Source: Longimicrobiales bacterium (GTDB lineage Bacteria > Gemmatimonadota > Gemmatimonadetes > Longimicrobiales > Gaopeijiaceae). From it: a stretch of DNA of 64,000 nt. Positions 1 to 64,000 of this stretch are shown here, piece after piece. The stretch lies in the NCBI GenBank assembly GCA_951828585.1, contig OX639991.1, positions 3,764,001-3,828,000 on the forward strand, read 5' to 3'. Positions within the stretch are counted from its first letter, which is position 1; each line of letters opens with the position of its first letter. The notes under the pieces were generated by a model, which saw nothing but the letters and a program-made list of their open reading frames with translations, was not told the origin of the DNA and did not search any database. Both the position numbers and the translations under genes were made by a program.

Positions 1-482
1 TCGGCATCGGGGGACTCTCGTACGGCAACATCTCGGCGCGCTACGACGCCGACTGGTTTTGGATGAGCGCCAGCGGGGTCGACAAATCCAGACTGAGCAG
101 AATCGGGCAGGACATCCTGATGGTGAAGGACTACGACACCGCGCGGAACGGGATGATCGTGAGCCATCCGCCAGGGGTGGAGCCGCGCCGCGTTTCGGTT
201 GACGCGATCGAACACTGGATGATCTACCAGGAGCACCCGGAGGTGGGCGCCATCCTGCACGTGCACGGCTGGATGGACGGCATTCGCTCCACCGAGTTCA
301 ACTACCCCTGCGGTACCTACGAACTGGGTCAGGCGGTGGCCGACATTGTGCGCGAGGACGAGGATCCGGGGCATTGTGTGGTCGGGCTCAAGAATCACGG
401 CCTGACGATCATCGGCACGGACCTGGACGAGATCTTCGAGCGGGTGGAGGGGAAGATCCTGCGCACGGTGCCGATGGACTGA
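1..482 (+). CDS. Class II aldolase/adducin family protein (5' partial)
   Basis: The reading frame is open from base 3 at the window edge, so the true start lies upstream. Class II aldolase/adducin proteins are zinc-dependent and cleave or epimerise sugar phosphates. The visible part carries the GLSYGNIS segment, a phosphate-binding-like SASGVDK, the zinc-ligand pair HVH inside GAILHVHGW, and the later KNHGL histidine. These match the His-x-His plus distal His set of the FucA/AraD fold. About 159 residues are visible, against roughly 200-260 for full members. The substrate cannot be told from this fragment. The family assignment is solid and the exact enzyme is unknown. Confidence 0.85.
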   Translation, partial: GIGGLSYGNISARYDADWFWMSASGVDKSRLSRIGQDILMVKDYDTARNGMIVSHPPGVEPRRVSVDAIEHWMIYQEHPEVGAILHVHGWMDGIRSTEFNYPCGTYELGQAVADIVREDEDPGHCVVGLKNHGLTIIGTDLDEIFERVEGKILRTVPMD

Positions 483-679
483 GCGGCGGATGGTGGCCGG
501 GTCCGCCCAGGGGTCAGCCGGATTCCGGGCCGGATCGTCCGAACGTTGAGGGGGTATTTGGGGGGTGGTAGTAGTTTGCGCCTCTTGGACCGCTCATCTT
601 CACAAGACGCCAGGAGACCTTTGGGCCGCGCCCGGCCGGGTCGACCTTCCCGCCAACCAATAGTGGACAGGAGTTGCGC

Positions 680-3001
680 ATGACCGGCACCGCCCTTCTG
701 ATCGTCGCCATGCAGCAGGCCACTCTGTCGGGCGTGGTCCGCGACAGCGTGGACCTGGAGCCGATCGCCTATGCCCAGGTGACAGTCACGGCCACGGCCG
801 GCGAGGCGGCGGCCGCGGCGGGGGTGTCGGATCGGTACGGGGCGTTCGTGGTGCCAGGGGCGCCGGGGGGCGGGGCGGTTCGCGTCGAGGTGGCTGCGTT
901 CGGATACGCGCTGTGGACACGGACCTACGAGACTCCGCCCTCGGAGCCGATACGGGTGTTGCTCAGTCCCGCTCCGATCGGCCTGGAGGGTCTCGAGGTA
1001 AGCGTCGCCGGCCGGGCCGGAGATCCGATTTCACTGTCCCGGGACGCCTTCATCATCGATTCCGTGCTGCTCAGGACCCTGCCCACGATCCTGGAGACGG
1101 ACGTGCTGCGGGCGACCGCGGTCTCCCCCTCCGCCTCCGCACCTTCCGACTAAACCTCGGTGCCCTTCATCCGGGGCGGCACCAGCGAAGGTACGCCGGT
1201 GCTGCTCGACGGCGTCCGGCTCTTCAACGCCTTCCACCTGGGGGGCTTCCTCTCCGCGATCAATGCCGAGGTGGTTGAGCGCGCGACGATCCTCGCGGGC
1301 TCGGGCGGCGACGGAATGGCCATAGGGTCGCTCTCGGGCGCGATCGACATCGCCACCCGTGACGGCGCGCGCGACGAGATGCGGATGGCCGGCTCGCTGG
1401 GCCTCGCCTCGTCCCGTCTGTCCGTGGAGGGACCGATCGGGAGCAGCGTGTCCTATCTCTTTGACGGCAGGCGCACCTAAATCGACGGCTTCACGCTGGC
1501 GCTCAAGAAGATGGGGGCCATCCCAGATCACCTGCCCTATTTTTTTCAGGACCTGCACACCAAGGTTACGGCCGATCTGGGCGGCGTCCGCCGCCTCTCG
1601 GTCAGCGGCTACCACAATACCGAGTCCCTGCAGGTGTACGACCGCGAGGAGACCAACACGCTGGGGCTGTCGTGGGGGAACTCCGCGTTGTCGGTTCACT
1701 ACCGTGACAGGCTCGGGGACAATGGGATCGTCGACGCGAACCTGGGGCACAGCCGCTTCACGAGCGACCTGTTTGCGTTGGGGGGCGGGTCCGCCCTCTA
1801 TGTAGACGACCAGCGCGTGGAGTACACACCGCCCACGGACACGCTGCTGTTCGGCGAGGGCATCATGAGCGAATTCCGCGCCGACCTGCGGGTCACCTGG
1901 CGCACGGGACGGGCCACGATCACGACCGCTGCACAGGCGACCCGGTTCCTCGGCGATCACGACTACGACCACACCGACGAGTTCGACTCGGACGAGGGGT
2001 TCTTCTTTTCGCCGGTGGACCTCGAGGAGAGCAGCCTGCGACTGGCCGCGTACTCGACCGTGGAAGTCCCGCTGCAGCGAGGGTTCTCGACCCGTGCCGG
2101 ACTGCGGGTCGACCACTTCAGGAGGCTGGCGACTACCTTGGCGCCGTTCGCGGAACTGAGCTACGCGGGATCGTAGTGGGACGCGCGTGTTTCGGCGTCG
2201 CGTTCCCACCAGGCGCTCGCGTCGGTGCGCGACGAGGAGGCGCTGGGGGCAAGCTTCCTGGCTTACGACCTGCTGGTTCCCGTGAGCAAGGCCCCGGTGC
2301 CGCGCAACACCGAGTTCACCGTCGGGTGGGAGGGTTCCCGGGCGGGGGTCCGGGTCCGGGTGGACGCCTATGTGCGCGCCCTGGATAACCTCAGGCTGCC
2401 CGCGCTCGGAGACAGGCCGGCCACCGGCGCCGCATTGGGGGACCCGTCGCTGTGGGAGGTTGCCAGCGGTTCGGCGAAGGGGGTCGAGACATCCTGGAGC
2501 TGGATCACCGACGCGGGATTCTCGCTGCTGGGCAGCTACCGCTGGGCCCGGGTGTCGAGGACCGTGGGTTCACGGACCTACAAGCCACGATTCCATCGGG
2601 ACCACGAGTTCGAACTGGGGACCTCCTACGGGCGTGGCGCGTCGTCGTGGTCCGCGCGCGTATCGCTGCGCTCGGGTCAGCCGACCACGCGGGTGCTGGC
2701 GATCGTGCCTATTGAGATCCACGGAACGGGACGCACAGAGCTGGTGCCGCTCGGAGGGGAGTACAACTCCGCAGTCCTGCCGCACTACGCACGGATCGAC
2801 GTGGGCTGGCGCCGGGAGAGCCGGGTGTCGTGGTTCGGCGGCGGGTCGATCGTCCCCTATCTGTCGGTGGCCAACCTCTTCAGCCTTCCGAATGTGGTCG
2901 GTTCGTTTGTGGAACGGGACTACACCAGCGGACAGGTCGAGAGGGTCTACGTGCCGCAACTGCCCATGATTCCGTTCTTCGGCGTGGAGTTCAGGTTTTG
3001 A
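680..3001 (+). pseudogene. TonB-dependent receptor, copy 1, interrupted by three in-frame stops
   Basis: This is an outer-membrane receptor of about 773 codons. It has a short N-terminal signal, a carboxypeptidase-regulatory-like domain (codons ~12-105), a plug with VRGGTSEG-type sequence (here FIRGGTSEG, LLDGVRLFN, FHLGG) and a beta-barrel ending in an aromatic residue (EFRF). The start is ATG 680, with GGAG about 7 nt upstream. TAA at 1151, TAA at 1478 and TAG at 2174 (codons 158, 267 and 499) interrupt it, yet all four pieces are in one frame and similarity to copy 2 at 3916-6207 is continuous across each stop. No frameshift is visible. It is either a pseudogene with only nonsense changes or a gene needing readthrough. 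A lipoprotein gene overlaps its stop codon. Confidence 0.8.
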
Positions 3002-3843
3002 GGGCGCGCGCGGCGTTCCGGCCCGCGGCGGCGCTGGCCCTGGTGATGGGGTCGACGGCGTGCGGCGATTTCATCCGCCCGCCCGACCCCCTGGAAGTCG
3101 ATCCGGACGTGGTCTCCGTCGCGATCATGCTGGTGGCGGGCGAACGTGAGGCCCGCCTGCTCGCGGCCCACCCCCATCGCCAATCGGACGAGGCCCCTCC
3201 GACGCTCACCGCGATGTTCAGGGGACCGGGGTGGACGGCCGCGTTCTCGGACACCCTGGAGCTGGAAGCATGCTCGCATGCCGGCAGCAACTGGCCGGGT
3301 CCGGCGCGGTGCCTCCGCGCCGTGCTTCCGGCGGAAATCCAGGGGGGCGAGGGATACCAGATCGAGGGAACGGCACCGCTGGGGTCGTTCAGCGGCGAGG
3401 TCGTGCTGCCCGCGGCACCGGTTCTACTCGAGCCGGGGGACAGTCTGCACCTGCCTCTGCCGACCGAATACCAGGAACATCTGATCCCGATGCGGTACCG
3501 GATCGGCTCCGACATCGGCACGCTGCTGGCGGATGTGCTGGACGCATTCTGGATGGAAGACGATGGTACGGAGACGGAAGTCGACGCCAGCTTCCTGGGT
3601 TATTTCGGACGGCCGCTCGAGGGCGCCGAATCGGATACAGTCCGCATCCAATACTACCGAAAACCGGTGCGCTTCTCGCTGCGGCTTCTGGGAATCGGCT
3701 GGAACTACACCAACTTCCTCGAAAACGAGGGCATCTTCCCGCTGCCAAAACCGTGGCCGAGTTTCGGGATTGAAGGGGAAGGCGTGTACGGGTACTTCGA
3801 CGGCGTGGTTCCGTCGCGGGTGTCGAGGGTGTGGGTGAGGTGA
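2998..3843 (+). CDS. Lipoprotein partner of TonB receptor, copy 1
   Basis: This is a 281-aa secreted protein of unknown function. The start is a TTG that overlaps the TGA of the receptor gene (TTTTGAGG). The same arrangement occurs at the second copy, which supports this start over internal ATGs. The N-terminus is basic (RARAAFR), followed by a hydrophobic stretch and a lipobox STAC with Cys at residue 21, so it should be a lipoprotein. The body is beta-rich, with shared blocks DPDVVS(V/I)AI and YGYFDG. Position after a TonB receptor recalls DUF4249-type lipoproteins that accompany receptors in Bacteroidota. That comparison is by context and general look only. Unlike the receptor it has no internal stop. 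Confidence 0.75.
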   Translation: MRARAAFRPAAALALVMGSTACGDFIRPPDPLEVDPDVVSVAIMLVAGEREARLLAAHPHRQSDEAPPTLTAMFRGPGWTAAFSDTLELEACSHAGSNWPGPARCLRAVLPAEIQGGEGYQIEGTAPLGSFSGEVVLPAAPVLLEPGDSLHLPLPTEYQEHLIPMRYRIGSDIGTLLADVLDAFWMEDDGTETEVDASFLGYFGRPLEGAESDTVRIQYYRKPVRFSLRLLGIGWNYTNFLENEGIFPLPKPWPSFGIEGEGVYGYFDGVVPSRVSRVWVR

Positions 3844-3915
3844 GCGGCGGGTCGCCCGGCGTCATGGCATCGCGTTGACGGGGGGATGTCCAGGTGCGGT
3901 GGAAGATGAAATGAA

Positions 3916-6207
3916 ATGGTCCTGACTTTCCTCGCCCTGGCAGCCCAGCAGGCGACTCTCACCGGAGTCGTAAGGGACAGCACCGGGCTCGAGCCCGTCG
4001 CATTCGCCGAGGTCCGGGTGTCGTCAATCGAGGCGACGGCCCGAACCACGACCGGGTTGAGCGACCGCTTCGGGGCGTTTGTGGTCCCGAACGCTCCGAC
4101 GGGTCCGGTACGCGTGGAGGCAAACGCTTTCGGATACGCTCGCTGGTCACGCGAGTACGGTGAGCTTCCCGGCGCCCCGGTCAGGATTCTCCTTCAACCC
4201 GCCCCGATCGCACTGGATTCCCTCCGCGCCGAGGCGGGCGGTCGCCGGGGCGATCCGATCTCGGTCTCACGGGATGCCTTCGTGGTGGACCCCGCCCAGA
4301 TTCGCGCAATTCCCGCCGTACTGGAGACCGACGTACTGCGGGCGATCGCGATGTCGCCGTCGGCCTCGGCCCCGTCCGACTTCGTGTCGGTTCCCTTCGT
4401 GCGTGGGGGCACCAGCGAAGGGACGCCCCTGCTGCTCGACGGCGTGCGCCTCTTCAACCCGTTCCACCTGGGCGGCTTTGTCTCCGCGATCAACGCGGAA
4501 GCGGTCGACCACGCGACCCTGTTGCCGAGTTCGGGGCCCGGCGCGTAGCACATCGGCTCGCTCTCGGGCGCGATCGAAATCGCCACGCGCGATGGGGCCC
4601 GCGACCGTCATCGCGTGGCCGGAGCGGTCGGGCTGGCCTCGTCCCTTCTTTCCGTGGAAGGGCCGATCGGCGGCAGCGCCTCGTACCTGGTGGACGGGCG
4701 GCGCACCTACATCGACCTCCTAACCAGGGGACTCAAGTACATCGGTGCGATCCCGGAGCACTTCCCCTATTCGTTCCACGATCTCCACGCCAAGGTCACG
4801 AAAGACTTCGGAGGCGTGCGCCGCCTCTCTGTCACCGGTTACATGAATTCGGAGGGTATCCAATACGACGATTCGACGGCCAACAGCAGAATGCTGTTCG
4901 ACTGGGGAAACGCGGCGTTGGCGGCGCACTACCGTGACCGCGTGGGGACCGGTGCTTTTCTGGACGCAACGGTCGGCCACAGCCGCTTCGCCAACGACTT
5001 TCTAGGGCTGGACGATCTCAACTGGCCACCTGTCGATACGTTGATCGCCGGCGGTGGCCACATGACCGAAGACCGCGCCGATGTGCAGGTCACGTGGCAT
5101 ACGACGCGGGGCACGGTCACAGCGAGCGGCCCGGTGATCCGGTTCGAGGGGGACCACGACTACGGATGGTCCGAGATCCCGGAAATCCTCACTCCGCTGA
5201 CGTTTCGCGCGGTGCAGTGGCGGGTTGGCACATTCGCCAACATGGCCCGGCCGCTGGGAAGATCCTGGAGCACGCGCGCGGGGATTCGGGCCGGCCACTT
5301 CCCCGGTCTGGCCAGCACGCTGTCGCCCTTTGCAGAGCTGAGTTACGACGGCTCCGGTTGGACGGCGCGAGTTTCCGCCGCCCGCTCCCACCAGGCGATC
5401 GCATCGCTGCGCAACGAGGAATCCATCGGTGCGAGCTTTCTCGCGTACGACCCGATGGCTCCGGTCGAGCGAGGGCCCGTCCCGCGCAACACCGAGATCT
5501 CCGTCGGATGGGAAGGGACGCGGGGCGCCTCGCGGCTGCGACTGGACGCCTATGCCAGAAAGATGGACCACCTCCGCCTTCCCCCCCTCGTAGGAGATCC
5601 CTTCAGGGAGATCACCCTGGGAGAGCCCTCGCTTCGCCTGCTGGGAAGCGGCACGGCCCGTGGCGTCGAGGCATCTTGGAGCTGGGCGCGCGGGCTCGTC
5701 TCCACCGTGGGCACCTATCGTTGGAGCCGGGTGACGAGGACGGTGGGAGAGCTCACCTTCGTGCCGCGGTTTCACCGAGCTCACGAAGTCGAATTCGGAG
5801 CAGCCCTGGAGACTGGAAGCTCGACGTGGTCGGCGCGGTTCTCGCTGCGGTCGGGGCAGCCCGTCACGCCGTTGCTGGCTGTCATCCCCGCGGGGAGCCA
5901 TCTCTCCGGAGCGGATCGCTATTCCCGCGGCGTGGTAATTCTGGGCGGAGCCTACAACGCGGGAAGGCTCCCGCGCTATCTGCGCGTGGACCTGGGATGG
6001 CGGCGAGGAAACGAGGCAACTCGGCAGGGGGGAAGATCCGTCGCCCCGTTCGTGTCCGCGACCAACCTGTTCAGCGCGCCCAACGTACTCGCCGGCGAGG
6101 TTCGGTTCGCCCGCAGAAGCAGCGACGACAGCCCGGCCAGGGTCGAGCGCTCCTACCTGCCCCAGATGCCCATGCTTGTTTTCTTCGGTCTGGAATTCCG
6201 GTTTTGA
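3916..6207 (+). pseudogene. TonB-dependent receptor, copy 2, interrupted by one in-frame stop
   Basis: This is a paralogue of the receptor at 680-3001, with the same layout: signal, carboxypeptidase-regulatory-like domain, plug (FVRGGTSEG, LLDGVRLFN) and beta-barrel ending EFRF. The frame runs 764 codons from ATG 3916 and is broken only by TAG at 4546 (codon 211), in the plug. The aligned codon in copy 1 is ATG, and the reading frame resumes without a shift (HIGSLSGAIEIATRDG). The 530 residues after the stop are intact. It could be a recently inactivated gene, a gene read through at UAG, or two polypeptides. The barrel fragment from 4615 would have no signal peptide or plug, so independent function is unlikely. 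Confidence 0.8.
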
Positions 6208-7028
6208 GGACGTGCGGATTCGCCGCCCTCGCGGTCATGCTGGCAACGGGCGGTTGCGACTACATCGCGTCGCCCGATGCTCTGGAACTGGATCCGGACG
6301 TGGTCAGCATCGCAATCGTGCTGGCCGCCGGTGAGAGGGAAGCCTTCATGCTGGCGGGCTATCCCCACCGCGCTCCATCGGCTTCGCCACCGGAAGTGAC
6401 CGCCACCCTGCTTGGCCCGGACTGGCAGGCGGCCTTCTCGGACACGACGGATCTCGAAGGCGGCTGCGGCGGCGGTCCGACGTATTGGCCCATGCCGATG
6501 GTCTGCCTACGGGCCCCGCTCCCGGAACCAATCCGCGAACGAACCCCCTATGGACTCGACGGCAGGGCCCCGCAAGGCTCCTTCACCGGCCTCGCCACCG
6601 TGCCCTCCGCTCCTGTGATTCTGGTGCCGACGGATACGTTCCGGCTGTCGGCAACCCGGGATTCGGAGCACTGGTCCTGGATCCCGATCCGCTACCACGC
6701 GCCCGAAGATGTGGGTACCCTGCGCGCGGAGATGCTGGTAGTGCTCAGCGACAGCACCGGGACGGAGTCGGCGTGGATCCCGGTATGGCCCCTGTACCTG
6801 GACGTGAACGCCTCGGCGGACACCTTGAACTTCGACCGGGACGAGAGGTTGCAATGGGGCTCGCTGCACCTCGTGGGGATCGGGTGGCAGTACACCAATT
6901 TCCTGGAGGCGTCCGAGAAACACGATCGACAGCCCAGCTTCGGCATCAAGGGCGAGGGCGTCTATGGTTATTTCGACGGGAGCGCCAGGTCGCGCCCCAT
7001 CCATCTCACCGTCGAGGATCCACCCTGA
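6204..7028 (+). CDS. Lipoprotein partner of TonB receptor, copy 2
   Basis: This is a 274-aa paralogue of the product of 2998-3843, with unknown function. The TTG start at 6204 overlaps the receptor stop TGA exactly as in copy 1. The signal region runs LRTCGFAALAVMLATGGC, with the lipobox Cys at residue 18. Shared blocks with copy 1 include LDPDVVSIAI, AGEREA, the WQYTNFLE-type segment and YGYFDG near the C-terminus, so the second half of the cassette is conserved and open in both copies. Its last 23 bp overlap the convergent M20 peptidase gene. An outer-membrane lipoprotein working with the receptor is the natural guess, but the substrate is not known. Confidence 0.75.
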   Translation: MRTCGFAALAVMLATGGCDYIASPDALELDPDVVSIAIVLAAGEREAFMLAGYPHRAPSASPPEVTATLLGPDWQAAFSDTTDLEGGCGGGPTYWPMPMVCLRAPLPEPIRERTPYGLDGRAPQGSFTGLATVPSAPVILVPTDTFRLSATRDSEHWSWIPIRYHAPEDVGTLRAEMLVVLSDSTGTESAWIPVWPLYLDVNASADTLNFDRDERLQWGSLHLVGIGWQYTNFLEASEKHDRQPSFGIKGEGVYGYFDGSARSRPIHLTVEDPP

Positions 7029-8247
7029 CCGCCCCCTGCACCGCCGGGACCAGCTCCAGATAGCGGCCGTAGCCCCACTGCGCCTCTTCCAGATCCAGCC
7101 GCTCGGTGTTGGTGTGCGCGTAGCGCTCCTCGCCCGGAGCGAAGCCGATCGTGGGTATGCCGCGCACGCCACAGGTCCAGCCGCCGTCGGTGGCGAAGGT
7201 CCACGGGCGAACGCGGGCTGGGGCGCCGTTGCCGTTGCGGGTGCCGACCGCGCGGGCCGCCGCCGTGACGATGGGATCGGCGGCGTCCATGAGGAAGCCA
7301 GGGCTGAAGATACGGCGTGCCTCTTCAGCGCCCGTGTAGGCGCGCTGGAGTTCGGTGGCGGTGCGGACCTGCACGCTTTCGGCGGCGCCTGGCCAGGTGG
7401 TCCTGTCGGCGCGGTCCAGGTAGGGCCGGAGCGACTCGCGTACCCGGGCCACAAGGGATTCCTCGGTGTCCTCGGGCAGGATGCGCCAGTCCAGGGTGAT
7501 GGTGACCCGGTCCGGGATGACGTTCAGGCTGGCGGGGACGGCGTCGATGCCCGTCGCCACGACGGACGAGCGTCCCAGGATCGGGTCCGCGCCTTGACGC
7601 GCGGCCAGGTCACGGACGCCGGCCAGGATCGCGGGGACGAGATCGAGGGCGTTTCGAGCGCGGTCGGGTGCCGACGCGTGGCCGGCCAGGCCGTGCGCGA
7701 CGATCTCGACTTCGCTGCGGCCGCGGTGGCCGATCGCGATGTCGCCCTGCGTCGACTCGCCGATGATCACCACATCGGGCTTCAGGCCGCCATCGGGCCG
7801 CACGAGGTGGTCCATCCCCCACCCCCCCCGCTCCTCGAACACAGGGTGCGCCACGATGATGTCCCCCCCCACCCCACCCTTCAGCGCCGCCCCCACATGC
7901 ACCTGCAACGCCAGCGGCCCCTTGATGTCCATCGCGCCCCTGCCGTGCAGACACCCCCCGGCGATCACCCCGTCGAATGGCGGGTATTCCCACTCGGCCG
8001 GATCCCCCGCCGCAACCATGTCCAAATGCGCGCTCAGCATGACCGAACCACCACCCCCCTCCCCCTTCACCACCCCGATCACGCTCCCCAGTTCGTCCGT
8101 CCACACCTCGTCGTAGCCCAGTCCCTCCATCTCGGCCACCACGCGCCGCGTGAGCTCCCCCTCCTCGCCCGGCAGCGACGGGATGCGGATCAGGTCCTGC
8201 GCGAACGCGATCGCGCCATCGAAGGACGCGGACCGGGACCCCGTCAT
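7006..8247 (-). CDS. M20 family metallopeptidase / deacylase
   Basis: This is a cytoplasmic zinc-dependent hydrolase of the ArgE/DapE/carboxypeptidase G2 group, 413 aa. SAHLDMV carries the first metal ligand His and catalytic Asp. GRGAMDIKG carries the bridging Asp. PVFEERGG supplies the acidic pair at the place where family members usually have EE, and [12 protein letters not shown] belongs to the dimerisation domain. I chose ATG 8247 because AAGGGGGG lies about 6 nt upstream; an in-frame GTG at 8268 would add seven residues. The family includes peptidases, N-acyl amino acid deacylases and desuccinylases, and nothing here fixes the substrate. It is separated by 49 bp from the pyrophosphatase gene upstream and may be its last co-transcribed gene. 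Confidence 0.85.
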
Positions 8248-8296
8248 CGCGAACCCCCCTTGTCGCACGGCCCTGTCCCCCTCCGGCTCACCCGCC

Positions 8297-10384
8297 TCAT
8301 CCCACGAACCACGGCACCAGCACCAGCGACACCACGCTCATCAGCTTGATCAGGATGTTAAGCGACGGGCCCGAGGTGTCCTTGAAGGGATCGCCCACGG
8401 TGTCGCCCACCACCGCCGCCTTGTGCGGATCCGACCCCTTGCCCCCGTGCGCGCCCCCCTCAATGTACTTCTTGGCGTTGTCCCACGCCCCGCCCGCATT
8501 CGCCATGAAGAGCGCCATCAGCACACCCGTGACGGTAGCGCCGGCCAGCAACCCGCCCAGCGCCTCCACGCCCAGCAACTTCCCCACGATCACCGGAGCC
8601 AGAATGGCGGTGATCCCCGGCAGCATCATCTCGCGCAGCGCCGCCCGCGTCGAGATGTCCACGCAACGCGCCGAATCGGGCTTGGCCGTCCCTTCCATGA
8701 TCCCCGGTATCTCGCGGAACTGCCGCCGCACTTCCTCCACCATCCCCGCCGCGGCGCGTCCCACCGCGGTCATCGTGAAGGAGGCCACCAGGAAGGGCAG
8801 CATGCCGCCGATAAAGAGGCCCATGACGACGTACGGATTGGTGATGTCGATCACGAGCGTCGTGGCCTCGCCCGTCTCCGCCCCCCGCAACGCCGCCACC
8901 TTCGTGGCATAGGCCGAAAAGAGCGCCAGCGCGGTGAGCGCCGCCGAGCCGATCGCGAAGCCCTTGCCGATCGCGGCCGTGGTGTTGCCGATCGCGTCCA
9001 GGGAGTCGGTCACCTTGCGGGTCTCGGGTCCCAGCCCGGCCATCTCGCTGATGCCGCCCGCGTTGTCCGCCACCGGGCCGTACGCGTCCACGGACATGGT
9101 GGCGCCCACCGTGGCCAGCATGCCGACCGCGGCGATCCCGATGCCGTAGAGGCCGCAGGTCAGGAACGAGATCAGGATGGCCGCGCAGATCAGCAGCAGC
9201 GGCAGAGCGGTCGACTCCATCCCGACCGCCAGTCCGGTGATGATGTTGGTGGCGGATCCGGTCTCCGAAGCCTGGGCGATCTTCCGCACTGGGCGCGCGC
9301 CGGTGTAGTACTCGGTCGTCAGCCCGATGAGGATGCCGACGAGCGTGCCCGCCAGGAGCGCCCAGAAGGGTCCGAGCGGCGAGCGCGCGGTTTCGGTGAC
9401 CGGGTCGATGATGATCATGTCCATCGACCTGATCACGAAGAACATGATCAGCAGGAAGAGCCCCGCCGCGATGAAGGTGACGTTGCGCAGCGCGGCCCCC
9501 GGTTCGGTGCGCTCCAGGAACTTCATGGCCGCAATGCCGATCACCGAGCAGAACAGCCCTACGAACACCGTGATGATGGGAAGCGCCACCGCCTCGACCT
9601 GGCTCGCCGCCAGCGCCGCCGCGGTCGCCCCGATCGCGATCGTCGCCACGATCGATCCCACGTACGACTCGAAGATGTCGGCGCCCATTCCCGCCACGTC
9701 GCCCACGTTGTCCCCCACGTTGTCGGCAATGGTGGCCGGGTTGCGCGGATCGTCCTCCGGGATCCCGGCCTCGACCTTCCCCACCAGGTCCGCGCCCACG
9801 TCGGCGGCCTTGGTGAAGATGCCCCCACCCACCCGCGCGAAGAGCGCGATCGAAGACGCGCCCATGGCGAATCCCGAGATGATCGCGGCGAAGCTGGGCA
9901 GGTCGTTGGTGCCCGGGATCGCGTCGGCGGCCAGGAACCAGTACAGCAAACCGATCCCCAGCAGACCCAGCGCGGCGACCGACAATCCCATGACCGCGCC
10001 CCCGAAGAAGGCGATCCGGAGCGCCTTGCCCTGCCCTTCGTCGTTGGCCGCGGCCGAGGTGCGCACATTCGCGCGCGTGGCCGCCTTCATTCCGAAGAAG
10101 CCCGCCAGCACGCTGCTCGCGGCCCCGGCCACGTAAGCCAGCGCGGTCGCCTGCCCGATCGCCAGGAAGAGGAGCACGGCCACCAACAGCACAAAGACGG
10201 CCAACACCGTGTACTCTCGGCGCAGGAACGCCATCGCGCCGTCGTGAATCTGATCCGCCAGGTCGCGCATGACGCTGTTTCCGTCCGGCTGGGCGACCAT
10301 GTAGCGGTACACGACGAGCGCGGCCAGCAGGCCGACGCCTCCGGCCACCCACGACCAGTCGGTCAAGTCCAGTAGTTCGATCAC
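8297..10384 (-). CDS. hppA: Membrane-bound ion-translocating pyrophosphatase (K+-dependent type)
   Basis: This integral membrane pump couples hydrolysis of cytoplasmic pyrophosphate to H+ or Na+ export. It has 695 aa and many hydrophobic helices, as expected for the family. Diagnostic segments are [16 protein letters not shown] and the Asp-rich [16 protein letters not shown], which bind Mg-PPi, plus the C-terminal [14 protein letters not shown]. The segment [18 protein letters not shown] has Ala where K+-independent enzymes have Lys (GNTTKA), so by the known rule it should need K+. Whether the ion moved is H+ or Na+ is not decided here. The start is a GTG with a weak ribosome site. It lies 37 bp after pth and probably shares a transcript with prs-rplY-pth. 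Confidence 0.95.
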
Positions 10385-10421
10385 GGCTCTTCAGTGTCCT
10401 GTGTTTGAGGTTGTTCCAGCA

Positions 10422-11051
10422 TCATCGGTTGAAGCGGTTCATCGCGGTCTCGATGCCTTCCCCCGCCCATACCGCGACCGCCTCGCTGAGTTCCGGCAGC
10501 AGGCCGACCACGACGTCCTCGTCATCCGGGGGCATCTCCGAAAGAACCCAGTCGGACAGCTCGGCGCCGGCCGGAGCGACGCCCACGCCGATCCGCAGGC
10601 GCGCGTAGTCCCGGGTCCCCAGCACGCCGGTTACCGACCTGAGTCCCTTGTGGCCCCCCGTCCCGCCGCCTGGCCGGAACCGGACCCGGCCCACGTCGAG
10701 GTTGGCGTCGTCGGTCACCACGAGCAGGTCGCGGGCGACCTCGAACCCGTCCATCTTCCACAGCGTGGTCAGGGCCAGGCCGCTCCGGTTCATGTAGGCG
10801 CGGGGTTTGACCAGCACGATCGTCCGCCCGTCCACCTCGCCCGAGGTCTCCAGCCTCTTGCCGCTCCGTTCGAAGGACTCGAAGTCGCGGTCGTAGGCGA
10901 AGCGGTCCAGCACCCACCATCCCACGTTGTGACGGGTGCCGTCGTACTTCGGCCCGGGATTGCCCAGACCGACCACCACCTTCGTGCGCGGCGCGGGCGA
11001 ATCGGAGGCGGGAGTGTCCGCCCCGCTGTCCGGCGCACCGTGCGGGTCCAC
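10422..11051 (-). CDS. pth: Peptidyl-tRNA hydrolase
   Basis: This enzyme releases tRNA from peptidyl-tRNA that drops off the ribosome. It has 209 aa from a GTG start, with a non-conserved N-terminal extension of about 20 residues before VVVGLGNPG. The catalytic His lies in TRHNVG. RAYMNRSG, the DDANLDVG segment and GGHKGLRSV (GHNGL in most homologues) are the other family blocks. It follows rplY by 36 bp, the usual prs-rplY-pth order, so co-transcription is likely. An internal start closer to the conserved core was considered, but no ATG or GTG with a ribosome site was found there. Confidence 0.93.
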   Translation of the reverse strand: MDPHGAPDSGADTPASDSPAPRTKVVVGLGNPGPKYDGTRHNVGWWVLDRFAYDRDFESFERSGKRLETSGEVDGRTIVLVKPRAYMNRSGLALTTLWKMDGFEVARDLLVVTDDANLDVGRVRFRPGGGTGGHKGLRSVTGVLGTRDYARLRIGVGVAPAGAELSDWVLSEMPPDDEDVVVGLLPELSEAVAVWAGEGIETAMNRFNR

Positions 11052-11087
11052 TGTGTGTCGAAGGTCGCGGTGTCGTTGCAGGTGGCG

Positions 11088-11402
11088 TCACTCGTCCCCG
11101 GCGGCGTCCGGCGGGACGCGCTGGAAATCGACGTGGATGAGTTCGGGGCGATAGGGATGCATCTGGACTTCCCGGACCCGTGCGTGCTGCACCTCGCCAC
11201 CGTCCACCGACAGTTCGAAGACGGTCTCCTCGACGGGGACCGCCTGGAGCAGGTTGACAGTCTCGAATGCCTCCATGGAGACCAGCACGTTGTCGCCGCC
11301 GCCACCGTAGATGACGCCTGGCACTCGGCCGGCACGGCGCAGCTTGCGCGCAACGCCCTTTCCGGCTCCGGTGCGTGTTTCGAGGATGATTTTCGCTTCC
11401 AT
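11088..11402 (-). CDS. rplY: Ribosomal protein bL25 (short form)
   Basis: This is a 5S-rRNA-binding protein of the large subunit, 104 aa. It is the short form without the complete C-terminal CTC domain. Family features are the N-terminal GKGVARKLRRAGRVPGVIYG block and the VREVQMHP / HVDFQRV strand pair. The ATG at 11402 has no clear Shine-Dalgarno sequence. Its leader holds three tandem 9-bp units listed separately. It lies between prs and pth, the conserved context for this gene. It could also be called a general stress protein Ctc, but the length argues for plain L25. Confidence 0.9.
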   Translation of the reverse strand: MEAKIILETRTGAGKGVARKLRRAGRVPGVIYGGGGDNVLVSMEAFETVNLLQAVPVEETVFELSVDGGEVQHARVREVQMHPYRPELIHVDFQRVPPDAAGDE

Positions 11403-11410
11403 GTTTCAGT

Positions 11411-11437
11411 TTTCCGTACTTTCCGTATTTTCCGTAT
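11411..11437 (-). repeat. Three tandem 9-bp units in the rplY leader
   Basis: Read on the minus strand, the units are ATACGGAAA, ATACGGAAA and GTACGGAAA, directly before the rplY start codon, which lacks an ordinary ribosome site. The run is purine-rich. It may help ribosome entry or bind a regulator, or may be a chance slippage product in the prs-rplY spacer. Confidence 0.6.
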
Positions 11438-11471
11438 TTTGTTGAATTCGCTGCGGTTCAGGCGCGCCCTC

Positions 11472-12461
11472 TCAGGCCAGCGCGACCTTGGCCGGCCCCT
11501 TCCGGTCCCTGAGCTCGAAGAGCTTGCTCACGGACGCATTGGAGTGGATGTAGGAGATGGCCCGGGCCAGCAGATCGGCCACCGACAGGATCTTCATGCG
11601 GTCGAACTGTTTGGCTTCGGGGATGAGGATCGTATTGGCGACGACGAGTTCCTCGAGGGGCGACGCCGCCAGCCGTTCGACCGCGGTGGCCGAGAGCAGG
11701 GCATGCGTGGCGGCCACGTACACGCGCTTGGCACCCCTCTCCTTGAGTGCGCCGACCGCCTGGGCGATGGTGCCCCCCGTGTCGATCATGTCGTCGGTGA
11801 TCAGACAGGTGCGCCCCTCAACCTCGCCCACCACGTTGAGGACCTCGGAAACGTTGGCGGAGGGCCGCCGCTTGTCGATGATCGCGAAGGTGGCGCCGAG
11901 ACGCTTGGCGAAGCCCCGCGCCATCTTCCCCGAACCCACGTCCGGGGCGACCACCACCAGGTTCGTGAACTGCTTGCCGCGGAAGTACTCGGTGAAGACC
12001 GGCGCCGCGTAGAGGTGGTCGACGGGGATGTCGAAAAAGCCCTGGATCTGGTGCTGGTGAAAGTCGATGCTGACCAGGCGGTCGGCCCCGGCGGCGGTGA
12101 TCAGATTCGCCTCCAGCTTGGCGCCGATCGAGACCCGGGGCTGGTCCTTGCGGTCCTGCCGCCCGTACCCGAAGTACGGCACCACCGCCGTCACGTGCTC
12201 GGCCGAGGCGCGCTTCGCCGCGTCGATCAGGAGCAGCAGCTCCATGATGTTGTCGGCGTTGGCCACGGTGGGCTGGATGATGAAGACGTCGCGGCCGCGG
12301 GCGTTGCGGTCGATGCGCACGAAGATCTCGCCGTCGGCGAAGTTGTGGATGGTGGCACCATCGGCCGGGGTGCCCAGCTTCTCGGCGATTTCGCGGGCCA
12401 GGGGACGGTTGGCACGCCCCGCGAGGAGGAGGAGTGGGCCGCGTACGGGTGAAGCTTCCAT
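11472..12461 (-). CDS. prs: Ribose-phosphate pyrophosphokinase (PRPP synthase)
   Basis: This enzyme makes PRPP from ribose 5-phosphate and ATP for nucleotide, His and Trp synthesis. It has 329 aa, normal for class I. The signature FADGEIFVRI, the HQHQIQGFF block, VVAPDVGSGKMARGF and the PRPP loop ITDDMIDTGGTI are all present. It is the first gene of the run prs-rplY-pth-hppA on the minus strand. The start at 12461 gives a 6-7 residue extension before the conserved LLLLAGRAN core and has no strong ribosome site, so a slightly different start is possible. Confidence 0.95.
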   Translation of the reverse strand: MEASPVRGPLLLLAGRANRPLAREIAEKLGTPADGATIHNFADGEIFVRIDRNARGRDVFIIQPTVANADNIMELLLLIDAAKRASAEHVTAVVPYFGYGRQDRKDQPRVSIGAKLEANLITAAGADRLVSIDFHQHQIQGFFDIPVDHLYAAPVFTEYFRGKQFTNLVVVAPDVGSGKMARGFAKRLGATFAIIDKRRPSANVSEVLNVVGEVEGRTCLITDDMIDTGGTIAQAVGALKERGAKRVYVAATHALLSATAVERLAASPLEELVVANTILIPEAKQFDRMKILSVADLLARAISYIHSNASVSKLFELRDRKGPAKVALA

Positions 12462-12563
12462 GACCGGTGTGGCGGGGGTTGGGGTTACGATTGCGTGACA
12501 GCCATTTAATGTAGTGAATCTGGTGTATGTGTGTGTGACAAGCCAGCGGCGCGGTACACTGCC

Positions 12564-14435
12564 CTACCGCACCGTAAAGCCGCGTCGCCCTTCAAGCGAC
12601 GAATGTCCCCTGGCCGTCACCTCGATCACCACCTCGTACCGCCCCGGATCGAGGTCCGGCAGGCCGATCGAGAAGGTCCGGAAGAGAGGTCCCCGCCTTT
12701 CGGGTCCGCCTTCCTCCCAGCCGATCATGACCTGCTCCTTGGCTCCCCCAATGCCCAGCCAGCGAACCGCCCGCGTGAAGAAGCCTTCGTCCCGCTTCTC
12801 CACCCACGCCCTGAAGTCCACCAGTTCGGACGGGGAACGCAGTCCGTAGACTTCGAAGGCCAGCGTCAGCGGCTCGCCGCCCGCAACCTCGGTGGATGTC
12901 CTCAGCACCTCCGCAACCTCCTCCGGACCGGCCGGCTCGGCTCCCGTCTCGAGGAGCAGCAGGTCGGAGAGGGCGACGAGATCGGGCATGATTTGCCGGA
13001 ACCCCATGCCCGCGCGCAAGCGCCAAGCGCGGCGCGACTCCGGCGACCACGCCTCCAGGCTCACGACGCCCCAGTTTGCCCACGGAGCGAGCGCGGAGAG
13101 GCGAACGGCGCCGCCGGAGGCGATGGTGGTGCGCACGTCGACATCCAGTGCGCCGTCCTGTTCGACGAAGAGGCCGACGCGGAGCAGCGGCGAGGCGGGC
13201 GTTCCCGGACCGGATCCCCGAATGCCGCCGTCGATGATCCGATTCCGAATCTCCGCCGGATCCGCGGGTGCTCCCGGCGCCGCTGCCACCGGTTCCACCC
13301 GCGGCAATTCCGAGACGCCCAACACCATGATCCCGTCTCGCCTCCAGAACCGGCCGATCTGCCCTTCCAGAACACCAAGCGAATCGAGGTACGGCGGCGC
13401 GTACTTGCTGCGCGCATGGCCATCCGGTATCTCCCACACGAACGACTCCACCCTCCCCTGCCCCCAGTCGAGGAGTTCGCGCGGGGGAAAGGCCCGGAAA
13501 TCGCCCGGGTAGTCGTGCCCCGACACCGAGTAGCCGCGCCCGCCGCCGGTGGACCACGACCGCTCCCACGCGATCGGCCAGCCGTATCGCACGGTGACGC
13601 GGGTCAGGTCATCGCCCCAGAGCAGCTGATACGGGTTGCGCGCCTCCTCGGAGCTCATGGAGTAGCTCCAGCGGCTCAGGTGACCGGTCCAGCGGTCGTT
13701 GCCCGGCGCCAGGAAGAGCGGATCGGCCAGCATCCACAGACGGTCCATGGCCGCGGCCGAGTCCGCCTGATCGGCGAGCCAGCGGCGGAGGTCCCGGTCC
13801 AGAACCGGTGCGGGATCGGTCCAGTCGGCGAAGGTGCGGGCGGGCATGGCGTCCAGCGCCCGCCGAAAGGCCTGCTCCGCGCCGCGAATGTTCTGCTGAT
13901 GGTGGCGCACGTAGCCCAGGTAGGCGTCGCACCGCCAGCGCTTCGGAAGTCCGCATCGCTCCGCCAGCGACGCGGCTTCCCCCAGATGCCCGCCTTCGAC
14001 CAGGTAGCGGATGCGCTGGCCGAACACCCAGTGGTCGCCCGGGATCTCGCGGGCCAGTGAGTCGAGCGCCGCCAGCAACCCGTCGCGCAACGCGACGATC
14101 TCCTCCGGTTCGTCCCGGGGCGTCCAGTCGTCGTCGCCATCGTCCCAGATGCACATCCGCCCGATGATGTCGTCGCACTCCGGCCGGCCCCCGCCCAGAG
14201 TGCTGGGCAGGTGGCGCGCCCGGCTGGTCTCGAAGCGCGACTGGAGTTTGCGGGCGCGCGCGCGGATGTCGGCGGAGTCGGGAGAGGAAGCGCGCTGGAG
14301 TGGAGCGCCTTGGGCCGTGCCGGACACAATCGCGGCGACGGGCACGTAGGGGTCCGCATCCGGTGGGACGCCGTGGAGAACGTCGCCTCCGGAGAGGGCC
14401 AGAGCGGCAACCGTCAGTGCGGAGGAGATCGGCAT
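12564..14435 (-). CDS. Exported hypothetical protein (GWxTD-like / TPR-like)
   Basis: This is a 623-aa protein from ATG 14435, with a signal-like N-terminus (MPISSALTVAALALSGG); an earlier in-frame ATG at 14513 would add 26 residues. I do not recognise a named family. The first half has helical, repeat-like sequence around residues 130-240 (AEQAFRRALDAMP resembles a TPR helix pair). Next come ADPLFLAPGNDRW and VTVRYGWPIAWER, blocks that resemble GWxTD-domain proteins of deep-branching bacteria. The C-terminal ~250 residues look beta-rich. An envelope location is likely. It is monocistronic, with the divergent gene at 14528. Confidence 0.6.
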   Translation of the reverse strand: MPISSALTVAALALSGGDVLHGVPPDADPYVPVAAIVSGTAQGAPLQRASSPDSADIRARARKLQSRFETSRARHLPSTLGGGRPECDDIIGRMCIWDDGDDDWTPRDEPEEIVALRDGLLAALDSLAREIPGDHWVFGQRIRYLVEGGHLGEAASLAERCGLPKRWRCDAYLGYVRHHQQNIRGAEQAFRRALDAMPARTFADWTDPAPVLDRDLRRWLADQADSAAAMDRLWMLADPLFLAPGNDRWTGHLSRWSYSMSSEEARNPYQLLWGDDLTRVTVRYGWPIAWERSWSTGGGRGYSVSGHDYPGDFRAFPPRELLDWGQGRVESFVWEIPDGHARSKYAPPYLDSLGVLEGQIGRFWRRDGIMVLGVSELPRVEPVAAAPGAPADPAEIRNRIIDGGIRGSGPGTPASPLLRVGLFVEQDGALDVDVRTTIASGGAVRLSALAPWANWGVVSLEAWSPESRRAWRLRAGMGFRQIMPDLVALSDLLLLETGAEPAGPEEVAEVLRTSTEVAGGEPLTLAFEVYGLRSPSELVDFRAWVEKRDEGFFTRAVRWLGIGGAKEQVMIGWEEGGPERRGPLFRTFSIGLPDLDPGRYEVVIEVTARGHSSLEGRRGFTVR

Positions 14436-14527
14436 AGTGGCCCGAAACCTTGGGGCGGCGCGGGGTCCCGGCAACGGGGCGACGGCGGCCACCCGTGAAA
14501 TCGCATACAACATGGAGGATCGAAGAC

Positions 14528-14905
14528 ATGGATACCATGGACAACAATCGTCCCGTCAAGCCCTCACCCGGAGTCACCTTGCGCGACTTCGTGGTCTTTC
14601 AGTCCAAGCTTGTCCTGGACGGCGTGAAGGACCTCCTCCTGCTCAACCTGTCGGTGATCGCCATCGTCTTCGACACGGTTTCCGGCCGGGTGAAACACCC
14701 CCGGCTGTTCTACGGGGTCGTGCGGCTCAGCCGCCGCTTCGAAACGTGGCTCAAGCTGCACCGCCTGCGCGGCGCCAGGATCGACGACGAGGAAGGGACG
14801 ATATTGGAGGAGTTGATCGACGAGGCGCCGGACGCGGACCGGCTGGCGGACGAGTTCGAAAGGCTGGTGCGGAGGGAGGTGGCGGGGATTCGGGGGCGGG
14901 TGTAG
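14528..14905 (+). CDS. Hypothetical protein, 125 aa
   Basis: The function is not recognised. ATG 14528 is preceded by GGAGGA about 8 nt upstream, which makes it the best start. The protein has one hydrophobic segment (residues ~28-45, KDLLLLNLSVIAIVFD), then a basic stretch with RLSRRFETWLKLHR and an acidic helical C-terminus. It looks like a small membrane-associated helical protein. It is divergent from the large exported protein gene and lies 86 bp before the AbrB/VapC pair. Confidence 0.65.
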   Translation: MDTMDNNRPVKPSPGVTLRDFVVFQSKLVLDGVKDLLLLNLSVIAIVFDTVSGRVKHPRLFYGVVRLSRRFETWLKLHRLRGARIDDEEGTILEELIDEAPDADRLADEFERLVRREVAGIRGRV

Positions 14906-14913
14906 CACCTTCA

Positions 14914-14973
14914 CTTACCGTGGTGAAACGCTTACCTTTTTGCGATAAGTAAGGCGATACCGCACACTGTAAG
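14914..14973 (+). promoter_or_regulatory. Candidate operator for the AbrB/VapC pair
   Basis: Four short half-sites precede the antitoxin gene: CTTAC at 14914 and 14931, then the inverted GTAAG at 14949 and 14969. The last two lie within a repeated TAAGGCGA spaced 20 bp apart. VapB/AbrB antitoxins normally autoregulate through palindromic sites just upstream, so this array is a plausible operator overlapping the promoter. It is based on symmetry alone. Confidence 0.4.
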
Positions 14974-14991
14974 GCGAACGGAGGCGTGACC

Positions 14992-15225
14992 ATGCTCGAA
15001 TCCGCGGTAACGAAAAAGGGACAGACGACGCTCCCCAAGCCCGTCAGGGACACGCTGGGCGTACGGGCCGGCGACCGCGTGCGCTACCTCGTTCTTGACG
15101 GCGAGGTGCGCATTCTGCCCGTGCGCCCCATCCGTCGGCTGTTCGGCGCACTGAAACACGACGGGCCACCCGTTACAGTGGAGGAAATGAAGCGGGCGGT
15201 GGCCGACGGGGCATCCGAGGAATGA
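14992..15225 (+). CDS. AbrB/MazE/SpoVT-type antitoxin (VapB-like)
   Basis: This is a 77-aa DNA-binding antitoxin. The swapped-hairpin motif is visible in VTKKGQTTLPKPVRDTLGV followed by AGDRVRYLV. The C-terminal half (residues ~42-77) should wrap the toxin. I chose ATG 14992 over the in-frame GTG at 14986 because GGAGG ends 7 nt before it. The stop overlaps the start of the PIN toxin gene (ATGA), which gives translational coupling. Proteins of this type repress their own operon and neutralise the partner RNase. Confidence 0.88.
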   Translation: MLESAVTKKGQTTLPKPVRDTLGVRAGDRVRYLVLDGEVRILPVRPIRRLFGALKHDGPPVTVEEMKRAVADGASEE

Positions 15226-15617
15226 TCGCCCTCGACACCAACGTGCTCGCTCGCTACCTGGTGCGCGACGACGAACGGCAGGCGGAGTCCGCTCGCGCCC
15301 TGTTGGAATCCCTCACGACCGAACGCACAGGGTATGCCTGCCGCGAGGTTGTCGTCGAGCTCGTGTGGGTCCTGGAACGGGCCTACGGGGTTTCCCGCGA
15401 ACGCATTGCGGCGATTCTGCAGGAACTCGTGGCGACACAGAGTCTCGTTGTCGAGGCCGCGCACGATGTGGCCCGAGCCGCGTTCCGCTACCAGGCGGGT
15501 GGCCCGGGATTCTCGGATCTGATGATCCTTGCCGCGGCGGAGCGGTCTGGAGCGCGGCCGCTGTATACCTTTGACCGGAAGGCGGCGCGACTGGAGGGTG
15601 TCGAATTGCTGCGATGA
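15222..15617 (+). CDS. vapC: PIN-domain ribonuclease toxin (VapC-like)
   Basis: This is a 131-aa PIN-domain toxin, probably a Mg-dependent RNase cutting tRNA or rRNA. The acidic active-site set is present: Asp5 (ALDTNV), a Glu at 42/46 (REVVVEL), Asp99 (GFSDLM) and Asp118 (YTFDRKA). Length and motif spacing are typical. It is expressed from the upstream antitoxin gene with a 4-bp overlap. The pair looks intact and potentially active. The target RNA is unknown. Confidence 0.9.
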   Translation: MIALDTNVLARYLVRDDERQAESARALLESLTTERTGYACREVVVELVWVLERAYGVSRERIAAILQELVATQSLVVEAAHDVARAAFRYQAGGPGFSDLMILAAAERSGARPLYTFDRKAARLEGVELLR

Positions 15618-15740
15618 GGACCGACAGCTTCACGCTCCGCCGCCAGACAGCCCGTGGGCCAAATCCCTCCGGGCCAGCCCCGGCGCCTCACCGCTCTCGG
15701 TGCTCAGGCGGCTTTGTCTACGGACTGATAGGGAGGACAG

Positions 15741-15811
15741 TTGGCCCGGGTGGAGTCGAACCACCACCCCCGGTTCCAAAGACCGGTGTCCTGCCGTTAG
15801 ACGACGGGCCA
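15741..15811 (-). tRNA. tRNA-Gln (UUG)
   Basis: On the minus strand a full cloverleaf can be drawn. The acceptor stem TGGCCCG pairs with CGGGCCA. The anticodon stem CCGGT/ACCGG holds the loop CTTTGGA with anticodon TTG. The T-arm has GGTTCGACTCC. It has 71 nt with A as discriminator, and no encoded CCA follows. It stands alone between vapC and the beta-propeller genes. Confidence 0.95.
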
Positions 15812-15886
15812 GTTTGCGCGAGGCGCGGATGGGAGACGCCGGAATGGTAGCGGAGGGGGGTAGCGGGGTGTCAAGGCGGCGGGGGT

Positions 15887-17068
15887 TCACGGCGGTGGGT
15901 TCGCCTCTTTCCGAATCCGAAGAACGAGCAGGTGCTCCACGTCCATCGAGTCACGGCCCACACCGAGGACCTCCCTGTCCCGGAGCGAAAGAAGCCGCTT
16001 GCCCGGGCCGAGGTTGAAGGTGCCGAGCGTCTTCCCGTTGCGGTCCAGAAGAGACCACTCGACGATGTCCTCCGACCAGTGAGCGTAATGCCCGATGAGC
16101 GTCTCGGATCCGTCGCTGATCACCGCGGAATAGAAGGGTCGCGGCACTGACCCGCCCCACACGTCGACCGACTGTCGCGCATGTGTCATGTAGTCCGAAT
16201 CGAGGTCCCGGCGTGCTCTGGCGTCGACACGTTCCCAGAACCGATCCATCTCCGCCTCCGACGCGGGGGTGGGCGGAGAAGCCGGCCGCAGGGTCCGCGC
16301 CGCGTGTCCGCCCCAGTCGAATGACATCACACGACCATCCCTCGCATCCGCGGCGACGACTCCGGTAAGCGTCAGATCGTAGACTTCCCACGCTGCAAAC
16401 GCCGGCATCCCTACCCGAATCCCGTCGCTCGCGTTCCAGGAGACGAGAAGTTCGCCGCTCGGAACCTCGACCGGCGTCTCAATCGCGGTCTCGGGGTCGT
16501 CCACCCGATAGAATTCGACCGTGTCTCGCAGGACCCGCATGGCATTCTCCCGGTCCGGGGGTGGCCCTCTCTCCGCAGTCACCACCGGGGCTCCGTCAGC
16601 GGTGAATGCAACCTGCTGAGGTATTCCGGGCAGGGTCCGGAGCGACCAGGTCCCGACCGAAGATTGCCGATGGAACAGCAACACCGCCCTCGTATCAAGG
16701 AGGAGAATCGAATCACCCTTCGTGTCCAGGTCCCGCAACGCCTGAAACTCGCCGGGACCCTCTCCCATCCGGCTGACGGTCCCCACCAGGTCTCCCGCTG
16801 TATTCAGCAGCAGCACTTCTGAGGGCCACATGTTCATCACGACCAGGTTGTCGTCGGGCCCCCGCCGCACGCATTCGACGGAATGCAGGAGGTCGCTGTG
16901 GATGACGGCGACGGTGTCGAGCGTGAGCTTCGCGGGTGGCGCGGCCGCGGCCGCGGGTTCCCGGTCGCCAGGCTCGCACCCAACCGCCGTGATCAGGAGG
17001 GAGAGGGTGGCAACGAGGCTCCACGGCAGGAGTGCCCGAACCCAGGGATCCCGCCCGTGATCATGCAT
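15887..17068 (-). CDS. 6-bladed beta-propeller lipoprotein
   Basis: This is a secreted lipoprotein of 393 aa. ATG 17068 gives MHDHGRDPWVR, a hydrophobic core and the lipobox TAVGC. Upstream in-frame starts would overlap the preceding gene and give no signal. The propeller signature MGEGPGEF lies near residue 105, followed by repeated strand units. It follows the related gene at 17077 with 8 bp between, so the two form an operon of paralogues. The ligand and role of this group are unknown. NHL-like propellers often bind peptides or sugars. Confidence 0.75.
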   Translation of the reverse strand: MHDHGRDPWVRALLPWSLVATLSLLITAVGCEPGDREPAAAAAPPAKLTLDTVAVIHSDLLHSVECVRRGPDDNLVVMNMWPSEVLLLNTAGDLVGTVSRMGEGPGEFQALRDLDTKGDSILLLDTRAVLLFHRQSSVGTWSLRTLPGIPQQVAFTADGAPVVTAERGPPPDRENAMRVLRDTVEFYRVDDPETAIETPVEVPSGELLVSWNASDGIRVGMPAFAAWEVYDLTLTGVVAADARDGRVMSFDWGGHAARTLRPASPPTPASEAEMDRFWERVDARARRDLDSDYMTHARQSVDVWGGSVPRPFYSAVISDGSETLIGHYAHWSEDIVEWSLLDRNGKTLGTFNLGPGKRLLSLRDREVLGVGRDSMDVEHLLVLRIRKEANPPP

Positions 17069-17076
17069 GTCAAGCG

Positions 17077-18324
17077 TCACCCCGCAGGCGGCAGGAGCCG
17101 CAAGCCCACCACGTACTGAACGCCCAGGTCGTCGCTTCGGTAGCCCCAGACATGGGTATCCGTGGCATCCATGGCCGTGAACCCGGACGGCACCAGGATC
17201 TTGCGGACCCCGCCCGGGCCGTCGTTCCTCCACACGGTGTACCAGACATTGAGCGAATCCTCCCTCTCGAACCCGCTGAACCAGATCTCCCCCGAGGCGG
17301 TTCCGCGAACACGCACGGCCCCGGGCAGGAATTCGGGAAGGTAGAGTGCCTCCTCGACCGCGGCCCGCATGGTCTCGGCGGTTCGTCCCGGGCGGCCCCG
17401 GGACATCGCTTCGATGACGTTCCCTGCCATATCGGGAGTGAGCGTGACCGGAGGTGGCGAAAGGCGACGGTGCCAGGCCGTATCGCCATCGGCCGCGATC
17501 TCCGCCAGATCCACCACGCCGGGTTCAAGATTCCTTCGAACGACCACCACACTTCCGGCAACGGGGTCGAACCACGTCAGGTCATAGTCTCCGAAGATCT
17601 GCTCCGACTGGATGCCCCCGAAGGCCGGTGTCCCCTCCGGGGCGATGACGAGGGCGCGGTTGCGGGTGTCCAGGACGGCAACCGTGTCCAGGCCCCACTG
17701 TCCGTCCTCCTCCGAGAGGCGCACAACTGGCAGCGACTCGATCGGAGGATTGCCGTCGAATCCCCACATCTCGAGCGGCGAGAACTTCGGTATCGCGAAC
17801 ACCGAGCCATTCTCGAGCAGGGCCGTGTACCTGAGTCCGGCGCCCCCCGAGAGGCTGGCCGGAAATGGAATCGTCTCAACGAAGGTTCCGTCATCGGAAA
17901 ACGACGTGAATCGTTGGCCCCGGTCGTCTCTTGCGAAGAATCCCGCGGGGTGGACCTGGACGCCGAACATGCCTGCAAACTCGCCCGGCCCCTCTCCGGG
18001 TCTCCCCACGTTTCGGAGCAGCGAACCATCGGGCGTCCAGATGGTTGCCCGCACCGAAACGGCTTCCACGACGAGGATGCGATCACCGTCCCCCAGGACG
18101 CGCACCGCGCTGATGAGGCTGAAGCTGGCGTCGGAAGTGCCGCCGACCCCTTCTCCGAACTCGAATTCCGGCTCCGTGGTCCACGGGTCACCGAAGTCGG
18201 ACACGGTAGCCGCGGGTTGCCGGTCGCAGGTTGCCAGCGACAAGGCCGCCACCGGAACCAGTAGGCGGACGCCGAAATGCCGACCCCTGCTCAACGCTGC
18301 GCCGTCGAGACAAGACCCTTCCAT
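17077..18324 (-). CDS. 6-bladed beta-propeller lipoprotein
   Basis: This is a secreted lipoprotein of 415 aa. ATG 18324 has GGGAGG about 9 nt upstream and starts MEGSCLDG, with the lipobox SLATC ending the signal. The long in-frame extension further upstream looks non-coding. TEPEFEFG after the signal and RPGEGPGEF near residue 105 are shared with the protein of 41785-43002 (TEPEFRFG, GDGPGEF), which suggests a subfamily. The C-terminal MDATDTHVWGY block is also shared with that protein (SDATSTHVWGF). It is the first gene of a two-gene operon with 15887-17068. The function is unknown. Confidence 0.78.
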   Translation of the reverse strand: MEGSCLDGAALSRGRHFGVRLLVPVAALSLATCDRQPAATVSDFGDPWTTEPEFEFGEGVGGTSDASFSLISAVRVLGDGDRILVVEAVSVRATIWTPDGSLLRNVGRPGEGPGEFAGMFGVQVHPAGFFARDDRGQRFTSFSDDGTFVETIPFPASLSGGAGLRYTALLENGSVFAIPKFSPLEMWGFDGNPPIESLPVVRLSEEDGQWGLDTVAVLDTRNRALVIAPEGTPAFGGIQSEQIFGDYDLTWFDPVAGSVVVVRRNLEPGVVDLAEIAADGDTAWHRRLSPPPVTLTPDMAGNVIEAMSRGRPGRTAETMRAAVEEALYLPEFLPGAVRVRGTASGEIWFSGFEREDSLNVWYTVWRNDGPGGVRKILVPSGFTAMDATDTHVWGYRSDDLGVQYVVGLRLLPPAG

Positions 18325-18512
18325 CGCCTTATCCTCCCGCGTGTACCGCGTCGCAGGGCACCTGGTCGAAGCCCTGCGCCCGCACCGCATCATCAACGCT
18401 GGCAAGTTGACAGAATACTCCGCCTGACTACCCCCGGCAAACCCGGTCCGGCCCAAGTTCACAATGCCAGCGCCAAAATGGCAACCGCACATGACATTAA
18501 GTCATGTATGAT

Positions 18513-19439
18513 TTACATATCTTGATGGATCGGCTGTACCGTCGGTATCTCGTCCAGAGTCGGCACGACGAACGCGGCCGCGACACCCTCCAGCGCGCCC
18601 ACCGCACCGGCAGCCTCGCGGGCCCGCTCCTCGTCGACGAACACGCCGAAGAGCGCGGAACCGCTGCCGGTCAACCGCGCCATCACCGCCCCGCCAGTCA
18701 CAAGAACGTCCCGCATCGCGCGGAGCTCCGGCAGGTGTTCGAACGCGACCAGCTCGAAGTCGTTCTGCTCCAGCGCCGCGATCGCCTCCCAGTCGCCCGT
18801 TCCGATGTCGCCCATCCATCTCGGAGGCGCAGGCAGCTTCAGCTTCCCGGACACATCGCGGTAGGCGTTGCCCGTCGACGTTCGCGCACCGGGAATTGCC
18901 AGCACGATGTGCGCCGCGGGAGGCGTGGGACGCCCGAGGAGCCGTTCTCCCCTGCCCCACGCCAGCGAGGTGGGCGTTTCGGTACAGAAGAAGGGCACGT
19001 CGGAGCCTATCCGGCTGCCCAGCTGCATGATCTGGTGAAGCCGGAGCGGCCGGCCGTGCAGAGCGTTCAACACGGCGAGGGTCCCGGCGGCATCCGACGA
19101 CGCGCCACCCAGCCCGGTTCCGGCCGGGATGGCCTTGGTCAGGACCAGCCTGACCGCCGGCCCGATGCGCGACAGGTCGTAGAACAGCCGCGCGGCACGC
19201 CCCACGGTGTTGTCGGCAGGGTCGCCGAGTTCGTCGGCAATGTCCTCCAGACCGGGCTCGGTCTCGCCCGGGCGCACCTCGAAGGCGATCCCGTCCTGAC
19301 CGGGATACGCGTCGATCCGGTCGTAGAGTCCCACGGCCTGGAAGAGCGTCTCGATCTGGTGATACCCGGAGGGCTCGCGCGCCACGATCCGCAGGAAGAG
19401 GTTGATCTTGGCGGGACAAGCGATCGAGAAACCGGTCAT
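18513..19439 (-). CDS. ispE: 4-diphosphocytidyl-2-C-methyl-D-erythritol kinase
   Basis: This GHMP kinase of the MEP isoprenoid pathway phosphorylates CDP-methylerythritol with ATP. It has 308 aa. PAKINLFLRI and GYHQIETLFQ are the N-terminal family blocks. PAGTGLGGASSDAA is the ATP-binding glycine loop, and LTGSGSALFGVF is the third GHMP motif. ATG 19439 overlaps the stop of the upstream flippase-like gene (ATGA), which settles the start. It is the last gene of the long minus-strand run that begins near recA. Confidence 0.95.
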   Translation of the reverse strand: MTGFSIACPAKINLFLRIVAREPSGYHQIETLFQAVGLYDRIDAYPGQDGIAFEVRPGETEPGLEDIADELGDPADNTVGRAARLFYDLSRIGPAVRLVLTKAIPAGTGLGGASSDAAGTLAVLNALHGRPLRLHQIMQLGSRIGSDVPFFCTETPTSLAWGRGERLLGRPTPPAAHIVLAIPGARTSTGNAYRDVSGKLKLPAPPRWMGDIGTGDWEAIAALEQNDFELVAFEHLPELRAMRDVLVTGGAVMARLTGSGSALFGVFVDEERAREAAGAVGALEGVAAAFVVPTLDEIPTVQPIHQDM

Positions 19440-20509
19440 GGCGTGGTCTTCGAGCCGCTGCCCCTGAAGTCCTTCAGTGAGATGCCCAACCGCCTCGTAT
19501 ACCAGAGTCCCATCACCGTGATCGGGGGAAAGTTGACGGCGTGCCACGCTACCGCGCAGGCGAGCACCGATTCGGGAGCTACCCCGTAAACCTGCACGAG
19601 GGCAAGGGATACGGCAAGTTGAAGCGTCCCGACGTACCCGGGTGTCGCCGGCAGCGCCGCGGCCATGGCGACCGCTCCGTTCGTCAGCAGTGCCGCTGCG
19701 AAGGGCAACCGGATGTCGAAGGCCAGGAAGCCGGCCCAGAACGAAAGCGACTGCAGGAGCCAGACTCCGAAGGTCCACGCGAGGGCGGGCAGCATGAGCC
19801 GCCAGCCGCGTATCGACGCCAATCCCTCCACGACCCCCTCCATCACTCCGGTCAGCCCCGTGGACAGCCGTCCGGGCGGGAGGAGGGCGACCAGCCGGGC
19901 CCCGATCCGGAGGCATGGCGACGGGAAGGCGACGACCAGGACGGTGCCGGCGAGCACCACGCCCAGGCCGATGGCGGCGACCCGCATGCCTCCGGCGATT
20001 TCGGTCGGCAGTGATTCCGCGGGGAAGCCCGGGCTCAGGATCGCCACGAAGAGGAGGGTGAAGATGACCGCGCCGTCGAGGAGGCGCTCGACCACCAGCG
20101 TGGCCAGCGCGGCCGTAAAGCCGACGGGCTCCATTCGGCTGTAGGCGTAGGCGCGTCCCGGTTCGCCCGCGCGGCCCGAGGGCAGGAGGTTGTTCGCCAT
20201 GAATCCCACCGCGACGGCCGCGAAGCGGGAGCCGAAGGGGCTGCGTAGCTGTACGGGCGCGAGAAAGTACTTCCAGCGCAACGCTCGAACGGCGAAGCCG
20301 GCCATGGCGATGACCGCCGAGGCGAGCAGGAGGGGTGCGTCGGCGGCCCGGATGTGGCCCCACACGCCGGAGAGGTCCTCGTCCCGGAAGAACCACCACA
20401 GAAGGCCGGCGACCAGTGCGACCACGGCCAGCCACGGCAAGTGCCGGCGCATCCTGGACCGGCCGGAACCAACCTCGGCGGGATCCGGATTGGAAGGGGG
20501 CTCCGTCAC
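19436..20509 (-). CDS. Flippase-like integral membrane protein (LPG synthase TM family)
   Basis: This polytopic membrane protein of about 357 aa belongs to the lysylphosphatidylglycerol synthetase TM-region / flippase-like family. It has about eight hydrophobic helices, and the LRWKYFL, NNLLPSGRAGEPGRAY and VVERLLDG segments are typical. It lacks the soluble aminoacyl-transfer domain of MprF, so a lipid or glycolipid translocation role is more likely than lysyl transfer. GTG 20509 lies 7 bp after the pdxJ stop. The ATG at 20452 is an alternative, and an ATG at 20578 would overlap pdxJ. It is coupled to ispE by a 4-bp overlap. Confidence 0.8.
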   Translation of the reverse strand: MTEPPSNPDPAEVGSGRSRMRRHLPWLAVVALVAGLLWWFFRDEDLSGVWGHIRAADAPLLLASAVIAMAGFAVRALRWKYFLAPVQLRSPFGSRFAAVAVGFMANNLLPSGRAGEPGRAYAYSRMEPVGFTAALATLVVERLLDGAVIFTLLFVAILSPGFPAESLPTEIAGGMRVAAIGLGVVLAGTVLVVAFPSPCLRIGARLVALLPPGRLSTGLTGVMEGVVEGLASIRGWRLMLPALAWTFGVWLLQSLSFWAGFLAFDIRLPFAAALLTNGAVAMAAALPATPGYVGTLQLAVSLALVQVYGVAPESVLACAVAWHAVNFPPITVMGLWYTRRLGISLKDFRGSGSKTTP

Positions 20510-20516
20510 GGGCTGG

Positions 20517-21287
20517 CTAGAAGCCGATCGGGGGGACCCAGACGCCGGGCTGCGGAACCCGCCCGGGAGCGGCCACAACGATCTCCTTCATCTCGCGCAC
20601 CGCCCGCTCCAGCCCCACCAGCACGGCGCGCGAAATCACGCTGTGCCCGATGTTGAGCTCCTCGACGTGCGGCAGGGCGGCAACCGGAGCCACGTTTTCG
20701 TAGGTGAGACCGTGGCCGGCGTGAATCGCCAGTCCGAGGGCGTGGCCGTGGGCGGCGGCGTCGGCAAGCCGGGTGAGTTCGGCCGCCTTCGCAGCGTCCC
20801 CGGTGGCGTTGGCGTACTCGCCCGTGTGAAGCTCGATGGCGTTGGCGCCGAGAGCGGCGGAGTGGTCGAGGGCTTGCCTTTCGGGGTCGATGAAGAGCGA
20901 GGTGCGGGTCCCGGCCGCTTCGAGGCGGCGGACCGACGCGCCCACGGCGTCCCGCACCGAGGCGGAGGCCAGGTTGAGGCCGCCTTCGGTAGTGACCTCC
21001 TCGCGCTTTTCGGGGACCAGCGTGGCCTGCATGGGGGCGAGCGCCACCGCGATGTCGACGACGGGGTCGGCGGCGGCCAGCTCGAAGTTGATCCCGGTGC
21101 GTACGGTCTCGGCCAGGAGCCGCACGTCGCGGTCGTTGATGTGGCGCCGGTCCTCGCGCAGGTGGATGGTGATGCCGTCGGCGCCGCCCAGTTCGGCCAG
21201 GACGGCCGCGCGGACGGGGTCGGGTTCGTTGGTCCGGCGCGCCTGCCGCACCGTGGCGACGTGGTCGATGTTGATGTAGAGCCTCAT
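20517..21287 (-). CDS. pdxJ: Pyridoxine 5'-phosphate synthase
   Basis: This is a TIM-barrel enzyme that condenses 1-deoxyxylulose 5-phosphate with amino-acetone phosphate in the DXP-dependent vitamin B6 pathway. It has 256 aa. [16 protein letters not shown] is the N-terminal signature with catalytic His. [24 protein letters not shown] and the ELNIGH segment near the C-terminus are all present. The stop is a genuine TAG, which shows that UAG terminates normally in this genome. It lies between hflX and the flippase-like gene. Confidence 0.96.
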
Positions 21288-21350
21288 GTGGCGGACTCCG
21301 GTGTGGGTGTCTCCCTCAAATGTACCAGCCGCGCGGCCACACGCATTCGG

Positions 21351-22631
21351 TCACCCGATCTCGGTGATTCGCACACCGCCGCGGGAGCGCAGCCGCCCGA
21401 TCAGCGCGGGCGACGCCTGGGCGACCACGGTGACGGTGGTTCCTTCCTGGCTCCTCGACAGCACCTCGCCCTCCTCATAGAGCGCCGCCAGGGCCCTTCC
21501 GTCACCCGCGGGCATCTCTACACTCACCTTCCGCAACCTGGCGCGGATCCGGTCGTGCAACTCCGACTTGAGCGGTTCCAGCGTCGAAGGCTTGAGCGCC
21601 GAGGTGAACAGGGCCGTACGCGCTCCCGGGGCGGCAACCCGTTTACGAAGCGCCAGCAGTTCGTCGCCGGGCAGCAGGTCGATCTTGTTGAAGACCACGA
21701 CGCGGGGACGCTTGCGGATCCCGAGATCCTCCAGCACCGAGCGCACCACCTCCCTCTGGGCGTCCCGGTCCGGGTGCGAGGCATCGATGATGTGCAGCAG
21801 AACGTCCGCCTCGCGGGCCTCTTCCAGCGTGGACCTGAAGGAGGCGATGAGGTGGTGGGGCAGCTTGCGGATGAAGCCGACGGTGTCGGTGACGAGGGCT
21901 TCGTGGCCGTTCTCGAGCGGGACCAGTCGCGTCGAGGCGTCCAGGGTGGCGAAAAGGCGGTCCTCGATGAACTGTTCCGTTCCCGAGAGCGCTTGTAAGA
22001 CTGATGACTTACCCGCGTTCGTGTACCCCACCAGCGCCGCCCGGAACCGTCCTTCCCTGCGCTTGCGCCGGGTGGCCTGGGCGCGCGCGACCCCCTTCAG
22101 CTTGCGCCGAAGCTCGGCGATGCGGGTGCCGATGAGTCGGCGGTCGGTCTCGAGCTGGGTCTCGCCCGGACCCCTGAACCCGATCCCCCCGCGGATGCGC
22201 GACAGGTGGATCCACATGCGCCTGAGCCGGGGCAGGAGGTACTGGAGCTGGGCCAGTTCGACCTGCAGCCGCGCCTCGTAGGTGCGGGCCCGGGTGGCGA
22301 AGATGTCCAGGATCAGCTCGGCGCGGTCCATGACTCGCACGCCGCACAGCGTCTCCAGGTTCTTGCACTGCGCGGGGGTCAGTTCGTCGTCGAAGATGAC
22401 CAGGTCGGCTTCGCGTTCCCGCACCAGTTCGGCCAGTTCGCCGGCCTTACCCTTGCCGAGGTAGTAGCGGGGCCTGGGCGAATCGAGGCGCTGTATGAGC
22501 TGGCTGGCGACCAACCCGCCGGCCGTGTCGGTCAGGCGGGCGAGTTCGGCAAGGTGTTCCGCGCCGTCCCGTGACCCGTCGCCGCCGCGGGGGGTCCCCA
22601 CGAGGATCGCCCGCTCGACAGGCGTGTGCAT
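21351..22631 (-). CDS. hflX: GTPase HflX
   Basis: This ribosome-associated GTPase acts in ribosome splitting and heat-shock rescue. It has 426 aa. The N-terminal domain contains the DDELTPAQCKNLE block. The linker GPGETQLETDRR precedes the G domain, with G1 GYTNAGKSS, G3 DTVGFIRKLP and G4 FNKIDLL. It starts 28 bp after rarA on the same strand and probably belongs to the same transcript. The C-terminal residues form a small beta-rich domain as in other HflX proteins. Confidence 0.95.
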   Translation of the reverse strand: MHTPVERAILVGTPRGGDGSRDGAEHLAELARLTDTAGGLVASQLIQRLDSPRPRYYLGKGKAGELAELVREREADLVIFDDELTPAQCKNLETLCGVRVMDRAELILDIFATRARTYEARLQVELAQLQYLLPRLRRMWIHLSRIRGGIGFRGPGETQLETDRRLIGTRIAELRRKLKGVARAQATRRKRREGRFRAALVGYTNAGKSSVLQALSGTEQFIEDRLFATLDASTRLVPLENGHEALVTDTVGFIRKLPHHLIASFRSTLEEAREADVLLHIIDASHPDRDAQREVVRSVLEDLGIRKRPRVVVFNKIDLLPGDELLALRKRVAAPGARTALFTSALKPSTLEPLKSELHDRIRARLRKVSVEMPAGDGRALAALYEEGEVLSRSQEGTTVTVVAQASPALIGRLRSRGGVRITEIG

Positions 22632-22659
22632 GTCCAGAAGCTGGGTGGGAATGGGCGGC

Positions 22660-24045
22660 CTACCTCCTCCTGCGGGCCCACTCGGCCAGACGGCGGCGAA
22701 GGTCGGCCTCCCAGCCGGCGTCGCCGGGGTCGTAGAAGTGCTCGCCGGTCATGGCTTCGGGCAGGTAGTGCTGGCGTGCGACCCCGCCGGCCTGGTCGGG
22801 GTCGTAGAGGTAGTCCTCGCCGTAGCCCAGGTCCTTCATGAGGCGCGTGGGGGCGTTGCGGAGGTGGAGGGGGACGGCTTCGCCGGGGGTCTCGCGGGCA
22901 CGGCTCAGCGCCTTTCCCCACCCCTTGTAGAGGCGGTTGGACTTGGGGCTGGAGGCCAGATAGACGGTCGCCTGGGCAATCGCCAATTCGCCCTCGGGCG
23001 ATCCCAGGAACCGGTAGGCGTCCCGACAGGCCATGGCGACGCCCACGGCGTAAGGATCGGCGAGGCCGATGTCCTCCGACGCCATGCGGACCAGGCGCCG
23101 CGCGATGTACAGGGGGTCCTCGCCCGCGTCGAGCATGCGGCCGAGCCAGTAGAGCGCACCGTCGGGATCGCCCCCGCGGACGGACTTGTGCAGCGCGGAG
23201 ATATGGTCGTAGTGCTGGTCTCCGGACTTGTCGTAGACGGCGAAGCGGCGCTGGACGGCGGTTTCGACGACTTCCAGGGTGAGCGTGGCGCTCTCGCCCG
23301 CCAGACCGGCGGTGCGCTCCAGGATTCCGAGGGCCCGGCGGGCGTCTCCGTCCGCGGCTTCGGCGATGCGCTCGATGACGTCGTCCGGGGCGGTGATGCC
23401 GGCGGTGCCAAGGCCACGGTCCGGGTCGGAGAGGGCGTCGGCGACGATCCGGGCGAGGTCCTCGGGGGACAGGGGATCCAGGACGACGACGGGGGCGCGG
23501 GAAAGAAGCGGGCGCACGACCTCGAAGCTGGGGTTTTCGGTCGTGGCGCCGATGAGGACGATGTCGCCGGCCTCGACGACGGGCAGGAAGGCATCCTGCT
23601 GCGCCTTGTTGAAGCGGTGGATCTCGTCGCAGAAGAGGATGGTGCCGCGGTCCGTTGCGTGGCGGCGGGTGCGGGCCTCGGCGATGATCTCGCGTACCCG
23701 CGCGACCCCTTCGGTGACCGCGCTGAAGGCGACGAAGGCAGCGTCGGCTGAGCCTGCGATGAGACGGGCCAGGGTGGTCTTTCCGGAGCCGGGGGGACCC
23801 CACATGATGAAGCTCGAGATCTGTCCGGTCCGGATCATGGCGCGCAAGGGGCCGCCGGGGCCTACGACTTTCTGCTGGCCGCGGAACTCGTCCAGGGTGC
23901 GGGGGCGCATGCGGGCGGGGAGGGGGGCGGTGGGCGTGCCGTGGCCGCGCGTCGTCCGGGACGCGTCCTGTGCCGAGTCGGTCGTGTCTACGCGGCTGGG
24001 TTCCGCCGAACCCGCTGCGGGGAAGAGTTCGAGGCTGTCGCTCAT
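22660..24045 (-). CDS. rarA: Replication-associated recombination protein A (AAA+ ATPase)
   Basis: This MgsA/WRNIP1-type AAA+ ATPase acts at stalled forks. It has 461 aa. RPRTLDEFRGQ precedes Walker A GPPGSGKTT. Walker B is LFCDEIHRFNK, and ATTENPSFEV is the sensor I region. The C-terminal tetramerisation domain shows DPYAVGVAMAC and the YDPDQAGG block. ATG 24045 overlaps the stop of the CCA-adding enzyme gene by 4 bp. The first ~45 residues are variable and hydrophilic. Confidence 0.95.
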   Translation of the reverse strand: MSDSLELFPAAGSAEPSRVDTTDSAQDASRTTRGHGTPTAPLPARMRPRTLDEFRGQQKVVGPGGPLRAMIRTGQISSFIMWGPPGSGKTTLARLIAGSADAAFVAFSAVTEGVARVREIIAEARTRRHATDRGTILFCDEIHRFNKAQQDAFLPVVEAGDIVLIGATTENPSFEVVRPLLSRAPVVVLDPLSPEDLARIVADALSDPDRGLGTAGITAPDDVIERIAEAADGDARRALGILERTAGLAGESATLTLEVVETAVQRRFAVYDKSGDQHYDHISALHKSVRGGDPDGALYWLGRMLDAGEDPLYIARRLVRMASEDIGLADPYAVGVAMACRDAYRFLGSPEGELAIAQATVYLASSPKSNRLYKGWGKALSRARETPGEAVPLHLRNAPTRLMKDLGYGEDYLYDPDQAGGVARQHYLPEAMTGEHFYDPGDAGWEADLRRRLAEWARRRR

Positions 24046-25388
24046 CGTGGGGGCTTCATGGCCGCGACACGCTCCAGGAGGATGGCGCGGTCGTTGAGCG
24101 TGGGGTCTTCCCATACGGCCTCCATGAAGGAGCGCAGGGCCGCGCCGATCCCGGGACCGGGAAGCCAACCCTGCGCGACCAGGTCGCGGCCCGCGACGGG
24201 GAGGTCGCCGACCCGTGTGGGGATGCCGGCAGCGTGGTCGCGCTGGATATCGGCGGCGAGGCGATCCACTGCGATCGGGTTGGTGCGCGTGGGGGCAGCC
24301 TGCGCCACCGCATTCCAGATTCGCTGGATGTCCGGCACGGTGGAGACCCCCGCCCGGGTCATGTCGGCCACCCATCGCCGCCTCGCAACCGGATCGCGGG
24401 CAATCCCCGCTGGCGGCGCCAGTCCTCCCCGCGCCAACGCTACGATTCTCTCCGCGTCGGCGTTGGACAAGCGCAGGCGCGTGAGGAGGTCGGCGACCCG
24501 GCCAGGGGTCGCATCGCCCGGCTCCATGCCGAAGAGGAGGAGTGCCGCCATGCGGAGCAACCAGTCACCCTGATCGAGGCTGTCCACCGTTGCCATCGCC
24601 TCTGCCGACACGCCTTCCCGAAGCTCGGGCAGGATCTGCGCCAGCGCCCCGGACCGCCGGTACAGCTCCAGAGCCTGGGAGGGGCGAGGTCTCGATAGCA
24701 CCTTCTCCAACTCCTCGCGTACCCGTTCCATCGAAAGCCGTGAGAGTCCCGGCACGGCCTCCACCATGCCGTCCCAGGTGTCGCTGTCGATCTCCATCTC
24801 GAGTGCACCCGCGAAGCGAAGTCCACGCAGGACGCGCAGATAGTCCTCGCGGAAGCGTTCCGCTGGGGATCCGACGGCGCGCAGGATCCGGTTGTGCAGG
24901 TCGTCGCGGCCGCCGTTCCGGTCGCGCAGTTCATTGCGGCGCGGATGCCACGCCATGGCGTTCACCGTGAAATCACGGCGAGCCAGGTCCTCGTCCAGGG
25001 TCTCGGCAAAGGCCACCTTCGCCTTGCGTCCGTAAGTGATTACATCGTGGCGGAAGGTGGTGACCTCGTAGAGTCTCCCGTCGGACCCGAAGACTCCCAC
25101 GGTCCCGTATTCCATGCCCAGGGGAACGGTCCGCTTGAAGAGCCGCCGCACCTGACGGGGTGTAGCGCGGGTGGCCAGATCCCATTCCAGGCCTTCAGAG
25201 GGACGCCCACGAAGCGCGTCCCGCACGCCGCCGCCCACCGTCCACGTCTCGAACCCCCCGTCTTCGAGCTTTCTGATCAACTCACGGACGGGATCCGGGA
25301 CCTGGATCTGTGGCGACGGCCGCGGGGCGACGTCGGATCGCCCCTGCCTTTCTCGCGTTACTCCTTCACCTTTCACCTTAGAAGTCAT
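24042..25388 (-). CDS. CCA tRNA nucleotidyltransferase / poly(A) polymerase family
   Basis: This class II nucleotidyltransferase adds or repairs the tRNA 3' CCA end. It has 448 aa. VGGGVRDAL is the nucleotide-binding loop, RRDFTVNAMA and EDYLRVLRGLRFAG follow, and a helical RNA-binding C-terminus completes the protein. At the metal-binding DxD site the sequence reads LEWDLAT, so the first carboxylate is Glu rather than the usual Asp. The start overlaps the stop of the SDR gene (ATGA). A poly(A) polymerase role is possible, since the families overlap. Confidence 0.9.
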   Translation of the reverse strand: MTSKVKGEGVTRERQGRSDVAPRPSPQIQVPDPVRELIRKLEDGGFETWTVGGGVRDALRGRPSEGLEWDLATRATPRQVRRLFKRTVPLGMEYGTVGVFGSDGRLYEVTTFRHDVITYGRKAKVAFAETLDEDLARRDFTVNAMAWHPRRNELRDRNGGRDDLHNRILRAVGSPAERFREDYLRVLRGLRFAGALEMEIDSDTWDGMVEAVPGLSRLSMERVREELEKVLSRPRPSQALELYRRSGALAQILPELREGVSAEAMATVDSLDQGDWLLRMAALLLFGMEPGDATPGRVADLLTRLRLSNADAERIVALARGGLAPPAGIARDPVARRRWVADMTRAGVSTVPDIQRIWNAVAQAAPTRTNPIAVDRLAADIQRDHAAGIPTRVGDLPVAGRDLVAQGWLPGPGIGAALRSFMEAVWEDPTLNDRAILLERVAAMKPPR

Positions 25389-26152
25389 CCCGCAAGTACC
25401 GATCCCCCATTGACATTGAGTATCTCACCGGTGATGTGCCGAGCCAATGGCGAGCATAGCATTGCGATCGGCCCGGCCACGTCCTCGGCGGTGGCGACCC
25501 TCCCGATCGGGATGGCCGCCTCGATCGCCGCCCGGTCCTCGCCATGCAGCACGTCCTCGGACATCTCGGTGTCGATCCACCCCGGAGCCACGGCGTTGAC
25601 GGTGATGCCCCGCCCCCCCACCTCGGTGCAGAGTCCCTTCACCAGCGAGATGATCGCGCCCTTGCTCGCGGCGTAGTCCGAATGGTAGGCCTCGCCCCGC
25701 TGTCCCGCGGTCGAGCTGACGAGCACGATGCGGCCGTCGTCGTTCATGCGGCGAATCGCCTCGCGGGTCGTGAAGAATATCGAGTCCAGGTTGACGGCGA
25801 TGGTCTGGTGCCAGCGCTCATCGTCCATTTCGGACAGGGGAACGTCGGCCACCGGCCAGATCCCCGCGTTGCCGACGAAGATGTCGAGTCCCCCGAACTC
25901 CTCGTCGACGCGGCGAAAGAGACGGTCCGCGGCGGCCCGGTCGGAGAGGTCGCAGGCTTCGGCCCAGCTGCGCACGCCCAGCGCGCGGGCCTCGTCGACC
26001 ACGCTGCGTGCCTCGTCGTCGCGGCTCCGGTACGAAATCGCCACATCAGCACCGGCCCGGGCGAGCAGTTGCACCGTCGCGGCCCCCACACCGCGCGACC
26101 CTCCCGTCACTAGCGCGCGTTTTCCGGCCAGATCCAGGTTCAGACCCGTCAC
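25385..26152 (-). CDS. SDR family oxidoreductase (FabG-like)
   Basis: This is a classical short-chain dehydrogenase of 255 aa. The cofactor motif is TGGSRGVGAA, NAGIWP is the NAG motif, and the catalytic residues lie in SSTAG and YHSDYAASK. The C-terminal ITGEILNVNGG is typical of FabG-like enzymes. GTG 26152 overlaps the gmhA stop (GTGA), and the ORF upstream of it is not conserved in character. It could reduce a 3-oxoacyl-ACP or a sugar or other alcohol. Its position after gmhA does not decide between them. Confidence 0.88.
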   Translation of the reverse strand: MTGLNLDLAGKRALVTGGSRGVGAATVQLLARAGADVAISYRSRDDEARSVVDEARALGVRSWAEACDLSDRAAADRLFRRVDEEFGGLDIFVGNAGIWPVADVPLSEMDDERWHQTIAVNLDSIFFTTREAIRRMNDDGRIVLVSSTAGQRGEAYHSDYAASKGAIISLVKGLCTEVGGRGITVNAVAPGWIDTEMSEDVLHGEDRAAIEAAIPIGRVATAEDVAGPIAMLCSPLARHITGEILNVNGGSVLAG

Positions 26153-26736
26153 TCGTGCTTCTCCATGAAGAACTTCTCGACTTGGTCGCACACAATATGG
26201 CCGATTGCAAGGTGGATTTCCTGTGCGCGGGAGATTCGGCCGGTCGGCAGGTCGATGGCAATGTCGACCATCGAGCGAAGACGTCCGCCCCCCCGGGCCA
26301 ACAGCGCAACGGTGGAGAGTCCCGATTGCGACGCAACCCTGGCAGCCTGGACGAGGTTTTCGGATTCGCCCGATGTCGAGTGAAGGACGAGAAGGTCTCC
26401 AGGTCTGCCCAACGCCTCCACCTGGCGGGCAAAGACCTGATCGTAGCCCAGATCGTTCGCGCACGCGGTGAGGACCGAGGTGTCGGTGGTGAGTGCGACG
26501 GCCGGAATCGCCGGGCGTTTCCTCACGAGCCGGACCACGTACTCCGCGGCCAGGTGCTGGGCGTCGGCGGCGGATCCACCGTTGCCGCAGAAGAGGAGCT
26601 TGCCCCCCGCCTCGATGGTGCCGAGGGCGAGTTCGGCGTAGGCCGCAATTTCCACGTCCTGTGTGTCCGCAACCATCTCGGCCAGGAATGCCAGTTGACG
26701 AAGTTCGTCCTTTGCGAATCCCGCGATGTCAGACAT
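26149..26736 (-). CDS. gmhA: Phosphoheptose isomerase-like SIS protein
   Basis: This is a 195-aa SIS-domain protein. Sedoheptulose 7-phosphate isomerase makes the first intermediate of ADP-heptose for LPS core or glycosylation. FCGNGGSAADAQH is the sugar-phosphate loop with zinc-binding His. TTDTSVLTACAND and LHSTSGES match GmhA. The C-terminal helix EIHLAIGHIVCDQVE holds the other conserved His and Glu. It overlaps the PHP phosphatase gene by 8 bp upstream and the SDR gene by 4 bp downstream. Other heptose genes are not in the window. Confidence 0.9.
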   Translation of the reverse strand: MSDIAGFAKDELRQLAFLAEMVADTQDVEIAAYAELALGTIEAGGKLLFCGNGGSAADAQHLAAEYVVRLVRKRPAIPAVALTTDTSVLTACANDLGYDQVFARQVEALGRPGDLLVLHSTSGESENLVQAARVASQSGLSTVALLARGGGRLRSMVDIAIDLPTGRISRAQEIHLAIGHIVCDQVEKFFMEKHE

Positions 26737-27553
26737 CGGACCGCCTTCCGGCCGAGTGGGAGAGCAGCTCGTCGATCGTCAGCGGGGGCACCGCCAGCGG
26801 GCGCTTCCCCTCGAAGAGCCGGGCGGGGTTGACCCGTGCGAGCAGGTCGAGTTGGGCATCGCCCCCGAGGCGCTTCAGTTCGGTCGTGCCCGGTTCGAGG
26901 TAGAAGGTATAGCCGCGCTGCCCGTGGAAATCGGACGAAAGGTAGTCGACAAGACCCTCCTGCAGGAAGCGGCGGATGAGCGCCTTGGGCTTCGCACCGT
27001 ACTGGCCCGCCAGCGAGCCATAGTTTGCCTGCAGACAAGCGCCTGCTTTCTTCCATGCGTGTACGATACGCAGCTCCCGGTCGATCCCGTGGTAGCGTTC
27101 GGGGTGGGCAAGGACTGGAATGTACCCCGATTCGGCGATCCGCGAGAGCATCTCGGGTGAACCCAGCCGGGCCATGAACGCCGGCCATTCGACGAGGACG
27201 AACCGCGTGCCGCCAAGGCGCATGCGGGGATCCGAGATGTCCGGGGCGGGCGCGTCGAGCCTGATTTCGAAGCCGCGGCGAAAGTCGAGTTGCGGCCAGG
27301 TCACCCGGACCGCATCGCGGACGCGACGCCATCTGCGGTCCATGTAGTCCATGATGGGATCGAGCCGGGAGCTGGTGAGGAAGGAGGCGCGGAAATGGGG
27401 GGTGGTGATGACTCCATTCACGCCGGCGTCGACCATGCGGCCAATCGAGTGCAGGGAGTCGTCCAGGTTGCGCGAGCCGTCGTCCACGCTCGGTACGAGG
27501 TGGCTGTGGAAGTCGGCGTAGGCGCCGGTTACCCCAGCTTCGGGGGGATCCAT
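26729..27553 (-). CDS. CpsB/YwqE-type PHP phosphatase
   Basis: This is a metal-dependent PHP-fold protein of 274 aa, like the tyrosine phosphatases CpsB and YwqE of capsule loci. Motifs in order are DFHSHLVPSVDDGS, ITTPHF, LVEWPAFM, IPVLAHPERY, QANYGSLAGQYG and SSDFHGQRGY. Together they give the full His/Asp metal set. ATG 27553 is used, which means a 25-bp overlap with the end of the upstream 98-aa gene; no later start retains the first His motif. A tyrosine kinase partner is not seen here, so a nucleotide- or sugar-phosphatase role is also possible. Confidence 0.85.
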   Translation of the reverse strand: MDPPEAGVTGAYADFHSHLVPSVDDGSRNLDDSLHSIGRMVDAGVNGVITTPHFRASFLTSSRLDPIMDYMDRRWRRVRDAVRVTWPQLDFRRGFEIRLDAPAPDISDPRMRLGGTRFVLVEWPAFMARLGSPEMLSRIAESGYIPVLAHPERYHGIDRELRIVHAWKKAGACLQANYGSLAGQYGAKPKALIRRFLQEGLVDYLSSDFHGQRGYTFYLEPGTTELKRLGGDAQLDLLARVNPARLFEGKRPLAVPPLTIDELLSHSAGRRSDV

Positions 27554-27821
27554 TCCCGAGCCACCCGTTCGGTGATGTCGCCCAGCGCGGTCCCGCCACT
27601 CTCGCGCACCGCCAAGTGACATGCGTAGCTGAGGTAGGCGTCGGCGGTCAGCAGGGCGAACCCGGCGCACCGATCCCGCGAGGTTTCGGTGGAGTACGCG
27701 CGCATCTCGATCTCGGCCGCGGCGAGCAAGTTGGCGAGCGACACGGGGCCGTCGGCGTTCAGGAATGTGCGGAAAGCGGCCGGGACGGGACGGTCCCGCC
27801 GATCGATCCACTCGGCGATGG

Positions 27822-27825
<4 letters not shown>
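27529..27825 (-). CDS. Hypothetical helical protein, 98 aa
   Basis: The family is not recognised. ATG 27825 overlaps the alaS stop by 4 bp (ATGA) and the 3' end overlaps the PHP gene by 25 bp, so it is translationally coupled on both sides. The sequence is alpha-helical in character (AEWIDRRDRPVPAAFR, SLANLLAAAEIEMRAYS) with no signal or membrane segment. It is probably a small cytoplasmic protein. Confidence 0.65.
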
Positions 27826-30512
<2,687 letters not shown>

Positions 30513-30745
30513 GGGACGGGCGGTCGAGGATCAGCCTGGGCCGAAATCGGGTCGGCGATGTGAGGTGCCCCCAGCAGAGCGTCTAAAGCTAGCCCGACCG
30601 ATGCTCCCACTTCCAGATGAAGTCTTGTTCACGAACGGCAGGCGGGATTTCGGCGTGAGGAGGACCTGGGAAGATGGCTGTCCCATCCGAGCATGTCGGC
30701 GTCCCTCGATTTGCCGCGGCGTTGGGCAGGACCAGTGTCCCCCCC

Positions 30746-31840
30746 TCAGACCACCTTCACCGCCGGCGCCTCACCCCCGCTTTCCTGCTCCTCTTCCTCG
30801 CGGATCCCCAGCGCCACCAGCAGCCGCCCCTCGATCTCCCCGGCAACGTCCCGGTTCTCCTTGAGGAAGGTCCGCACGTTCTCCTTACCCTGTCCGAGCC
30901 GGAGATCGCCATACGAGAACCACGATCCCGATTTCTCGACGATGCCCTGCTCCACGCCGATATCGATCAACAGTCCCGTGTGGCTGATCCCCTGCCCGTA
31001 CATAATGTCGAACTCGGCCTGCTTGAAGGGGGGCGCGCACTTGTTCTTGACCACCTTGACGCGGGTCCGGTTGCCGATCACGTCGGGCCCGTCCTTGAGG
31101 GCGCCGATGCGGCGGATGTCCATGCGCAGGGATGCGTAGAACTTGAGCGCGCGGCCGCCCGACGTCGTTTCGGGGCTGCCGAACATGACGCCGATCTTCT
31201 CGCGGATCTGGTTGGTGAAGATGACGGCCGCGTTGGAGCGGCTCACCGCGCCGGTCAGCTTCCTGAGCGCCTGGCTCATCAGCCGCGCTTGCAGGCCCAC
31301 GTGCGAATCGCCCATCTCGCCCTCGATCTCGGCCCGGGGGACCAGCGCCGCCACCGAGTCGATGACGATCACGTCCACTGCGTTGCTGCGAATCAGCACC
31401 TCGGCGATCTCCAGCGCCTGCTCTCCCGTGTCGGGCTGCGACACCAGGAGGTTGTCCACGTCGATCCCGAGCTTGCGCGCGTACTGGATGTCGAGCGCGT
31501 GCTCGGCGTCGATGAAGGCGGCGATGCCTCCGTCGCGCTGGGCGTTGGCGATCACATGCAGACACAGCGTCGTCTTCCCCGACGACTCCGGCCCGTAGAT
31601 CTCGCTGATCCTCCCCTTCGGCACCCCGCCGACTCCGATCACCGCGTCGAGGTTGATGGCCCCGGTGGAGATCGCCTCGATCTGGAGGTTGGCGCCCTCG
31701 GCCCCCATGCGCATGATGGCGCCCCGCCCGTACGACCGCTCGATCTGGGTCAGGGCCGTGTTGAGCGCTTTCTCCTTCTGCTGCTTGTCCTTGCCGTTCG
31801 TGGTGGACATCCTCTTGCTGGACGCCGGCTGTCTGGGCAT
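30746..31840 (-). CDS. recA: Recombinase RecA
   Basis: This is the DNA-dependent ATPase for homologous recombination and the SOS coprotease, 364 aa. Walker A is GPESSGKTT, and [21 protein letters not shown] and [13 protein letters not shown] are canonical. The C-terminus is acidic ([13 protein letters not shown]). ATG 31840 has GAGG about 9 nt upstream. A second Met ten residues later is also possible. A good sigma-70-type promoter lies upstream. No recX gene is seen between it and alaS. Confidence 0.97.
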
Positions 31841-31935
31841 CGATCGAACCTCTTCCTCTCGACGGGGGGTTGTCTGAGCGGTCCCGCCAGCCGCGCCGGG
31901 AAGGCCTCCCGGAGCAGCCCGCAGCGCCAATACCG

Positions 31936-31963
31936 AAGATAACACGAAACCTATCCGGGTCAA
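31936..31963 (-). promoter_or_regulatory. Candidate sigma-70 promoter of recA
   Basis: On the minus strand TTGACC (31958-31963) and TATCTT (31936-31941) are separated by 16 bp. They match the -35 consensus at 5 of 6 and the -10 at 4 of 6 positions. Transcription would begin near 31928, giving a leader of about 88 nt before ATG 31840. No convincing LexA box was identified by eye. Confidence 0.5.
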
Positions 31964-32077
31964 GCTTTTCCGGGGGGTGTGGTCCGCGCCCGCTTCGCGG
32001 CTCCACCCCACCCGGCCCCTGGAACCCCGGAACCGTTTCCGATGACGCCAAGGTACCTTCTATTGTCGGGCGGATAC

Positions 32078-33553
32078 ATGTCAGAATCGGCCAAGCTTTC
32101 GTATAGACCATTCACAGAACCCCAAATGGGCAAATCCACCTCGCAGATACACGAATACGACCTCGTCGCCATCGGCGGCGGCACCGGCGGCCTGGTCACG
32201 GCCGCGGGCGCGGCCTACCTGGGCATGAACCCGGCGATCGTCGAGAAGCACGCACTCGGCGGCGACTGCCTCTGGACCGGCTGCGTCCCCTCCAAGGCCC
32301 TCATCGCCTCGGCGCGTCTCGCACGGCAGATGGACCGCGCCGCCGGCCTCGGCCTCATTCCGAACGGGGCCCGCCACGACTTCTACGCCGTCATGGAGCG
32401 GATGCGGGCCGCGCGCGCCACCGTCGCGCACCACGACGACCCCCAACGCTTCCGCGACATGGGCGTCGCCGTGCACTTCGGGGCCGCGCGCTTCCTCGAT
32501 CCCGACACCGTCGAGGTCGACGGCGAGGGCACCCTGCGCTCCAAGCGTTTCGTCATCGCCACGGGCGCCGTGCCCGCCACCCCCCCCATCCCCGGCCTCG
32601 CGGAAACCGGCTACTGGACCTACGAGACCGTCTTCGACGAGAACGAGCTCCCCGATTCGATCGCGATCCTGGGCGGCGGGCCCATCGGGATCGAATTCGC
32701 GCAGGTCTTCGCGCGCCTGGGGTCGAAGGTCACCATCCTCGAGATGATGCCCAGGATCCTGATCAAGGAGGACCGGGATGTGGCGACGTTCATGCAGAAC
32801 CTCCTCGAGGCGGAGGGGATCGGGATCCGCACCGGGGCCGCAGTGACCCGCGTAGGCTCGGAGAACGGGCGCGCGGTGATCGAGACGAACGACGGGGGCC
32901 GCATCGAGGTGGACCGGGTATTCGTCGCGACCGGGCGGCGTCCCTGCATCGACGGTCTGGACCTGGAAGCCGCCGGGATTCGGACCGGCATGGGCGCCGT
33001 CGTCGTCGACGACTACCTGCGCACCAGCTCCAGGTCGGCATGGGGGGTGGGCGACGTGACCGGTGGGCTCCATTTCACCCACGTTGCGGAGCAGATGGCC
33101 AAGGTTGCCATCCGCAATTCGGTCCTCCCCGTCAAGAAGAAGATCCGCTACGACAGCGTCCCATGGGTCACCTACACCGACCCCGAGGTCGCCCACATCG
33201 GCATGTCGGAAGACGAGGCCGAGGACGCCGGCGGCACCACCTACCGCTACGAGATGGACGACCTGGACCGCGCCATCGTGGACGGCTCGGCGGTGGGATT
33301 CGTGAAGATCTCGGCGGACCGCAAGGGCAAGGTGATCGGCGCGACCATCGTCGCCCACGGCGCCGGTGACCTTCTCATGCCCCTCGTCCTCGCGAAACAG
33401 CACGGCCTGAGCCTCAGCAAGGTCAACGGCACCATCTACCCCTACCCCACCATGGTCGAGGGGGTGAAGCGCGCCTCGGGCGAGTACATGCGCTCGCGCC
33501 TCGACACGGCTGGGGGAAGGACACTCAAGAGAATCATCAAATGGCTGAAATAG
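32078..33553 (+). CDS. FAD-dependent pyridine nucleotide-disulfide oxidoreductase (mercuric reductase-like)
   Basis: This is a 491-aa flavoprotein of the dihydrolipoamide dehydrogenase / mercuric reductase group. The FAD site is AIGGGTGGL, the redox-active pair lies in GGDCLWTGCVPSK, the NAD(P) site is ILGGGPIGIEFAQ, and FVATGRRP follows. The C-terminal dimerisation domain lacks a terminal Cys-Cys pair and has no heavy-metal-associated domain, so true mercury reduction is doubtful. An ATG at 32126 is an alternative start. It overlaps the next gene by 13 bp. Genes of this type often accompany the VTT and arsenosugar-type glycosyltransferase genes that follow. Confidence 0.85.
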   Translation: MSESAKLSYRPFTEPQMGKSTSQIHEYDLVAIGGGTGGLVTAAGAAYLGMNPAIVEKHALGGDCLWTGCVPSKALIASARLARQMDRAAGLGLIPNGARHDFYAVMERMRAARATVAHHDDPQRFRDMGVAVHFGAARFLDPDTVEVDGEGTLRSKRFVIATGAVPATPPIPGLAETGYWTYETVFDENELPDSIAILGGGPIGIEFAQVFARLGSKVTILEMMPRILIKEDRDVATFMQNLLEAEGIGIRTGAAVTRVGSENGRAVIETNDGGRIEVDRVFVATGRRPCIDGLDLEAAGIRTGMGAVVVDDYLRTSSRSAWGVGDVTGGLHFTHVAEQMAKVAIRNSVLPVKKKIRYDSVPWVTYTDPEVAHIGMSEDEAEDAGGTTYRYEMDDLDRAIVDGSAVGFVKISADRKGKVIGATIVAHGAGDLLMPLVLAKQHGLSLSKVNGTIYPYPTMVEGVKRASGEYMRSRLDTAGGRTLKRIIKWLK

Positions 33554-35067
33554 AACCACGGGGCAGAACCGGCGCCTGGCTGAAGCTGGGGGCCTTCGTT
33601 CTCCTCATCGTCGGCGGCTTTTTCGGCATCAAGGGGACACCGGCCGGACCGTACCTCACCCTCGAAGGCATCGGCGACGGAATCGAGTGGCTGAGAGGCA
33701 ATCCATGGGCCGCTCCGATCTTCGTCGGCATCTACGCCACCGCCACCGCGCTGGCGGTCCCCGGCACCATCCTGACGCTTGCCGGGGGTGCCGTCTTCGG
33801 ATTCTGGTGGGGGACCCTCTACAACTTCATTGCGGCAAACATTGGCGCCAACGCGGCCTTCCTCGTCGCCCGTTCACTGGGCGGGGACGCGGTGCGCCGC
33901 CTCATCGGAAAGGACTCCAAAGTGCTGAACAAACTGGATGGCATCGTCGAACAGCACGGATTCAGGGGACTGTTGACCCTTCGCCTGATCCCCCTCGCGC
34001 CCTTCAACGCCCTCAACTTCGGGTCGGGGCTCATGGCGCTCAAATGGCGTAGCTACGCGATCGCCACGCTGATCGGCATTCTGCCCGGAACCGCGATCTA
34101 CACCTTCTTCGCCGATGCGCTCCTGCAGGGCTCCCAGGAGGCGTCACGCGACGCGTGGTTGAATGTACTCCTGGCAGGCCTCCTCCTCGTCCTGCTCAGC
34201 TTCCTCCCCGCGATCCTGAAAAAGATGAATGTGCGACTCCCCGGCATGTCAACCATAGTTGTCTTTTTGTCAACCGCAGTTGTCACTATGGGATTCGCGG
34301 GCGGGCTCAGGACCGCTTCCGCGCAGCAGCTCCCGGACCACAGCGAGTTCACCGGCGTGCTGGCGCCCGTCGTGTTCGGTGCGCAGGTGGACTATGCGAA
34401 ACTGGCCGCGGACGACGCGGGGCTCCGGGCCTACCTGGACCGGCTCGCGGCGACGGATATCTCGGCGGTCACGAGCGCGTCGCGGGACGAGCAGCTCGCC
34501 TTCTGGATCAACGCCTACAACGCCTGCATGCTGAAGCGAGTCATCGAGCACTACCCGATCAAGAGGGCGGGCGGATTCCACGGGCTGAAGAACCGCGCCG
34601 CCGGACGGCCCGAAAACTCGGTCTGGCAGATCGAGGATGTCTTCACTGGCGACCATTGCGTCGTGGCCGGCGAGGAGCGTTCCCAAGATGAGATCGAGCA
34701 CGAAATCATCCGTCCCATGGGCGATGCGCGGATCCACCTGGCCGTCAACTGCGCCGCGTGGAGCTGTCCGCCGCTGATCGGCCGGGCCGACCTGCCGGAG
34801 ACGCTGGACGAGCAGCTGGACGAACGCGTGCGCGCCTTCATGATGGACCCCGCACACTTCGATGTGACGACCGAGGGGGACAGGTCGACCGTGCGCGTGA
34901 ACAAGGTGCTCGACTGGTTCAAGGAGGACTTCGGGGGGAACAACGACGGGATTCGGGCGTTCTTCGCGGGGTTTGCGGACGGACATTACCGGGAGGCGCT
35001 GCTGGATCCGGAGACGAGGGTGGAGTTTCACGAGTATGACTGGACGCTGAACGACATCGCGCGGTAG
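33541..35067 (+). CDS. VTT (TVP38/TMEM64)-DUF547 fusion protein
   Basis: This is a 508-aa two-part protein. Residues ~1-230 form a polytopic VTT/DedA-like membrane domain, with LAGGAVFGFWWG, NIGANAAFLVAR and LRLIPLAPFNALNFGSGL typical of TVP38/TMEM64. Residues ~280-460 match DUF547 (FWINAYNACMLKRV, HLAVNCAAWSCPP). Between them, starting at Met236, is a sequence with every feature of a cleavable signal peptide ending ASA (residue ~261), suggesting two formerly separate genes. An internal ATG at 34246 could still start the second part. The two domains occur as neighbours in other bacteria. The function is unclear, and membrane transport of a metabolite is possible. Confidence 0.82.
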   Translation: MAEIEPRGRTGAWLKLGAFVLLIVGGFFGIKGTPAGPYLTLEGIGDGIEWLRGNPWAAPIFVGIYATATALAVPGTILTLAGGAVFGFWWGTLYNFIAANIGANAAFLVARSLGGDAVRRLIGKDSKVLNKLDGIVEQHGFRGLLTLRLIPLAPFNALNFGSGLMALKWRSYAIATLIGILPGTAIYTFFADALLQGSQEASRDAWLNVLLAGLLLVLLSFLPAILKKMNVRLPGMSTIVVFLSTAVVTMGFAGGLRTASAQQLPDHSEFTGVLAPVVFGAQVDYAKLAADDAGLRAYLDRLAATDISAVTSASRDEQLAFWINAYNACMLKRVIEHYPIKRAGGFHGLKNRAAGRPENSVWQIEDVFTGDHCVVAGEERSQDEIEHEIIRPMGDARIHLAVNCAAWSCPPLIGRADLPETLDEQLDERVRAFMMDPAHFDVTTEGDRSTVRVNKVLDWFKEDFGGNNDGIRAFFAGFADGHYREALLDPETRVEFHEYDWTLNDIAR

Positions 35068-35124
35068 GGGGATGGTGCGGCGGCGGGGACTGGAGACGGG
35101 CGAACCGGGCCGGGTTGTCGCCAA

Positions 35125-36537
35125 GTGGCCGGTGACGGGCCGAGTGACGGGGTGACGTTCTCGGGGGAGCCGGTCCACTCGCGGTCCGCCGAGATCGGGG
35201 TGGTGATTCCGGCGTTGGACGAGGAGGAGAGTCTTCCCGGGCTGTTGGGGGATCTGTCGGGGTTGGGCCTCGAGCGTGCGGTGGTGGTGGTTGATGGGGG
35301 GTCGGGGGACGGGACGGTGGCGGCCGCGAGGGCCGGGGGGGCGATGGTGATGAGGAGCCGGCAGGGGCGTGCCCGGCAGATGAACGCGGGGGCCGCGCTG
35401 TTGTCCACGCGGTGGCTGCTCTTTCTGCACGCGGACTCGCGGGTGGGGGACGAGGCGTTGCGGGCGATCGAGGGGCATGTGCGGGGGGGGCGGCGGGAGG
35501 CGGCGTATTTCGGGTTGACGATCTCTCATCCGCACTTCTACTACCGCGTGATCGAGGGGGGACAGCGGGTGCGGGAGCGGCTGTCGGGGCTGGTTTATGG
35601 GGACCAGGGGTTGCTGATTCGGCGGGATCGTTTTTTCGGTGCGGGCCCCTTCCCCGACGAGCCGATCATGGAGGACGTGATCCTGAACCGGCGGTTGCGG
35701 GGGGAGGGGGGGCTGGTGCGGCTGCCCGCGTCGATCTCCACCAGTGCGCGCCGGTATGAGGAGGAGGGGCGGGTGCGGGGGTTGCTGCGCAATGTGGCGC
35801 TGATGAGCCGGTTTCTGGCGGGGGGGGAGCCGGGGGAGCTGGCGGCGAGGTATCCGGCGCGCAGGTGGAGTCGCGGCGAGGATGGCGTGTCTTCGCGCGG
35901 CGATGAAGGCCGCGCGACGCTTCTCGTCTTCGCGAAGGCACCGAGGCCAGGTGAGGTCAAGACGCGGCTGGCGCGAAGCCTGGGGCGCGACGACGCACCC
36001 GAATACGACAAGGCCGCTGCGCTATACCGGCAGATGGGAAGGATGATTGCGGACGCGGTGGCTGAAGCGCCCGCCACCGTTACCGTGTGCTACGATCCCG
36101 CGGACGCGGAGGCGGAGATGCGCGACTGGCTCGGGTCGGCGGGAGCGCGGTACTGGCGGCAGGGCGAGGGCGACCTGGGTGAGCGCATGTCACGCATGTT
36201 CACGCGCGCACTCCTGGGCGCCGAGCGCGTCGTCGTGATCGGCACGGACACCCCCGCAGTTGACACGCGGACGATCACGCGCGCCCTGGCCGCGCTCGGC
36301 ACCGCCGATGTCGTGCTGGGGCCGTCCCGTGACGGAGGGTACTACCTGCTGGCCCTGTGCGAGCCGCATCCGAGCCTCTTTGAAGGGATCGAGTGGAGTA
36401 CCGGGTCGGTCCTGGCCGCAACGGTGGCCCGGGCAGGGGCGCTGGAATTGCGGGTCACCTTCCTGGAGGTCGAAACCGATGTCGACACTGCCAGGGATCT
36501 CGCGCCGGAGGTGACGAGTGCGATGGAATCGGGATGA
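35125..36537 (+). CDS. Fused GT2 (TIGR04283-like) and DUF2064 (TIGR04282-like) glycosyltransferase
   Basis: This is a 470-aa fusion. Residues ~22-240 are a GT-A glycosyltransferase (VVIPALDEEESLPGL, VVDGGSGDGT, LFLHADSRV) like TIGR04283. Residues ~262-460 are a DUF2064 nucleotidyl/glycosyl transferase (LVFAKAPRPGEVKTRL, VIGTDTPAVDT, GPSRDGGYYLLAL) like TIGR04282. Both families are annotated in arsenosugar biosynthesis loci, usually as separate adjacent genes. The start is GTG 35125, with another GTG at 35152 possible. Neither ArsM nor the radical SAM ArsS is in the window, so the arsenosugar role is inference from family names only. Confidence 0.82.
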   Translation: MAGDGPSDGVTFSGEPVHSRSAEIGVVIPALDEEESLPGLLGDLSGLGLERAVVVVDGGSGDGTVAAARAGGAMVMRSRQGRARQMNAGAALLSTRWLLFLHADSRVGDEALRAIEGHVRGGRREAAYFGLTISHPHFYYRVIEGGQRVRERLSGLVYGDQGLLIRRDRFFGAGPFPDEPIMEDVILNRRLRGEGGLVRLPASISTSARRYEEEGRVRGLLRNVALMSRFLAGGEPGELAARYPARRWSRGEDGVSSRGDEGRATLLVFAKAPRPGEVKTRLARSLGRDDAPEYDKAAALYRQMGRMIADAVAEAPATVTVCYDPADAEAEMRDWLGSAGARYWRQGEGDLGERMSRMFTRALLGAERVVVIGTDTPAVDTRTITRALAALGTADVVLGPSRDGGYYLLALCEPHPSLFEGIEWSTGSVLAATVARAGALELRVTFLEVETDVDTARDLAPEVTSAMESG

Positions 36538-36564
36538 AGTGGAGCCGGGACGGTAGTGGGGCGG

Positions 36565-37104
36565 TCATGCCCCCTGAACTTGTTCCGGGCTACTCTGCTC
36601 CTGGATGGCGGCCAGCAGCCTCGCCTCCATGCCCTCCCGGTCCTTGCGGGCGCGGTCGAGCCGGCCGTCAAGGCGCTTCTCCGCTTGCTCCAGTCCGTCC
36701 CTGAACCGCTTCTCCGCTTGCTCCAGTCCGTCCCTGAACCGCTTCTCCGCTTGCTCCAGTCCGTCCTGAAACCGCTTGTCCGCCAGCTCCAACCGTTCAC
36801 CGACCTCTTCCCGCATCCGGTCCAGTCCGCTTTCGAGGCGCTGGTCCGCACGATCCAACCGCCCACCAACATCTTCTCGCATTCGGTCGATCCGGTCCCC
36901 GAGGGTCTTCAACCCATCCTCGATATGCTTGAAGTCGTTTGCCTTGAGCCGGTCATACAAGCTGTCCACCGCATCCCTGGCAGCCCTCTCGGCGACGGGT
37001 TGGAACATTCGCAACAGCGCCCAGAATGCCCCCGCGACCGATCCCGCCACGCCCACCAGCAATGCCAGGGTGGGCAGCACATCTCCCCATTCCGGCCAAG
37101 TCAT
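36565..37104 (-). CDS. Membrane-anchored coiled-coil protein
   Basis: This is a 179-aa protein from ATG 37104 (AGGAAGGGG upstream). A single hydrophobic segment (residues ~10-30, PTLALLVGVAGSVAGAFWAL) is followed by a long charged helix. From about residue 105 it carries 11-residue units FRDGLEQAEKR repeated three times, plus degenerate ones, encoded by 33-bp DNA repeats. Hendecad periodicity fits a right-handed coiled coil. The function is unknown. The whole is reminiscent of small phage or envelope spacer proteins, but there is no phage context. Confidence 0.65.
   Translation of the reverse strand: MTWPEWGDVLPTLALLVGVAGSVAGAFWALLRMFQPVAERAARDAVDSLYDRLKANDFKHIEDGLKTLGDRIDRMREDVGGRLDRADQRLESGLDRMREEVGERLELADKRFQDGLEQAEKRFRDGLEQAEKRFRDGLEQAEKRLDGRLDRARKDREGMEARLLAAIQEQSSPEQVQGA
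36674..36772 (-). repeat. Three tandem 33-bp units in a coiled-coil gene
   Basis: Units start at 36674, 36707 and 36740 and are nearly identical; a fourth, degenerate unit follows. Each encodes one 11-residue hendecad (GLEQAEKRFRD register), so changes in unit number keep the frame and alter only rod length. Confidence 0.9.
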
Positions 37105-37436
37105 CTGGACACCCCTTCCTCCCTGTGGTTCCCGCCGAGCGCTACCGCAGCGGACACAAGACACCTGTGTAACATGATCCTACTTCGATGGACCGTCAAA
37201 GGGCAATTGGAGTCGGGCTCGGTCAGCTTCCCCGAAAGGCCCTCTTCTCCAGAGCCCTCCGTGGTCTCCGAGATAGGATCGGGCCGGAGGGCGGGCGCAC
37301 GAATAGTCGGATGGGACCAACTTCTTCTCGGGGCCATGGAGCCCCACGCCGACACGTGCCGCTTTGCCCGATTACGAGCTGCGGGCGTGGCTTCAGACCG
37401 GCTCCGTGACGAAGGGGACCCGGCCGGACAAAGCGA
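37105..37436 (+). other. Intergenic stretch, no gene recognised
   Basis: About 330 bp lie between the start of the coiled-coil gene and the end of the small lipoprotein gene. The open frames here look like random GC-rich frames: no ribosome site, signal peptide or known motif was found, and no RNA or terminator was recognised. Confidence 0.5.
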
Positions 37437-37796
37437 TCAGCAGCAGCTGGCCGGAATGATGAAACTCCAGACTTCGCCCGAGCCGACCGACCACGGCTGC
37501 GAGAGGACTTCTCCTCCGGCGAGGAACCTTATCCGGAGCTGGATTTCGGGCATGAACCACTCCAGCGTGAACCTGGCCTCGCTCTTCCCGCGCACGACCC
37601 CGAGACGCCTTGAGCCATAGTCCGGGGAGAGGTACACCGTCGCCTGGTTGAAGTTGTCGTTCCGTACCACGATGACGACCTCGGTGCCTTCCCCCTGCTC
37701 GCCCGAAGCACCGCCGCCTGTCACACATCCGGCGGCCGCGATGAGGGCGAAGAAGGGGAGCCACCCGTGAACTCGTTTTCCGTTTTCGGCAAGCAT
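37437..37796 (-). CDS. Small lipoprotein, hypothetical
   Basis: This is a 119-aa protein with a signal (MLAENGKRVHGWLPFFALI) and lipobox AAAGC near residue 24, then a Gly/Ser linker and a beta-rich domain (EVVIVVRNDNFNQATVYL). It ends with a Cys-Cys pair (PASCC). The sequence resembles small Ig-like or carboxypeptidase-regulatory-like folds, but no family was recognised. It is probably monocistronic. Confidence 0.65.
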   Translation of the reverse strand: MLAENGKRVHGWLPFFALIAAAGCVTGGGASGEQGEGTEVVIVVRNDNFNQATVYLSPDYGSRRLGVVRGKSEARFTLEWFMPEIQLRIRFLAGGEVLSQPWSVGSGEVWSFIIPASCC

Positions 37797-37989
37797 GGTA
37801 GTCTCCTCCGATCAGTACTCATCCGGGCTCCACGCATTGACCGCCCTGACGCCGGTATTCCGAAAACCACGGATGTTCGCTTGACGAAGACTAGGCCCCG
37901 GCGCGCCGCGGAGCCAGCCGGCATGGCATCCGGAAGTCCCTGATCCGCGATCCGGTCCATCGGTGCTAGCACAAAGTGCTGTCAAACCC

Positions 37990-39402
37990 TCAGCGACGCT
38001 GGTACGCCTGCCAGGTACCGGGCCTGACAGGCACATGCAGCACGTCGAACGGGGCCTCGGCGGAGCGATTCGCAAACAAGGGCACGTTCTCGTGTTCCCC
38101 GACTCGCACGATGTCGCTGCAATTCCTTGGTGAAGGGTCGCCCGTTCGTACGTATTCCCCACCGCCAAAGCGAATCGGATCGCCTGATTCAAACCATTCA
38201 TGCCCCTCCGCGTAACTCCCCTCGAACACCAGGCCGGGCGGCAGCTCCCGAACGGGGATCCACGGGGGACCAACCAAGGTGTCCCCCGCTGGCGTCACCC
38301 GTACGTCGACACTCTTGCCGGTCGCAAGACAAAGCGTTGCCGAAGTCCCCTCCGGGACCTCCCGGTCCGCCTGCCGGACCACCACCACCGTATCGGGCGG
38401 CGGCGCCGGCAGCGTCACCGTATCCGGTGCGGGGGCCCGCCGTCCCCGGCAGAGCGCCCTCAGCCCGCCACAGAAGGCAACCGACCCCAGCACACCGAAC
38501 TTCCTGGAGCGGAATGTGGTCTCCCCGTCATACTGAAGCCCCAGCGCGAAGGCGCCCACCCGGATCCCCCCCAGGTCGATCTGCACGCCCGCGTTGGCGT
38601 CGAAGCCGTTGAACTCCGCCATCAGGTTCACCAGCCGGCGGTCCCCCAGACCGAAGTGGACGGCTGCCCCCGCGAAGACCCCGCCGGAAGATGTCTCGCG
38701 GTAGAACTCCAGGTCGCGGCCGGCCTGGAAGAGCCCCCCACCCCAGCCCGCGTGCAGCGTCACGTCGTAGGGCGCCGAGCCGGCGAAACCGGGAAAGACG
38801 AGCGTCCCCACGAGGTAGGGGCTAAAGTTCCCGTTGAAGTCCTCCGCGCCGGGCGTACTCCGGCTCACCCGCCAGTCCGGATACCCAAGCCGGTTCGGCT
38901 GAACGTCGCCGGACTCCCCGTCGCCGAAGGAGGGCGAGGTCACATGGCGGAAGCCCGCGGCCAGCCCGGGGCCCCGGCCGTCCGGACGAAGCAGCGCCAA
39001 TCGCCCGAAGGTCCCGTAGATCCTGCCGCCTCGGTCCCGGTCCGCGAAGTGCTGCAGGGTGGCGCCTACCTCCGCGCGGTCGAAGAGGCCGAGCGCGAGC
39101 GAGCCATCGGAGAACCATCGCTCGAACCGCCCACCCGCCGGGATCGTTTGCCCCGGGCTGTCGGGAACGACGGTCTCGGCGGCCGACACCCCGAAGCCGG
39201 AGTACGTGACGGTAAAGGCCAGGTGGGGGAGCACCAGCGCGACCGGGATGTCGAGGAGGCCCGAGCCGTAGCGGAGCGTGGCGGGCATCGTGCCCAGGGT
39301 TTGGGCGGACGCCGGGGGGGCCAGGAGGGTGAGCGTCAGAAAGGCACAGGCGGGGATACGGCGCAACGTGTGCGGCAACCTCCCCGAACGGCTATCCCCC
39401 AT
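37990..39402 (-). CDS. Outer-membrane beta-barrel protein with extra C-terminal domain
   Basis: This is a 470-aa exported protein. The signal peptide ends around PPASAQ (residue ~34). Residues ~35-320 have the alternating, Gly- and aromatic-rich strands of an outer-membrane porin-like barrel (GYPDWRVSRS, YDVTLHAGWGGGLFQAG). A Pro-rich linker (PAPDTVTLPAPPPDT) leads to a ~120-residue periplasmic or surface domain with two Cys. Its start overlaps the end of the ccmD gene by 11 bp, so it may be read from the ccm transcript. No family name is justified. Confidence 0.65.
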   Translation of the reverse strand: MGDSRSGRLPHTLRRIPACAFLTLTLLAPPASAQTLGTMPATLRYGSGLLDIPVALVLPHLAFTVTYSGFGVSAAETVVPDSPGQTIPAGGRFERWFSDGSLALGLFDRAEVGATLQHFADRDRGGRIYGTFGRLALLRPDGRGPGLAAGFRHVTSPSFGDGESGDVQPNRLGYPDWRVSRSTPGAEDFNGNFSPYLVGTLVFPGFAGSAPYDVTLHAGWGGGLFQAGRDLEFYRETSSGGVFAGAAVHFGLGDRRLVNLMAEFNGFDANAGVQIDLGGIRVGAFALGLQYDGETTFRSRKFGVLGSVAFCGGLRALCRGRRAPAPDTVTLPAPPPDTVVVVRQADREVPEGTSATLCLATGKSVDVRVTPAGDTLVGPPWIPVRELPPGLVFEGSYAEGHEWFESGDPIRFGGGEYVRTGDPSPRNCSDIVRVGEHENVPLFANRSAEAPFDVLHVPVRPGTWQAYQRR

Positions 39403-39601
39403 CCGGCTTCGCGGAATCCCCCAGACCCTTCAGCTGCCGGGCAATCATCCAGACCCACACGAGGATCAGGAGCCACACGGCCGCGTAGGCCAGGAGGACG
39501 TGCACATAGGGACGCAGCGCGCCGCGTCCGGCCTCCTGGGCCAACAGCGCGGCGGGCGTGGCGAGCAGGAACAGGACCACGGTCAGGCTTCGAGAGATCA
39601 T
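39392..39601 (-). CDS. CcmD-like small membrane protein
   Basis: This is a 69-aa protein. A cleavable signal-like segment (LLATPAALLAQ) is followed by one transmembrane helix (YAAVWLLILVWVWMIA) and a basic-polar tail (RQLKGLGD). CcmD helps release holo-CcmE from the CcmABC complex. Size, the single helix and position right after ccmC (ATGA overlap) support the call, since the sequence itself is poorly conserved in this family. Confidence 0.75.
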   Translation of the reverse strand: MISRSLTVVLFLLATPAALLAQEAGRGALRPYVHVLLAYAAVWLLILVWVWMIARQLKGLGDSAKPDGG

Positions 39602-40299
39602 ATGAGTGCTTCGTCGGTTTCGCCGGTCGCCGTCGGCGGCGTGCGCCTGCGCAGCCGCTCGACCGCGTAGCGGAAGGTGAAGAGTCCCAGGAACAACATG
39701 GTGAAGCCGGCCAGCGACGTCAGCAGGGTGGCCAGCATGTCGGAAGGCAGCGTGGGACCCTCGGGCTTGATGACGACGGCTTCGGGGTGCAGCGAACGGA
39801 ACCACTCCACGCTGACGTGGATGAGGGGGATGTTGAGCGATCCGACCACCGCCACGACCGCGGCGAAGCGCTTGCCGCGCCTGGGATCCGCCACCGAGCT
39901 GCGGACCAGGAAGTATCCCAGGTAGGTGAACCAGAGAAGGAGCGTCAGGGTCAGGCGGGGCTCCCACTCCCAGTAGGTCCCCCAGGCGATCCGTCCCCAT
40001 AGCGGACCCGTGATGAGCATGATGGCGCCGAAGATCAGAGCGCCCTCGGCCGCGGCCACGGCCGCCGCGTCGGCGCGCTCGTCCTCGAGCCACAGGTAGA
40101 CCGCGCTCGCGATCGCCACGATGCCGACGGCGAGGAAGGTGGTCCACGCCGCGGGCACATGTACGTAGAAAATTCTCTGGACAACGCCCTGCGCGGCCTC
40201 GTTGGGCACCCAGAAGGCCACCATCCAGTGGACGAGCAGGATCGTGGCCACCCCGGCCGTGACGAGCGCGAGTCCCGCGATCCTACCCTTGGTCGACAT
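39598..40299 (-). CDS. ccmC: Heme exporter/ligase CcmC
   Basis: This is a 233-aa membrane protein of the CcmC/CcsA family. It attaches heme to CcmE in the periplasm. Six hydrophobic helices flank the tryptophan-rich motif WGTYWEWEPRLT, a variant of the canonical WGTWWVWDARLT. Histidines in VHVPAAW and IHVSVEW are the likely heme ligands. It starts 22 bp after ccmB and is followed by ccmD. Confidence 0.92.
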   Translation of the reverse strand: MSTKGRIAGLALVTAGVATILLVHWMVAFWVPNEAAQGVVQRIFYVHVPAAWTTFLAVGIVAIASAVYLWLEDERADAAAVAAAEGALIFGAIMLITGPLWGRIAWGTYWEWEPRLTLTLLLWFTYLGYFLVRSSVADPRRGKRFAAVVAVVGSLNIPLIHVSVEWFRSLHPEAVVIKPEGPTLPSDMLATLLTSLAGFTMLFLGLFTFRYAVERLRRRTPPTATGETDEALI

Positions 40300-40321
40300 T
40301 TGCTTTCACTTGGTCCGGATC

Positions 40322-40999
40322 CTATTCGTCGGTTACGTGGCGGAAGAGGGCGGCGCCGATGAAGACCGACCCCACCGCGAAGGCCCACAGCAGCCTTGCC
40401 GAACCCGAAATCTCGGGCCAGGGGCGCCCCAGGAAAACCCGTGCCGTCGAGGTCGCGCCGAAAAAGATGACGGGGACGAGGAGCGGGAAGGTCAGCACGG
40501 GGAGGAGCGTGTCCCCCAGAGAACTGTGCCGCGACATCCGCCCGAAGAAGGTGCCGGTGGCCGCCAGGCCGATCGTGCCGGGCAGGAAGACGGCCGCGTG
40601 GGCGGCTGGCGAACCCGTGTCGCGCACGCCCAGAAAGGCGGTGAGCGAGATGAAGGCGAGCGCGGTCACGAGCCAGATGACGGCCAGGTTAGCCGCCGTC
40701 TTGCCCAGGAAGATGGCCGGGCGGGAGACGGGGGTGAGAAGGAGATGCCGGAAGGCGCCTTCCTCCTCCTCGGCGTCGAAGATTCGTCCGGCGCCGGCGG
40801 TCGAGGCGAAGAGGATGACGAGCCAGATGAGAGCGGCGGCCACGTCCCGGCCGGCGACCTGACTCTGGTCCAGGGCGAAGGCGAAGAGGAAGCCGGCGAG
40901 GACCACAAAGGCGATCATGGCGAGCAGGCGGCCGCCGGTGCGGAACTCGAGGCGCAGATCCTTGAGGGTGATCAGCCACGCGCGGCGGAGTTCGTTCAC
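40322..40999 (-). CDS. ccmB: Heme exporter membrane subunit CcmB
   Basis: This is a 225-aa ABC permease subunit with six hydrophobic segments. It begins NELRRAWLITLKDLRLEFR and contains GRIFDAEEEEGAFRHLLLTP, a CcmB family block. GTG 40999 overlaps the ccmA stop (GTGA), which fixes the start. With CcmA it forms the ATPase that frees holo-CcmE for heme delivery. Confidence 0.92.
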   Translation of the reverse strand: MNELRRAWLITLKDLRLEFRTGGRLLAMIAFVVLAGFLFAFALDQSQVAGRDVAAALIWLVILFASTAGAGRIFDAEEEEGAFRHLLLTPVSRPAIFLGKTAANLAVIWLVTALAFISLTAFLGVRDTGSPAAHAAVFLPGTIGLAATGTFFGRMSRHSSLGDTLLPVLTFPLLVPVIFFGATSTARVFLGRPWPEISGSARLLWAFAVGSVFIGAALFRHVTDE

Positions 41000-41703
41000 G
41001 ACGGGTCTGCGGCGGTGGTGGTGAAGTACCGGAGGAGGTCGACGGGATCTGCCGAATCCGTTTCGCCGTCGTGGACCTTGTGGCCGCGTTGCAGCACGAC
41101 CACCCGATCCGCGAGATCCAGGCAACGGCGCAGGTCGTGGGTCACCAGGACGATGACGCTTCCGGCTGTGCGGCGCGCCCGCAGGGCGGTTTCGAGGGCG
41201 GCCGCGGCTGCCGGGTCGAGTCCGGTGAAGGGTTCGTCCAGGAATAGGATGTCGGGATCGTGCAGCAGCGTCCGGGCAAGGGCCACGCGCTGGCATTGTC
41301 CCCGTGAGAGGGCCTCGACGCGGGTGCCGGCCAGGGTGGCCGCGCCGATTGTCTCCAGGGCCTGGGCCACCGCGTTGCGGGGGTTGGGGACCGCGTGCAG
41401 GGAAGCGAAGAAGTTCAGGTTCTCGGCCACCGAAAGCTTCCGGTACAGCCCTGTCCGGTGCGACACCAGCCCCACCCTTCCCCGCCACCCCGGATCCGCG
41501 CCCGATACCGGTGACCCGTCAAGCGACACCTCACCCTGATCGGGCCGCCGCTCCCCGCTCAGCGCGCGCAGCAGCGTGGTCTTTCCGGCTCCGTTCGGCC
41601 CCACGACGGCCACGATCTCCCCGTCCCCGGCCACGATGTCGACGCCGTCGAGGGCCCGCGTGGGACCGTAGCTGCACACGAGCCCTTGTCCTTCCAGCGT
41701 CAA
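40996..41703 (-). CDS. ccmA: Heme exporter ATPase CcmA
   Basis: This is a 235-aa ABC ATPase. Walker A is GPNGAGKTT, the signature is LSRGQCQRVALAR, Walker B is ILFLDEPF, and the H-loop is VTHDLRR. It is the first gene of ccmABCD on the minus strand. It lies 81 bp downstream of the beta-propeller gene at 41785, which separates it from ccmEF and the CcmI-like gene. Confidence 0.93.
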   Translation of the reverse strand: MTLEGQGLVCSYGPTRALDGVDIVAGDGEIVAVVGPNGAGKTTLLRALSGERRPDQGEVSLDGSPVSGADPGWRGRVGLVSHRTGLYRKLSVAENLNFFASLHAVPNPRNAVAQALETIGAATLAGTRVEALSRGQCQRVALARTLLHDPDILFLDEPFTGLDPAAAAALETALRARRTAGSVIVLVTHDLRRCLDLADRVVVLQRGHKVHDGETDSADPVDLLRYFTTTAADPS

Positions 41704-41784
41704 GCCAGGCCCTCGTTCGGCATCCGTGGTTCCCGTTCCGAGCCATGCCGGTCGTCCGTCCGACGCCCGGCCCGTGGAAATCTA

Positions 41785-43002
41785 TCAGTCCGGGGAATCC
41801 GCGCTCCACTCCACGAGCCGCCTCCCGACGATGTAGGGCACATCCGTGTCGTCGCGCAGAAACCCCCACACATGGGTGGACGTGGCGTCGCTGACGTACA
41901 TCCCTTCGGGGAGGAGCACCCGACGCGGCGGTTCGTTGGTCGTGCCCCTGCGCACCACGTAGTAGACGCTGAAGGTGTCTGCGACCTCGGTGCTCGCGAG
42001 CCACACTTCTCCGGACGCCGTAAGGACCGGCTTCCCCTTGACGGCAGGGATGTATTCGGGGCGGTAGAGGCTCTCGTAGTATGCGGCTCGAAGCCGAGGA
42101 ACGGACACATCCGGCATTTTAGATAGACTCTGGATCATCTCTTCCGTCGACTGTTCGATCACTTGGGAAGTGAGCAGGCGGGGTTCAAACTGAAGGTGGC
42201 GATGCCAAACCGTGTCACCGGTCGCGCTCACTTCGACGAGATCGACTGCCCCCGGCCCTCTGTTGCGTCGGACGACCACCACCGCGCCCGGCTCGAACAC
42301 GACCTCATCCCAATCCCCGAACGGCTGTGTCAAATAAACTCCGCTGCCATCCCCCAAGTTCACATCCTGGGTCCTGTTGCGAATATCCCGCCAAAGCAAC
42401 GGTTCAGGAGGCTGCCACTGCCCCGGTTCGGTCTCCTGGACACGCACCACCGGTTGTTGATCTATCCGTGTGGCGCCCGGTATGTCCACTTCGAGGCCCG
42501 CGGGTGTCGACGGATGACCCAGGAAGATCCCGTCTTTGGAAGATGCCAGTACCAGCGGAAAACCCTGGAAACTGATTCGCGTTCTTCTGGGCCCCAGTTC
42601 GGCTTCAAGCAGTTCGCCGTTGGCCGTGAAGTGGGTCATCCGCGCACCAAACTGATCGGGCACGGTAAAGCGGCCGTCGTCGTGAACGAACAGGGCCCCA
42701 GGCCTACGGAATTCGCCAGGTCCGTCGCCCTCTCCGCCGACCACGAAGAGGAGGTCGCCGGTGTGCGTCCAGGCGCTCACCTCCATTCCGTCGAGCACCA
42801 GCGTCCGATTTCGCACAGGGTCAACGCGAGCGAGCGGCCGTGTGAAGTACACGCCGTCCGGAGTGTTGCCAAATCGAAACTCGGGTTCGGTGACCCATGT
42901 TGACTGGAAATGGCCGATGGCGGATGGCTCCTGATCTCGGCAACCGACACCCAGGCCAGCCAGAGTAGCGATCAGTGGTGGTGCGAGTCGCCAGTAAGTC
43001 AT
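41785..43002 (-). CDS. 6-bladed beta-propeller lipoprotein, module 1
   Basis: This is a 405-aa secreted lipoprotein from ATG 43002 (GAGGAA upstream). The short signal ends with lipobox GVGC. TEPEFRFG and GDGPGEF are the family landmarks, and the C-terminal SDATSTHVWGF block is close to that of the protein at 17077-18324. It lies 113 bp downstream of the Cys-rich secreted protein gene and directly upstream of ccmA, inside the ccm gene run. The function is unknown. Confidence 0.78.
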   Translation of the reverse strand: MTYWRLAPPLIATLAGLGVGCRDQEPSAIGHFQSTWVTEPEFRFGNTPDGVYFTRPLARVDPVRNRTLVLDGMEVSAWTHTGDLLFVVGGEGDGPGEFRRPGALFVHDDGRFTVPDQFGARMTHFTANGELLEAELGPRRTRISFQGFPLVLASSKDGIFLGHPSTPAGLEVDIPGATRIDQQPVVRVQETEPGQWQPPEPLLWRDIRNRTQDVNLGDGSGVYLTQPFGDWDEVVFEPGAVVVVRRNRGPGAVDLVEVSATGDTVWHRHLQFEPRLLTSQVIEQSTEEMIQSLSKMPDVSVPRLRAAYYESLYRPEYIPAVKGKPVLTASGEVWLASTEVADTFSVYYVVRRGTTNEPPRRVLLPEGMYVSDATSTHVWGFLRDDTDVPYIVGRRLVEWSADSPD

Positions 43003-43115
43003 CGAATTCCTCGCTTTGCCGAGAAATAGTGGGGCTTGGGCCTCAGACAAGCGACCCCTACCGATGTCGTTGCGGCTGTCCGGTGCGACGCTTTCCATAG
43101 CCCCATCCGTCCTCG

Positions 43116-43610
43116 TTATCCCACCCGTATTGCCGATCTCCTTCGACCAGCAATGGTGAGTGCCTCGGCGGGGATCCTTGCAACCACAGAACGGTCGCAC
43201 TTTCTCATGACGGTTGCGACACCATCAGCGTCGACTAGAAAGAAATGGTTACCACCTGGTAGCAACACCTCACCTCTCATCACCCTGCCAACAGCCTCCA
43301 GGTCATATGCAAAGCCAATTCCTTCGCATCCTCTGTCCTTATCGTAGCTACAAAACTCTGTGCCGCCGGGACCATCCCAAGTAACGCAGAACCTGTCTGG
43401 AAAGTTCGAGACTGCCGGCAAGCCGGCTTGACATTCATGGCTCGGCCACGGGCTGTCGTCGCTAAACGTACATCTTCCACATACCGTGTCGGGGTTTTGT
43501 TCCGGGTCTTCCGGGCCCTGCGCAATCGCAGCGCTGGGAAACGCCACGGCCAGCAGGCAGTAGATCGCGAGGCCAGCCAGTGCGGCGGGGATGTTTCTTC
43601 CGGTGTTCAT
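43116..43610 (-). CDS. Secreted Cys-rich protein, module 1
   Basis: This is a 164-aa protein from ATG 43608-43610. A signal peptide ends near PSAAIAQ (residue ~31). The mature part has at least seven Cys, in VCGRCTF, HECQAG, RFCVTW, EFCSYD, RGCEG and RKCDR. The CxRCT start and the (K/G)CDxxxVAxIP end are shared with the phase-variable protein at 48802-49485. The start is 2 bp beyond the stop of the sigma-factor frame as sequenced, so translation may be coupled to that frame. The function is unknown. Confidence 0.7.
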   Translation of the reverse strand: MNTGRNIPAALAGLAIYCLLAVAFPSAAIAQGPEDPEQNPDTVCGRCTFSDDSPWPSHECQAGLPAVSNFPDRFCVTWDGPGGTEFCSYDKDRGCEGIGFAYDLEAVGRVMRGEVLLPGGNHFFLVDADGVATVMRKCDRSVVARIPAEALTIAGRRRSAIRVG

Positions 43611-43612
43611 TG

Positions 43613-44440
43613 TCAGGTCCTTTCCTGTCGTCCAGCGGTCGGTGACGAGTCTCGCCACTCTCTACTAATGAGATGCCGCGAGATCGCCGATCCGTGACAT
43701 TGTCGGCTTGGACCGTCCCGACCGCCATTGGCGCGCCCGGGCCGGAATCCCCTTCTTGAAGCGGCTGCCAAGCGGCCAAGCCAAACCGAACCGATCGCGT
43801 CACGACCATCCCCCGGCGCCTTTCGGTTAACTCCCGCACACCGTTTCGTCGCCCGCGAACAAACGCATGCCGGGCTATTCCGCGGTATCATCCCGGGCAG
43901 CCGGGGGGGGGGGGGAGGTAGTTTCTCCAGGATGGCCTCGACAGCCCGCTTCCTCCGTCGTCGCACGGCGGACTCCGTGATCCCGTGGTGGTTCGCGATC
44001 TCGCGATCATCCCAGCCGTCGATCAGCGTACGGTACACCAGCTCGCGAAGGGCACCGGACAGACCTCGTGCTATCTCCAGCACCTGCTCGCGTCTCGGGT
44101 CCGGCAACCGGGCCAGCCACCACTCCCGAGAGACATCTTCGTCGGGCGATTGGTAGAGGCCGGAACCCTCCAGCGACCCGGCTGCGCGCAGCCCGGCCCT
44201 GCGGTCCCTCTTGCGTACGACCTGAAGTCCAACCGACTTGGTGATCGCCAGCAACCAGCCCAGTGGGCTATCCACGCCCACCACCTCCGCGTGCCGATCA
44301 AGAGCTACCGTCCGTGCGCGCGAAACGATGTCCTCGGGAGCGTGTACCGCATCGGCAAACAAGCCCGCCAACCGCAGCATGGCCGCGTGGTGCGCCACCA
44401 GCCAGCCAGCCAAGATCCGCTCGGTGTTCTCTTGAGCCAT
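43613..44440 (-). CDS. Sigma-70 family RNA polymerase sigma factor with poly-C tract
   Basis: The protein starts at ATG 44440. Residues ~10-80 resemble sigma region 2 and residues ~115-170 region 4, with the helix-turn-helix DREIANHHGITESAVRRRRK. A tract of 13 C then gives five prolines (EKLPPPPP). In the present frame the ORF continues about 95 codons of unconvincing sequence to a TGA at 43613. With one more C it would end after 13-14 codons (AARDDTAE), with one fewer after four, and both lengths suit an ECF-type factor. The tail is therefore probably not a domain, but its length sets whether translation reaches the next gene. Confidence 0.7.
   Translation of the reverse strand: MAQENTERILAGWLVAHHAAMLRLAGLFADAVHAPEDIVSRARTVALDRHAEVVGVDSPLGWLLAITKSVGLQVVRKRDRRAGLRAAGSLEGSGLYQSPDEDVSREWWLARLPDPRREQVLEIARGLSGALRELVYRTLIDGWDDREIANHHGITESAVRRRRKRAVEAILEKLPPPPPRLPGMIPRNSPACVCSRATKRCAGVNRKAPGDGRDAIGSVWLGRLAAASRRGFRPGRANGGRDGPSRQCHGSAISRHLISREWRDSSPTAGRQERT
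43903..43915 (-). repeat. 13-C homopolymer in the sigma-factor gene
   Basis: Thirteen uninterrupted C on the coding strand (G on the plus strand) follow the region 4 coding part. Tracts this long slip readily in replication. The three possible frames after it end 4, about 14 or about 95 codons later. Confidence 0.9.
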
Positions 44441-44584
44441 ACGCCTTACTCTTCCCGACTCGCCATCGGATACGCCGACACGTTGCGGCACGCCCGCCGT
44501 GCGCGCAAGCCCCGTCGCCGCGAACATCGGGCGCCGGTAGCGGGCCGCACCGCCGTCCAGTCGCAACTGCCGGCGGCGTCCACC

Positions 44585-45040
44585 CTATTCCCCCCCTCCC
44601 CCCACCCCCTCCCCACACCGCGCACAATACCGCGCGCCCAACCGATTCAAGTGCTCGCACTTCCCACACTGCATCCCCTCCCTGATCGCCCTGCGCAGCT
44701 CCGCGATCTCCTCCTCCAGCTCCGTCGCCGCCCGGTCCGGCCCACGCCCACCGTCCCCCCCACGCCCACCATCCCCACCCCCCTCATCCCCCAAATGCTC
44801 CAACGCCTCCCGCGACAACTCCGTCCTCAGCTCCCCATAGTCGTCCTCATCCAGCTTCCCCGTCGCGCGGTCATACTCCAGATCGCGCAGCGCCGTCAGC
44901 GCCACCCGCCGCCGCGCCGCCCCCTCGTCGAACACATCGTCGCCATCGTACATCGGCGCGCTCTTCCCCGAAAAAACCGGCTCCAGCACGAACAGCAGTA
45001 CCCCCGCCGCCAGCAGCACTCCGCCGATGACTACGCTCAT
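44585..45040 (-). CDS. Zinc-ribbon membrane protein, CcmI-like
   Basis: This is a 151-aa protein with one N-terminal membrane helix (VVIGGVLLAAGVLLFVLEPVF). A helical segment with ALTALRDLEYDRATGKL resembles the N-terminal part of CcmI. Next come a Gly/Asp-rich linker and a C-terminal zinc ribbon with two CxxC pairs (CGKCEH, CARCGE). It starts 22 bp after ccmF. CcmI presents apocytochrome c for heme ligation; the zinc ribbon in place of TPR repeats is unusual. A role in heme ligation is inferred from context. Confidence 0.65.
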   Translation of the reverse strand: MSVVIGGVLLAAGVLLFVLEPVFSGKSAPMYDGDDVFDEGAARRRVALTALRDLEYDRATGKLDEDDYGELRTELSREALEHLGDEGGGDGGRGGDGGRGPDRAATELEEEIAELRRAIREGMQCGKCEHLNRLGARYCARCGEGVGGGGE

Positions 45041-45062
45041 GCCCGTTCCGCCCGGCGCACGC

Positions 45063-47105
45063 TCACCCCGCCGCCTCCGCCGGAACCGGCCTGCGCACCG
45101 CCCTCTCCCGCGCCGCCGACGACACCGGCACCCCCCGCGGCGGCCAGAGCCCCACGAGCGCGCCGATCGCCACGATCATTCCCCCGTACCAGATCCAGGG
45201 GACCAGCGGCAGCACCTTGACCTCGAAGGTCGCGCGGTCGGTGCCGGTCTCAAGGTCCTTGGGGATCACGTACAGGTCCTCCAGCGCGGAACTCGAAATC
45301 CCCACCTCGGTGGACGTCTGTTCCATGACCGGGTAGAAACGCTTCTCCGGCCGCAGGACGCCGATGCGTTCGCCGTCGCGGTACGCGGTCAGGAGCGCCG
45401 TCCAGCGCCAGTCGTTCTCCTGCACGTCCCCGGCCGCGCGGGGCCGCGTGTGCGACAGGCTCTCGTAGACCAGGCGGTACTCGCCTCCCAGCGCGGAGCG
45501 CACGGTCATCGCCTCGCCCGGCACCATCTCCTGCTCCACGCGCCTGTCGAAGGCCGCCCCCGCCAGCCCCGTGAAGACCACCACGACGCCAGCGTGCACG
45601 ATGTAGCCGCCCCAGCGCCGCCGGTTGCGCTTCACCAGGCCGCGAAACGCGCTCACGATCCCTTCGCCGGCAATCCGCGCCCGCGCCTTCGTCCCCTTCC
45701 AGAACTCGGTCACCACGATCGTCATCACGAAGGCGGCCAGCGAGAAGGTGGCCAGCGCCATTCCGTGGCGGATGCCGGTGGCCAGCAGCACCGCAAGGAT
45801 CGCCACCCCCGCCGCGAGCGGTAGCGTGAAGTTCTTCCGCAGGTTCCGCTTCGACGCGCGCCGCCACGCGATCACCGGCCCGATCCCCATCAGCGCCAGC
45901 AGCATCAGCCCGAGGGGGATGTTGACGCGGTTGAAGTACGGTGGCCCGACGTTGCGCGTCTCGCCAAAGAAGCCCTCGGTGATGAGGGGGAAGAGCGTCC
46001 CCCACATGACCGCGAAGGTGACCCCGATGAAGAGCAGATTGTTGAAGAGGAAGGCCGATTCGCGCGACAGAAACGACTGCATCTGGTTCTCGGACCTGAG
46101 CGACGGCAGGCGGTGGATGATCAGGATCGCGGCGAAGATCGCCATCCCGCCCATGAAGCCCAGGAAGATGTACGCGATGGTCAGGTTCTCGGCGAAGCTG
46201 TGCACCGACTCGATGAGCCCGGAGCGGGTGAGGAAGGTGGCGAAGATGGTCAGCAGGAAGGTGAGGACCACCAGCACCATGTTCCACACCTTCAGCATCC
46301 CCCGGTTCTCCTGGATCTGGATGGAGTGGAGGAAGGCGGTGGCCGTCAGCCAAGGCAGCAGCGAGGCGTTTTCGACGGGATCCCAGAACCAGTAGCCCCC
46401 CCAGCCCAGCTCCTCGTACGCCCAGCGCATGCCGAAGATGATTCCGATGGTGAGGAAGAACCAGCTGAGCAGGATCCAGCGGCGGGTGACCGCGATCCAG
46501 CGCGAGTCCAGGCGGCCGGTGAGGAGTGCCGCGACGGCGAAGGCGAAGGGGACGGCGAAGGCTGTGAAGCCGAGGTACAGGGTGGGCGGATGAATGGTCA
46601 TCCAGTAGTTCTGGAGCTGGGGATTGAGGCCCAGGCCGTTGAAGCGGGTGAATCCGAGCCGCTCGAAGGGATTGACGTCGGCGAAAAGGAGGACGATGAG
46701 GAGGAAGGAGAGGATGCCCAGCAGGGTGCCGCTCACATACGGCATGAACTCCCGGTTGCGCCGCCGGTTGACGAAGGCCGCGATCGACGAGAAGACCGAG
46801 AGCAGCAGCGTCCAGAAGACCAGCGACCCGCGCTGCCCGGCCCAGAGCCCCGCGATCTTGAAGTAGGTGTCCAGCTCGCGGTTGGAGTAGTTGACGACGT
46901 AGTAGTACTCGTACCGGTTCCCCAGAAACGCCGCGATGATCCCCGCCGACACGAGCGCCAGCAGGAGTGTGACGACATGCACCGTGCGCTCGCCGCTCAG
47001 CACCAGCTCGCCGCGGCCGGTCCTGCCGCCGGCGAAAGAGACGGCGGCTCCCCAGAGCGCGACCGGAAGGGCGATCCAGAGGGCGATCTCGCCCAGGACC
47101 GTCAC
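45063..47105 (-). CDS. ccmF: Cytochrome c-type biogenesis protein CcmF (heme lyase)
   Basis: This is a 680-aa polytopic membrane protein that ligates heme from CcmE to apocytochrome c. The WWD domain reads WGGYWFWDPVENAS. IHPPTLYLGF and flanking His residues are the likely heme ligands, and the C-terminal periplasmic domain runs up to the final helix and a basic tail. GTG 47105 overlaps the ccmE stop (GTGA). The longer ORF to 47147 would overlap ccmE, so the GTG is preferred. Confidence 0.95.
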   Translation of the reverse strand: MTVLGEIALWIALPVALWGAAVSFAGGRTGRGELVLSGERTVHVVTLLLALVSAGIIAAFLGNRYEYYYVVNYSNRELDTYFKIAGLWAGQRGSLVFWTLLLSVFSSIAAFVNRRRNREFMPYVSGTLLGILSFLLIVLLFADVNPFERLGFTRFNGLGLNPQLQNYWMTIHPPTLYLGFTAFAVPFAFAVAALLTGRLDSRWIAVTRRWILLSWFFLTIGIIFGMRWAYEELGWGGYWFWDPVENASLLPWLTATAFLHSIQIQENRGMLKVWNMVLVVLTFLLTIFATFLTRSGLIESVHSFAENLTIAYIFLGFMGGMAIFAAILIIHRLPSLRSENQMQSFLSRESAFLFNNLLFIGVTFAVMWGTLFPLITEGFFGETRNVGPPYFNRVNIPLGLMLLALMGIGPVIAWRRASKRNLRKNFTLPLAAGVAILAVLLATGIRHGMALATFSLAAFVMTIVVTEFWKGTKARARIAGEGIVSAFRGLVKRNRRRWGGYIVHAGVVVVFTGLAGAAFDRRVEQEMVPGEAMTVRSALGGEYRLVYESLSHTRPRAAGDVQENDWRWTALLTAYRDGERIGVLRPEKRFYPVMEQTSTEVGISSSALEDLYVIPKDLETGTDRATFEVKVLPLVPWIWYGGMIVAIGALVGLWPPRGVPVSSAARERAVRRPVPAEAAG

Positions 47106-47524
47106 GTCGCGAGCTGTTCCTTGGCGGCCTCGAAGCGGCTGCCACACTTGGTGAGGACCGTGTGGGCGTGGAAAACGCCGTCGGCCCCATACCTGCCCTC
47201 CACGACGACTTCGGCCTTGTCGTTGAAAGTGTCGGGCACGACGTCGTCGTAGTGGACCGCGAAGGTCACCTCCGGGTCCTCCAGGTCGGCGACCACAAAC
47301 TCATGCGCGCCGCGCGTGCCGTCCTCTCGCGTCCAGGACCCTTCCACCACCCGCCCGCTCACCTTGACGCCAAGGTCGTGGAAGGCGGGATCGGCATCGA
47401 CCTTGTGGATCAGCTCGACCGGAGTGAGATAGTACACCATGCTGTCGCTGATCCCGGTCCACATCAGGTAGGCCACGACGCCGGTCACGCCGACCAGCCC
47501 GACGAAAAAGCGTCCGTTCTTCAT
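47102..47524 (-). CDS. ccmE: Heme chaperone CcmE, Cys-type
   Basis: This is a 140-aa periplasmic heme chaperone: one N-terminal membrane helix, then the OB-fold (VSGRVVEGSW, VHYDDVVPDTF, VEGRYG). In standard CcmE, heme binds His in HxxxY. Here the aligned segment is LTKCGSRF, so Cys replaces His and Phe replaces Tyr. CxxxY-type CcmE proteins are known from some bacteria and archaea, but the Phe is a further deviation. It is the first gene of ccmE-ccmF-CcmI-like. Confidence 0.9.
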   Translation of the reverse strand: MKNGRFFVGLVGVTGVVAYLMWTGISDSMVYYLTPVELIHKVDADPAFHDLGVKVSGRVVEGSWTREDGTRGAHEFVVADLEDPEVTFAVHYDDVVPDTFNDKAEVVVEGRYGADGVFHAHTVLTKCGSRFEAAKEQLAT

Positions 47525-47690
47525 TGTTGATTCTCGCTCCGGTCCCTTGGTGGGACATGGTTCGGAGACCCATGGTTCGATGACTTCCGGTCCCGCCGAC
47601 CGAGGCGGTAGTATCCGGCACGACCTCTCGCGGTCGCGTCTAATCTACGCAAGCAGGGGGGTCAAGGGACAGGACTCAACGAGACCGCGT

Positions 47691-48749
47691 CCCAACACTC
47701 GCCTGGACGCGGTCTCGCGATCATCTGGCTGCCATTTCGACCTCACCCGGGTCAGCGCCGGGACAGCCGAGGTTTCAGGATGTGGAAGAACGGGACCCCG
47801 GCGTCCGACTCCTCGTAGCCGACCACGTAACCGGAACCCACGGCAAAGTCTCCGAGCACATGGTCCTGGTGATAGCGCGCGATCGTCCTGCCGGTGTCGG
47901 GATCCACGAGATCCAGCCAGCTGTCGCGCAATTCGGCGATGTCGATTGAAGAAGGCGTCAGATTCTCGTAGGACGGTAGCTGCCCCGTCCAATCCGGGTC
48001 GGCCGTGTGCCACACCAGCCAAAGTCCCCGGTCGTCCAACATGATCGAACTCACGCTGGCCAGCGCAAACGCGTCCCCGCCTTCGTCGAATTCCGGAACG
48101 CGGCGGTCGAACACCCTGCCCACCTTCGGCTCCGGCGCCAGATCCCACCGGCTGAGTCGGTTGACGAGAAAAGCCACCGCCCACACGGTGTCGTCCTTAC
48201 CCGTCACGATTGCCAACGCATCCCAAGGCCACGGCCGGGACGAATGCACCCGGCCATCGTCTCCATGGGAGGTCATCTCCCCGGAGGGCCGTAGCATGTG
48301 GAGAAGGTCACCTGCAAACACGGCCACGTCATCGTTCAAGACGCCAACCGACCGGGCCCGTCCCGGAAACCGGTCGGTGCGGACCACCTCGAAGTCGTGA
48401 TCGAGCATGGTCCGGCGTTCCTGTTGAGAGTCGAAAACGTGGATGTACCGAGGACCCACGGCGATGTGCGCGATGGATCCGTATTCCCCAGGGCCTTCCC
48501 CCTGGCGCCCGACGGTCCGCAAGTACCTGCCGGTCGAATCGAACACCGAAATCTCCGCGTCCCCGCTCACCAGAATGCGGCCGCGCCGGTCCACGGCACA
48601 CTTCGAGAACATCGAGATGATATCCAACCCGGGTCCGTCGAGCCCGCCGATCGTCACAAGGGTGTCGAGCGTGATGACGCATTCGGCGCAGGTCACGTCG
48701 CCTGAGACCTGCTCGGGTTCCTGGGGGTGAAGGGGTAGCGGGGCGGCGT
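47691..48749. repeat. 1,059-bp direct repeat, copy A
   Basis: This segment recurs at 50203-51261 at a constant offset of 2,512 bp. Every stretch compared by eye was identical, and translations in all frames agree. It covers nearly all of the beta-propeller gene except its first 43 bp, plus about 60 bp beyond the stop codon. Confidence 0.95.
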
Positions 48750-48792
48750 GAGCGACAGCGAGGGCGGTAAGGAGGAGACAGGCGGTCTTCAT
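47752..48792 (-). CDS. 6-bladed beta-propeller secreted protein, module 2
   Basis: This is a 346-aa protein with a cleavable signal (MKTACLLLTALAVAHAAP) and no clear lipobox. QGEGPGEY is the propeller signature. The mature protein begins with CAECV, a Cys pair that could be structural. Its start lies 9 bp after the stop of the phase-variable Cys-rich gene, so the two form an operon and its translation may depend on that gene's frame. A truncated duplicate lies at 50264-51246. Confidence 0.78.
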   Translation of the reverse strand: MKTACLLLTALAVAHAAPLPLHPQEPEQVSGDVTCAECVITLDTLVTIGGLDGPGLDIISMFSKCAVDRRGRILVSGDAEISVFDSTGRYLRTVGRQGEGPGEYGSIAHIAVGPRYIHVFDSQQERRTMLDHDFEVVRTDRFPGRARSVGVLNDDVAVFAGDLLHMLRPSGEMTSHGDDGRVHSSRPWPWDALAIVTGKDDTVWAVAFLVNRLSRWDLAPEPKVGRVFDRRVPEFDEGGDAFALASVSSIMLDDRGLWLVWHTADPDWTGQLPSYENLTPSSIDIAELRDSWLDLVDPDTGRTIARYHQDHVLGDFAVGSGYVVGYEESDAGVPFFHILKPRLSRR

Positions 48793-48801
48793 GGGGTTAC
48801 G

Positions 48802-49485
48802 TTACCGGTCTGACTCGGACTGGGCGGCGGTCATCGCGACCGCATCCAGCAGCTCTGGAATCACCGGTATGTCTGCCACGATCGTGTCCCCGTCGCAACC
48901 CCGGATCCGAATCGCCGAGCGCTCGGCGAGCAGGATTACCGACGGCATCTTCGCGTATGCCGCGAGAGCCGCGACCTCCTGCGCGGCCACCGCGTCGGAG
49001 ATTTCCCGCGCCAGTTCCTGTGCGCCAAACACGCCGAGGCATCTCAAGTGAGTATAAAAGCACGCGCCTTGCAGATAATTATCAGGATGCTCGGCGTGTC
49101 CCACCCGAAATGATGAGACACCCGGAGGAACTGAACCTCCCGTGATGTGCCATTCGACCCCGCCTGGGGTCACCCAATCCGTGCACCTGATGCAAGGACT
49201 ACCGGATTCACGGCCTACGCCCCACCCCGCAGCATTGATACTCCGATGACGAATCAGCGTGCCAGTCGGCCCAGCCACCAGCGAGTACGGGGCATCGTCT
49301 CCGTTGCCGGAGCGCACCACCTCCGTCAGGTGCGACGCGCCGTCGGCCTCATCGGTTGTCTGCCCGGAAAGTGCCGACATCCCGAACAGGGGGAGGGCTA
49401 CGAGCGCGACCAGGCAGGATCGGGCCCACAGGTAGGTGGACAACTCATTCAGTGGGGGGGGGGGGGGGGGGGGGAGGTTTCGCAT
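48802..49485 (-). CDS. Secreted Cys-containing protein with 21-C tract, module 2
   Basis: This is a 227-aa protein from ATG 49485, with GAGGAG about 8 nt upstream. After MRN a run of 21 C encodes most of L-P(7), then LNELSTYLWA and a hydrophobic segment (LVALVALPLFGMSALS) that acts as signal peptide. The mature part holds CIRCT, two further Cys near GACFYTHLRC, and GCDGDTIVADIP. The CxRCT and CDxxxVAxIP ends resemble the protein at 43116-43610. As sequenced the frame is open (ON). One C more or less gives a TGA within three codons after the tract. The function is unknown. Confidence 0.72.
   Translation of the reverse strand: MRNLPPPPPPPLNELSTYLWARSCLVALVALPLFGMSALSGQTTDEADGASHLTEVVRSGNGDDAPYSLVAGPTGTLIRHRSINAAGWGVGRESGSPCIRCTDWVTPGGVEWHITGGSVPPGVSSFRVGHAEHPDNYLQGACFYTHLRCLGVFGAQELAREISDAVAAQEVAALAAYAKMPSVILLAERSAIRIRGCDGDTIVADIPVIPELLDAVAMTAAQSESDR
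49454..49474 (-). repeat. 21-C homopolymer at the start of the Cys-rich gene
   Basis: Twenty-one uninterrupted C on the coding strand begin 11 nt after the A of the ATG. Only lengths of 3n keep the gene open. Other lengths terminate at TGA codons in ACTGAATGAG just behind the tract. This is the classic layout of a phase-variable gene. A sequencing or assembly error in the exact count is possible. Confidence 0.9.
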
Positions 49486-50202
49486 CAGTTTGCTCCTCGC
49501 ATCGTGGAGGTTGCTGGATTGCTACGTGTGGCACAGCGAGATCACCATCGCAGCGTTGGCGCAGGGAAGCTACGCCATCGTCTGGAGAAGCGCAATGGCA
49601 AGCATTTGTGGCTCCTGGATGTCAAACCGGAATTGAATGTCCGGGGGTAGAGCGAAATGGAAATGGAAATGTCCCGCCTTGGGTGAGGGTTTTCCACCCG
49701 CGGTCAGCTGAAGCGGGAGGGGGTGGGGTAGGAGTGGACTCCCCGATCGCGTTTGGGTTGGGTCGCACCCTGCCTTGCCCGCCCGGTGGGGCACCAGGCG
49801 CGTACCATGTGGAAGCCGCTTCCGCAGGCCGACGAGGCTCCCGCCCATCGGGGACGCTTGACACGTACAGCATCCGGCGGTTGCGCAGGCATTCCATTAC
49901 TCCGCGCAGCCTCTTCCGCGAGCCGCTGGTCCCGCCGGGCCGCGGCCATTCGGGCACTCGCGTAGATTTGCTTTCGCCAGGATGGTCCAGAGGGGGCTTC
50001 AGCGGCTTCGACCGTGGCTCTCGGGGCTCGCGGACTGAGCCTTTGTCGGTGTTGCCAGAGGACGGGCCCGGCCTGCTAGGCCGCTAGGGACTTGACCGCC
50101 AGATAGCGTTGGCCGGTCCGGGAATCTGGATGTCCCCACAAAGTCTACGTTCAATTCAACGACTGCCTCGTCACCCGGCCGAACACCAAGGGCCTTCCGC
50201 TC
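49486..50202 (+). other. Intergenic stretch of 717 bp, no gene recognised
   Basis: It lies between the start of the Cys-rich gene and the second copy of the 1,059-bp repeat. Open frames on both strands lack ribosome sites and recognisable motifs. One minus-strand frame (49704-49949) is Ala/Arg-rich and might be a remnant. The stretch should contain the promoter of the phase-variable operon, but no clear -35/-10 pair was found. Confidence 0.5.
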
Positions 50203-51261
50203 CCCAACACTCGCCTGGACGCGGTCTCGCGATCATCTGGCTGCCATTTCGACCTCACCCGGGTCAGCGCCGGGACAGCCGAGGTTTCAGGATGTGGAAG
50301 AACGGGACCCCGGCGTCCGACTCCTCGTAGCCGACCACGTAACCGGAACCCACGGCAAAGTCTCCGAGCACATGGTCCTGGTGATAGCGCGCGATCGTCC
50401 TGCCGGTGTCGGGATCCACGAGATCCAGCCAGCTGTCGCGCAATTCGGCGATGTCGATTGAAGAAGGCGTCAGATTCTCGTAGGACGGTAGCTGCCCCGT
50501 CCAATCCGGGTCGGCCGTGTGCCACACCAGCCAAAGTCCCCGGTCGTCCAACATGATCGAACTCACGCTGGCCAGCGCAAACGCGTCCCCGCCTTCGTCG
50601 AATTCCGGAACGCGGCGGTCGAACACCCTGCCCACCTTCGGCTCCGGCGCCAGATCCCACCGGCTGAGTCGGTTGACGAGAAAAGCCACCGCCCACACGG
50701 TGTCGTCCTTACCCGTCACGATTGCCAACGCATCCCAAGGCCACGGCCGGGACGAATGCACCCGGCCATCGTCTCCATGGGAGGTCATCTCCCCGGAGGG
50801 CCGTAGCATGTGGAGAAGGTCACCTGCAAACACGGCCACGTCATCGTTCAAGACGCCAACCGACCGGGCCCGTCCCGGAAACCGGTCGGTGCGGACCACC
50901 TCGAAGTCGTGATCGAGCATGGTCCGGCGTTCCTGTTGAGAGTCGAAAACGTGGATGTACCGAGGACCCACGGCGATGTGCGCGATGGATCCGTATTCCC
51001 CAGGGCCTTCCCCCTGGCGCCCGACGGTCCGCAAGTACCTGCCGGTCGAATCGAACACCGAAATCTCCGCGTCCCCGCTCACCAGAATGCGGCCGCGCCG
51101 GTCCACGGCACACTTCGAGAACATCGAGATGATATCCAACCCGGGTCCGTCGAGCCCGCCGATCGTCACAAGGGTGTCGAGCGTGATGACGCATTCGGCG
51201 CAGGTCACGTCGCCTGAGACCTGCTCGGGTTCCTGGGGGTGAAGGGGTAGCGGGGCGGCGT
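50203..51261. repeat. 1,059-bp direct repeat, copy B
   Basis: This is the second copy of 47691-48749, in the same orientation and apparently identical. Its outer end at 51261 lies in a 16-bp palindrome and abuts a decayed HNH endonuclease gene. No target-site duplication or transposase was seen. Confidence 0.95.
50264..51246 (-). pseudogene. 5'-truncated copy of the module 2 beta-propeller gene
   Basis: It has the same coding sequence as 47752-48792 from about codon 16 on, without the start codon and signal peptide. A TGA inside the palindrome at the junction closes the frame just upstream. The first usable start is an internal GTG at 51208, giving 314 residues with no signal. It is either dead or a silent donor for gene conversion with the intact copy 1.5 kb away. 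Confidence 0.8.
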
Positions 51262-51274
51262 TTCAGCTGAAACG
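51259..51274. repeat. 16-bp perfect palindrome at the repeat junction
   Basis: CGTTTCAGCTGAAACG reads the same on both strands and spans the outer boundary of repeat copy B. It could be a recombination scar, a protein-binding site or coincidence. Confidence 0.7.
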
Positions 51275-51690
51275 TGTTCGCGGCTCTGCTGCGATGCGGT
51301 GGTCGTGCCATTTCGCGGGGAGCCGACGGCTCGGTGCTCGATGTCGGGCGGCGGCGGCGGACCGTGGGTTGGCGGCTGCGCAAGGCCCTCTACGCGCGCG
51401 ACGGCGGATGCCGCTTCCCCGGATGCGGATCGCGTGTGCGCACCCACCGCACCACATCACCCACTGGGCCCGTGGCGGCGAGACTGGGGGTGCGCATGGA
51501 CGTGGCTCCCGGAGCCCCGGACATCGGCGACCTGGTTCCGGCGGACGCCTTCAGTCCCGGCCGAAGACTTCGGGCTGGCCCGCTGGCACGGCCAACGCGG
51601 CATCGGTCCTTGGACCGCAACCACGCGATGGCGGGGCGAACGCATCGACTCGGGGTGGGCGACGGCGTGCCTCTGGGGGGAAGGAGGTGG
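51262..51690 (+). pseudogene. Decayed HNH endonuclease (DUF222-type) fragment
   Basis: Pieces of a DUF222/HNH endonuclease appear in different frames: AETCSRLCCDAVVV just after the junction, then DGSVLDVGRRRRTV and LRKALYARDGGCRFPGC, then HHITHWARGGET in another frame, and TTRWRGERIDSGWA near the end. At least two frameshifts and an internal deletion separate them, and the 5' two thirds of a normal gene is missing at the junction with repeat copy B. It is non-functional. Such genes are often present in multiple copies and behave like mobile-element relics. Confidence 0.72.
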
Positions 51691-51748
51691 TCGCGGCGCC
51701 AAAGACCGGGCCGGGCAGGTGTAGCGACCGCCAATTCCGTCGAGCTGG

Positions 51749-53239
51749 TCAGCTCCGATCCACCACGCCAAGCGTCCCCCGCACCGCCCCCTCCCACCCC
51801 GCCACCAGCTCTTCGCGCTCCTCGGACCCCATCTCGCACTCGAAGATCCGCCCCGACGCGAACGCCGCCGCGAAGTCCTCCGGTCCCGCCCAGACTCCCG
51901 CCCGCAACCCCGCCAGCCCCGCCGCCCCCAGCGCGGTCGTCTCGACCATCGCGGGCCGACTCACCGGCACCCCCAGGATCCCCGCCGTGAACCCCATCAG
52001 CCAGTCGTTGTTGGCCGCGCCGCCGTCCACCCTGAGCCCTTCCGCCCGCAGCCCCGCGTCCCGCTCCATCGCTTCCACGACCTCGCGCGTCCCGTAGGCC
52101 ATCGCTTCGAGCGCCGCCCGCACCAGGTGCGCCCGCGTGGTCCCGCGCGTCAGGCCGGTAATCGTGCCGCGTGCATCCGGCCGCCAGTGTGGCGCCCCCA
52201 GCCCCACGAACGCGGGAACCAGGTACACGCCGTCGTTGCCGTCAAGCGAGCGGGCCATCTCTTCGCTGTCGGCCGCACGCTCCAGGATGCCCAAGCCGTC
52301 TCGCAGCCACTGGATCGCCGCGCCCGCGACGAAGATCGATCCCTCCAGCGCGAAGGCCGGGCCTCCGTGGGCGTCGCAGGCGGCCGTCGTGAGCAACCCG
52401 TGGCTGGACGACACGCGCTCCGTGCCCGTGTTGAACAGGAGGAAGGCGCCGGTTCCGTAGGTGCACTTGCCGGTCCCGGGCTCCCAGCAGCCCTGGCCGT
52501 ACAGGGCGGCCTGCTGGTCCCCCGCTACACCGCCGATGGGGACTTCGATGCCGAGCGCGTCGCCCTCGGTCACGCCGAAGTCACCGGAGCTCGGGCGAAT
52601 CTCGGGCAGGATTCGGCGGGGGACTCCCATCAGGTCGAGCAGCTCGTCGTTCCAGTCGCCTTCGTCCAGGTCGTAAAGGAGGGTGCGCGACGCGTTGGTG
52701 GGATCGGTCGCGTGGACCGCGCCGCTGGTCAGCCGGGCGATCAGCCAGCTGTCGATGGTTCCGACGGCCAAGGTGCCCGACCACGCGCGCTCGGCCAGCT
52801 CCGGTTCGTCCTCAAAGATCCAGCGGAGCTTGGTGCCCGAAAAATACGGGTCCAAGAGCAGCCCGGTGCGGCGGCGGACCATGTCCTCGTGTCCCGCTTC
52901 CTTGAGCGACCGGCAAAGACCCGCGGTGCGCCGGTCCTGCCACACGATCGCCCGGCGAAGCGGCTCAAGCGTCTCGGGATCCCACACGACCACCGTCTCA
53001 CGCTGGTTCGTGACCCCCACCCCCACCACCTCCACCCCCGCCGCCGCGATCGCCTCCCGGGCCACCCGCGCCGTCACACTCCAGATCTCCTCCGCGTCGT
53101 GCTCGACCCACCCCGGACGCGGAAAATGCTGCGCGAACTCGGAGTAGGCCCGCCCCAGCACCTCACCATCGGCCGACACCACCAGCGCCGCCGACCCGGT
53201 CGTCCCCTGGTCCAGAGCCAGCACCGCTCCACCGCTCAT
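51749..53239 (-). CDS. glpK: Glycerol kinase
   Basis: This FGGY-family kinase makes glycerol 3-phosphate. It has 496 aa. LALDQGTTGSAALV is the N-terminal phosphate loop. WVEHDAEEIW, TNQRETVVVWD, GVAGDQQAALYGQ and KCTYGTGAFLL are canonical for GlpK rather than xylulokinase. It overlaps the maf gene by 4 bp (ATGA) and ends the run that starts with glmM. No glycerol facilitator or dehydrogenase gene is nearby. Confidence 0.95.
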   Translation of the reverse strand: MSGGAVLALDQGTTGSAALVVSADGEVLGRAYSEFAQHFPRPGWVEHDAEEIWSVTARVAREAIAAAGVEVVGVGVTNQRETVVVWDPETLEPLRRAIVWQDRRTAGLCRSLKEAGHEDMVRRRTGLLLDPYFSGTKLRWIFEDEPELAERAWSGTLAVGTIDSWLIARLTSGAVHATDPTNASRTLLYDLDEGDWNDELLDLMGVPRRILPEIRPSSGDFGVTEGDALGIEVPIGGVAGDQQAALYGQGCWEPGTGKCTYGTGAFLLFNTGTERVSSSHGLLTTAACDAHGGPAFALEGSIFVAGAAIQWLRDGLGILERAADSEEMARSLDGNDGVYLVPAFVGLGAPHWRPDARGTITGLTRGTTRAHLVRAALEAMAYGTREVVEAMERDAGLRAEGLRVDGGAANNDWLMGFTAGILGVPVSRPAMVETTALGAAGLAGLRAGVWAGPEDFAAAFASGRIFECEMGSEEREELVAGWEGAVRGTLGVVDRS

Positions 53240-53949
53240 GAGTCCTCCTTCGCGGACGAATCCTCCTCTGCCGGCGAACCCTCGTCACTTGCCGAAGCCT
53301 CCACCTCTGCCACCCCCTCCTCCACCACCGACCCCTCCCCAACCGACACCGCCACAACCGCACCCGGCCGGTACTCCAGCCCCACCCGCGGCAGGACCCC
53401 CACGAACGCCGCCACCGACATCCCCACCACCGTGAAATAATCCCCCTCGATCCGGTCGACCAGCGCCGCGCCAAACCCCTGAATCCCGTACGCCCCAGCC
53501 TTGTCCAGCGGCTCCCCCGTATCCACGTACCGCTCGATCAGGTCCCGCGTCACCGGGCGGAAGATCACCCTGGCCCGCGCCACCCGAGACTCCATCATCC
53601 CGTTCGCCGCCACCGCCAACCCGCTATACACACGGTGTGTACGGCCCGCGAGCGAAACCAGCATCTCCACGGCCTCCGGCGGCCCGGACGGCTTCTCCAG
53701 CACCCGCCCGTCCAGCACCACGACCGTGTCCCCCCCGACCACCAGCGCATCCGGGTACTCCGCCACCACCCGCGCGACCTTCTCCCGCGACAGCCGCTCC
53801 ACATAGTCGTGCGGGGATTCGACCACCCCGAGCCTCTCCTCCACGTCCGCCGGCACCGTCCGGAACGACAACCCCAGCATCCGCAGCACATCGGCCCGGC
53901 GCGGGGACGCGGATGCAAGCACCACCCTCACACCGACCGAGCCCGTCAT
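53236..53949 (-). CDS. maf: Maf nucleotide pyrophosphatase (dTTP/UTP type)
   Basis: This house-cleaning pyrophosphatase hydrolyses non-canonical or excess dTTP/UTP. The core motifs are [24 protein letters not shown] and [10 protein letters not shown]. The last is the signature of the YhdE-type subfamily. It has 237 aa, longer than the usual ~195, because of an acidic, Ser/Glu-rich low-complexity tail of about 35 residues ([15 protein letters not shown]). It is coupled by ATGA overlaps to dtd upstream and glpK downstream. Confidence 0.92.
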
Positions 53950-54386
53950 CGTTCGATCACCAACGTGACGGGACCGTCGTTGACCAGCGCGACATCCATC
54001 ATCGCGCCGAATTCCCCGGTCTGAACCGGGTCCGGGAGGATCCGCCCCAGCGCCGCGACGAACGCCTCGTAGAGCGGCACCGCGATCTCGGGCCGCGCCG
54101 CCTTGATGAACGATGGCCGCCGCCCCTTCCGCGCGTCTCCATACAGCGTGAACTGGCTCACGACCAGCGCCTCGCCCCCGCTGTCGAGCAGCGACCGGTT
54201 CATCCGCCCCTGTTCATCGGCGAAGATGCGCAGATTCGCCACCTTTTCGGCCATCCAGGCCACCGTATCGTCGTCGTCCCCGTTGTGGAACCCCGCCAGC
54301 ACCACGAGCCCCGGCCCGATCGCGCCCACCGTCTCGCCCTCGATCCGCACCGACGCCTCCGAGACCCGCTGCAGGACCACCCTCAC
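53946..54386 (-). CDS. dtd: D-aminoacyl-tRNA deacylase
   Basis: This enzyme removes D-amino acids from mischarged tRNA. It has 146 aa. [17 protein letters not shown] contains the SQFTLY motif and NDGPVTL the Gly-cisPro-like motif (GP). It is full length. It overlaps glmS (ATGA) upstream and maf (ATGA) downstream, in the middle of a translationally coupled run. Confidence 0.95.
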
Positions 54387-56221
54387 TCGACCGTTACCGA
54401 CTTGGCCAAATTGCGGGGCTGGTCCACGTCGCAGCCACGCAGCACCGCCACGTGATACGCCAGCAGCTGCAGCGGCACGGTGGCCAGGACAGGCATGAGC
54501 GCGGGAATGGTGGATGGGACCACGATGCGCTCGTCGGCGTGGGCGGTCACCTCGTCGTTCCGGTCGTTGACCACCGCGATGACGCGTCCGTGGCGCGCGC
54601 GCACTTCCTCGATGTTCGACAGGGTCTTGGCGTAGACCGTGTCCCGGGGCGCGAGGACCACGACGGGCATGTTCTCGTCGATCAGCGCGATGGGTCCGTG
54701 TTTCATCTCCGCGGCAGGGTAACCCTCTGCGTGAATGTAGCTTACTTCCTTCATCTTGAGAGCGCCCTCGAGGGCCACCGGGAACTGGTAGCCCCGGCCC
54801 AGATAGAGGAAGTTGGGCGCGTCCTCATACGCACGGGCGAGCTTCCGGATCTGCCCGTCGACCTCGAGCGCTTCTTCAACCTGCCCCGGCAACTCCCTGA
54901 GCGCCCGGACGATCTCGCGGCCCTCCAGGATCGACATGGTGCGGCGGCGCGCCAGGTAGAGCGTAAAGAGCGCCAGGGCGACGATCTGGCTGGAAAACGC
55001 CTTGGTGGAGGCGACTCCGATCTCAGGTCCCGCATGAAGGTAGACGCCGAAGTCCGTCTCGATGGCGATGCTGGAGCCCACCACGTTCACGATCCCCATG
55101 GTGCGGCAGCCCCGGCGGCGCGCCTCCCGGAGCGCGGCCAGGGTGTCGGCGGTTTCGCCGGACTGGCTGATCCCCAGGACCAGCGTGCCCGGTGTCAGCA
55201 CGGCGTTGCGGTACCGGAATTCGGACGCGTACTCGACCGTGACCGGAATCCGGGCCAGTTCCTCGAGCATGTAGGCGCCGATCAGGCCGGCGTGCCAGCT
55301 GGTCCCGCAGGCGGTGATCACGATCCGGTCCGCGGCGAGCAGGTGTTGCTCCGCCTTGGCCAGTCCGCCGAGCCGCGATCCCCCCTCCTCTTCCAGGAGA
55401 CGGCCGCGCATGACGTCGCGCAGCGAGGACGGCTGCTCCCGGATCTCTTTGTACATGTAGTGGTCGTAGCCGCCCTTGCCGATCTCCTCCGCACTCCAGG
55501 TGACGGTCTGCGCGCCGCGCCGCACCGCCCGCCTCGCCGGGTCGAAAGTACGGTATCCGTCCCGGCTCAGGACGGCCGAGTCCCCGTCCCGGAGCCGCAC
55601 CACGCGCTGGGTGTGGGCCACGACAGCGGCCGCGTCCGACGTCACGAAGTACTCGTCCTTGCCGCCGATGCCGAGCAGGACGGGGCTGCCGTTGCGCGCG
55701 ACGACGATCTTGCCGGGGTCGCGCGAACTCACGACGGCGAGGCCGTACGTCCCCTCGATGCGCGCCAACGCCGCCGCGACCGCGTCCTCGAGGAGGTCCG
55801 TGTCGCGAAAGGCCAAGTCGATGAGGTGGACCAGAACCTCTGTGTCGGTCTGGCTGCGGAACTCGTAGCCCATGTCGCCGAGCCACGGCCGCTGGTGCCT
55901 CGCGCTCTCGATGATCCCGTTGTGGACGAGCGCGATGTCGCGGGGGCCGGAGAGGTGGGGGTGGGCGTTGGCCCGGGTGGGGGGGCCGTGCGTGGCCCAG
56001 CGCGTGTGTGCGATCCCGCAGTGACCGGATGGCAGCCGGCCGTTGAGGGCATCTTCCAGTTCCGAGATCTTGCCGGGCTGTTTCTCGACGGTCAAGGCAT
56101 CTTCGGGGGACAGGATCGCCAGCCCCGCGGAGTCGTAGCCGCGGTATTCGAGGCGCTTGAGTCCCTCCATGAGGATGGGACCGGCCGGGCGGGGGCCCAC
56201 GTAGCCGATGATGCCGCACAT
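54383..56221 (-). CDS. glmS: Glutamine-fructose-6-phosphate aminotransferase
   Basis: This enzyme makes glucosamine 6-phosphate for peptidoglycan and LPS. It has 612 aa. The N-terminal nucleophile is Cys2 (MCGIIGYVG), followed by HTRWATHG of the glutaminase domain. Two SIS domains follow ([16 protein letters not shown]), and the conserved C-terminus ends NLAKSVTVE. It follows glmM directly, with 1 bp between stop and start. No glmS ribozyme is possible in this spacing. Confidence 0.97.
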
Positions 56222-56222
56222 G

Positions 56223-57617
56223 TCAGGCGCCTGCCACGGTTTGCAGGGTGCCGCGGGCGCCGTCGACCAGCGCGCGGGCGGAAGCGGGCTCGCGGGCCTC
56301 GGCGATCAGCCGCACGACAGGTTCGGTGCCGGAGGGGCGGACGTGGAGCCAGCTGGCCTCCGCCGGCCACTCCAGGCGCAGGCCGTCACTGCCGTCGGAG
56401 TCGCCGGGCGGGAGGTCGCGAACGAGGGCGGCGTAGGCGTCGTCCAGGCGGTCGCGGGGGAAACTCACCTTCTCCTTGACGATCTTATACGAGGGAAGAC
56501 GGGCGATCCGCTCCGAGAGGGGGACGCCGGGCTCGTCGGCCAGGTATTGGAGAAGGAGTGCGGCCCCCACCGGCGCATCCCGCGTGTTGTGGAGCGCGGG
56601 CACGATCACGCCGCCGTTGCCCTCCCCCCCCACCACCGCCTCCTCCGCCATCATCCGCACAACCACGTTGATCTCGCCGACCGGGGCGCGGATCACGCGG
56701 CAGCCGTGCTTCGCGGCCACATCGTCGAGCACGCGGCTGGTCGACAGGTTCGTCACAACGGCGCCCGGCCGTCTGGCGAGCACGACGTCCGCCGCGAGCG
56801 CGAGCGTCAGGTCCTCGCCCAGGGCACGGCCCCGTTCGTCCACCAGCGAGAGACGGTCCGCGTCCGGGTCCACGGCGAGGCCGATCCGGGCCCTGCTGGC
56901 GGTGACCAGGTCGCCCAGCCCGCTCAGGTTCGCGGCCGTGGGTTCCGGGTCGCGCGGGAAGCGGCCGTCGGGTTCGAGGCCCGTGCCGTGCACCTCGCAG
57001 CCCAGCCGCGCGAGCAACTCCGGCATGATCACGCCCCCCGCCCCGTTCACGCAGTCCAGCGCGACCGGGATGCGCCCTGCGCGGATCCGGTCGAGGTTCA
57101 GGAAGGGGAGGTCGAGGATGCGTTCGAGATGGCGCTGCGGCCAGGAATCGTCCCGGGTGGGGGTGGCGATGCGGTCCCACGGGGCGCGGCCGGGGTCCTC
57201 GCCACGGACCAGAGCCTGGAAGCGCTCCATGCGGTCGGGCGGAAGGAACGTCCCGCCCTTCACGGCGAACTTGAGCGCGTTCCATTCGGCGGGGTTGTGG
57301 CTCGCGGTCACCCCCAGTCCCCCCGCCGCCCCGGTGTCTCGCACGGCCAGCATCAATGTGGGCGTGGGCACGATCCCGAGTTCGGTCACCCTGCACCCTA
57401 CGGAGAGCAGTCCCGCGACGGCGGCGCGCGCCAGCATCGGCCCCGACGTGCGCGAGTCGCGTCCGATGACGACGTGGTTGCCATACCCCTCGGCTTGCAG
57501 GAAGGAGCCGTACGCGGCGGCCAGGCCCGCAAACAGTTCGGGGGTCACGCCTGCCCCCACGCGCCCCCGGAAGCCGGAAACGCTGACCATGAGGTCGGGT
57601 GGAAGGCGGATCGGCAT
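56223..57617 (-). CDS. glmM: Phosphoglucosamine mutase / phosphomannomutase family
   Basis: This is an alpha-D-phosphohexomutase of 464 aa. SVSGFRGRVG is the N-terminal loop, the active-site Ser lies in TASHNPAEWNALK, the metal site is DPDADRLSL, sugar binding is GEGNGG, and the phosphate loop is RPSGTEP. Position before glmS suggests it converts glucosamine 6-phosphate to the 1-phosphate. The sequence itself would also fit a phosphomannomutase. It is the first gene of glmM-glmS-dtd-maf-glpK. Confidence 0.88.
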   Translation of the reverse strand: MPIRLPPDLMVSVSGFRGRVGAGVTPELFAGLAAAYGSFLQAEGYGNHVVIGRDSRTSGPMLARAAVAGLLSVGCRVTELGIVPTPTLMLAVRDTGAAGGLGVTASHNPAEWNALKFAVKGGTFLPPDRMERFQALVRGEDPGRAPWDRIATPTRDDSWPQRHLERILDLPFLNLDRIRAGRIPVALDCVNGAGGVIMPELLARLGCEVHGTGLEPDGRFPRDPEPTAANLSGLGDLVTASRARIGLAVDPDADRLSLVDERGRALGEDLTLALAADVVLARRPGAVVTNLSTSRVLDDVAAKHGCRVIRAPVGEINVVVRMMAEEAVVGGEGNGGVIVPALHNTRDAPVGAALLLQYLADEPGVPLSERIARLPSYKIVKEKVSFPRDRLDDAYAALVRDLPPGDSDGSDGLRLEWPAEASWLHVRPSGTEPVVRLIAEAREPASARALVDGARGTLQTVAGA

Positions 57618-57765
57618 GGTGGGGCGGCGTGGTGGCGGCTTGCGGGAGGGGGGGGAGCGGGTGGTGCGGACCTTACGGCAAAGCTAGCGCCGACGGGAGA
57701 TCGGACAAAGCATGGTGGAGCCGCGAACCGCTGGCGATCCTTCAAAGGGTCGTGAACCGTTGGCG

Positions 57766-57804
57766 ATATGGGCGATATGGGTCGTGATGCCCATACGGCC
57801 ATAT
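57766..57804. promoter_or_regulatory. Nested hairpin between two minus-strand genes
   Basis: An inner stem TATGGG/CCCATA (57776-57781 with 57790-57795) sits inside an outer ATATGG/CCATAT (57766-57771 with 57799-57804). It lies 14 bp beyond the stop of the propeller gene at 57818 and upstream of glmM. There is no T-run, so it is not a standard intrinsic terminator. It could be a processing site or a regulator site for the glm run. Confidence 0.4.
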
Positions 57805-57817
57805 TCCGCTCCTGAAC

Positions 57818-59023
57818 TCACCGCTCCAGCGGCCAGAGCTGCACCGAGTGGACCCCGAGGTCATTCTCGGTGCGGGCCAGAATGTAGTCCGCCCCGATCT
57901 CCAGGATCCTCATCCCCTCTGGAATCTCGAAGAACCCGAGTACCCTGCCCTCAGGATCGAAGATCGTGACGAGCGTGCCCGGTTCTTCCTCTCCGGGGGC
58001 CTCGTATTCATAGACCCAGAGGTGGCCCAGGGGATCGGACCTGACGTAGGCGAAGGCCGGCAGGTGTTCCGCAACCGGCGCGGAACGGTACCGTTTGCGT
58101 GAGCGCACTCGCCAATCCTCGTCACCCGGGCCAATCCGGCTCTCGATGTGCGCCTCGACAAGGGCCCTGGTCGGCTTTCGCTGTTCGTGTTCCCGCCGGA
58201 CGATCCGGGCCAGCGAGCCGTCCAGCGCGAAGGCGCGGAACTCGTAGCGGTGATTGGTATTGATGACGAAGAGATCGCCCCAGGGTTTCCGAAAAGCGTA
58301 GCGCGCGAAGTTCAGGGGCGTGTTGTCATCAGGGTCACGACTATGGACTTCCTGGCCGGGGTGCTTTCCGAGCGAACCCCGCAGCCCTCCTCCCGCGTCC
58401 CAGACTTCCACCGTGCCGGGGTGGACGTAGAGTATGTCCTGGCCTGCCAGAATCAAACCGTCGCGCGATACCGCGAGCGGCCAGAAGTGTTCACGGCGAC
58501 TCACCTTGTCCCAAAGGCTCCTCTCCGGGATGAAGCGCCGAAGGAACTCCCCGTCCGGGCCGAAAACGATCAGCTCCGGGTACCCGAAGTGCCATACGAT
58601 GATCGAGTCGCCCGGCAGCGAGGCCATCCCCCAGAGCTGGTTGGGGCTAAACTCCCCCGGCCCTTCCCCCCGTCCACCCCAGGTCTCCAGGTGGTTTCCA
58701 TTCCGATCGAAGACCCGCAACTCCTTGGGTCCGTCGTCGCCGATCACGATCCGCCCGTCGGATAGCACCACGCCATCGAAGATGTCGCCAAACAGGTAGG
58801 GCTCTTCGCCGTCCATCTGCCCGATCGACACCAGCGGCTCCGGCCCCAGCCGCCAGTCCAGCCGCGACCCCTCTGGCGGCCGCGCGTTCTCAATGATGCG
58901 GATACCCGCGCTGTCCCGGATCAGCACACGGATCCCGGTCGGGCCCACGGTCTCCTGGCTTGCCGCACCGGCCATCGGCGCAAGGACGGCCGCAACGACG
59001 AAGCAACCCTCGATAATCCTCAT
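57818..59023 (-). CDS. 6-bladed beta-propeller secreted protein
   Basis: This is a 401-aa protein from ATG 59023 (GAGGTGGAGA just upstream). The signal peptide MRIIEGCFVVAAVLAPMAGA is followed by the mature start ASQET. RGEGPGEF marks the propeller. WPLAVSRDGLILAGQD and DLGVHSVQLWPLE are shared with the upstream paralogue. It lies 59 bp after that gene, so the pair is an operon. The last ~75 bp of the two genes are almost identical, which suggests recent duplication or conversion. The function is unknown. Confidence 0.78.
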   Translation of the reverse strand: MRIIEGCFVVAAVLAPMAGAASQETVGPTGIRVLIRDSAGIRIIENARPPEGSRLDWRLGPEPLVSIGQMDGEEPYLFGDIFDGVVLSDGRIVIGDDGPKELRVFDRNGNHLETWGGRGEGPGEFSPNQLWGMASLPGDSIIVWHFGYPELIVFGPDGEFLRRFIPERSLWDKVSRREHFWPLAVSRDGLILAGQDILYVHPGTVEVWDAGGGLRGSLGKHPGQEVHSRDPDDNTPLNFARYAFRKPWGDLFVINTNHRYEFRAFALDGSLARIVRREHEQRKPTRALVEAHIESRIGPGDEDWRVRSRKRYRSAPVAEHLPAFAYVRSDPLGHLWVYEYEAPGEEEPGTLVTIFDPEGRVLGFFEIPEGMRILEIGADYILARTENDLGVHSVQLWPLER

Positions 59024-59082
59024 TCTCCACCTCATTCTCTTGTTGAATCGCACGGGAGCCTGCGCGCCGATTCGTGCACGGA

Positions 59083-60309
59083 TCAGCCCCCCCGCTCCAG
59101 CGGCCACAACTGCACCGAGTGGACCCCGAGGTCATTCTCGGTGCGGGCCAGAATGTAGTCCGCCCCGATTTCCATGATCCTCATCCCCTCGGGAATCTCG
59201 AAGAACCCGAGCACCCGGCCCCCCGGATCGAAAACGGTAATGAGCGTGCCGGGCTCTTCCTCCCCGGGCGCCTCGTATTCGTAGACCCAGAGGTGGCCCA
59301 GGGCGTCATCGCCCCTGACGGCGGCGAAGGCCGGCAGGTGTTCGGCCAGCGGCATGGAGCGCATTCCCCTTTGGCGCTCCGCTCGGAGGTCCGCGCGGTC
59401 ACTCGGAATCCGCGACAGCCGGTCTTCGATGTACGCCTCGACGTGAGCGTCGCTCGGCGCACGCAACACGAGCTCCATGCGGACGATCCGGGCCAGCGAG
59501 CCGTCCAGCGCGAACGCGCGGATCTCGTAGCGGTGGTTCGTACTGATGATGAACAGGTCGCCCCAGGATTGCTGGCGCACGGTGCGCCCGAACATCGGAG
59601 GCCCGGGATCGTCATCGCCTCGACGAGTCCGTTCACGTCCCGGATGCGCGCCCAGCGAGCCGCGAAGCTCTCCCCCCGCATCCCAGACTTCCACATCCCC
59701 CGGGTCGAAGTAAACATCGTCCTGGCCTGCCAGAATCAACCCATTACGCGACACGGCGAGCGGCCACAGATGACTGCGTCGATCCCCCCAGTAGTCCCAC
59801 CGGCTCCTCTCCGGGATGAACCGGCGCAGGAGTTCCCCGTCCGGGCCGAAGACGGTCAGCTCCGGAAACCAGTATTGCAATACGATGATCGAGTCACCGG
59901 GCAGCGGGGCCAGTCCCCAGAGTTGGCCGCCAACAAACTCTCCCGGGCCTTCCCCCTGTCCCCCCCACGTCTCCAGGTGGATTCCATCGCGATCGAAGAC
60001 CCGCAATTCCTTGGGTCCGTCGTCTCCGATCACGATCCGCCCATCGGAGAGCATCGTGGCGCCGAAGACCCGGTGAAACAGATAGGGTTCCTCGCCCGCC
60101 ATCCGCCCGATCGAAACCAGCGGCTCCGGCCCCAGCCGCCAGTCCAGCCGTGATCCCTCCGGCGGACGGGCGTTCTCGATGATGCGTATGCCCGCGCTGT
60201 CCCGGATCAGGGTGCGGATCCCCGTCGGGCCGATGGTCTCCTGGCTTGCCGCACCGGCCATCGGCGCAAGGACGGTCGCCACGACGAAGCAACCCTTGAT
60301 AATCCTCAT
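59083..60309 (-). CDS. 6-bladed beta-propeller secreted protein
   Basis: This is a 408-aa paralogue of the next gene downstream. ATG 60309 has GAGGAGGGAGA in front. The signal MRIIKGCFVVATVLAPMAGA is nearly the same as in the neighbour. GQGEGPGEF is the family signature. The middle of the protein (residues ~245-320) differs most between the two, while the ends are conserved, as expected if the variable blades contact different ligands. It is the first gene of the two-gene run. Confidence 0.78.
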   Translation of the reverse strand: MRIIKGCFVVATVLAPMAGAASQETIGPTGIRTLIRDSAGIRIIENARPPEGSRLDWRLGPEPLVSIGRMAGEEPYLFHRVFGATMLSDGRIVIGDDGPKELRVFDRDGIHLETWGGQGEGPGEFVGGQLWGLAPLPGDSIIVLQYWFPELTVFGPDGELLRRFIPERSRWDYWGDRRSHLWPLAVSRNGLILAGQDDVYFDPGDVEVWDAGGELRGSLGAHPGRERTRRGDDDPGPPMFGRTVRQQSWGDLFIISTNHRYEIRAFALDGSLARIVRMELVLRAPSDAHVEAYIEDRLSRIPSDRADLRAERQRGMRSMPLAEHLPAFAAVRGDDALGHLWVYEYEAPGEEEPGTLITVFDPGGRVLGFFEIPEGMRIMEIGADYILARTENDLGVHSVQLWPLERGG

Positions 60310-60540
60310 TCTCCCTCCTCTGCCTGAATTGCTGAAGAACTTCCAACCCTGTCCACATGCACCATTGGACTGCCGATCTCCCCGCCGTCGTTGCAAACCA
60401 CACGCCGTCATCGCCGCGAAGCACCGGCTGCCCGCGCAAAACACCCCCGCATTTCGCGCGGATTCATCCATGGACTGCTAGATTCAGACACCACGCGCGC
60501 CCCCCCGCCACCCTCCCACCACCCCTCCGGAGACAGCCGC

Positions 60541-61734
60541 TTGTCCGACCCCACGGACCGATTCGGAACCCGTTGCGTTCACGCGGGCCAGTCCCCCGAG
60601 GCCGTCACCGGCGCGCTCGCCACCCCGGTCTTCCAGACCTCCACCTACGTGCAGGAAGGCCTCGGCCGCCACAAGGGCTACGAATACGCGCGCCTGCAGA
60701 ACCCCACCCGCGAGGCCGCCGAAGCCAACATCGCGGCGCTGGAAGAGGGCGCCCACGGCGTCGCATTCTCGAGCGGACTGGCCGCCATCGAATGCGTGGC
60801 CAAGGTGGTCGCGGCGGGCGGCCACATCGTGAGCGAGGAGAACCTCTACGGGGGCACCACGCGCATGTTCACCCAGGTGCTCGACCGGCTCGGGATCGAG
60901 GTCACGCTGGTCGATTCCCGCGACCCCGGCGCGCTCCAGGGCGCCATCCGCCCCGGCGCGACCCGGCTGGTCCACCTGGAGACCCCCACGAATCCCCTCA
61001 TGCGGATCACCGACATCGCGGCCGCCGCCGACATCGCACACGCGGCAGGCGCGATCCTCTGCGTCGACAACACCTTCGCGTCTCCCTGCAACCAGAAGCC
61101 GCTCACGCTGGGCGCCGACATCGTCGTCCACTCGACCACCAAGTACCTGAACGGCCACTCCGACGTGCTCGGGGGCATCCTGGTCCTCGACGACGACGCC
61201 CTGGCCGAGGAGATCCACTTCGTGCGCAAGTCCACCGGTCCGATCCCGGGTCCCATGGATTCCTGGCTGACGCTCCGCGGCACGAAGACCCTGCACCTGC
61301 GCATGGCGCGCCACAACGAAAACGGGATGCGGATCGCCGAGTTCCTGCGGACGCACCCCGCGGTCCGCGCCGTCCACTACCCCGGCCTCCCCTCCCATCC
61401 GGAACACGCCCTGGCCCACCGCCAGATGACCGGGTTCACGGGCATGGTTTCGGCGGAGCTCGCCGAGGACGATGCCAGGCGGCTGGCCGAAGGGACCCGC
61501 ATCTTCCGCCTGGCCGAGAGCCTGGGCGGCGTCGAGTCCATGATCTGCGTACCCTCGCTCATGACTCATGCGTCGGTTCCCGAGCCCGAGCGGCTGCGCA
61601 TGGGCATCACCAACGGGCTGGTGCGCCTGTCCGCGGGCGTCGAGGACTGCGACGACCTCCTGGAAGACCTGACCCGGGCCCTTCGTATGGGAAACCGTGA
61701 CCGGCGTCACGCCTCGCAACACGCACTCACCTGA
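60541..61734 (+). CDS. Cys/Met metabolism PLP-dependent enzyme (cystathionine gamma-synthase/lyase type)
   Basis: This is a fold type I PLP enzyme of 397 aa. EYARLQNPTREAAE, SSGLAAIECV, LETPTNPLMRI and CVDNTFASP are family blocks. The PLP lysine is Lys201 in HSTTKYLNGHSD, and the C-terminal LAESLGGVESM precedes the final RLSAGVED. The TTG at 60541 has GGAG about 9 nt upstream and gives the usual length. The earlier in-frame ATG would add an unrelated Arg/His-rich leader. It could be MetB, MetC, CTH-like lyase or methionine gamma-lyase. The sequence alone does not settle it. Confidence 0.88.
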   Translation: MSDPTDRFGTRCVHAGQSPEAVTGALATPVFQTSTYVQEGLGRHKGYEYARLQNPTREAAEANIAALEEGAHGVAFSSGLAAIECVAKVVAAGGHIVSEENLYGGTTRMFTQVLDRLGIEVTLVDSRDPGALQGAIRPGATRLVHLETPTNPLMRITDIAAAADIAHAAGAILCVDNTFASPCNQKPLTLGADIVVHSTTKYLNGHSDVLGGILVLDDDALAEEIHFVRKSTGPIPGPMDSWLTLRGTKTLHLRMARHNENGMRIAEFLRTHPAVRAVHYPGLPSHPEHALAHRQMTGFTGMVSAELAEDDARRLAEGTRIFRLAESLGGVESMICVPSLMTHASVPEPERLRMGITNGLVRLSAGVEDCDDLLEDLTRALRMGNRDRRHASQHALT

Positions 61735-61744
61735 GGGATATGAC

Positions 61745-62773
61745 ATGACCGAATACGATTTTGACTACGACTACGGCAACGGCAACGGCGGCGAAGGCGG
61801 AAACGGCGGAGACACCGGCACGAAGCGCGTCCTGACCGACATCTCGTCCAGGGTCTGGGAACACCCGGCCGACCGCGCCGCCCTCGCCGCGCTCCGCAAG
61901 CTTCCCCTCTTCGACCAGGTGCTGCGCGCGCTCTTCGGCTTCTTCGGCGAAAAGCCCATCCGGCTGGCATTCCAGGCGAACGCGGTGCGGGTCGGGCCCA
62001 ATCAGTTCCCCCGCCTCTGGGACCTCTACTGCGAGGTGTGCGACACGCTGGACGCACCATCGCGCTACCCGCTCTTCGTGGCTCAGAACCCGATCGTCAA
62101 CGCCGGCGCCTACGGGATGAAAGATCCGTTCATCATCATGAACTCCGGGTCGGTGGAACTGCTGTCGGACAAACAGATCTCGTACGTGATGGGCCACGAG
62201 CTCGGTCATGTCATGAGCGACCACGTCCTCTACAAGACCATGACGCAGCTCCTGGTCGAACTCGCCAAACTGGGCTTTCCCATCGTGGGACTCGCGGCGC
62301 GGGCCATTCTCGTGGGGCTGCTGGAGTGGAATCGCAAGAGCGAGCTGTCGGCGGACCGGGCGGGGCTGCTCGCGATCCAGGACCCGGAGACGGTCATGTC
62401 GTCGATGCTCAAGATGGCCGGAGGCGGCAGCGAAGAAGATACCTCGCTCCCCGAGTTCATCCGCCAGGCAGAGGAGTACCAGGTCTCGGGGGACATGGCC
62501 GACCAGGTGTTCAAGGTCCTGAACCTGCTCGGCGAGACCCATCCGTTCTGGGTGCTCAGGCTGGCCGAGGTGCGTGCCTGGATCGAGGCGGGCGAGTACG
62601 ACCGGGTACTCAGGGGCGACTACCAGCGCCGCGGCGACCCCGACCCGACCTACGCCGAGGATGTGTCCGAGGCGGCAGGCGCCTACAAGGAGGGCGCGAA
62701 GGACTTCATGGACCAGATGGCGGATGCGGCCAAGCGGGTGGGCGGCAGCTTCATGGATTCCTTCAAGAAGTGA
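61745..62773 (+). CDS. M48 family metallopeptidase
   Basis: This is a 342-aa zinc protease. HELGH (residues 151-155) holds the catalytic Glu and two ligands, and the third ligand is Glu in KSELSADRAG. A hydrophobic segment after the motif (LGFPIVGLAARAILVGLLEW) may associate with the membrane. The N-terminus is Asp/Tyr/Gly-rich (DFDYDYGNGNGG) and has no signal. ATG 61745 follows GAGGG. It ends 10 bp before purD. A quality-control role like HtpX is possible, but HtpX's helices are not all present. Confidence 0.85.
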   Translation: MTEYDFDYDYGNGNGGEGGNGGDTGTKRVLTDISSRVWEHPADRAALAALRKLPLFDQVLRALFGFFGEKPIRLAFQANAVRVGPNQFPRLWDLYCEVCDTLDAPSRYPLFVAQNPIVNAGAYGMKDPFIIMNSGSVELLSDKQISYVMGHELGHVMSDHVLYKTMTQLLVELAKLGFPIVGLAARAILVGLLEWNRKSELSADRAGLLAIQDPETVMSSMLKMAGGGSEEDTSLPEFIRQAEEYQVSGDMADQVFKVLNLLGETHPFWVLRLAEVRAWIEAGEYDRVLRGDYQRRGDPDPTYAEDVSEAAGAYKEGAKDFMDQMADAAKRVGGSFMDSFKK

Positions 62774-62783
62774 CCGGGGGCCG

Positions 62784-64000
62784 ATGCGCATTCTGATTGC
62801 GGGCAACGGCGGGCGGGAGCACACGCTGCTCTGGAAGCTCCGTCGTGACGCGCCTGGCGCGAGCTTCTACGTGACAAGGCCGAACGGGGGGATGGCGGGC
62901 GAGTGCACGGCCGTGGACATCGCGCCGGGGGATGCGGCGGGGCTGTCGGCGTGGGCGGCTGCGGAGCGGATCGATCTCGCGGTCGTTGGGCCCGAGGGGC
63001 CGCTTGCGGCGGGGCTTGGCGACCGGCTGGAAGAGCGTGGGGTTCCTGTGTTCGGGCCCTCGGCGGGGGCCGCGCGGATCGAGTCGAGCAAGGCCTTTGC
63101 GAAGGATCTGATGGCGGGCGCCGGAGTGCCGACGGCGGGGTACGAGGTGCACACGGATGCGGACCGGGCGACCGCCTGCATCGATGCGTGGGGGGCGCCG
63201 GTGGTGGTGAAGGCGTCGGGTCTGGCCGCGGGCAAGGGGGCGGTGGTGTGCGCGACGGTGCCGGAGGCGGTGCGGACTGCGCGCGAGATGCTCGGGGGGG
63301 CTTTCGGGGAGGCGGGGAGCCGCGTGGTGATCGAGGAGTTCATGGAGGGCGAGGAGTTGTCGGTCTTCTGCATCGCGGACGGCGAGGAGTATGTGACGCT
63401 GCTGCCCTCGCAGGACCACAAGCGCATCGGCGAGGGGGACACCGGGCCGAACACCGGGGGGATGGGGGCGTATGCGCCGGTCGGGTTCGTGACCGACGGG
63501 CTCATGACGGAGGTGGGGGATGCGGTCGTGGCGCCGGTCTTGAGTGCGCTCGCGGAGGCGGGGTGTCCGTTCCGGGGCCTGCTCTACGCGGGACTGATGA
63601 TCACGGTCGACGGGCCGAAGGTGGTGGAATTCAACTGCCGCTTCGGCGATCCGGAGACGCAGGCGGTGTTGCCGTTGCTGGAGTCTTCGCTGCTCGAGCC
63701 GATGATGGCGGTGGCGGGGGGTGGGGGGCTGGCCGGGCATGAGCCGGTCTTCGCGGAGGGGGCGACGGTGACGACTGTTCTGGCCGCTGCCGGGTATCCG
63801 GGGTCGTACGGCAGGGGCGCGCCGGTGTCGATCCCGGAGATGGGGGATGGTGTGCAGGTCTTTCATGCCGGGACCGCGCTGGAGGATGGGCATCTGGTCA
63901 CCTCCGGGGGACGGGTGCTGGCGGTGACGGCGGTGGCTCCGGACTTCGGCAGTGCATGCGAGGCCAGCCGCCGTGCCGCGGACGCGATCGCATTCGAGGG
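62784..64000 (+). CDS. purD: Phosphoribosylamine-glycine ligase (3' partial)
   Basis: This ATP-grasp enzyme performs the second step of purine synthesis, making GAR. About 405 residues are visible, and the frame is open to the window edge; the family is ~425 aa, so only the end is cut. GNGGREH is the N-terminal loop, VVGPEGPLAAGL follows, VVKASGLAAGKG is the ATP-grasp motif, and PSQDHKRIGEG, NTGGMGAY and FNCRFGDPETQ complete the set. ATG 62784 follows a G-rich sequence 10 bp after the M48 protease gene. Confidence 0.95.
   Translation, partial: MRILIAGNGGREHTLLWKLRRDAPGASFYVTRPNGGMAGECTAVDIAPGDAAGLSAWAAAERIDLAVVGPEGPLAAGLGDRLEERGVPVFGPSAGAARIESSKAFAKDLMAGAGVPTAGYEVHTDADRATACIDAWGAPVVVKASGLAAGKGAVVCATVPEAVRTAREMLGGAFGEAGSRVVIEEFMEGEELSVFCIADGEEYVTLLPSQDHKRIGEGDTGPNTGGMGAYAPVGFVTDGLMTEVGDAVVAPVLSALAEAGCPFRGLLYAGLMITVDGPKVVEFNCRFGDPETQAVLPLLESSLLEPMMAVAGGGGLAGHEPVFAEGATVTTVLAAAGYPGSYGRGAPVSIPEMGDGVQVFHAGTALEDGHLVTSGGRVLAVTAVAPDFGSACEASRRAADAIAFE

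Follow-up and report, generated by a model that had tools for sequence, protein, structure and literature searches.

A compact TIGR04283-TIGR04282 fusion locus in a Longimicrobiales bacterium that probably builds a sugar-linked component other than arsenosugar

Introduction

NCBI annotation gives the protein families TIGR04282 and TIGR04283 names that refer to arsenosugars, and published work has relied on these names as evidence. A soil metagenome survey counted TIGR04282 among the traits of arsenic stress tolerance (PMC11237643), and in a bioremediation strain genes of both families were read as serving arsenic sequestration (PMC13077682). In the parts available of the open-licence literature searched, we found no description of the gene module considered here or of its fusions, nor of the late steps of arsenosugar synthesis.

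Among the closest systems are arsenosugar gene sets such as those on plasmid pBIN_2 of Burkholderia glumae and plasmid p1 of Cupriavidus sp. KK10. As in the locus studied here, the TIGR04283 and TIGR04282 genes (GT83 and GT82 below, also for the domains) are adjacent, and a VTT protein and a MerA-like oxidoreductase (FAD) are fused or adjacent (fused on the B. glumae plasmid), with a DUF547 match present on p1 too. However, both sets possess their own ArsS and a nucleoside phosphorylase, whereas the locus in our window (the whole 64-kb stretch of DNA analysed) has neither, and its genome lacks ArsS and retains ArsM as a remnant. A second group of relatives, in Thermodesulfobacteriota, Cyanobacteriota, Planctomycetota and others, has the same two families in one polypeptide, but in the reverse domain order, from a separate fusion event and with ArsS in many of the genomes.

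Results and discussion

Three conserved genes in one direction

The locus consists of three genes on one strand (Table 1). The sequence-only reading, which saw a disulfide oxidoreductase next to VTT-DUF547 and TIGR04283-TIGR04282-type fusions, was confirmed by open reading frames and profiles, and the profile searches it had proposed for TIGR04282, TIGR04283 and DUF547 all gave scores above the cut-offs. The first two frames overlap by 13 bases, and 57 bases separate the second from the third.

Table 1 Features of the three-gene locus, in window positions
Feature	Position	Strand	Size or residues	Evidence
Three-gene locus, all genes in the same direction	32078-36537	+		FAD disulfide oxidoreductase, VTT-DUF547 fusion, TIGR04283-TIGR04282 fusion
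FAD/NAD(P)-dependent disulfide oxidoreductase, MerA-like	32078..33553	+		Pyr_redox_2/Pyr_redox_dim; solved relative 5x1y
VTT (TVP38/TMEM64/DedA-type)-DUF547 fusion	33541..35067	+	508 aa	Both domains in one frame
VTT membrane domain	33757..34113	+	73-191	PF09335, 97.7 bits (gathering score 33.9)
Hydrophobic linker ending AxA-Q	34237..34326	+		Alignment; N termini of stand-alone DUF547 ORFs, by eye
DUF547 domain	34474..34839	+	312-433	PF04784, 80.4 bits (gathering score 27)
TIGR04283-TIGR04282 fusion	35125..36537	+	470 aa	Both models above cut-off, one frame
TIGR04283 domain, GT2-type glycosyltransferase	35194..35853	+	24-243	200.9 bits (cut-off 182)
TIGR04282/DUF2064 domain, probable nucleotidyltransferase	35920..36501	+	266-459	189.6 bits (cut-off 134)

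Among 60 loci fetched from Gemmatimonadota, GT83-GT82 forms a single intact frame in 29 and VTT-DUF547 in 21. Purifying selection acts on each of the three genes, with NG86 dN/dS values of 0.14-0.34 in 15 of 15 pairs and YN00 values of 0.03-0.16 in the 8 pairs of 15 where YN00 was computable. With both fusions intact in relatives and selection maintaining all three genes, the locus is more than a chance arrangement. The earlier proposal of a shared pathway is supported.

The TIGR04283-TIGR04282 fusion

The predicted fold of the TIGR04283 domain has GT2 neighbours with Z scores of 15.8-20.2, and its motif H102 A103 D104, which we take to be the DxD-like metal/nucleotide-binding motif, is invariant in all 29 aligned fused proteins. 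The TIGR04282 domain also matched PF09837 (115.6 bits, cut-off 25.8), and the fused-protein alignment shows four invariant motifs in it, P..G.VKTRL, GTD, GP..DGGYYL and D.D...D. This domain scored above the gathering score of the CofC family PF01983 (26.6 bits against 22) but below the cut-off of the CofC model TIGR03552 (40.9 against 105). Its profile matches include 7p97, a 3-phosphoglycerate guanylyltransferase, and 6bwg, E 6e-7; 7p97 aligns across all four motifs, whereas the sequence match to 6bwg spans the first two only.

The predicted fold of the TIGR04282 domain has 7p97, 2i5e and 6bwh as neighbours (Z 17-19, rmsd 2.3-2.6, 20-21% identity to the guanylyltransferases when aligned by structure), while its closest solved relative, 3cgx (Z 25.3), has no function assigned. 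The domain thus resembles the 3-phospho-D-glycerate and 2-phospho-L-lactate (PEP) guanylyltransferases (7p97, 6bwg/6bwh) in fold, and 7p97 also in motif order, and shares its fold with 2i5e, deposited as a probable nucleotidyltransferase. It differs from the CofC/FbiD-type guanylyltransferases in having only about 20% identity to them, and because the TIGR03552 cut-off was not reached, we compare it with these enzymes only in the way it may work. From profiles and the predicted fold, the TIGR04282 domain sits beside CofC/FbiD-type guanylyltransferases and is probably a nucleotidyltransferase. The two glycosyltransferase steps proposed earlier are doubtful, since the second domain looks like a nucleotidyltransferase.

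Two ordinary glycosyltransferases, adding two sugars in turn like the bifunctional chondroitin/heparosan synthases and yielding a short glycan or glycolipid, would agree with NCBIfam, which names both families glycosyltransferases, and with the fold lists, in which the two-domain polymerases 2z86 and 8vh8 appear over both domains. However, two-domain superposition of this type is poor (rmsd 9.5-18.4), whereas the second domain alone fits CofC/FbiD-type enzymes closely, with the 7p97 alignment and the PF01983 score pointing the same way, and we consider this explanation unlikely.

The oxidoreductase and the VTT-DUF547 fusion

The best solved relative of the oxidoreductase is the mercuric reductase 5x1y (1.8e-72). 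Among the 25 NCBIfam matches listed, no model reached its own cut-off, the top neighbours being PRK06370 (502.9 bits, cut-off 620) and MerA TIGR02053 (370.6, cut-off 454.45). The enzyme has a CxxxxC motif, which we take to be the redox motif, and, read from the sequence, a tyrosine presumably replaces the usual base histidine (YPYPTMVE). It is like MerA (5x1y, 1zk7) in core sequence, in the redox cysteine pair and, as read from the alignment, in the tyrosine at the base-histidine position; it is unlike MerA in scoring under the MerA cut-off and in having a VTT neighbour in the full module. It also lacks a C-terminal cysteine pair, which we assume to be a feature of MerA.

In an alignment of 21 sequences, DUF547 has the invariant motifs WINxYNACM, HC and NCAAxSCP. 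The DUF547 domain would lie outside the cytoplasm, because many stand-alone copies have N termini that look, by eye, like signal peptides, and the linker in the fusion is probably the fossil signal peptide of a formerly separate DUF547 protein. The predicted model of the whole fusion has a mean pLDDT of 78.3, with most of the DUF547 part at about 90 or above, and a search of it against the PDB gave no match at E ≤ 0.001. On this result, inferring what DUF547 and VTT do from their fold was rejected, and since no solved structure matched the model, the roles suggested for both parts are drawn from topology and family lore. The available parts of open-licence papers naming DUF547, mostly plant studies, yielded no function for the bacterial domain.

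A five-part module across Gemmatimonadota

The run FAD-VTT-DUF547-GT83-GT82 is the longest on one strand in 24 of the 60 fetched Gemmatimonadota loci; the shorter runs DUF547-GT83-GT82 and FAD-VTT-GT83-GT82 were found in 16 and 5. Of 80 named loci elsewhere, 3 have VTT-FAD-GT82-GT83, none has all five parts, and 26 have a GT82-GT83 fusion in the reverse order. The five domains are a real module, and since the GT domains are fused in opposite orders in different loci, they were joined at least twice.

Most carriers in the phylum lack ArsS, including 21 of the 24 five-part loci by their genomes, 75 of the 98 genomes with a GT match and, when more strictly an adjacent GT pair on one strand is required, 42 of 51 fetched loci. 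If carriers often lack ArsS, as they do in this phylum sample, inferring arsenic metabolism from the family names is unsafe. Conversely, 23 of the 25 Gemmatimonadota genomes with ArsS have a GT match, and in the named sample 54 of 80 genomes with GT82 have ArsS. A division of the GT82 tree (137 rows, bootstrap not settled) into ArsS-bearing and ArsS-less clades was rejected; its starred branches force at least 10 label changes, so ArsS was gained or lost repeatedly.

ArsM was also rejected as a general partner of the GT pair in Gemmatimonadota, as it is commoner in genomes without a GT match (160 of 200) than in those with one (61 of 98; odds 0.41, kinship ignored). Phosphorylase genes occur at 4 of 162 scanned loci: MTA or purine-nucleoside phosphorylase genes adjoin the GTs in loci L234, L235 and L230, and in L129 an MTAP-like gene (144, MTAP cut-off 274.85) adjoins TIGR04169 and ArsS.

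ArsS, ArsM and phosphorylases in this genome and genus

ArsS (TIGR04167) is absent from the single-contig genome (99.5% complete), where the best match scores 48 bits (cut-off 300). An ArsS hidden behind a weak score was rejected, the top two radical SAM matches being Rv1681-like and MoaA-like proteins. ArsM is absent as well (NF008823 best at 28 bits, cut-off 263; no NF040538 match); at the ArsM site of congeners, tblastn recovers only the last 71 residues here, a deleted remnant. No MTAP-like ORF was found in the window at E ≤ 1e-3; two phosphorylase-like matches under the MTAP cut-off lie away from the locus, and none of 21 genomes of the genus has MTAP above the cut-off. The genome therefore has TIGR04282 and TIGR04283 but neither ArsS, ArsM nor an adjacent nucleoside phosphorylase, the last being a mark of arsenosugar clusters that is not established and that we infer from four loci. 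Since there is no ArsS and only a deleted ArsM remnant, arsenosugar synthesis by the known ArsM-ArsS route, judged by gene content, fails for this genome, and the earlier suggestion of it is unsupported here.

The sequence-only reading had counted a lack of arsM and arsS, in this genome and in others with the same fusions, against arsenosugars. That refutation holds only in part: neither is intact here, but among the 30 genomes with a one-frame GT83-GT82 fusion (this one counted), 2 have ArsS (G092 and G187) and 25 have ArsM. Among 18 sampled genomes of the genus, 17 have a GT match, 16 ArsM and none ArsS; an arsenic link may exist in the congeners, because most of them carry ArsM.

A true arsenosugar pathway would then have to receive arsenic by a non-homologous route, through another radical SAM enzyme or as methylated or adenosylated arsenic from neighbours, the loss of ArsS being recent or irrelevant. 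In several phyla, module members do lie near genes for ArsS or for ArsM-like proteins, ArsM is frequent in the fusion genomes, and in G141 (L112, by profiles) a non-ArsS radical SAM-ArsM fusion adjoins a PHO4 gene and the GT pair, an arrangement found in G238 (L113) by ORF similarity. The Rv1681-like protein of our genome was rejected as an ArsS replacement, having only 34-37% identity over about 157 residues to the radical SAM part of the L112/L113 fusions. Against this pathway, ArsS is missing throughout the sampled genus and from 28 of the 30 fusion genomes. ArsM shows no enrichment in Gemmatimonadota genomes with a GT match, sits in a different conserved gene row in congeners, and has been deleted here while purifying selection continues to act on all three genes of the locus. 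We regard such a pathway as improbable.

A decaying relic of an arsenosugar-making ancestor would fit the deleted ArsM and the 16 relatives' loci that lack FAD and VTT. However, dN/dS is far under 1 for all three genes, the motif residues are invariant, and the module is retained across a genus without ArsS; we give the relic very little credence.

Proposed function

Given the absence of the known enzymes that attach arsenic to sugar, the fused gene set probably builds a sugar-linked cell component other than arsenosugar, and the database label is probably misleading. That the locus is a compact, arsenic-independent form of a widespread five-part glycoconjugate module is a reading to which we give an even chance. 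In such a module, the CofC/FbiD-like TIGR04282 domain would couple a nucleotide to a sugar-1-phosphate or to some other small phosphate. The fused TIGR04283 GT2 domain would pass the sugar thus activated to an acceptor in the membrane or of the glycerol type, with the intermediate channelled by the fusion. The lipid-linked product could be shifted by the VTT protein, either across the membrane or within it. The VTT-tethered DUF547 domain, outside the cytoplasm, might process or place this product, and the FAD oxidoreductase may act in the cytoplasm by supplying or protecting a reduced state of a thiol or metalloid.

Where ArsM, ArsS and a nucleoside phosphorylase are present, the module would be supplied with 5-deoxy-5-dimethylarsinoyl-ribose-1-phosphate and yield arsenosugars; in the Longimicrobiales genome it would be fed a different sugar. 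The phosphorylase genes adjoining the GTs or ArsS at the four loci favour such feeding, whereas their rarity among the scanned loci and the lack of MTAP above the cut-off in the genus count against it. The more general claim, which we hold at slightly less than even, is that TIGR04282 and TIGR04283 may form the core of a general arsenic-independent pathway, with TIGR04282 as a nucleotidyltransferase that forms NDP-sugars and is fused to, or paired with, the GT2 enzyme that uses them. Arsenosugars would arise where ArsM, ArsS and a nucleoside phosphorylase provide this core with an arsenic-bearing ribose-1-phosphate; in this genus the core would make a glycoconjugate, bound to the periplasm or the membrane, from a different 5-deoxyribose or sugar phosphate. 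Each fused protein could be expressed as a single polypeptide to test whether the late steps of arsenosugar synthesis consist of activation by nucleotidyl transfer and then transfer of the sugar.

In addition, a tRNA-Ala call on the minus strand (32345-32437) sits within the oxidoreductase gene and was taken as a false positive.

The locus and its domains

The window ORF scan showed that the locus is taken up by three ORFs, all on one strand, and the ORFs and profile scores bear out the sequence-only reading of three co-directional genes, two of them fusions. The profile scores for TIGR04282 (GT82), TIGR04283 (GT83), VTT and DUF547 were good, with both TIGR models above cut-off. The first protein is a flavoprotein similar to MerA and lipoamide dehydrogenase (FAD); none of the 25 NCBIfam matches listed for it reached cut-off, and its closest solved relative is mercuric reductase.

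Features of the locus and compared loci, with profile scores and fold neighbours
Feature	Location	Details
Three-gene locus	window 32078-36537	
GT83-GT82 (GT fusion)	one 470-residue frame	TIGR04283 200.9 bits (cut-off 182); TIGR04282 189.6 bits (cut-off 134)
VTT-DUF547	one 508-residue frame	97.7 and 80.4 bits
GT fusion, first domain	residues 20-239	GT2 enzymes, Z 15.8-20.2: 6p61, WrtF, TarS/TarP, dolichyl-phosphate mannose synthase, GpgS
GT fusion, second domain	residues 261-470	3cgx (function not known), Z 25.3; guanylyltransferases 7p97 (Z 19.3) and 6bwh (Z 17.4); 2i5e (deposited as probable nucleotidyltransferase), Z 18.6
Coiled-coil-like protein	window 36565-37164, minus	repeats RFRDGLEQAEK
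Conserved downstream protein	window 37990-39402, minus	470 residues
ArsM remnant	L261 (G000:C1:420000-436000), locus bases 6912-7147	internal deletion of ~650 bases
Radical SAM-ArsM fusion	L112:2223-4724 (G141)	by profiles
Radical SAM-ArsM fusion	L113:1693-4236 (G238)	by similarity

The AlphaFold model of the GT fusion has two alpha/beta domains (mean pLDDT 85.3, pTM 0.85), the second of which superposes on its four tabulated neighbours at rmsd 2.2-2.6. A profile of 12 GT82 domains matched 7p97 and 6bwg (E 6e-7), aligning with 7p97 across KTRLA, DLP, P..DG and DVD..DL and significantly with 6bwg across the first two motifs only. PF01983 (CofC) lies above its gathering score in GT82, the TIGR03552 cut-off was not reached, and one paper (PMC8801600) incidentally mentions a TIGR04282 gene under the name fbiD. 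Nucleotide activation would be the simplest reading of the GT82 reaction, fold likeness alone being no proof of reaction.

Inspection by eye found signal-peptide-like starts on many stand-alone DUF547 ORFs of relatives (e.g. L099, L110) and lipobox-like cysteines at the start of those in L156, L165 and L200; in the few listed ORFs with neither (L178, L194, L235), the match begins inside the domain. Most fused VTT-DUF547 linkers have, also by eye, a hydrophobic stretch and then an AxA-Q-like site just before DUF547. Such starts, together with the linker stretch, suggest that DUF547 is extracytoplasmic and VTT membrane-embedded. In other systems, VTT/DedA proteins move lipids. The predicted VTT-DUF547 model had no match among solved structures.

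A five-domain module and its repeated fusions

Among 298 genomes of Gemmatimonadota, 98 gave a GT-fusion match at E<=1e-15, including weaker matches with the halves apart. In 60 loci (59 genomes) fetched around such matches, the longest same-strand run was FAD-VTT-DUF547-GT83-GT82 in 24, DUF547-GT83-GT82 in 16, FAD-VTT-GT83-GT82 in 5 and shorter in the remaining 15. Within the family, the locus is mostly flanked by alaS/recA-side genes on one side and by the ccm cytochrome c maturation operon on the other; the recA-side neighbour presumably encodes RecA, by our own reading of its sequence. L108, L110, L111 and L115, which belong to a different family of the class, have the same gene order. The five domains are a real module.

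All five parts fell within the run rule in none of 80 named loci; DUF547 was in a run with GT82 in 8, and 60 had only GT82 or the GT82-GT83 pair. VTT-FAD-GT82-GT83 occurs in Kiritimatiellota (L166), Verrucomicrobiota (L198) and Planctomycetota (L205), and in Thermogutta (L156) DUF547-VTT-FAD lies upstream of an ArsM-like gene (under ArsM cut-offs) and GT82-GT83. The window's clade in the GT82 tree has 19 rows, one of them a named record, the Gemmatimonadetes MAG L232, and on this placement the window is assigned to Gemmatimonadota. The window locus is a new, compact form of a known gene set.

The window's order, GT83-GT82, forms one frame in L232 and in 29 of the 60 phylum loci. The reverse, GT82-GT83, does so in 26 of the 80 named loci (counting L222, whose GT83 match is in two pieces), as well as in L126, which belongs to a different class of the phylum. 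Two opposite orders imply at least two joining events. VTT-DUF547 forms one frame in 21/60 phylum loci, one of them outside the family (L115), and VTT-FAD does so in Burkholderia glumae. Since GT82 and GT83, VTT and FAD, and VTT and DUF547 are each fused somewhere, there is strong evidence for one pathway, and the proposal that fusion ties the two transferase domains to a common pathway is supported. The window fusion is real, conserved and informative.

Relation to arsenic genes

The window's genome is a single contig of 4.47 Mb (completeness 99.5%) of which the window is 3764001-3828000. Its best match to ArsS, the radical SAM enzyme of arsenosugar synthesis, scored 48 bits (cut-off 300). 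At E<=1e-40, ArsS was found in 25/298 genomes of the phylum, 24 above cut-off, and none of these was among the 18 sampled from the genus. GT match and ArsS occurred together in 23 genomes, GT match only in 75, ArsS only in 2 and neither in 198 (odds 30, Fisher p 2e-10, kinship ignored). Thus ArsS nearly implies the GT pair (23 versus 2), and the GT pair does not imply ArsS (75 without, 23 with). When an adjacent same-strand pair was demanded, 42 of 51 fetched loci were in genomes without ArsS, as were 21 of the 24 five-part loci (the others in G271, G225 and G145). ArsS at E<=1e-40 was present in 54/80 named genomes (35/50 + 19/30), an uneven sample whose members were chosen for their likeness to a single divergent GT82.

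The ArsS genes of nine named genomes (G299, G301, G308, G315, G329, G347, G366, G372, G375) contain an in-frame TGA, which would be expected for selenocysteine; by record titles, eight of these genomes are of deltaproteobacterial type and one is actinobacterial.

The arsenite methyltransferase ArsM (NF008823, E<=1e-25) was found in 221/298 phylum genomes, including 16 of the 18 of the genus (full copy), and not in the window's genome. A remnant there gave a tblastn match to the last 71 residues only, with, by eye, about 15 start residues left in another frame. The three ArsM cysteine motifs are present in 18/18 ArsM loci of the genus and nearest kin and fall, by eye, inside the part deleted in the window's genome, where the gene next to the remnant is open and 88% identical. 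In six congeners, a conserved series of genes, beta-propeller-type or unnamed, ends with ArsM. Although ArsM was deleted, the three window genes are still under purifying selection.

The suggested arsenosugar function is therefore not borne out for the window's genome, with ArsS absent and ArsM a remnant. ArsM also has no positive link to the GT match in the phylum (61/98 with, 160/200 without). The sequence-only reading would have been refuted outright by lack of both genes in this genome and in others with the fusion; the first part was found, but among 30 genomes with a one-frame GT fusion 25 have ArsM, and G092 and G187 carry ArsS, in each case on a different contig and adjoining TIGR04169; both results speak against a non-arsenic reading. 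In G092, an MTA phosphorylase-like gene lies beside ArsS and TIGR04169.

Phosphorylase genes are near these genes in 4 of 162 loci scanned. MTA phosphorylase adjoins the GT pair in B. glumae and Cupriavidus, and a purine-nucleoside phosphorylase sits between GT82 and FAD in Owenweeksia. GT82 nucleotide activation fits some arsenic loci, because phosphorylase genes lie near the GT pair or ArsS. The ArsS product is described in PMC12159101 as adenosylated arsenic. A phosphorylase acting on it would yield a ribose-1-phosphate, which would be the natural substrate for an activating enzyme of the GT82 kind; we infer this chain from ArsS product to GT82 activation.

The TIGR04282 and TIGR04283 names serve as arsenic markers in published papers (PMC11237643, PMC13077682). 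That label does not hold for the window's genome and is unsafe for Gemmatimonadota; the fused protein makes the function behind both names testable.

Side observations

The radical SAM-ArsM fusions of L112 and L113, possibly another organoarsenical route, adjoin a PHO4-type phosphate transporter and a GT83-GT82 pair; neither genome has ArsS. Four loci of the phylum (L114, L115, L120, L132) have a gene for a class IV (branched-chain type) aminotransferase, identified by profile in L120 alone, which is either next to FAD or placed between GT83 and ArsS. The short coiled-coil-like protein beside the module, with near-identical repeats, had no NCBIfam match. The downstream protein had no NCBIfam match (window copy) and no Pfam or NCBIfam match (L094 copy), and is conserved in 27 of 81 compared loci.

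Follow-up and report, generated by a model that had tools for sequence, protein, structure and literature searches.

A 21-C tract behind the start codon of a predicted secreted protein gene as a probable translational on/off switch in an uncultured Gemmatimonadota bacterium

What does a run of 21 C do when it stands almost directly behind the start codon of a bacterial gene? The question is raised by gene A, which lies on the minus strand of the window (the whole stretch of 64,000 nucleotides of Longimicrobiales DNA analysed here). On the coding strand, the locus reads GAGGAG-CAAACTG-ATG CGA AAC CT-(C)21-ACTGAATGAGTTG and continues through a signal sequence in a 227-aa open reading frame that ends at 48802 (Table 1). 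The bases that flank the run on this strand are GAGGAGCAAACTGATGCGAAACCT on its 5' side and ACTGAATGAG on its 3' side. A preliminary description of this DNA had reported a ribosome site, an ATG, three codons, 21 C, and an open frame, and every detail of it that could be checked was right. Its statement that the frame closes when one C is lost or gained also agreed with our frame check: at 20 C, a TGA stands directly after the tract, and at 22 C, the tract is followed by ACT GAA TGA, placing a stop two codons on. Likewise, the propeller gene that it had placed 9 bp past the stop of gene A was found there (ATG at 48792, stop at 48802). The frame from the ATG is open only at tract lengths divisible by 3. 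A change of a single unit switches the frame, which is a placement expected of slipped-strand loci, and at 21 C, a length that comes from one assembly of one species and may be off by one or more, the tract is above the usual poly-G/C length cut-off for such loci (9 or more, PMC5953494).

Table 1. Coordinates of the features at the gene A locus (positions in the window)
Feature	Position	Strand	Basis
Candidate promoter TTGCGC-N17-TAGCTT	49567..49595	-	Inference, by eye; orthologue has TTGCGC-N17-TAGCCT at the same place
Shine-Dalgarno-like GAGGAG, 7 nt 5' of the ATG	49493..49498	-	Sequence; same hexamer in the RHO3_bin_73 orthologue
Start codon ATG, 11 nt from ATG to tract (ATG CGA AAC CT)	49483..49485	-	Kept in the RHO3_bin_73 orthologue and paralogue L029
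Poly-C tract, 21 C on the coding strand (21 G on the plus strand), codons 4-11	49454..49474	-	Sequence
Signal-peptide segment LNELSTYLWARSCLVALVALPLFGMSALSG, directly 3' of the tract	49363..49452	-	AF2 helix 13-30; kept in orthologue and paralogue
Gene A (P0001, 227 aa), Cys-rich, predicted secreted, new family; frame open at 21 C; TAA at 48802	48802..49485	-	
Gap from gene A stop to propeller ATG, 9 nt; propeller without a Shine-Dalgarno of its own	48793..48801	-	
Gene B (P0002, 346 aa), DUF5128 six-bladed beta-propeller, putative co-switched partner	47752..48792	-	PF17170, E 6.2e-10
Second propeller copy without start and signal peptide, 99.8% identical to 47685-48749	50197..51261	-	

We consider it probable that the tract acts as a slipped-strand translational on/off switch. 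Translation would begin at the ATG, 11 nt ahead of the tract, and continue across the C run into the signal peptide. In a minority of cells, polymerase slippage would change the run by one or two C. Multiples of 3 (18, 21, 24) would give the secreted protein (on), and any other length would bring translation to a stop within three codons past the run (off). Expression of the propeller gene, 9 nt further on, would probably fall together with that of gene A, through lost coupling or polarity. We infer that tract length would vary within one population and that the benefit would come from heterogeneity of the secreted product. Export of the product is predicted from the hydrophobic N-terminal helix that AF2 places 3' of the tract, and the signal peptides of its homologues are evident by inspection. 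A consensus promoter scan of the gene A locus called nothing at a spacing of 16-18 nt, the candidate promoter of Table 1 included.

P0001 has no match in Pfam or NCBIfam, neither to NVEALA nor to another named secreted-peptide family. A profile search of the 23 genus genomes gave 30 family matches, spread over 11 genomes; this genome accounts for nine of the matches. The family is marked by a CxxC, a His/Cys-rich middle, and a C-terminal segment like AIQVxGCDGxTIVGHVPV. All invariant residues are kept in P0001; therefore, the 21-C (on) state encodes a complete family member. The AF2 model of P0001 is confident in the C-terminal domain 155-225 only, and comparison of the structure with the PDB returned no match reaching E 0.001; for these two reasons, we make no functional call. 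When genome contigs were searched, P0001 found nothing and P0002 found five Gemmatimonadota MAGs. These are the named genomes closest to this one, in line with the phylum guessed in the preliminary description.

The downstream gene product, P0002, scores 39.2 bits against PF17170, for which the curated cut-off is 22.9, and thus belongs to the DUF5128 family. Among the close homologues of gene A that were examined, a DUF5128 propeller likewise stands directly 3' of the gene. The 9-nt gap and the lack of a Shine-Dalgarno of its own make it plausible, as far as the layout goes, that the propeller is co-switched with gene A. The 4.5-Mb genome holds 125 PF17170 matches (e.g., L067-L096), a very large paralogous family. 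Positions 47685-48749 and 50197-51261 form a 1065-bp direct repeat with 99.8% identity, and recombination between the two copies would remove gene A, its switch, and one propeller. The second propeller copy is adjoined by a degenerate frame with an HNH-like CRFPGC motif (51274-51500, plus strand). Other, diverged direct duplications in the window are 1019-1768/4249-4998 (72% identity) and 57821-59028/59092-60314 (80%).

In related sequences, a tract was found at the same site with other lengths. In a second species of the genus (MAG RHO3_bin_73, G019), the syntenic orthologue has the same Shine-Dalgarno, ATG, and LNEL signal around 10 C; it is out of frame, with a stop two codons past the tract. 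Gene A and this orthologue also have the candidate promoter in common (TTGCGC-N17-TAGCTT and TAGCCT, respectively). A distant paralogue in the same genome (C1:2170338, L029) reads ATG-CGA-TT-C8 and is off by one, and its remaining 206 aa are open and keep every invariant family residue. All three tract-bearing members have the poly-C just after the start, followed by LN(E/K)L(A/S)T and the signal helix. A motif of poly-C plus LN(E/K)L matched at these three loci only in the 23 genus genomes (reversed control, 0). The length differences (21, 10, and 8) are between species or paralogues, with one genome per species. With regard to the slipped-strand switch put forward in the preliminary description, the layout fits, as do the same-site tracts of the congener and the paralogue, both out of frame; gene A is accordingly a putative phase-variable gene. 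Homologues that start 3' of the tract, which the preliminary description had named as evidence against a switch, were also looked for, and the tract-bearing homologues do not start there.

The main rival to a switch is that the tract grew neutrally in a dispensable gene. In this small subfamily, an ancestral poly-C, short at first, would have lengthened by slippage while the gene was under weak constraint, and the length changes would be loss-of-function steps on the way to a pseudogene, with no maintained switch. We regard this rival as real but unlikely. It draws on the state of the locus elsewhere: the RHO3_bin_73 orthologue is a pseudogene, with an internal deletion and a frame change besides, its propeller is frameshifted, and the G021 copy of gene A is without its N-terminus, so that, from these sequences, the locus looks decayed outside this genome. 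In the relatives L097-L099, the propeller is present and gene A is missing. Most family members have no tract: none was seen at the N-terminus of the other matches, several of which are partial or decayed copies. The ordinary signal peptides of the members without a tract, by contrast, speak for the switch. Against neutral growth, gene A of this genome and its diverged paralogue are intact except for the tract, and the tract, the start codon, and LN(E/K)L are held in place in proteins that are only about 29% identical.

The long runs in the rest of the genome bear on both sides of this question. The genome is a single 4.47-Mb contig in which C/G runs were counted by pattern search. It has 279 runs of at least 8, with about 229 of exactly 8, 34 of 9, 5 of 10, and 2 of 11 (close estimates, among the matches listed), and ten runs of 12-22 (12, 12, 13, 13, 13, 14, 14, 15, 21, and 22). 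The longest, 22 C (L014 4999-5020; G000:C1:3177698-3177719), stands behind the stop of a PpiD-like gene and outside any evident gene, which means that long runs can arise without an evident switch and that not every long run is one. Because of this run and the pseudogene state of the orthologue, neutral growth stays a real rival. On the other hand, propeller loci have more than their share of long runs: 4 of the 10 are near DUF5128 matches, compared with 6.3% of the genome (binomial P = 0.0024, post hoc), and a comparison with the 8-C runs gave a Fisher P of 0.026, also post hoc.

Three of these runs, at genes for exported proteins, speak in favor of a switch. A C14 (L015 5015-5028) follows the lipobox of a lipoprotein gene and leaves the remaining 414 aa out of frame, and a G14 (L011 4976-4989) in a Gly-rich motif of a propeller splits the gene; both are candidates for further off-state loci, or else for assembly errors. 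A G15 (L012 5085-5120; G000:C1:1840095-1840109) separates TTGACA from TAGACT ahead of a gene for a secreted Cys-rich protein, after which a propeller follows. The spacer measures 20 here, and 12 G would give 17. By its sequence, this run looks like a promoter-spacer phase switch; a promoter scan at L012 made no call within 16-18 nt spacing. One C13 is found just 5' of the ATG of a propeller lipoprotein, and a G13 is upstream of another small Cys-rich secreted gene, after which a propeller-like frame follows. A second C13, at 43903-43915 of the window, is near the 3' end of an ECF-like sigma factor gene, and its length sets the end of the protein, either 8 codons on or after running on for 95. 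The two runs of 12 are a G12 at the start of a porin-like gene and a C12 inside a gene of unknown function. Given these further candidate runs and the enrichment at propeller loci, we tentatively propose that gene A may be part of a genome-wide phasome of a presumably marine, probably sponge-associated Gemmatimonadota bacterium (the association is suggested by the RHO MAG names). Such a phasome would act on secreted propellers (125 matches) and their Cys-rich partners by way of several tract types: poly-C in a coding frame, runs that split a lipoprotein and a propeller, and poly-G in a promoter spacer.

A second alternative would move the start of translation to the 3' side of the tract, to the TTG at codon 16, leaving the C run in a 5' leader where it would tune expression, e.g., through structure or initiation, with no frame switch. 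Poly-C/G can influence transcription or initiation, and a start at the TTG would yield a usable signal peptide. However, the Leu codon behind LN(E/K) is TTG in gene A, CTA (no start codon) in the orthologue, and CTG in the paralogue, and it is the Shine-Dalgarno and the ATG 5' of the tract that are conserved. This codon pattern fits an internal codon that is read from the upstream ATG, so that translation through the tract is supported, as judged from these few changes. We consider a downstream start, which is disfavored by the CTA of the orthologue, to be very improbable.

Least probable of all is an origin of the tract, or of its length of 21 C, in an error of sequencing or assembly. Every sequencing platform makes mistakes in counting long homopolymers, and in the drafts of the genus, irregular poly-C/G runs are numerous where contigs end, but the tract of gene A is deep inside a single 4.47-Mb contig that holds only ten runs of 12 or more, and an independent MAG carries poly-C at the same base, within a contig. 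The out-of-frame states of the paralogue and of the other split genes could, however, stem from homopolymer errors within a single assembly, which counts against the switch. The many contigs that terminate in long irregular poly-C/G in the drafts (L032-L060) are probably Illumina poly-G artefacts, which would inflate a homopolymer census of MAGs. We did not use counts of long C runs in the genus and phylum drafts as evidence, because many of the runs are at contig ends or beside N stretches and resemble such artefacts. In the single-contig genomes G001 and G026, there were no runs of 18 or more.

Two simpler origins of the tract were rejected. From 8 to 10, the number of runs in this genome declines to ~0.15 per added base, and at that rate, fewer than one run of at least 12 would be expected and next to none of at least 20; the length of the tract is far beyond this distribution, which rules out chance. 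CCC makes up 33% of the Pro codons in neighbouring genes, and six consecutive CCC would arise through codon choice with a probability of about 0.001; therefore, a need for proline does not account for the tract.

Known slipped-strand systems offer close parallels to the gene A locus. In Neisseria, pilC has an in-frame poly-G/C of 9-20, and tracts in pilC and other Neisseria genes reach G20-21 (PMC5953494). Like pilC, gene A, with a product predicted to be exported, has a long poly-C in its reading frame, the length of the tract sets the frame, and related non-variable copies are without the tract. Unlike pilC, for which switching is proven, gene A encodes an unrelated protein and belongs to an uncultured non-pathogen that is represented by one genome with a single tract length. 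In Listeria, the surface-protein gene inlA has a 5' poly(A) homopolymer (PMC2831843). The two genes are alike in that the homopolymer is at the 5' end and the out-of-frame state gives a very short truncated product; they differ in that the poly-A of inlA is of ordinary length, whereas here there are 21 C and a two-gene unit. The Neisseria fetA and porA tracts are in promoter spacers and are comparable solely to the G15 between TTGACA and TAGACT at L012, the gene A locus being of the coding-frame type. In Bacteroidetes, small secreted proteins of the NVEALA type stand beside a six-bladed propeller. Gene A resembles them in that a small, predicted exported Cys-containing protein is paired with a propeller of the DUF5128/DUF4934 type; because P0001 matches no Pfam or NCBIfam model, membership in that group is unsupported.

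In agreement with the preliminary description, which was aware of none, no described case of phase variation in Gemmatimonadota was found in a literature search of limited depth, and neither phase variation nor homopolymers come up in a 2023 paper on the ecogenomics of Palauibacterales, an order of Gemmatimonadota. The mechanism is a known one, and what is apparently new is the lineage and phylum, the gene family, and the propeller partner. To our knowledge, nearly all documented cases of slipped-strand phase variation come from pathogens and host commensals. Bacteria of the ocean and the soil are pointed out as a gap for phase variation in a 2025 review (PMC11868660). The locus described here is a clear candidate in an uncultured, presumably marine Gemmatimonadota bacterium, with an off-state orthologue and paralogue and with more candidates in the same genome, and it makes the question testable in long-read metagenomes. 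Possible random switching would thereby be tied to propellers, a very large family whose function is unknown.
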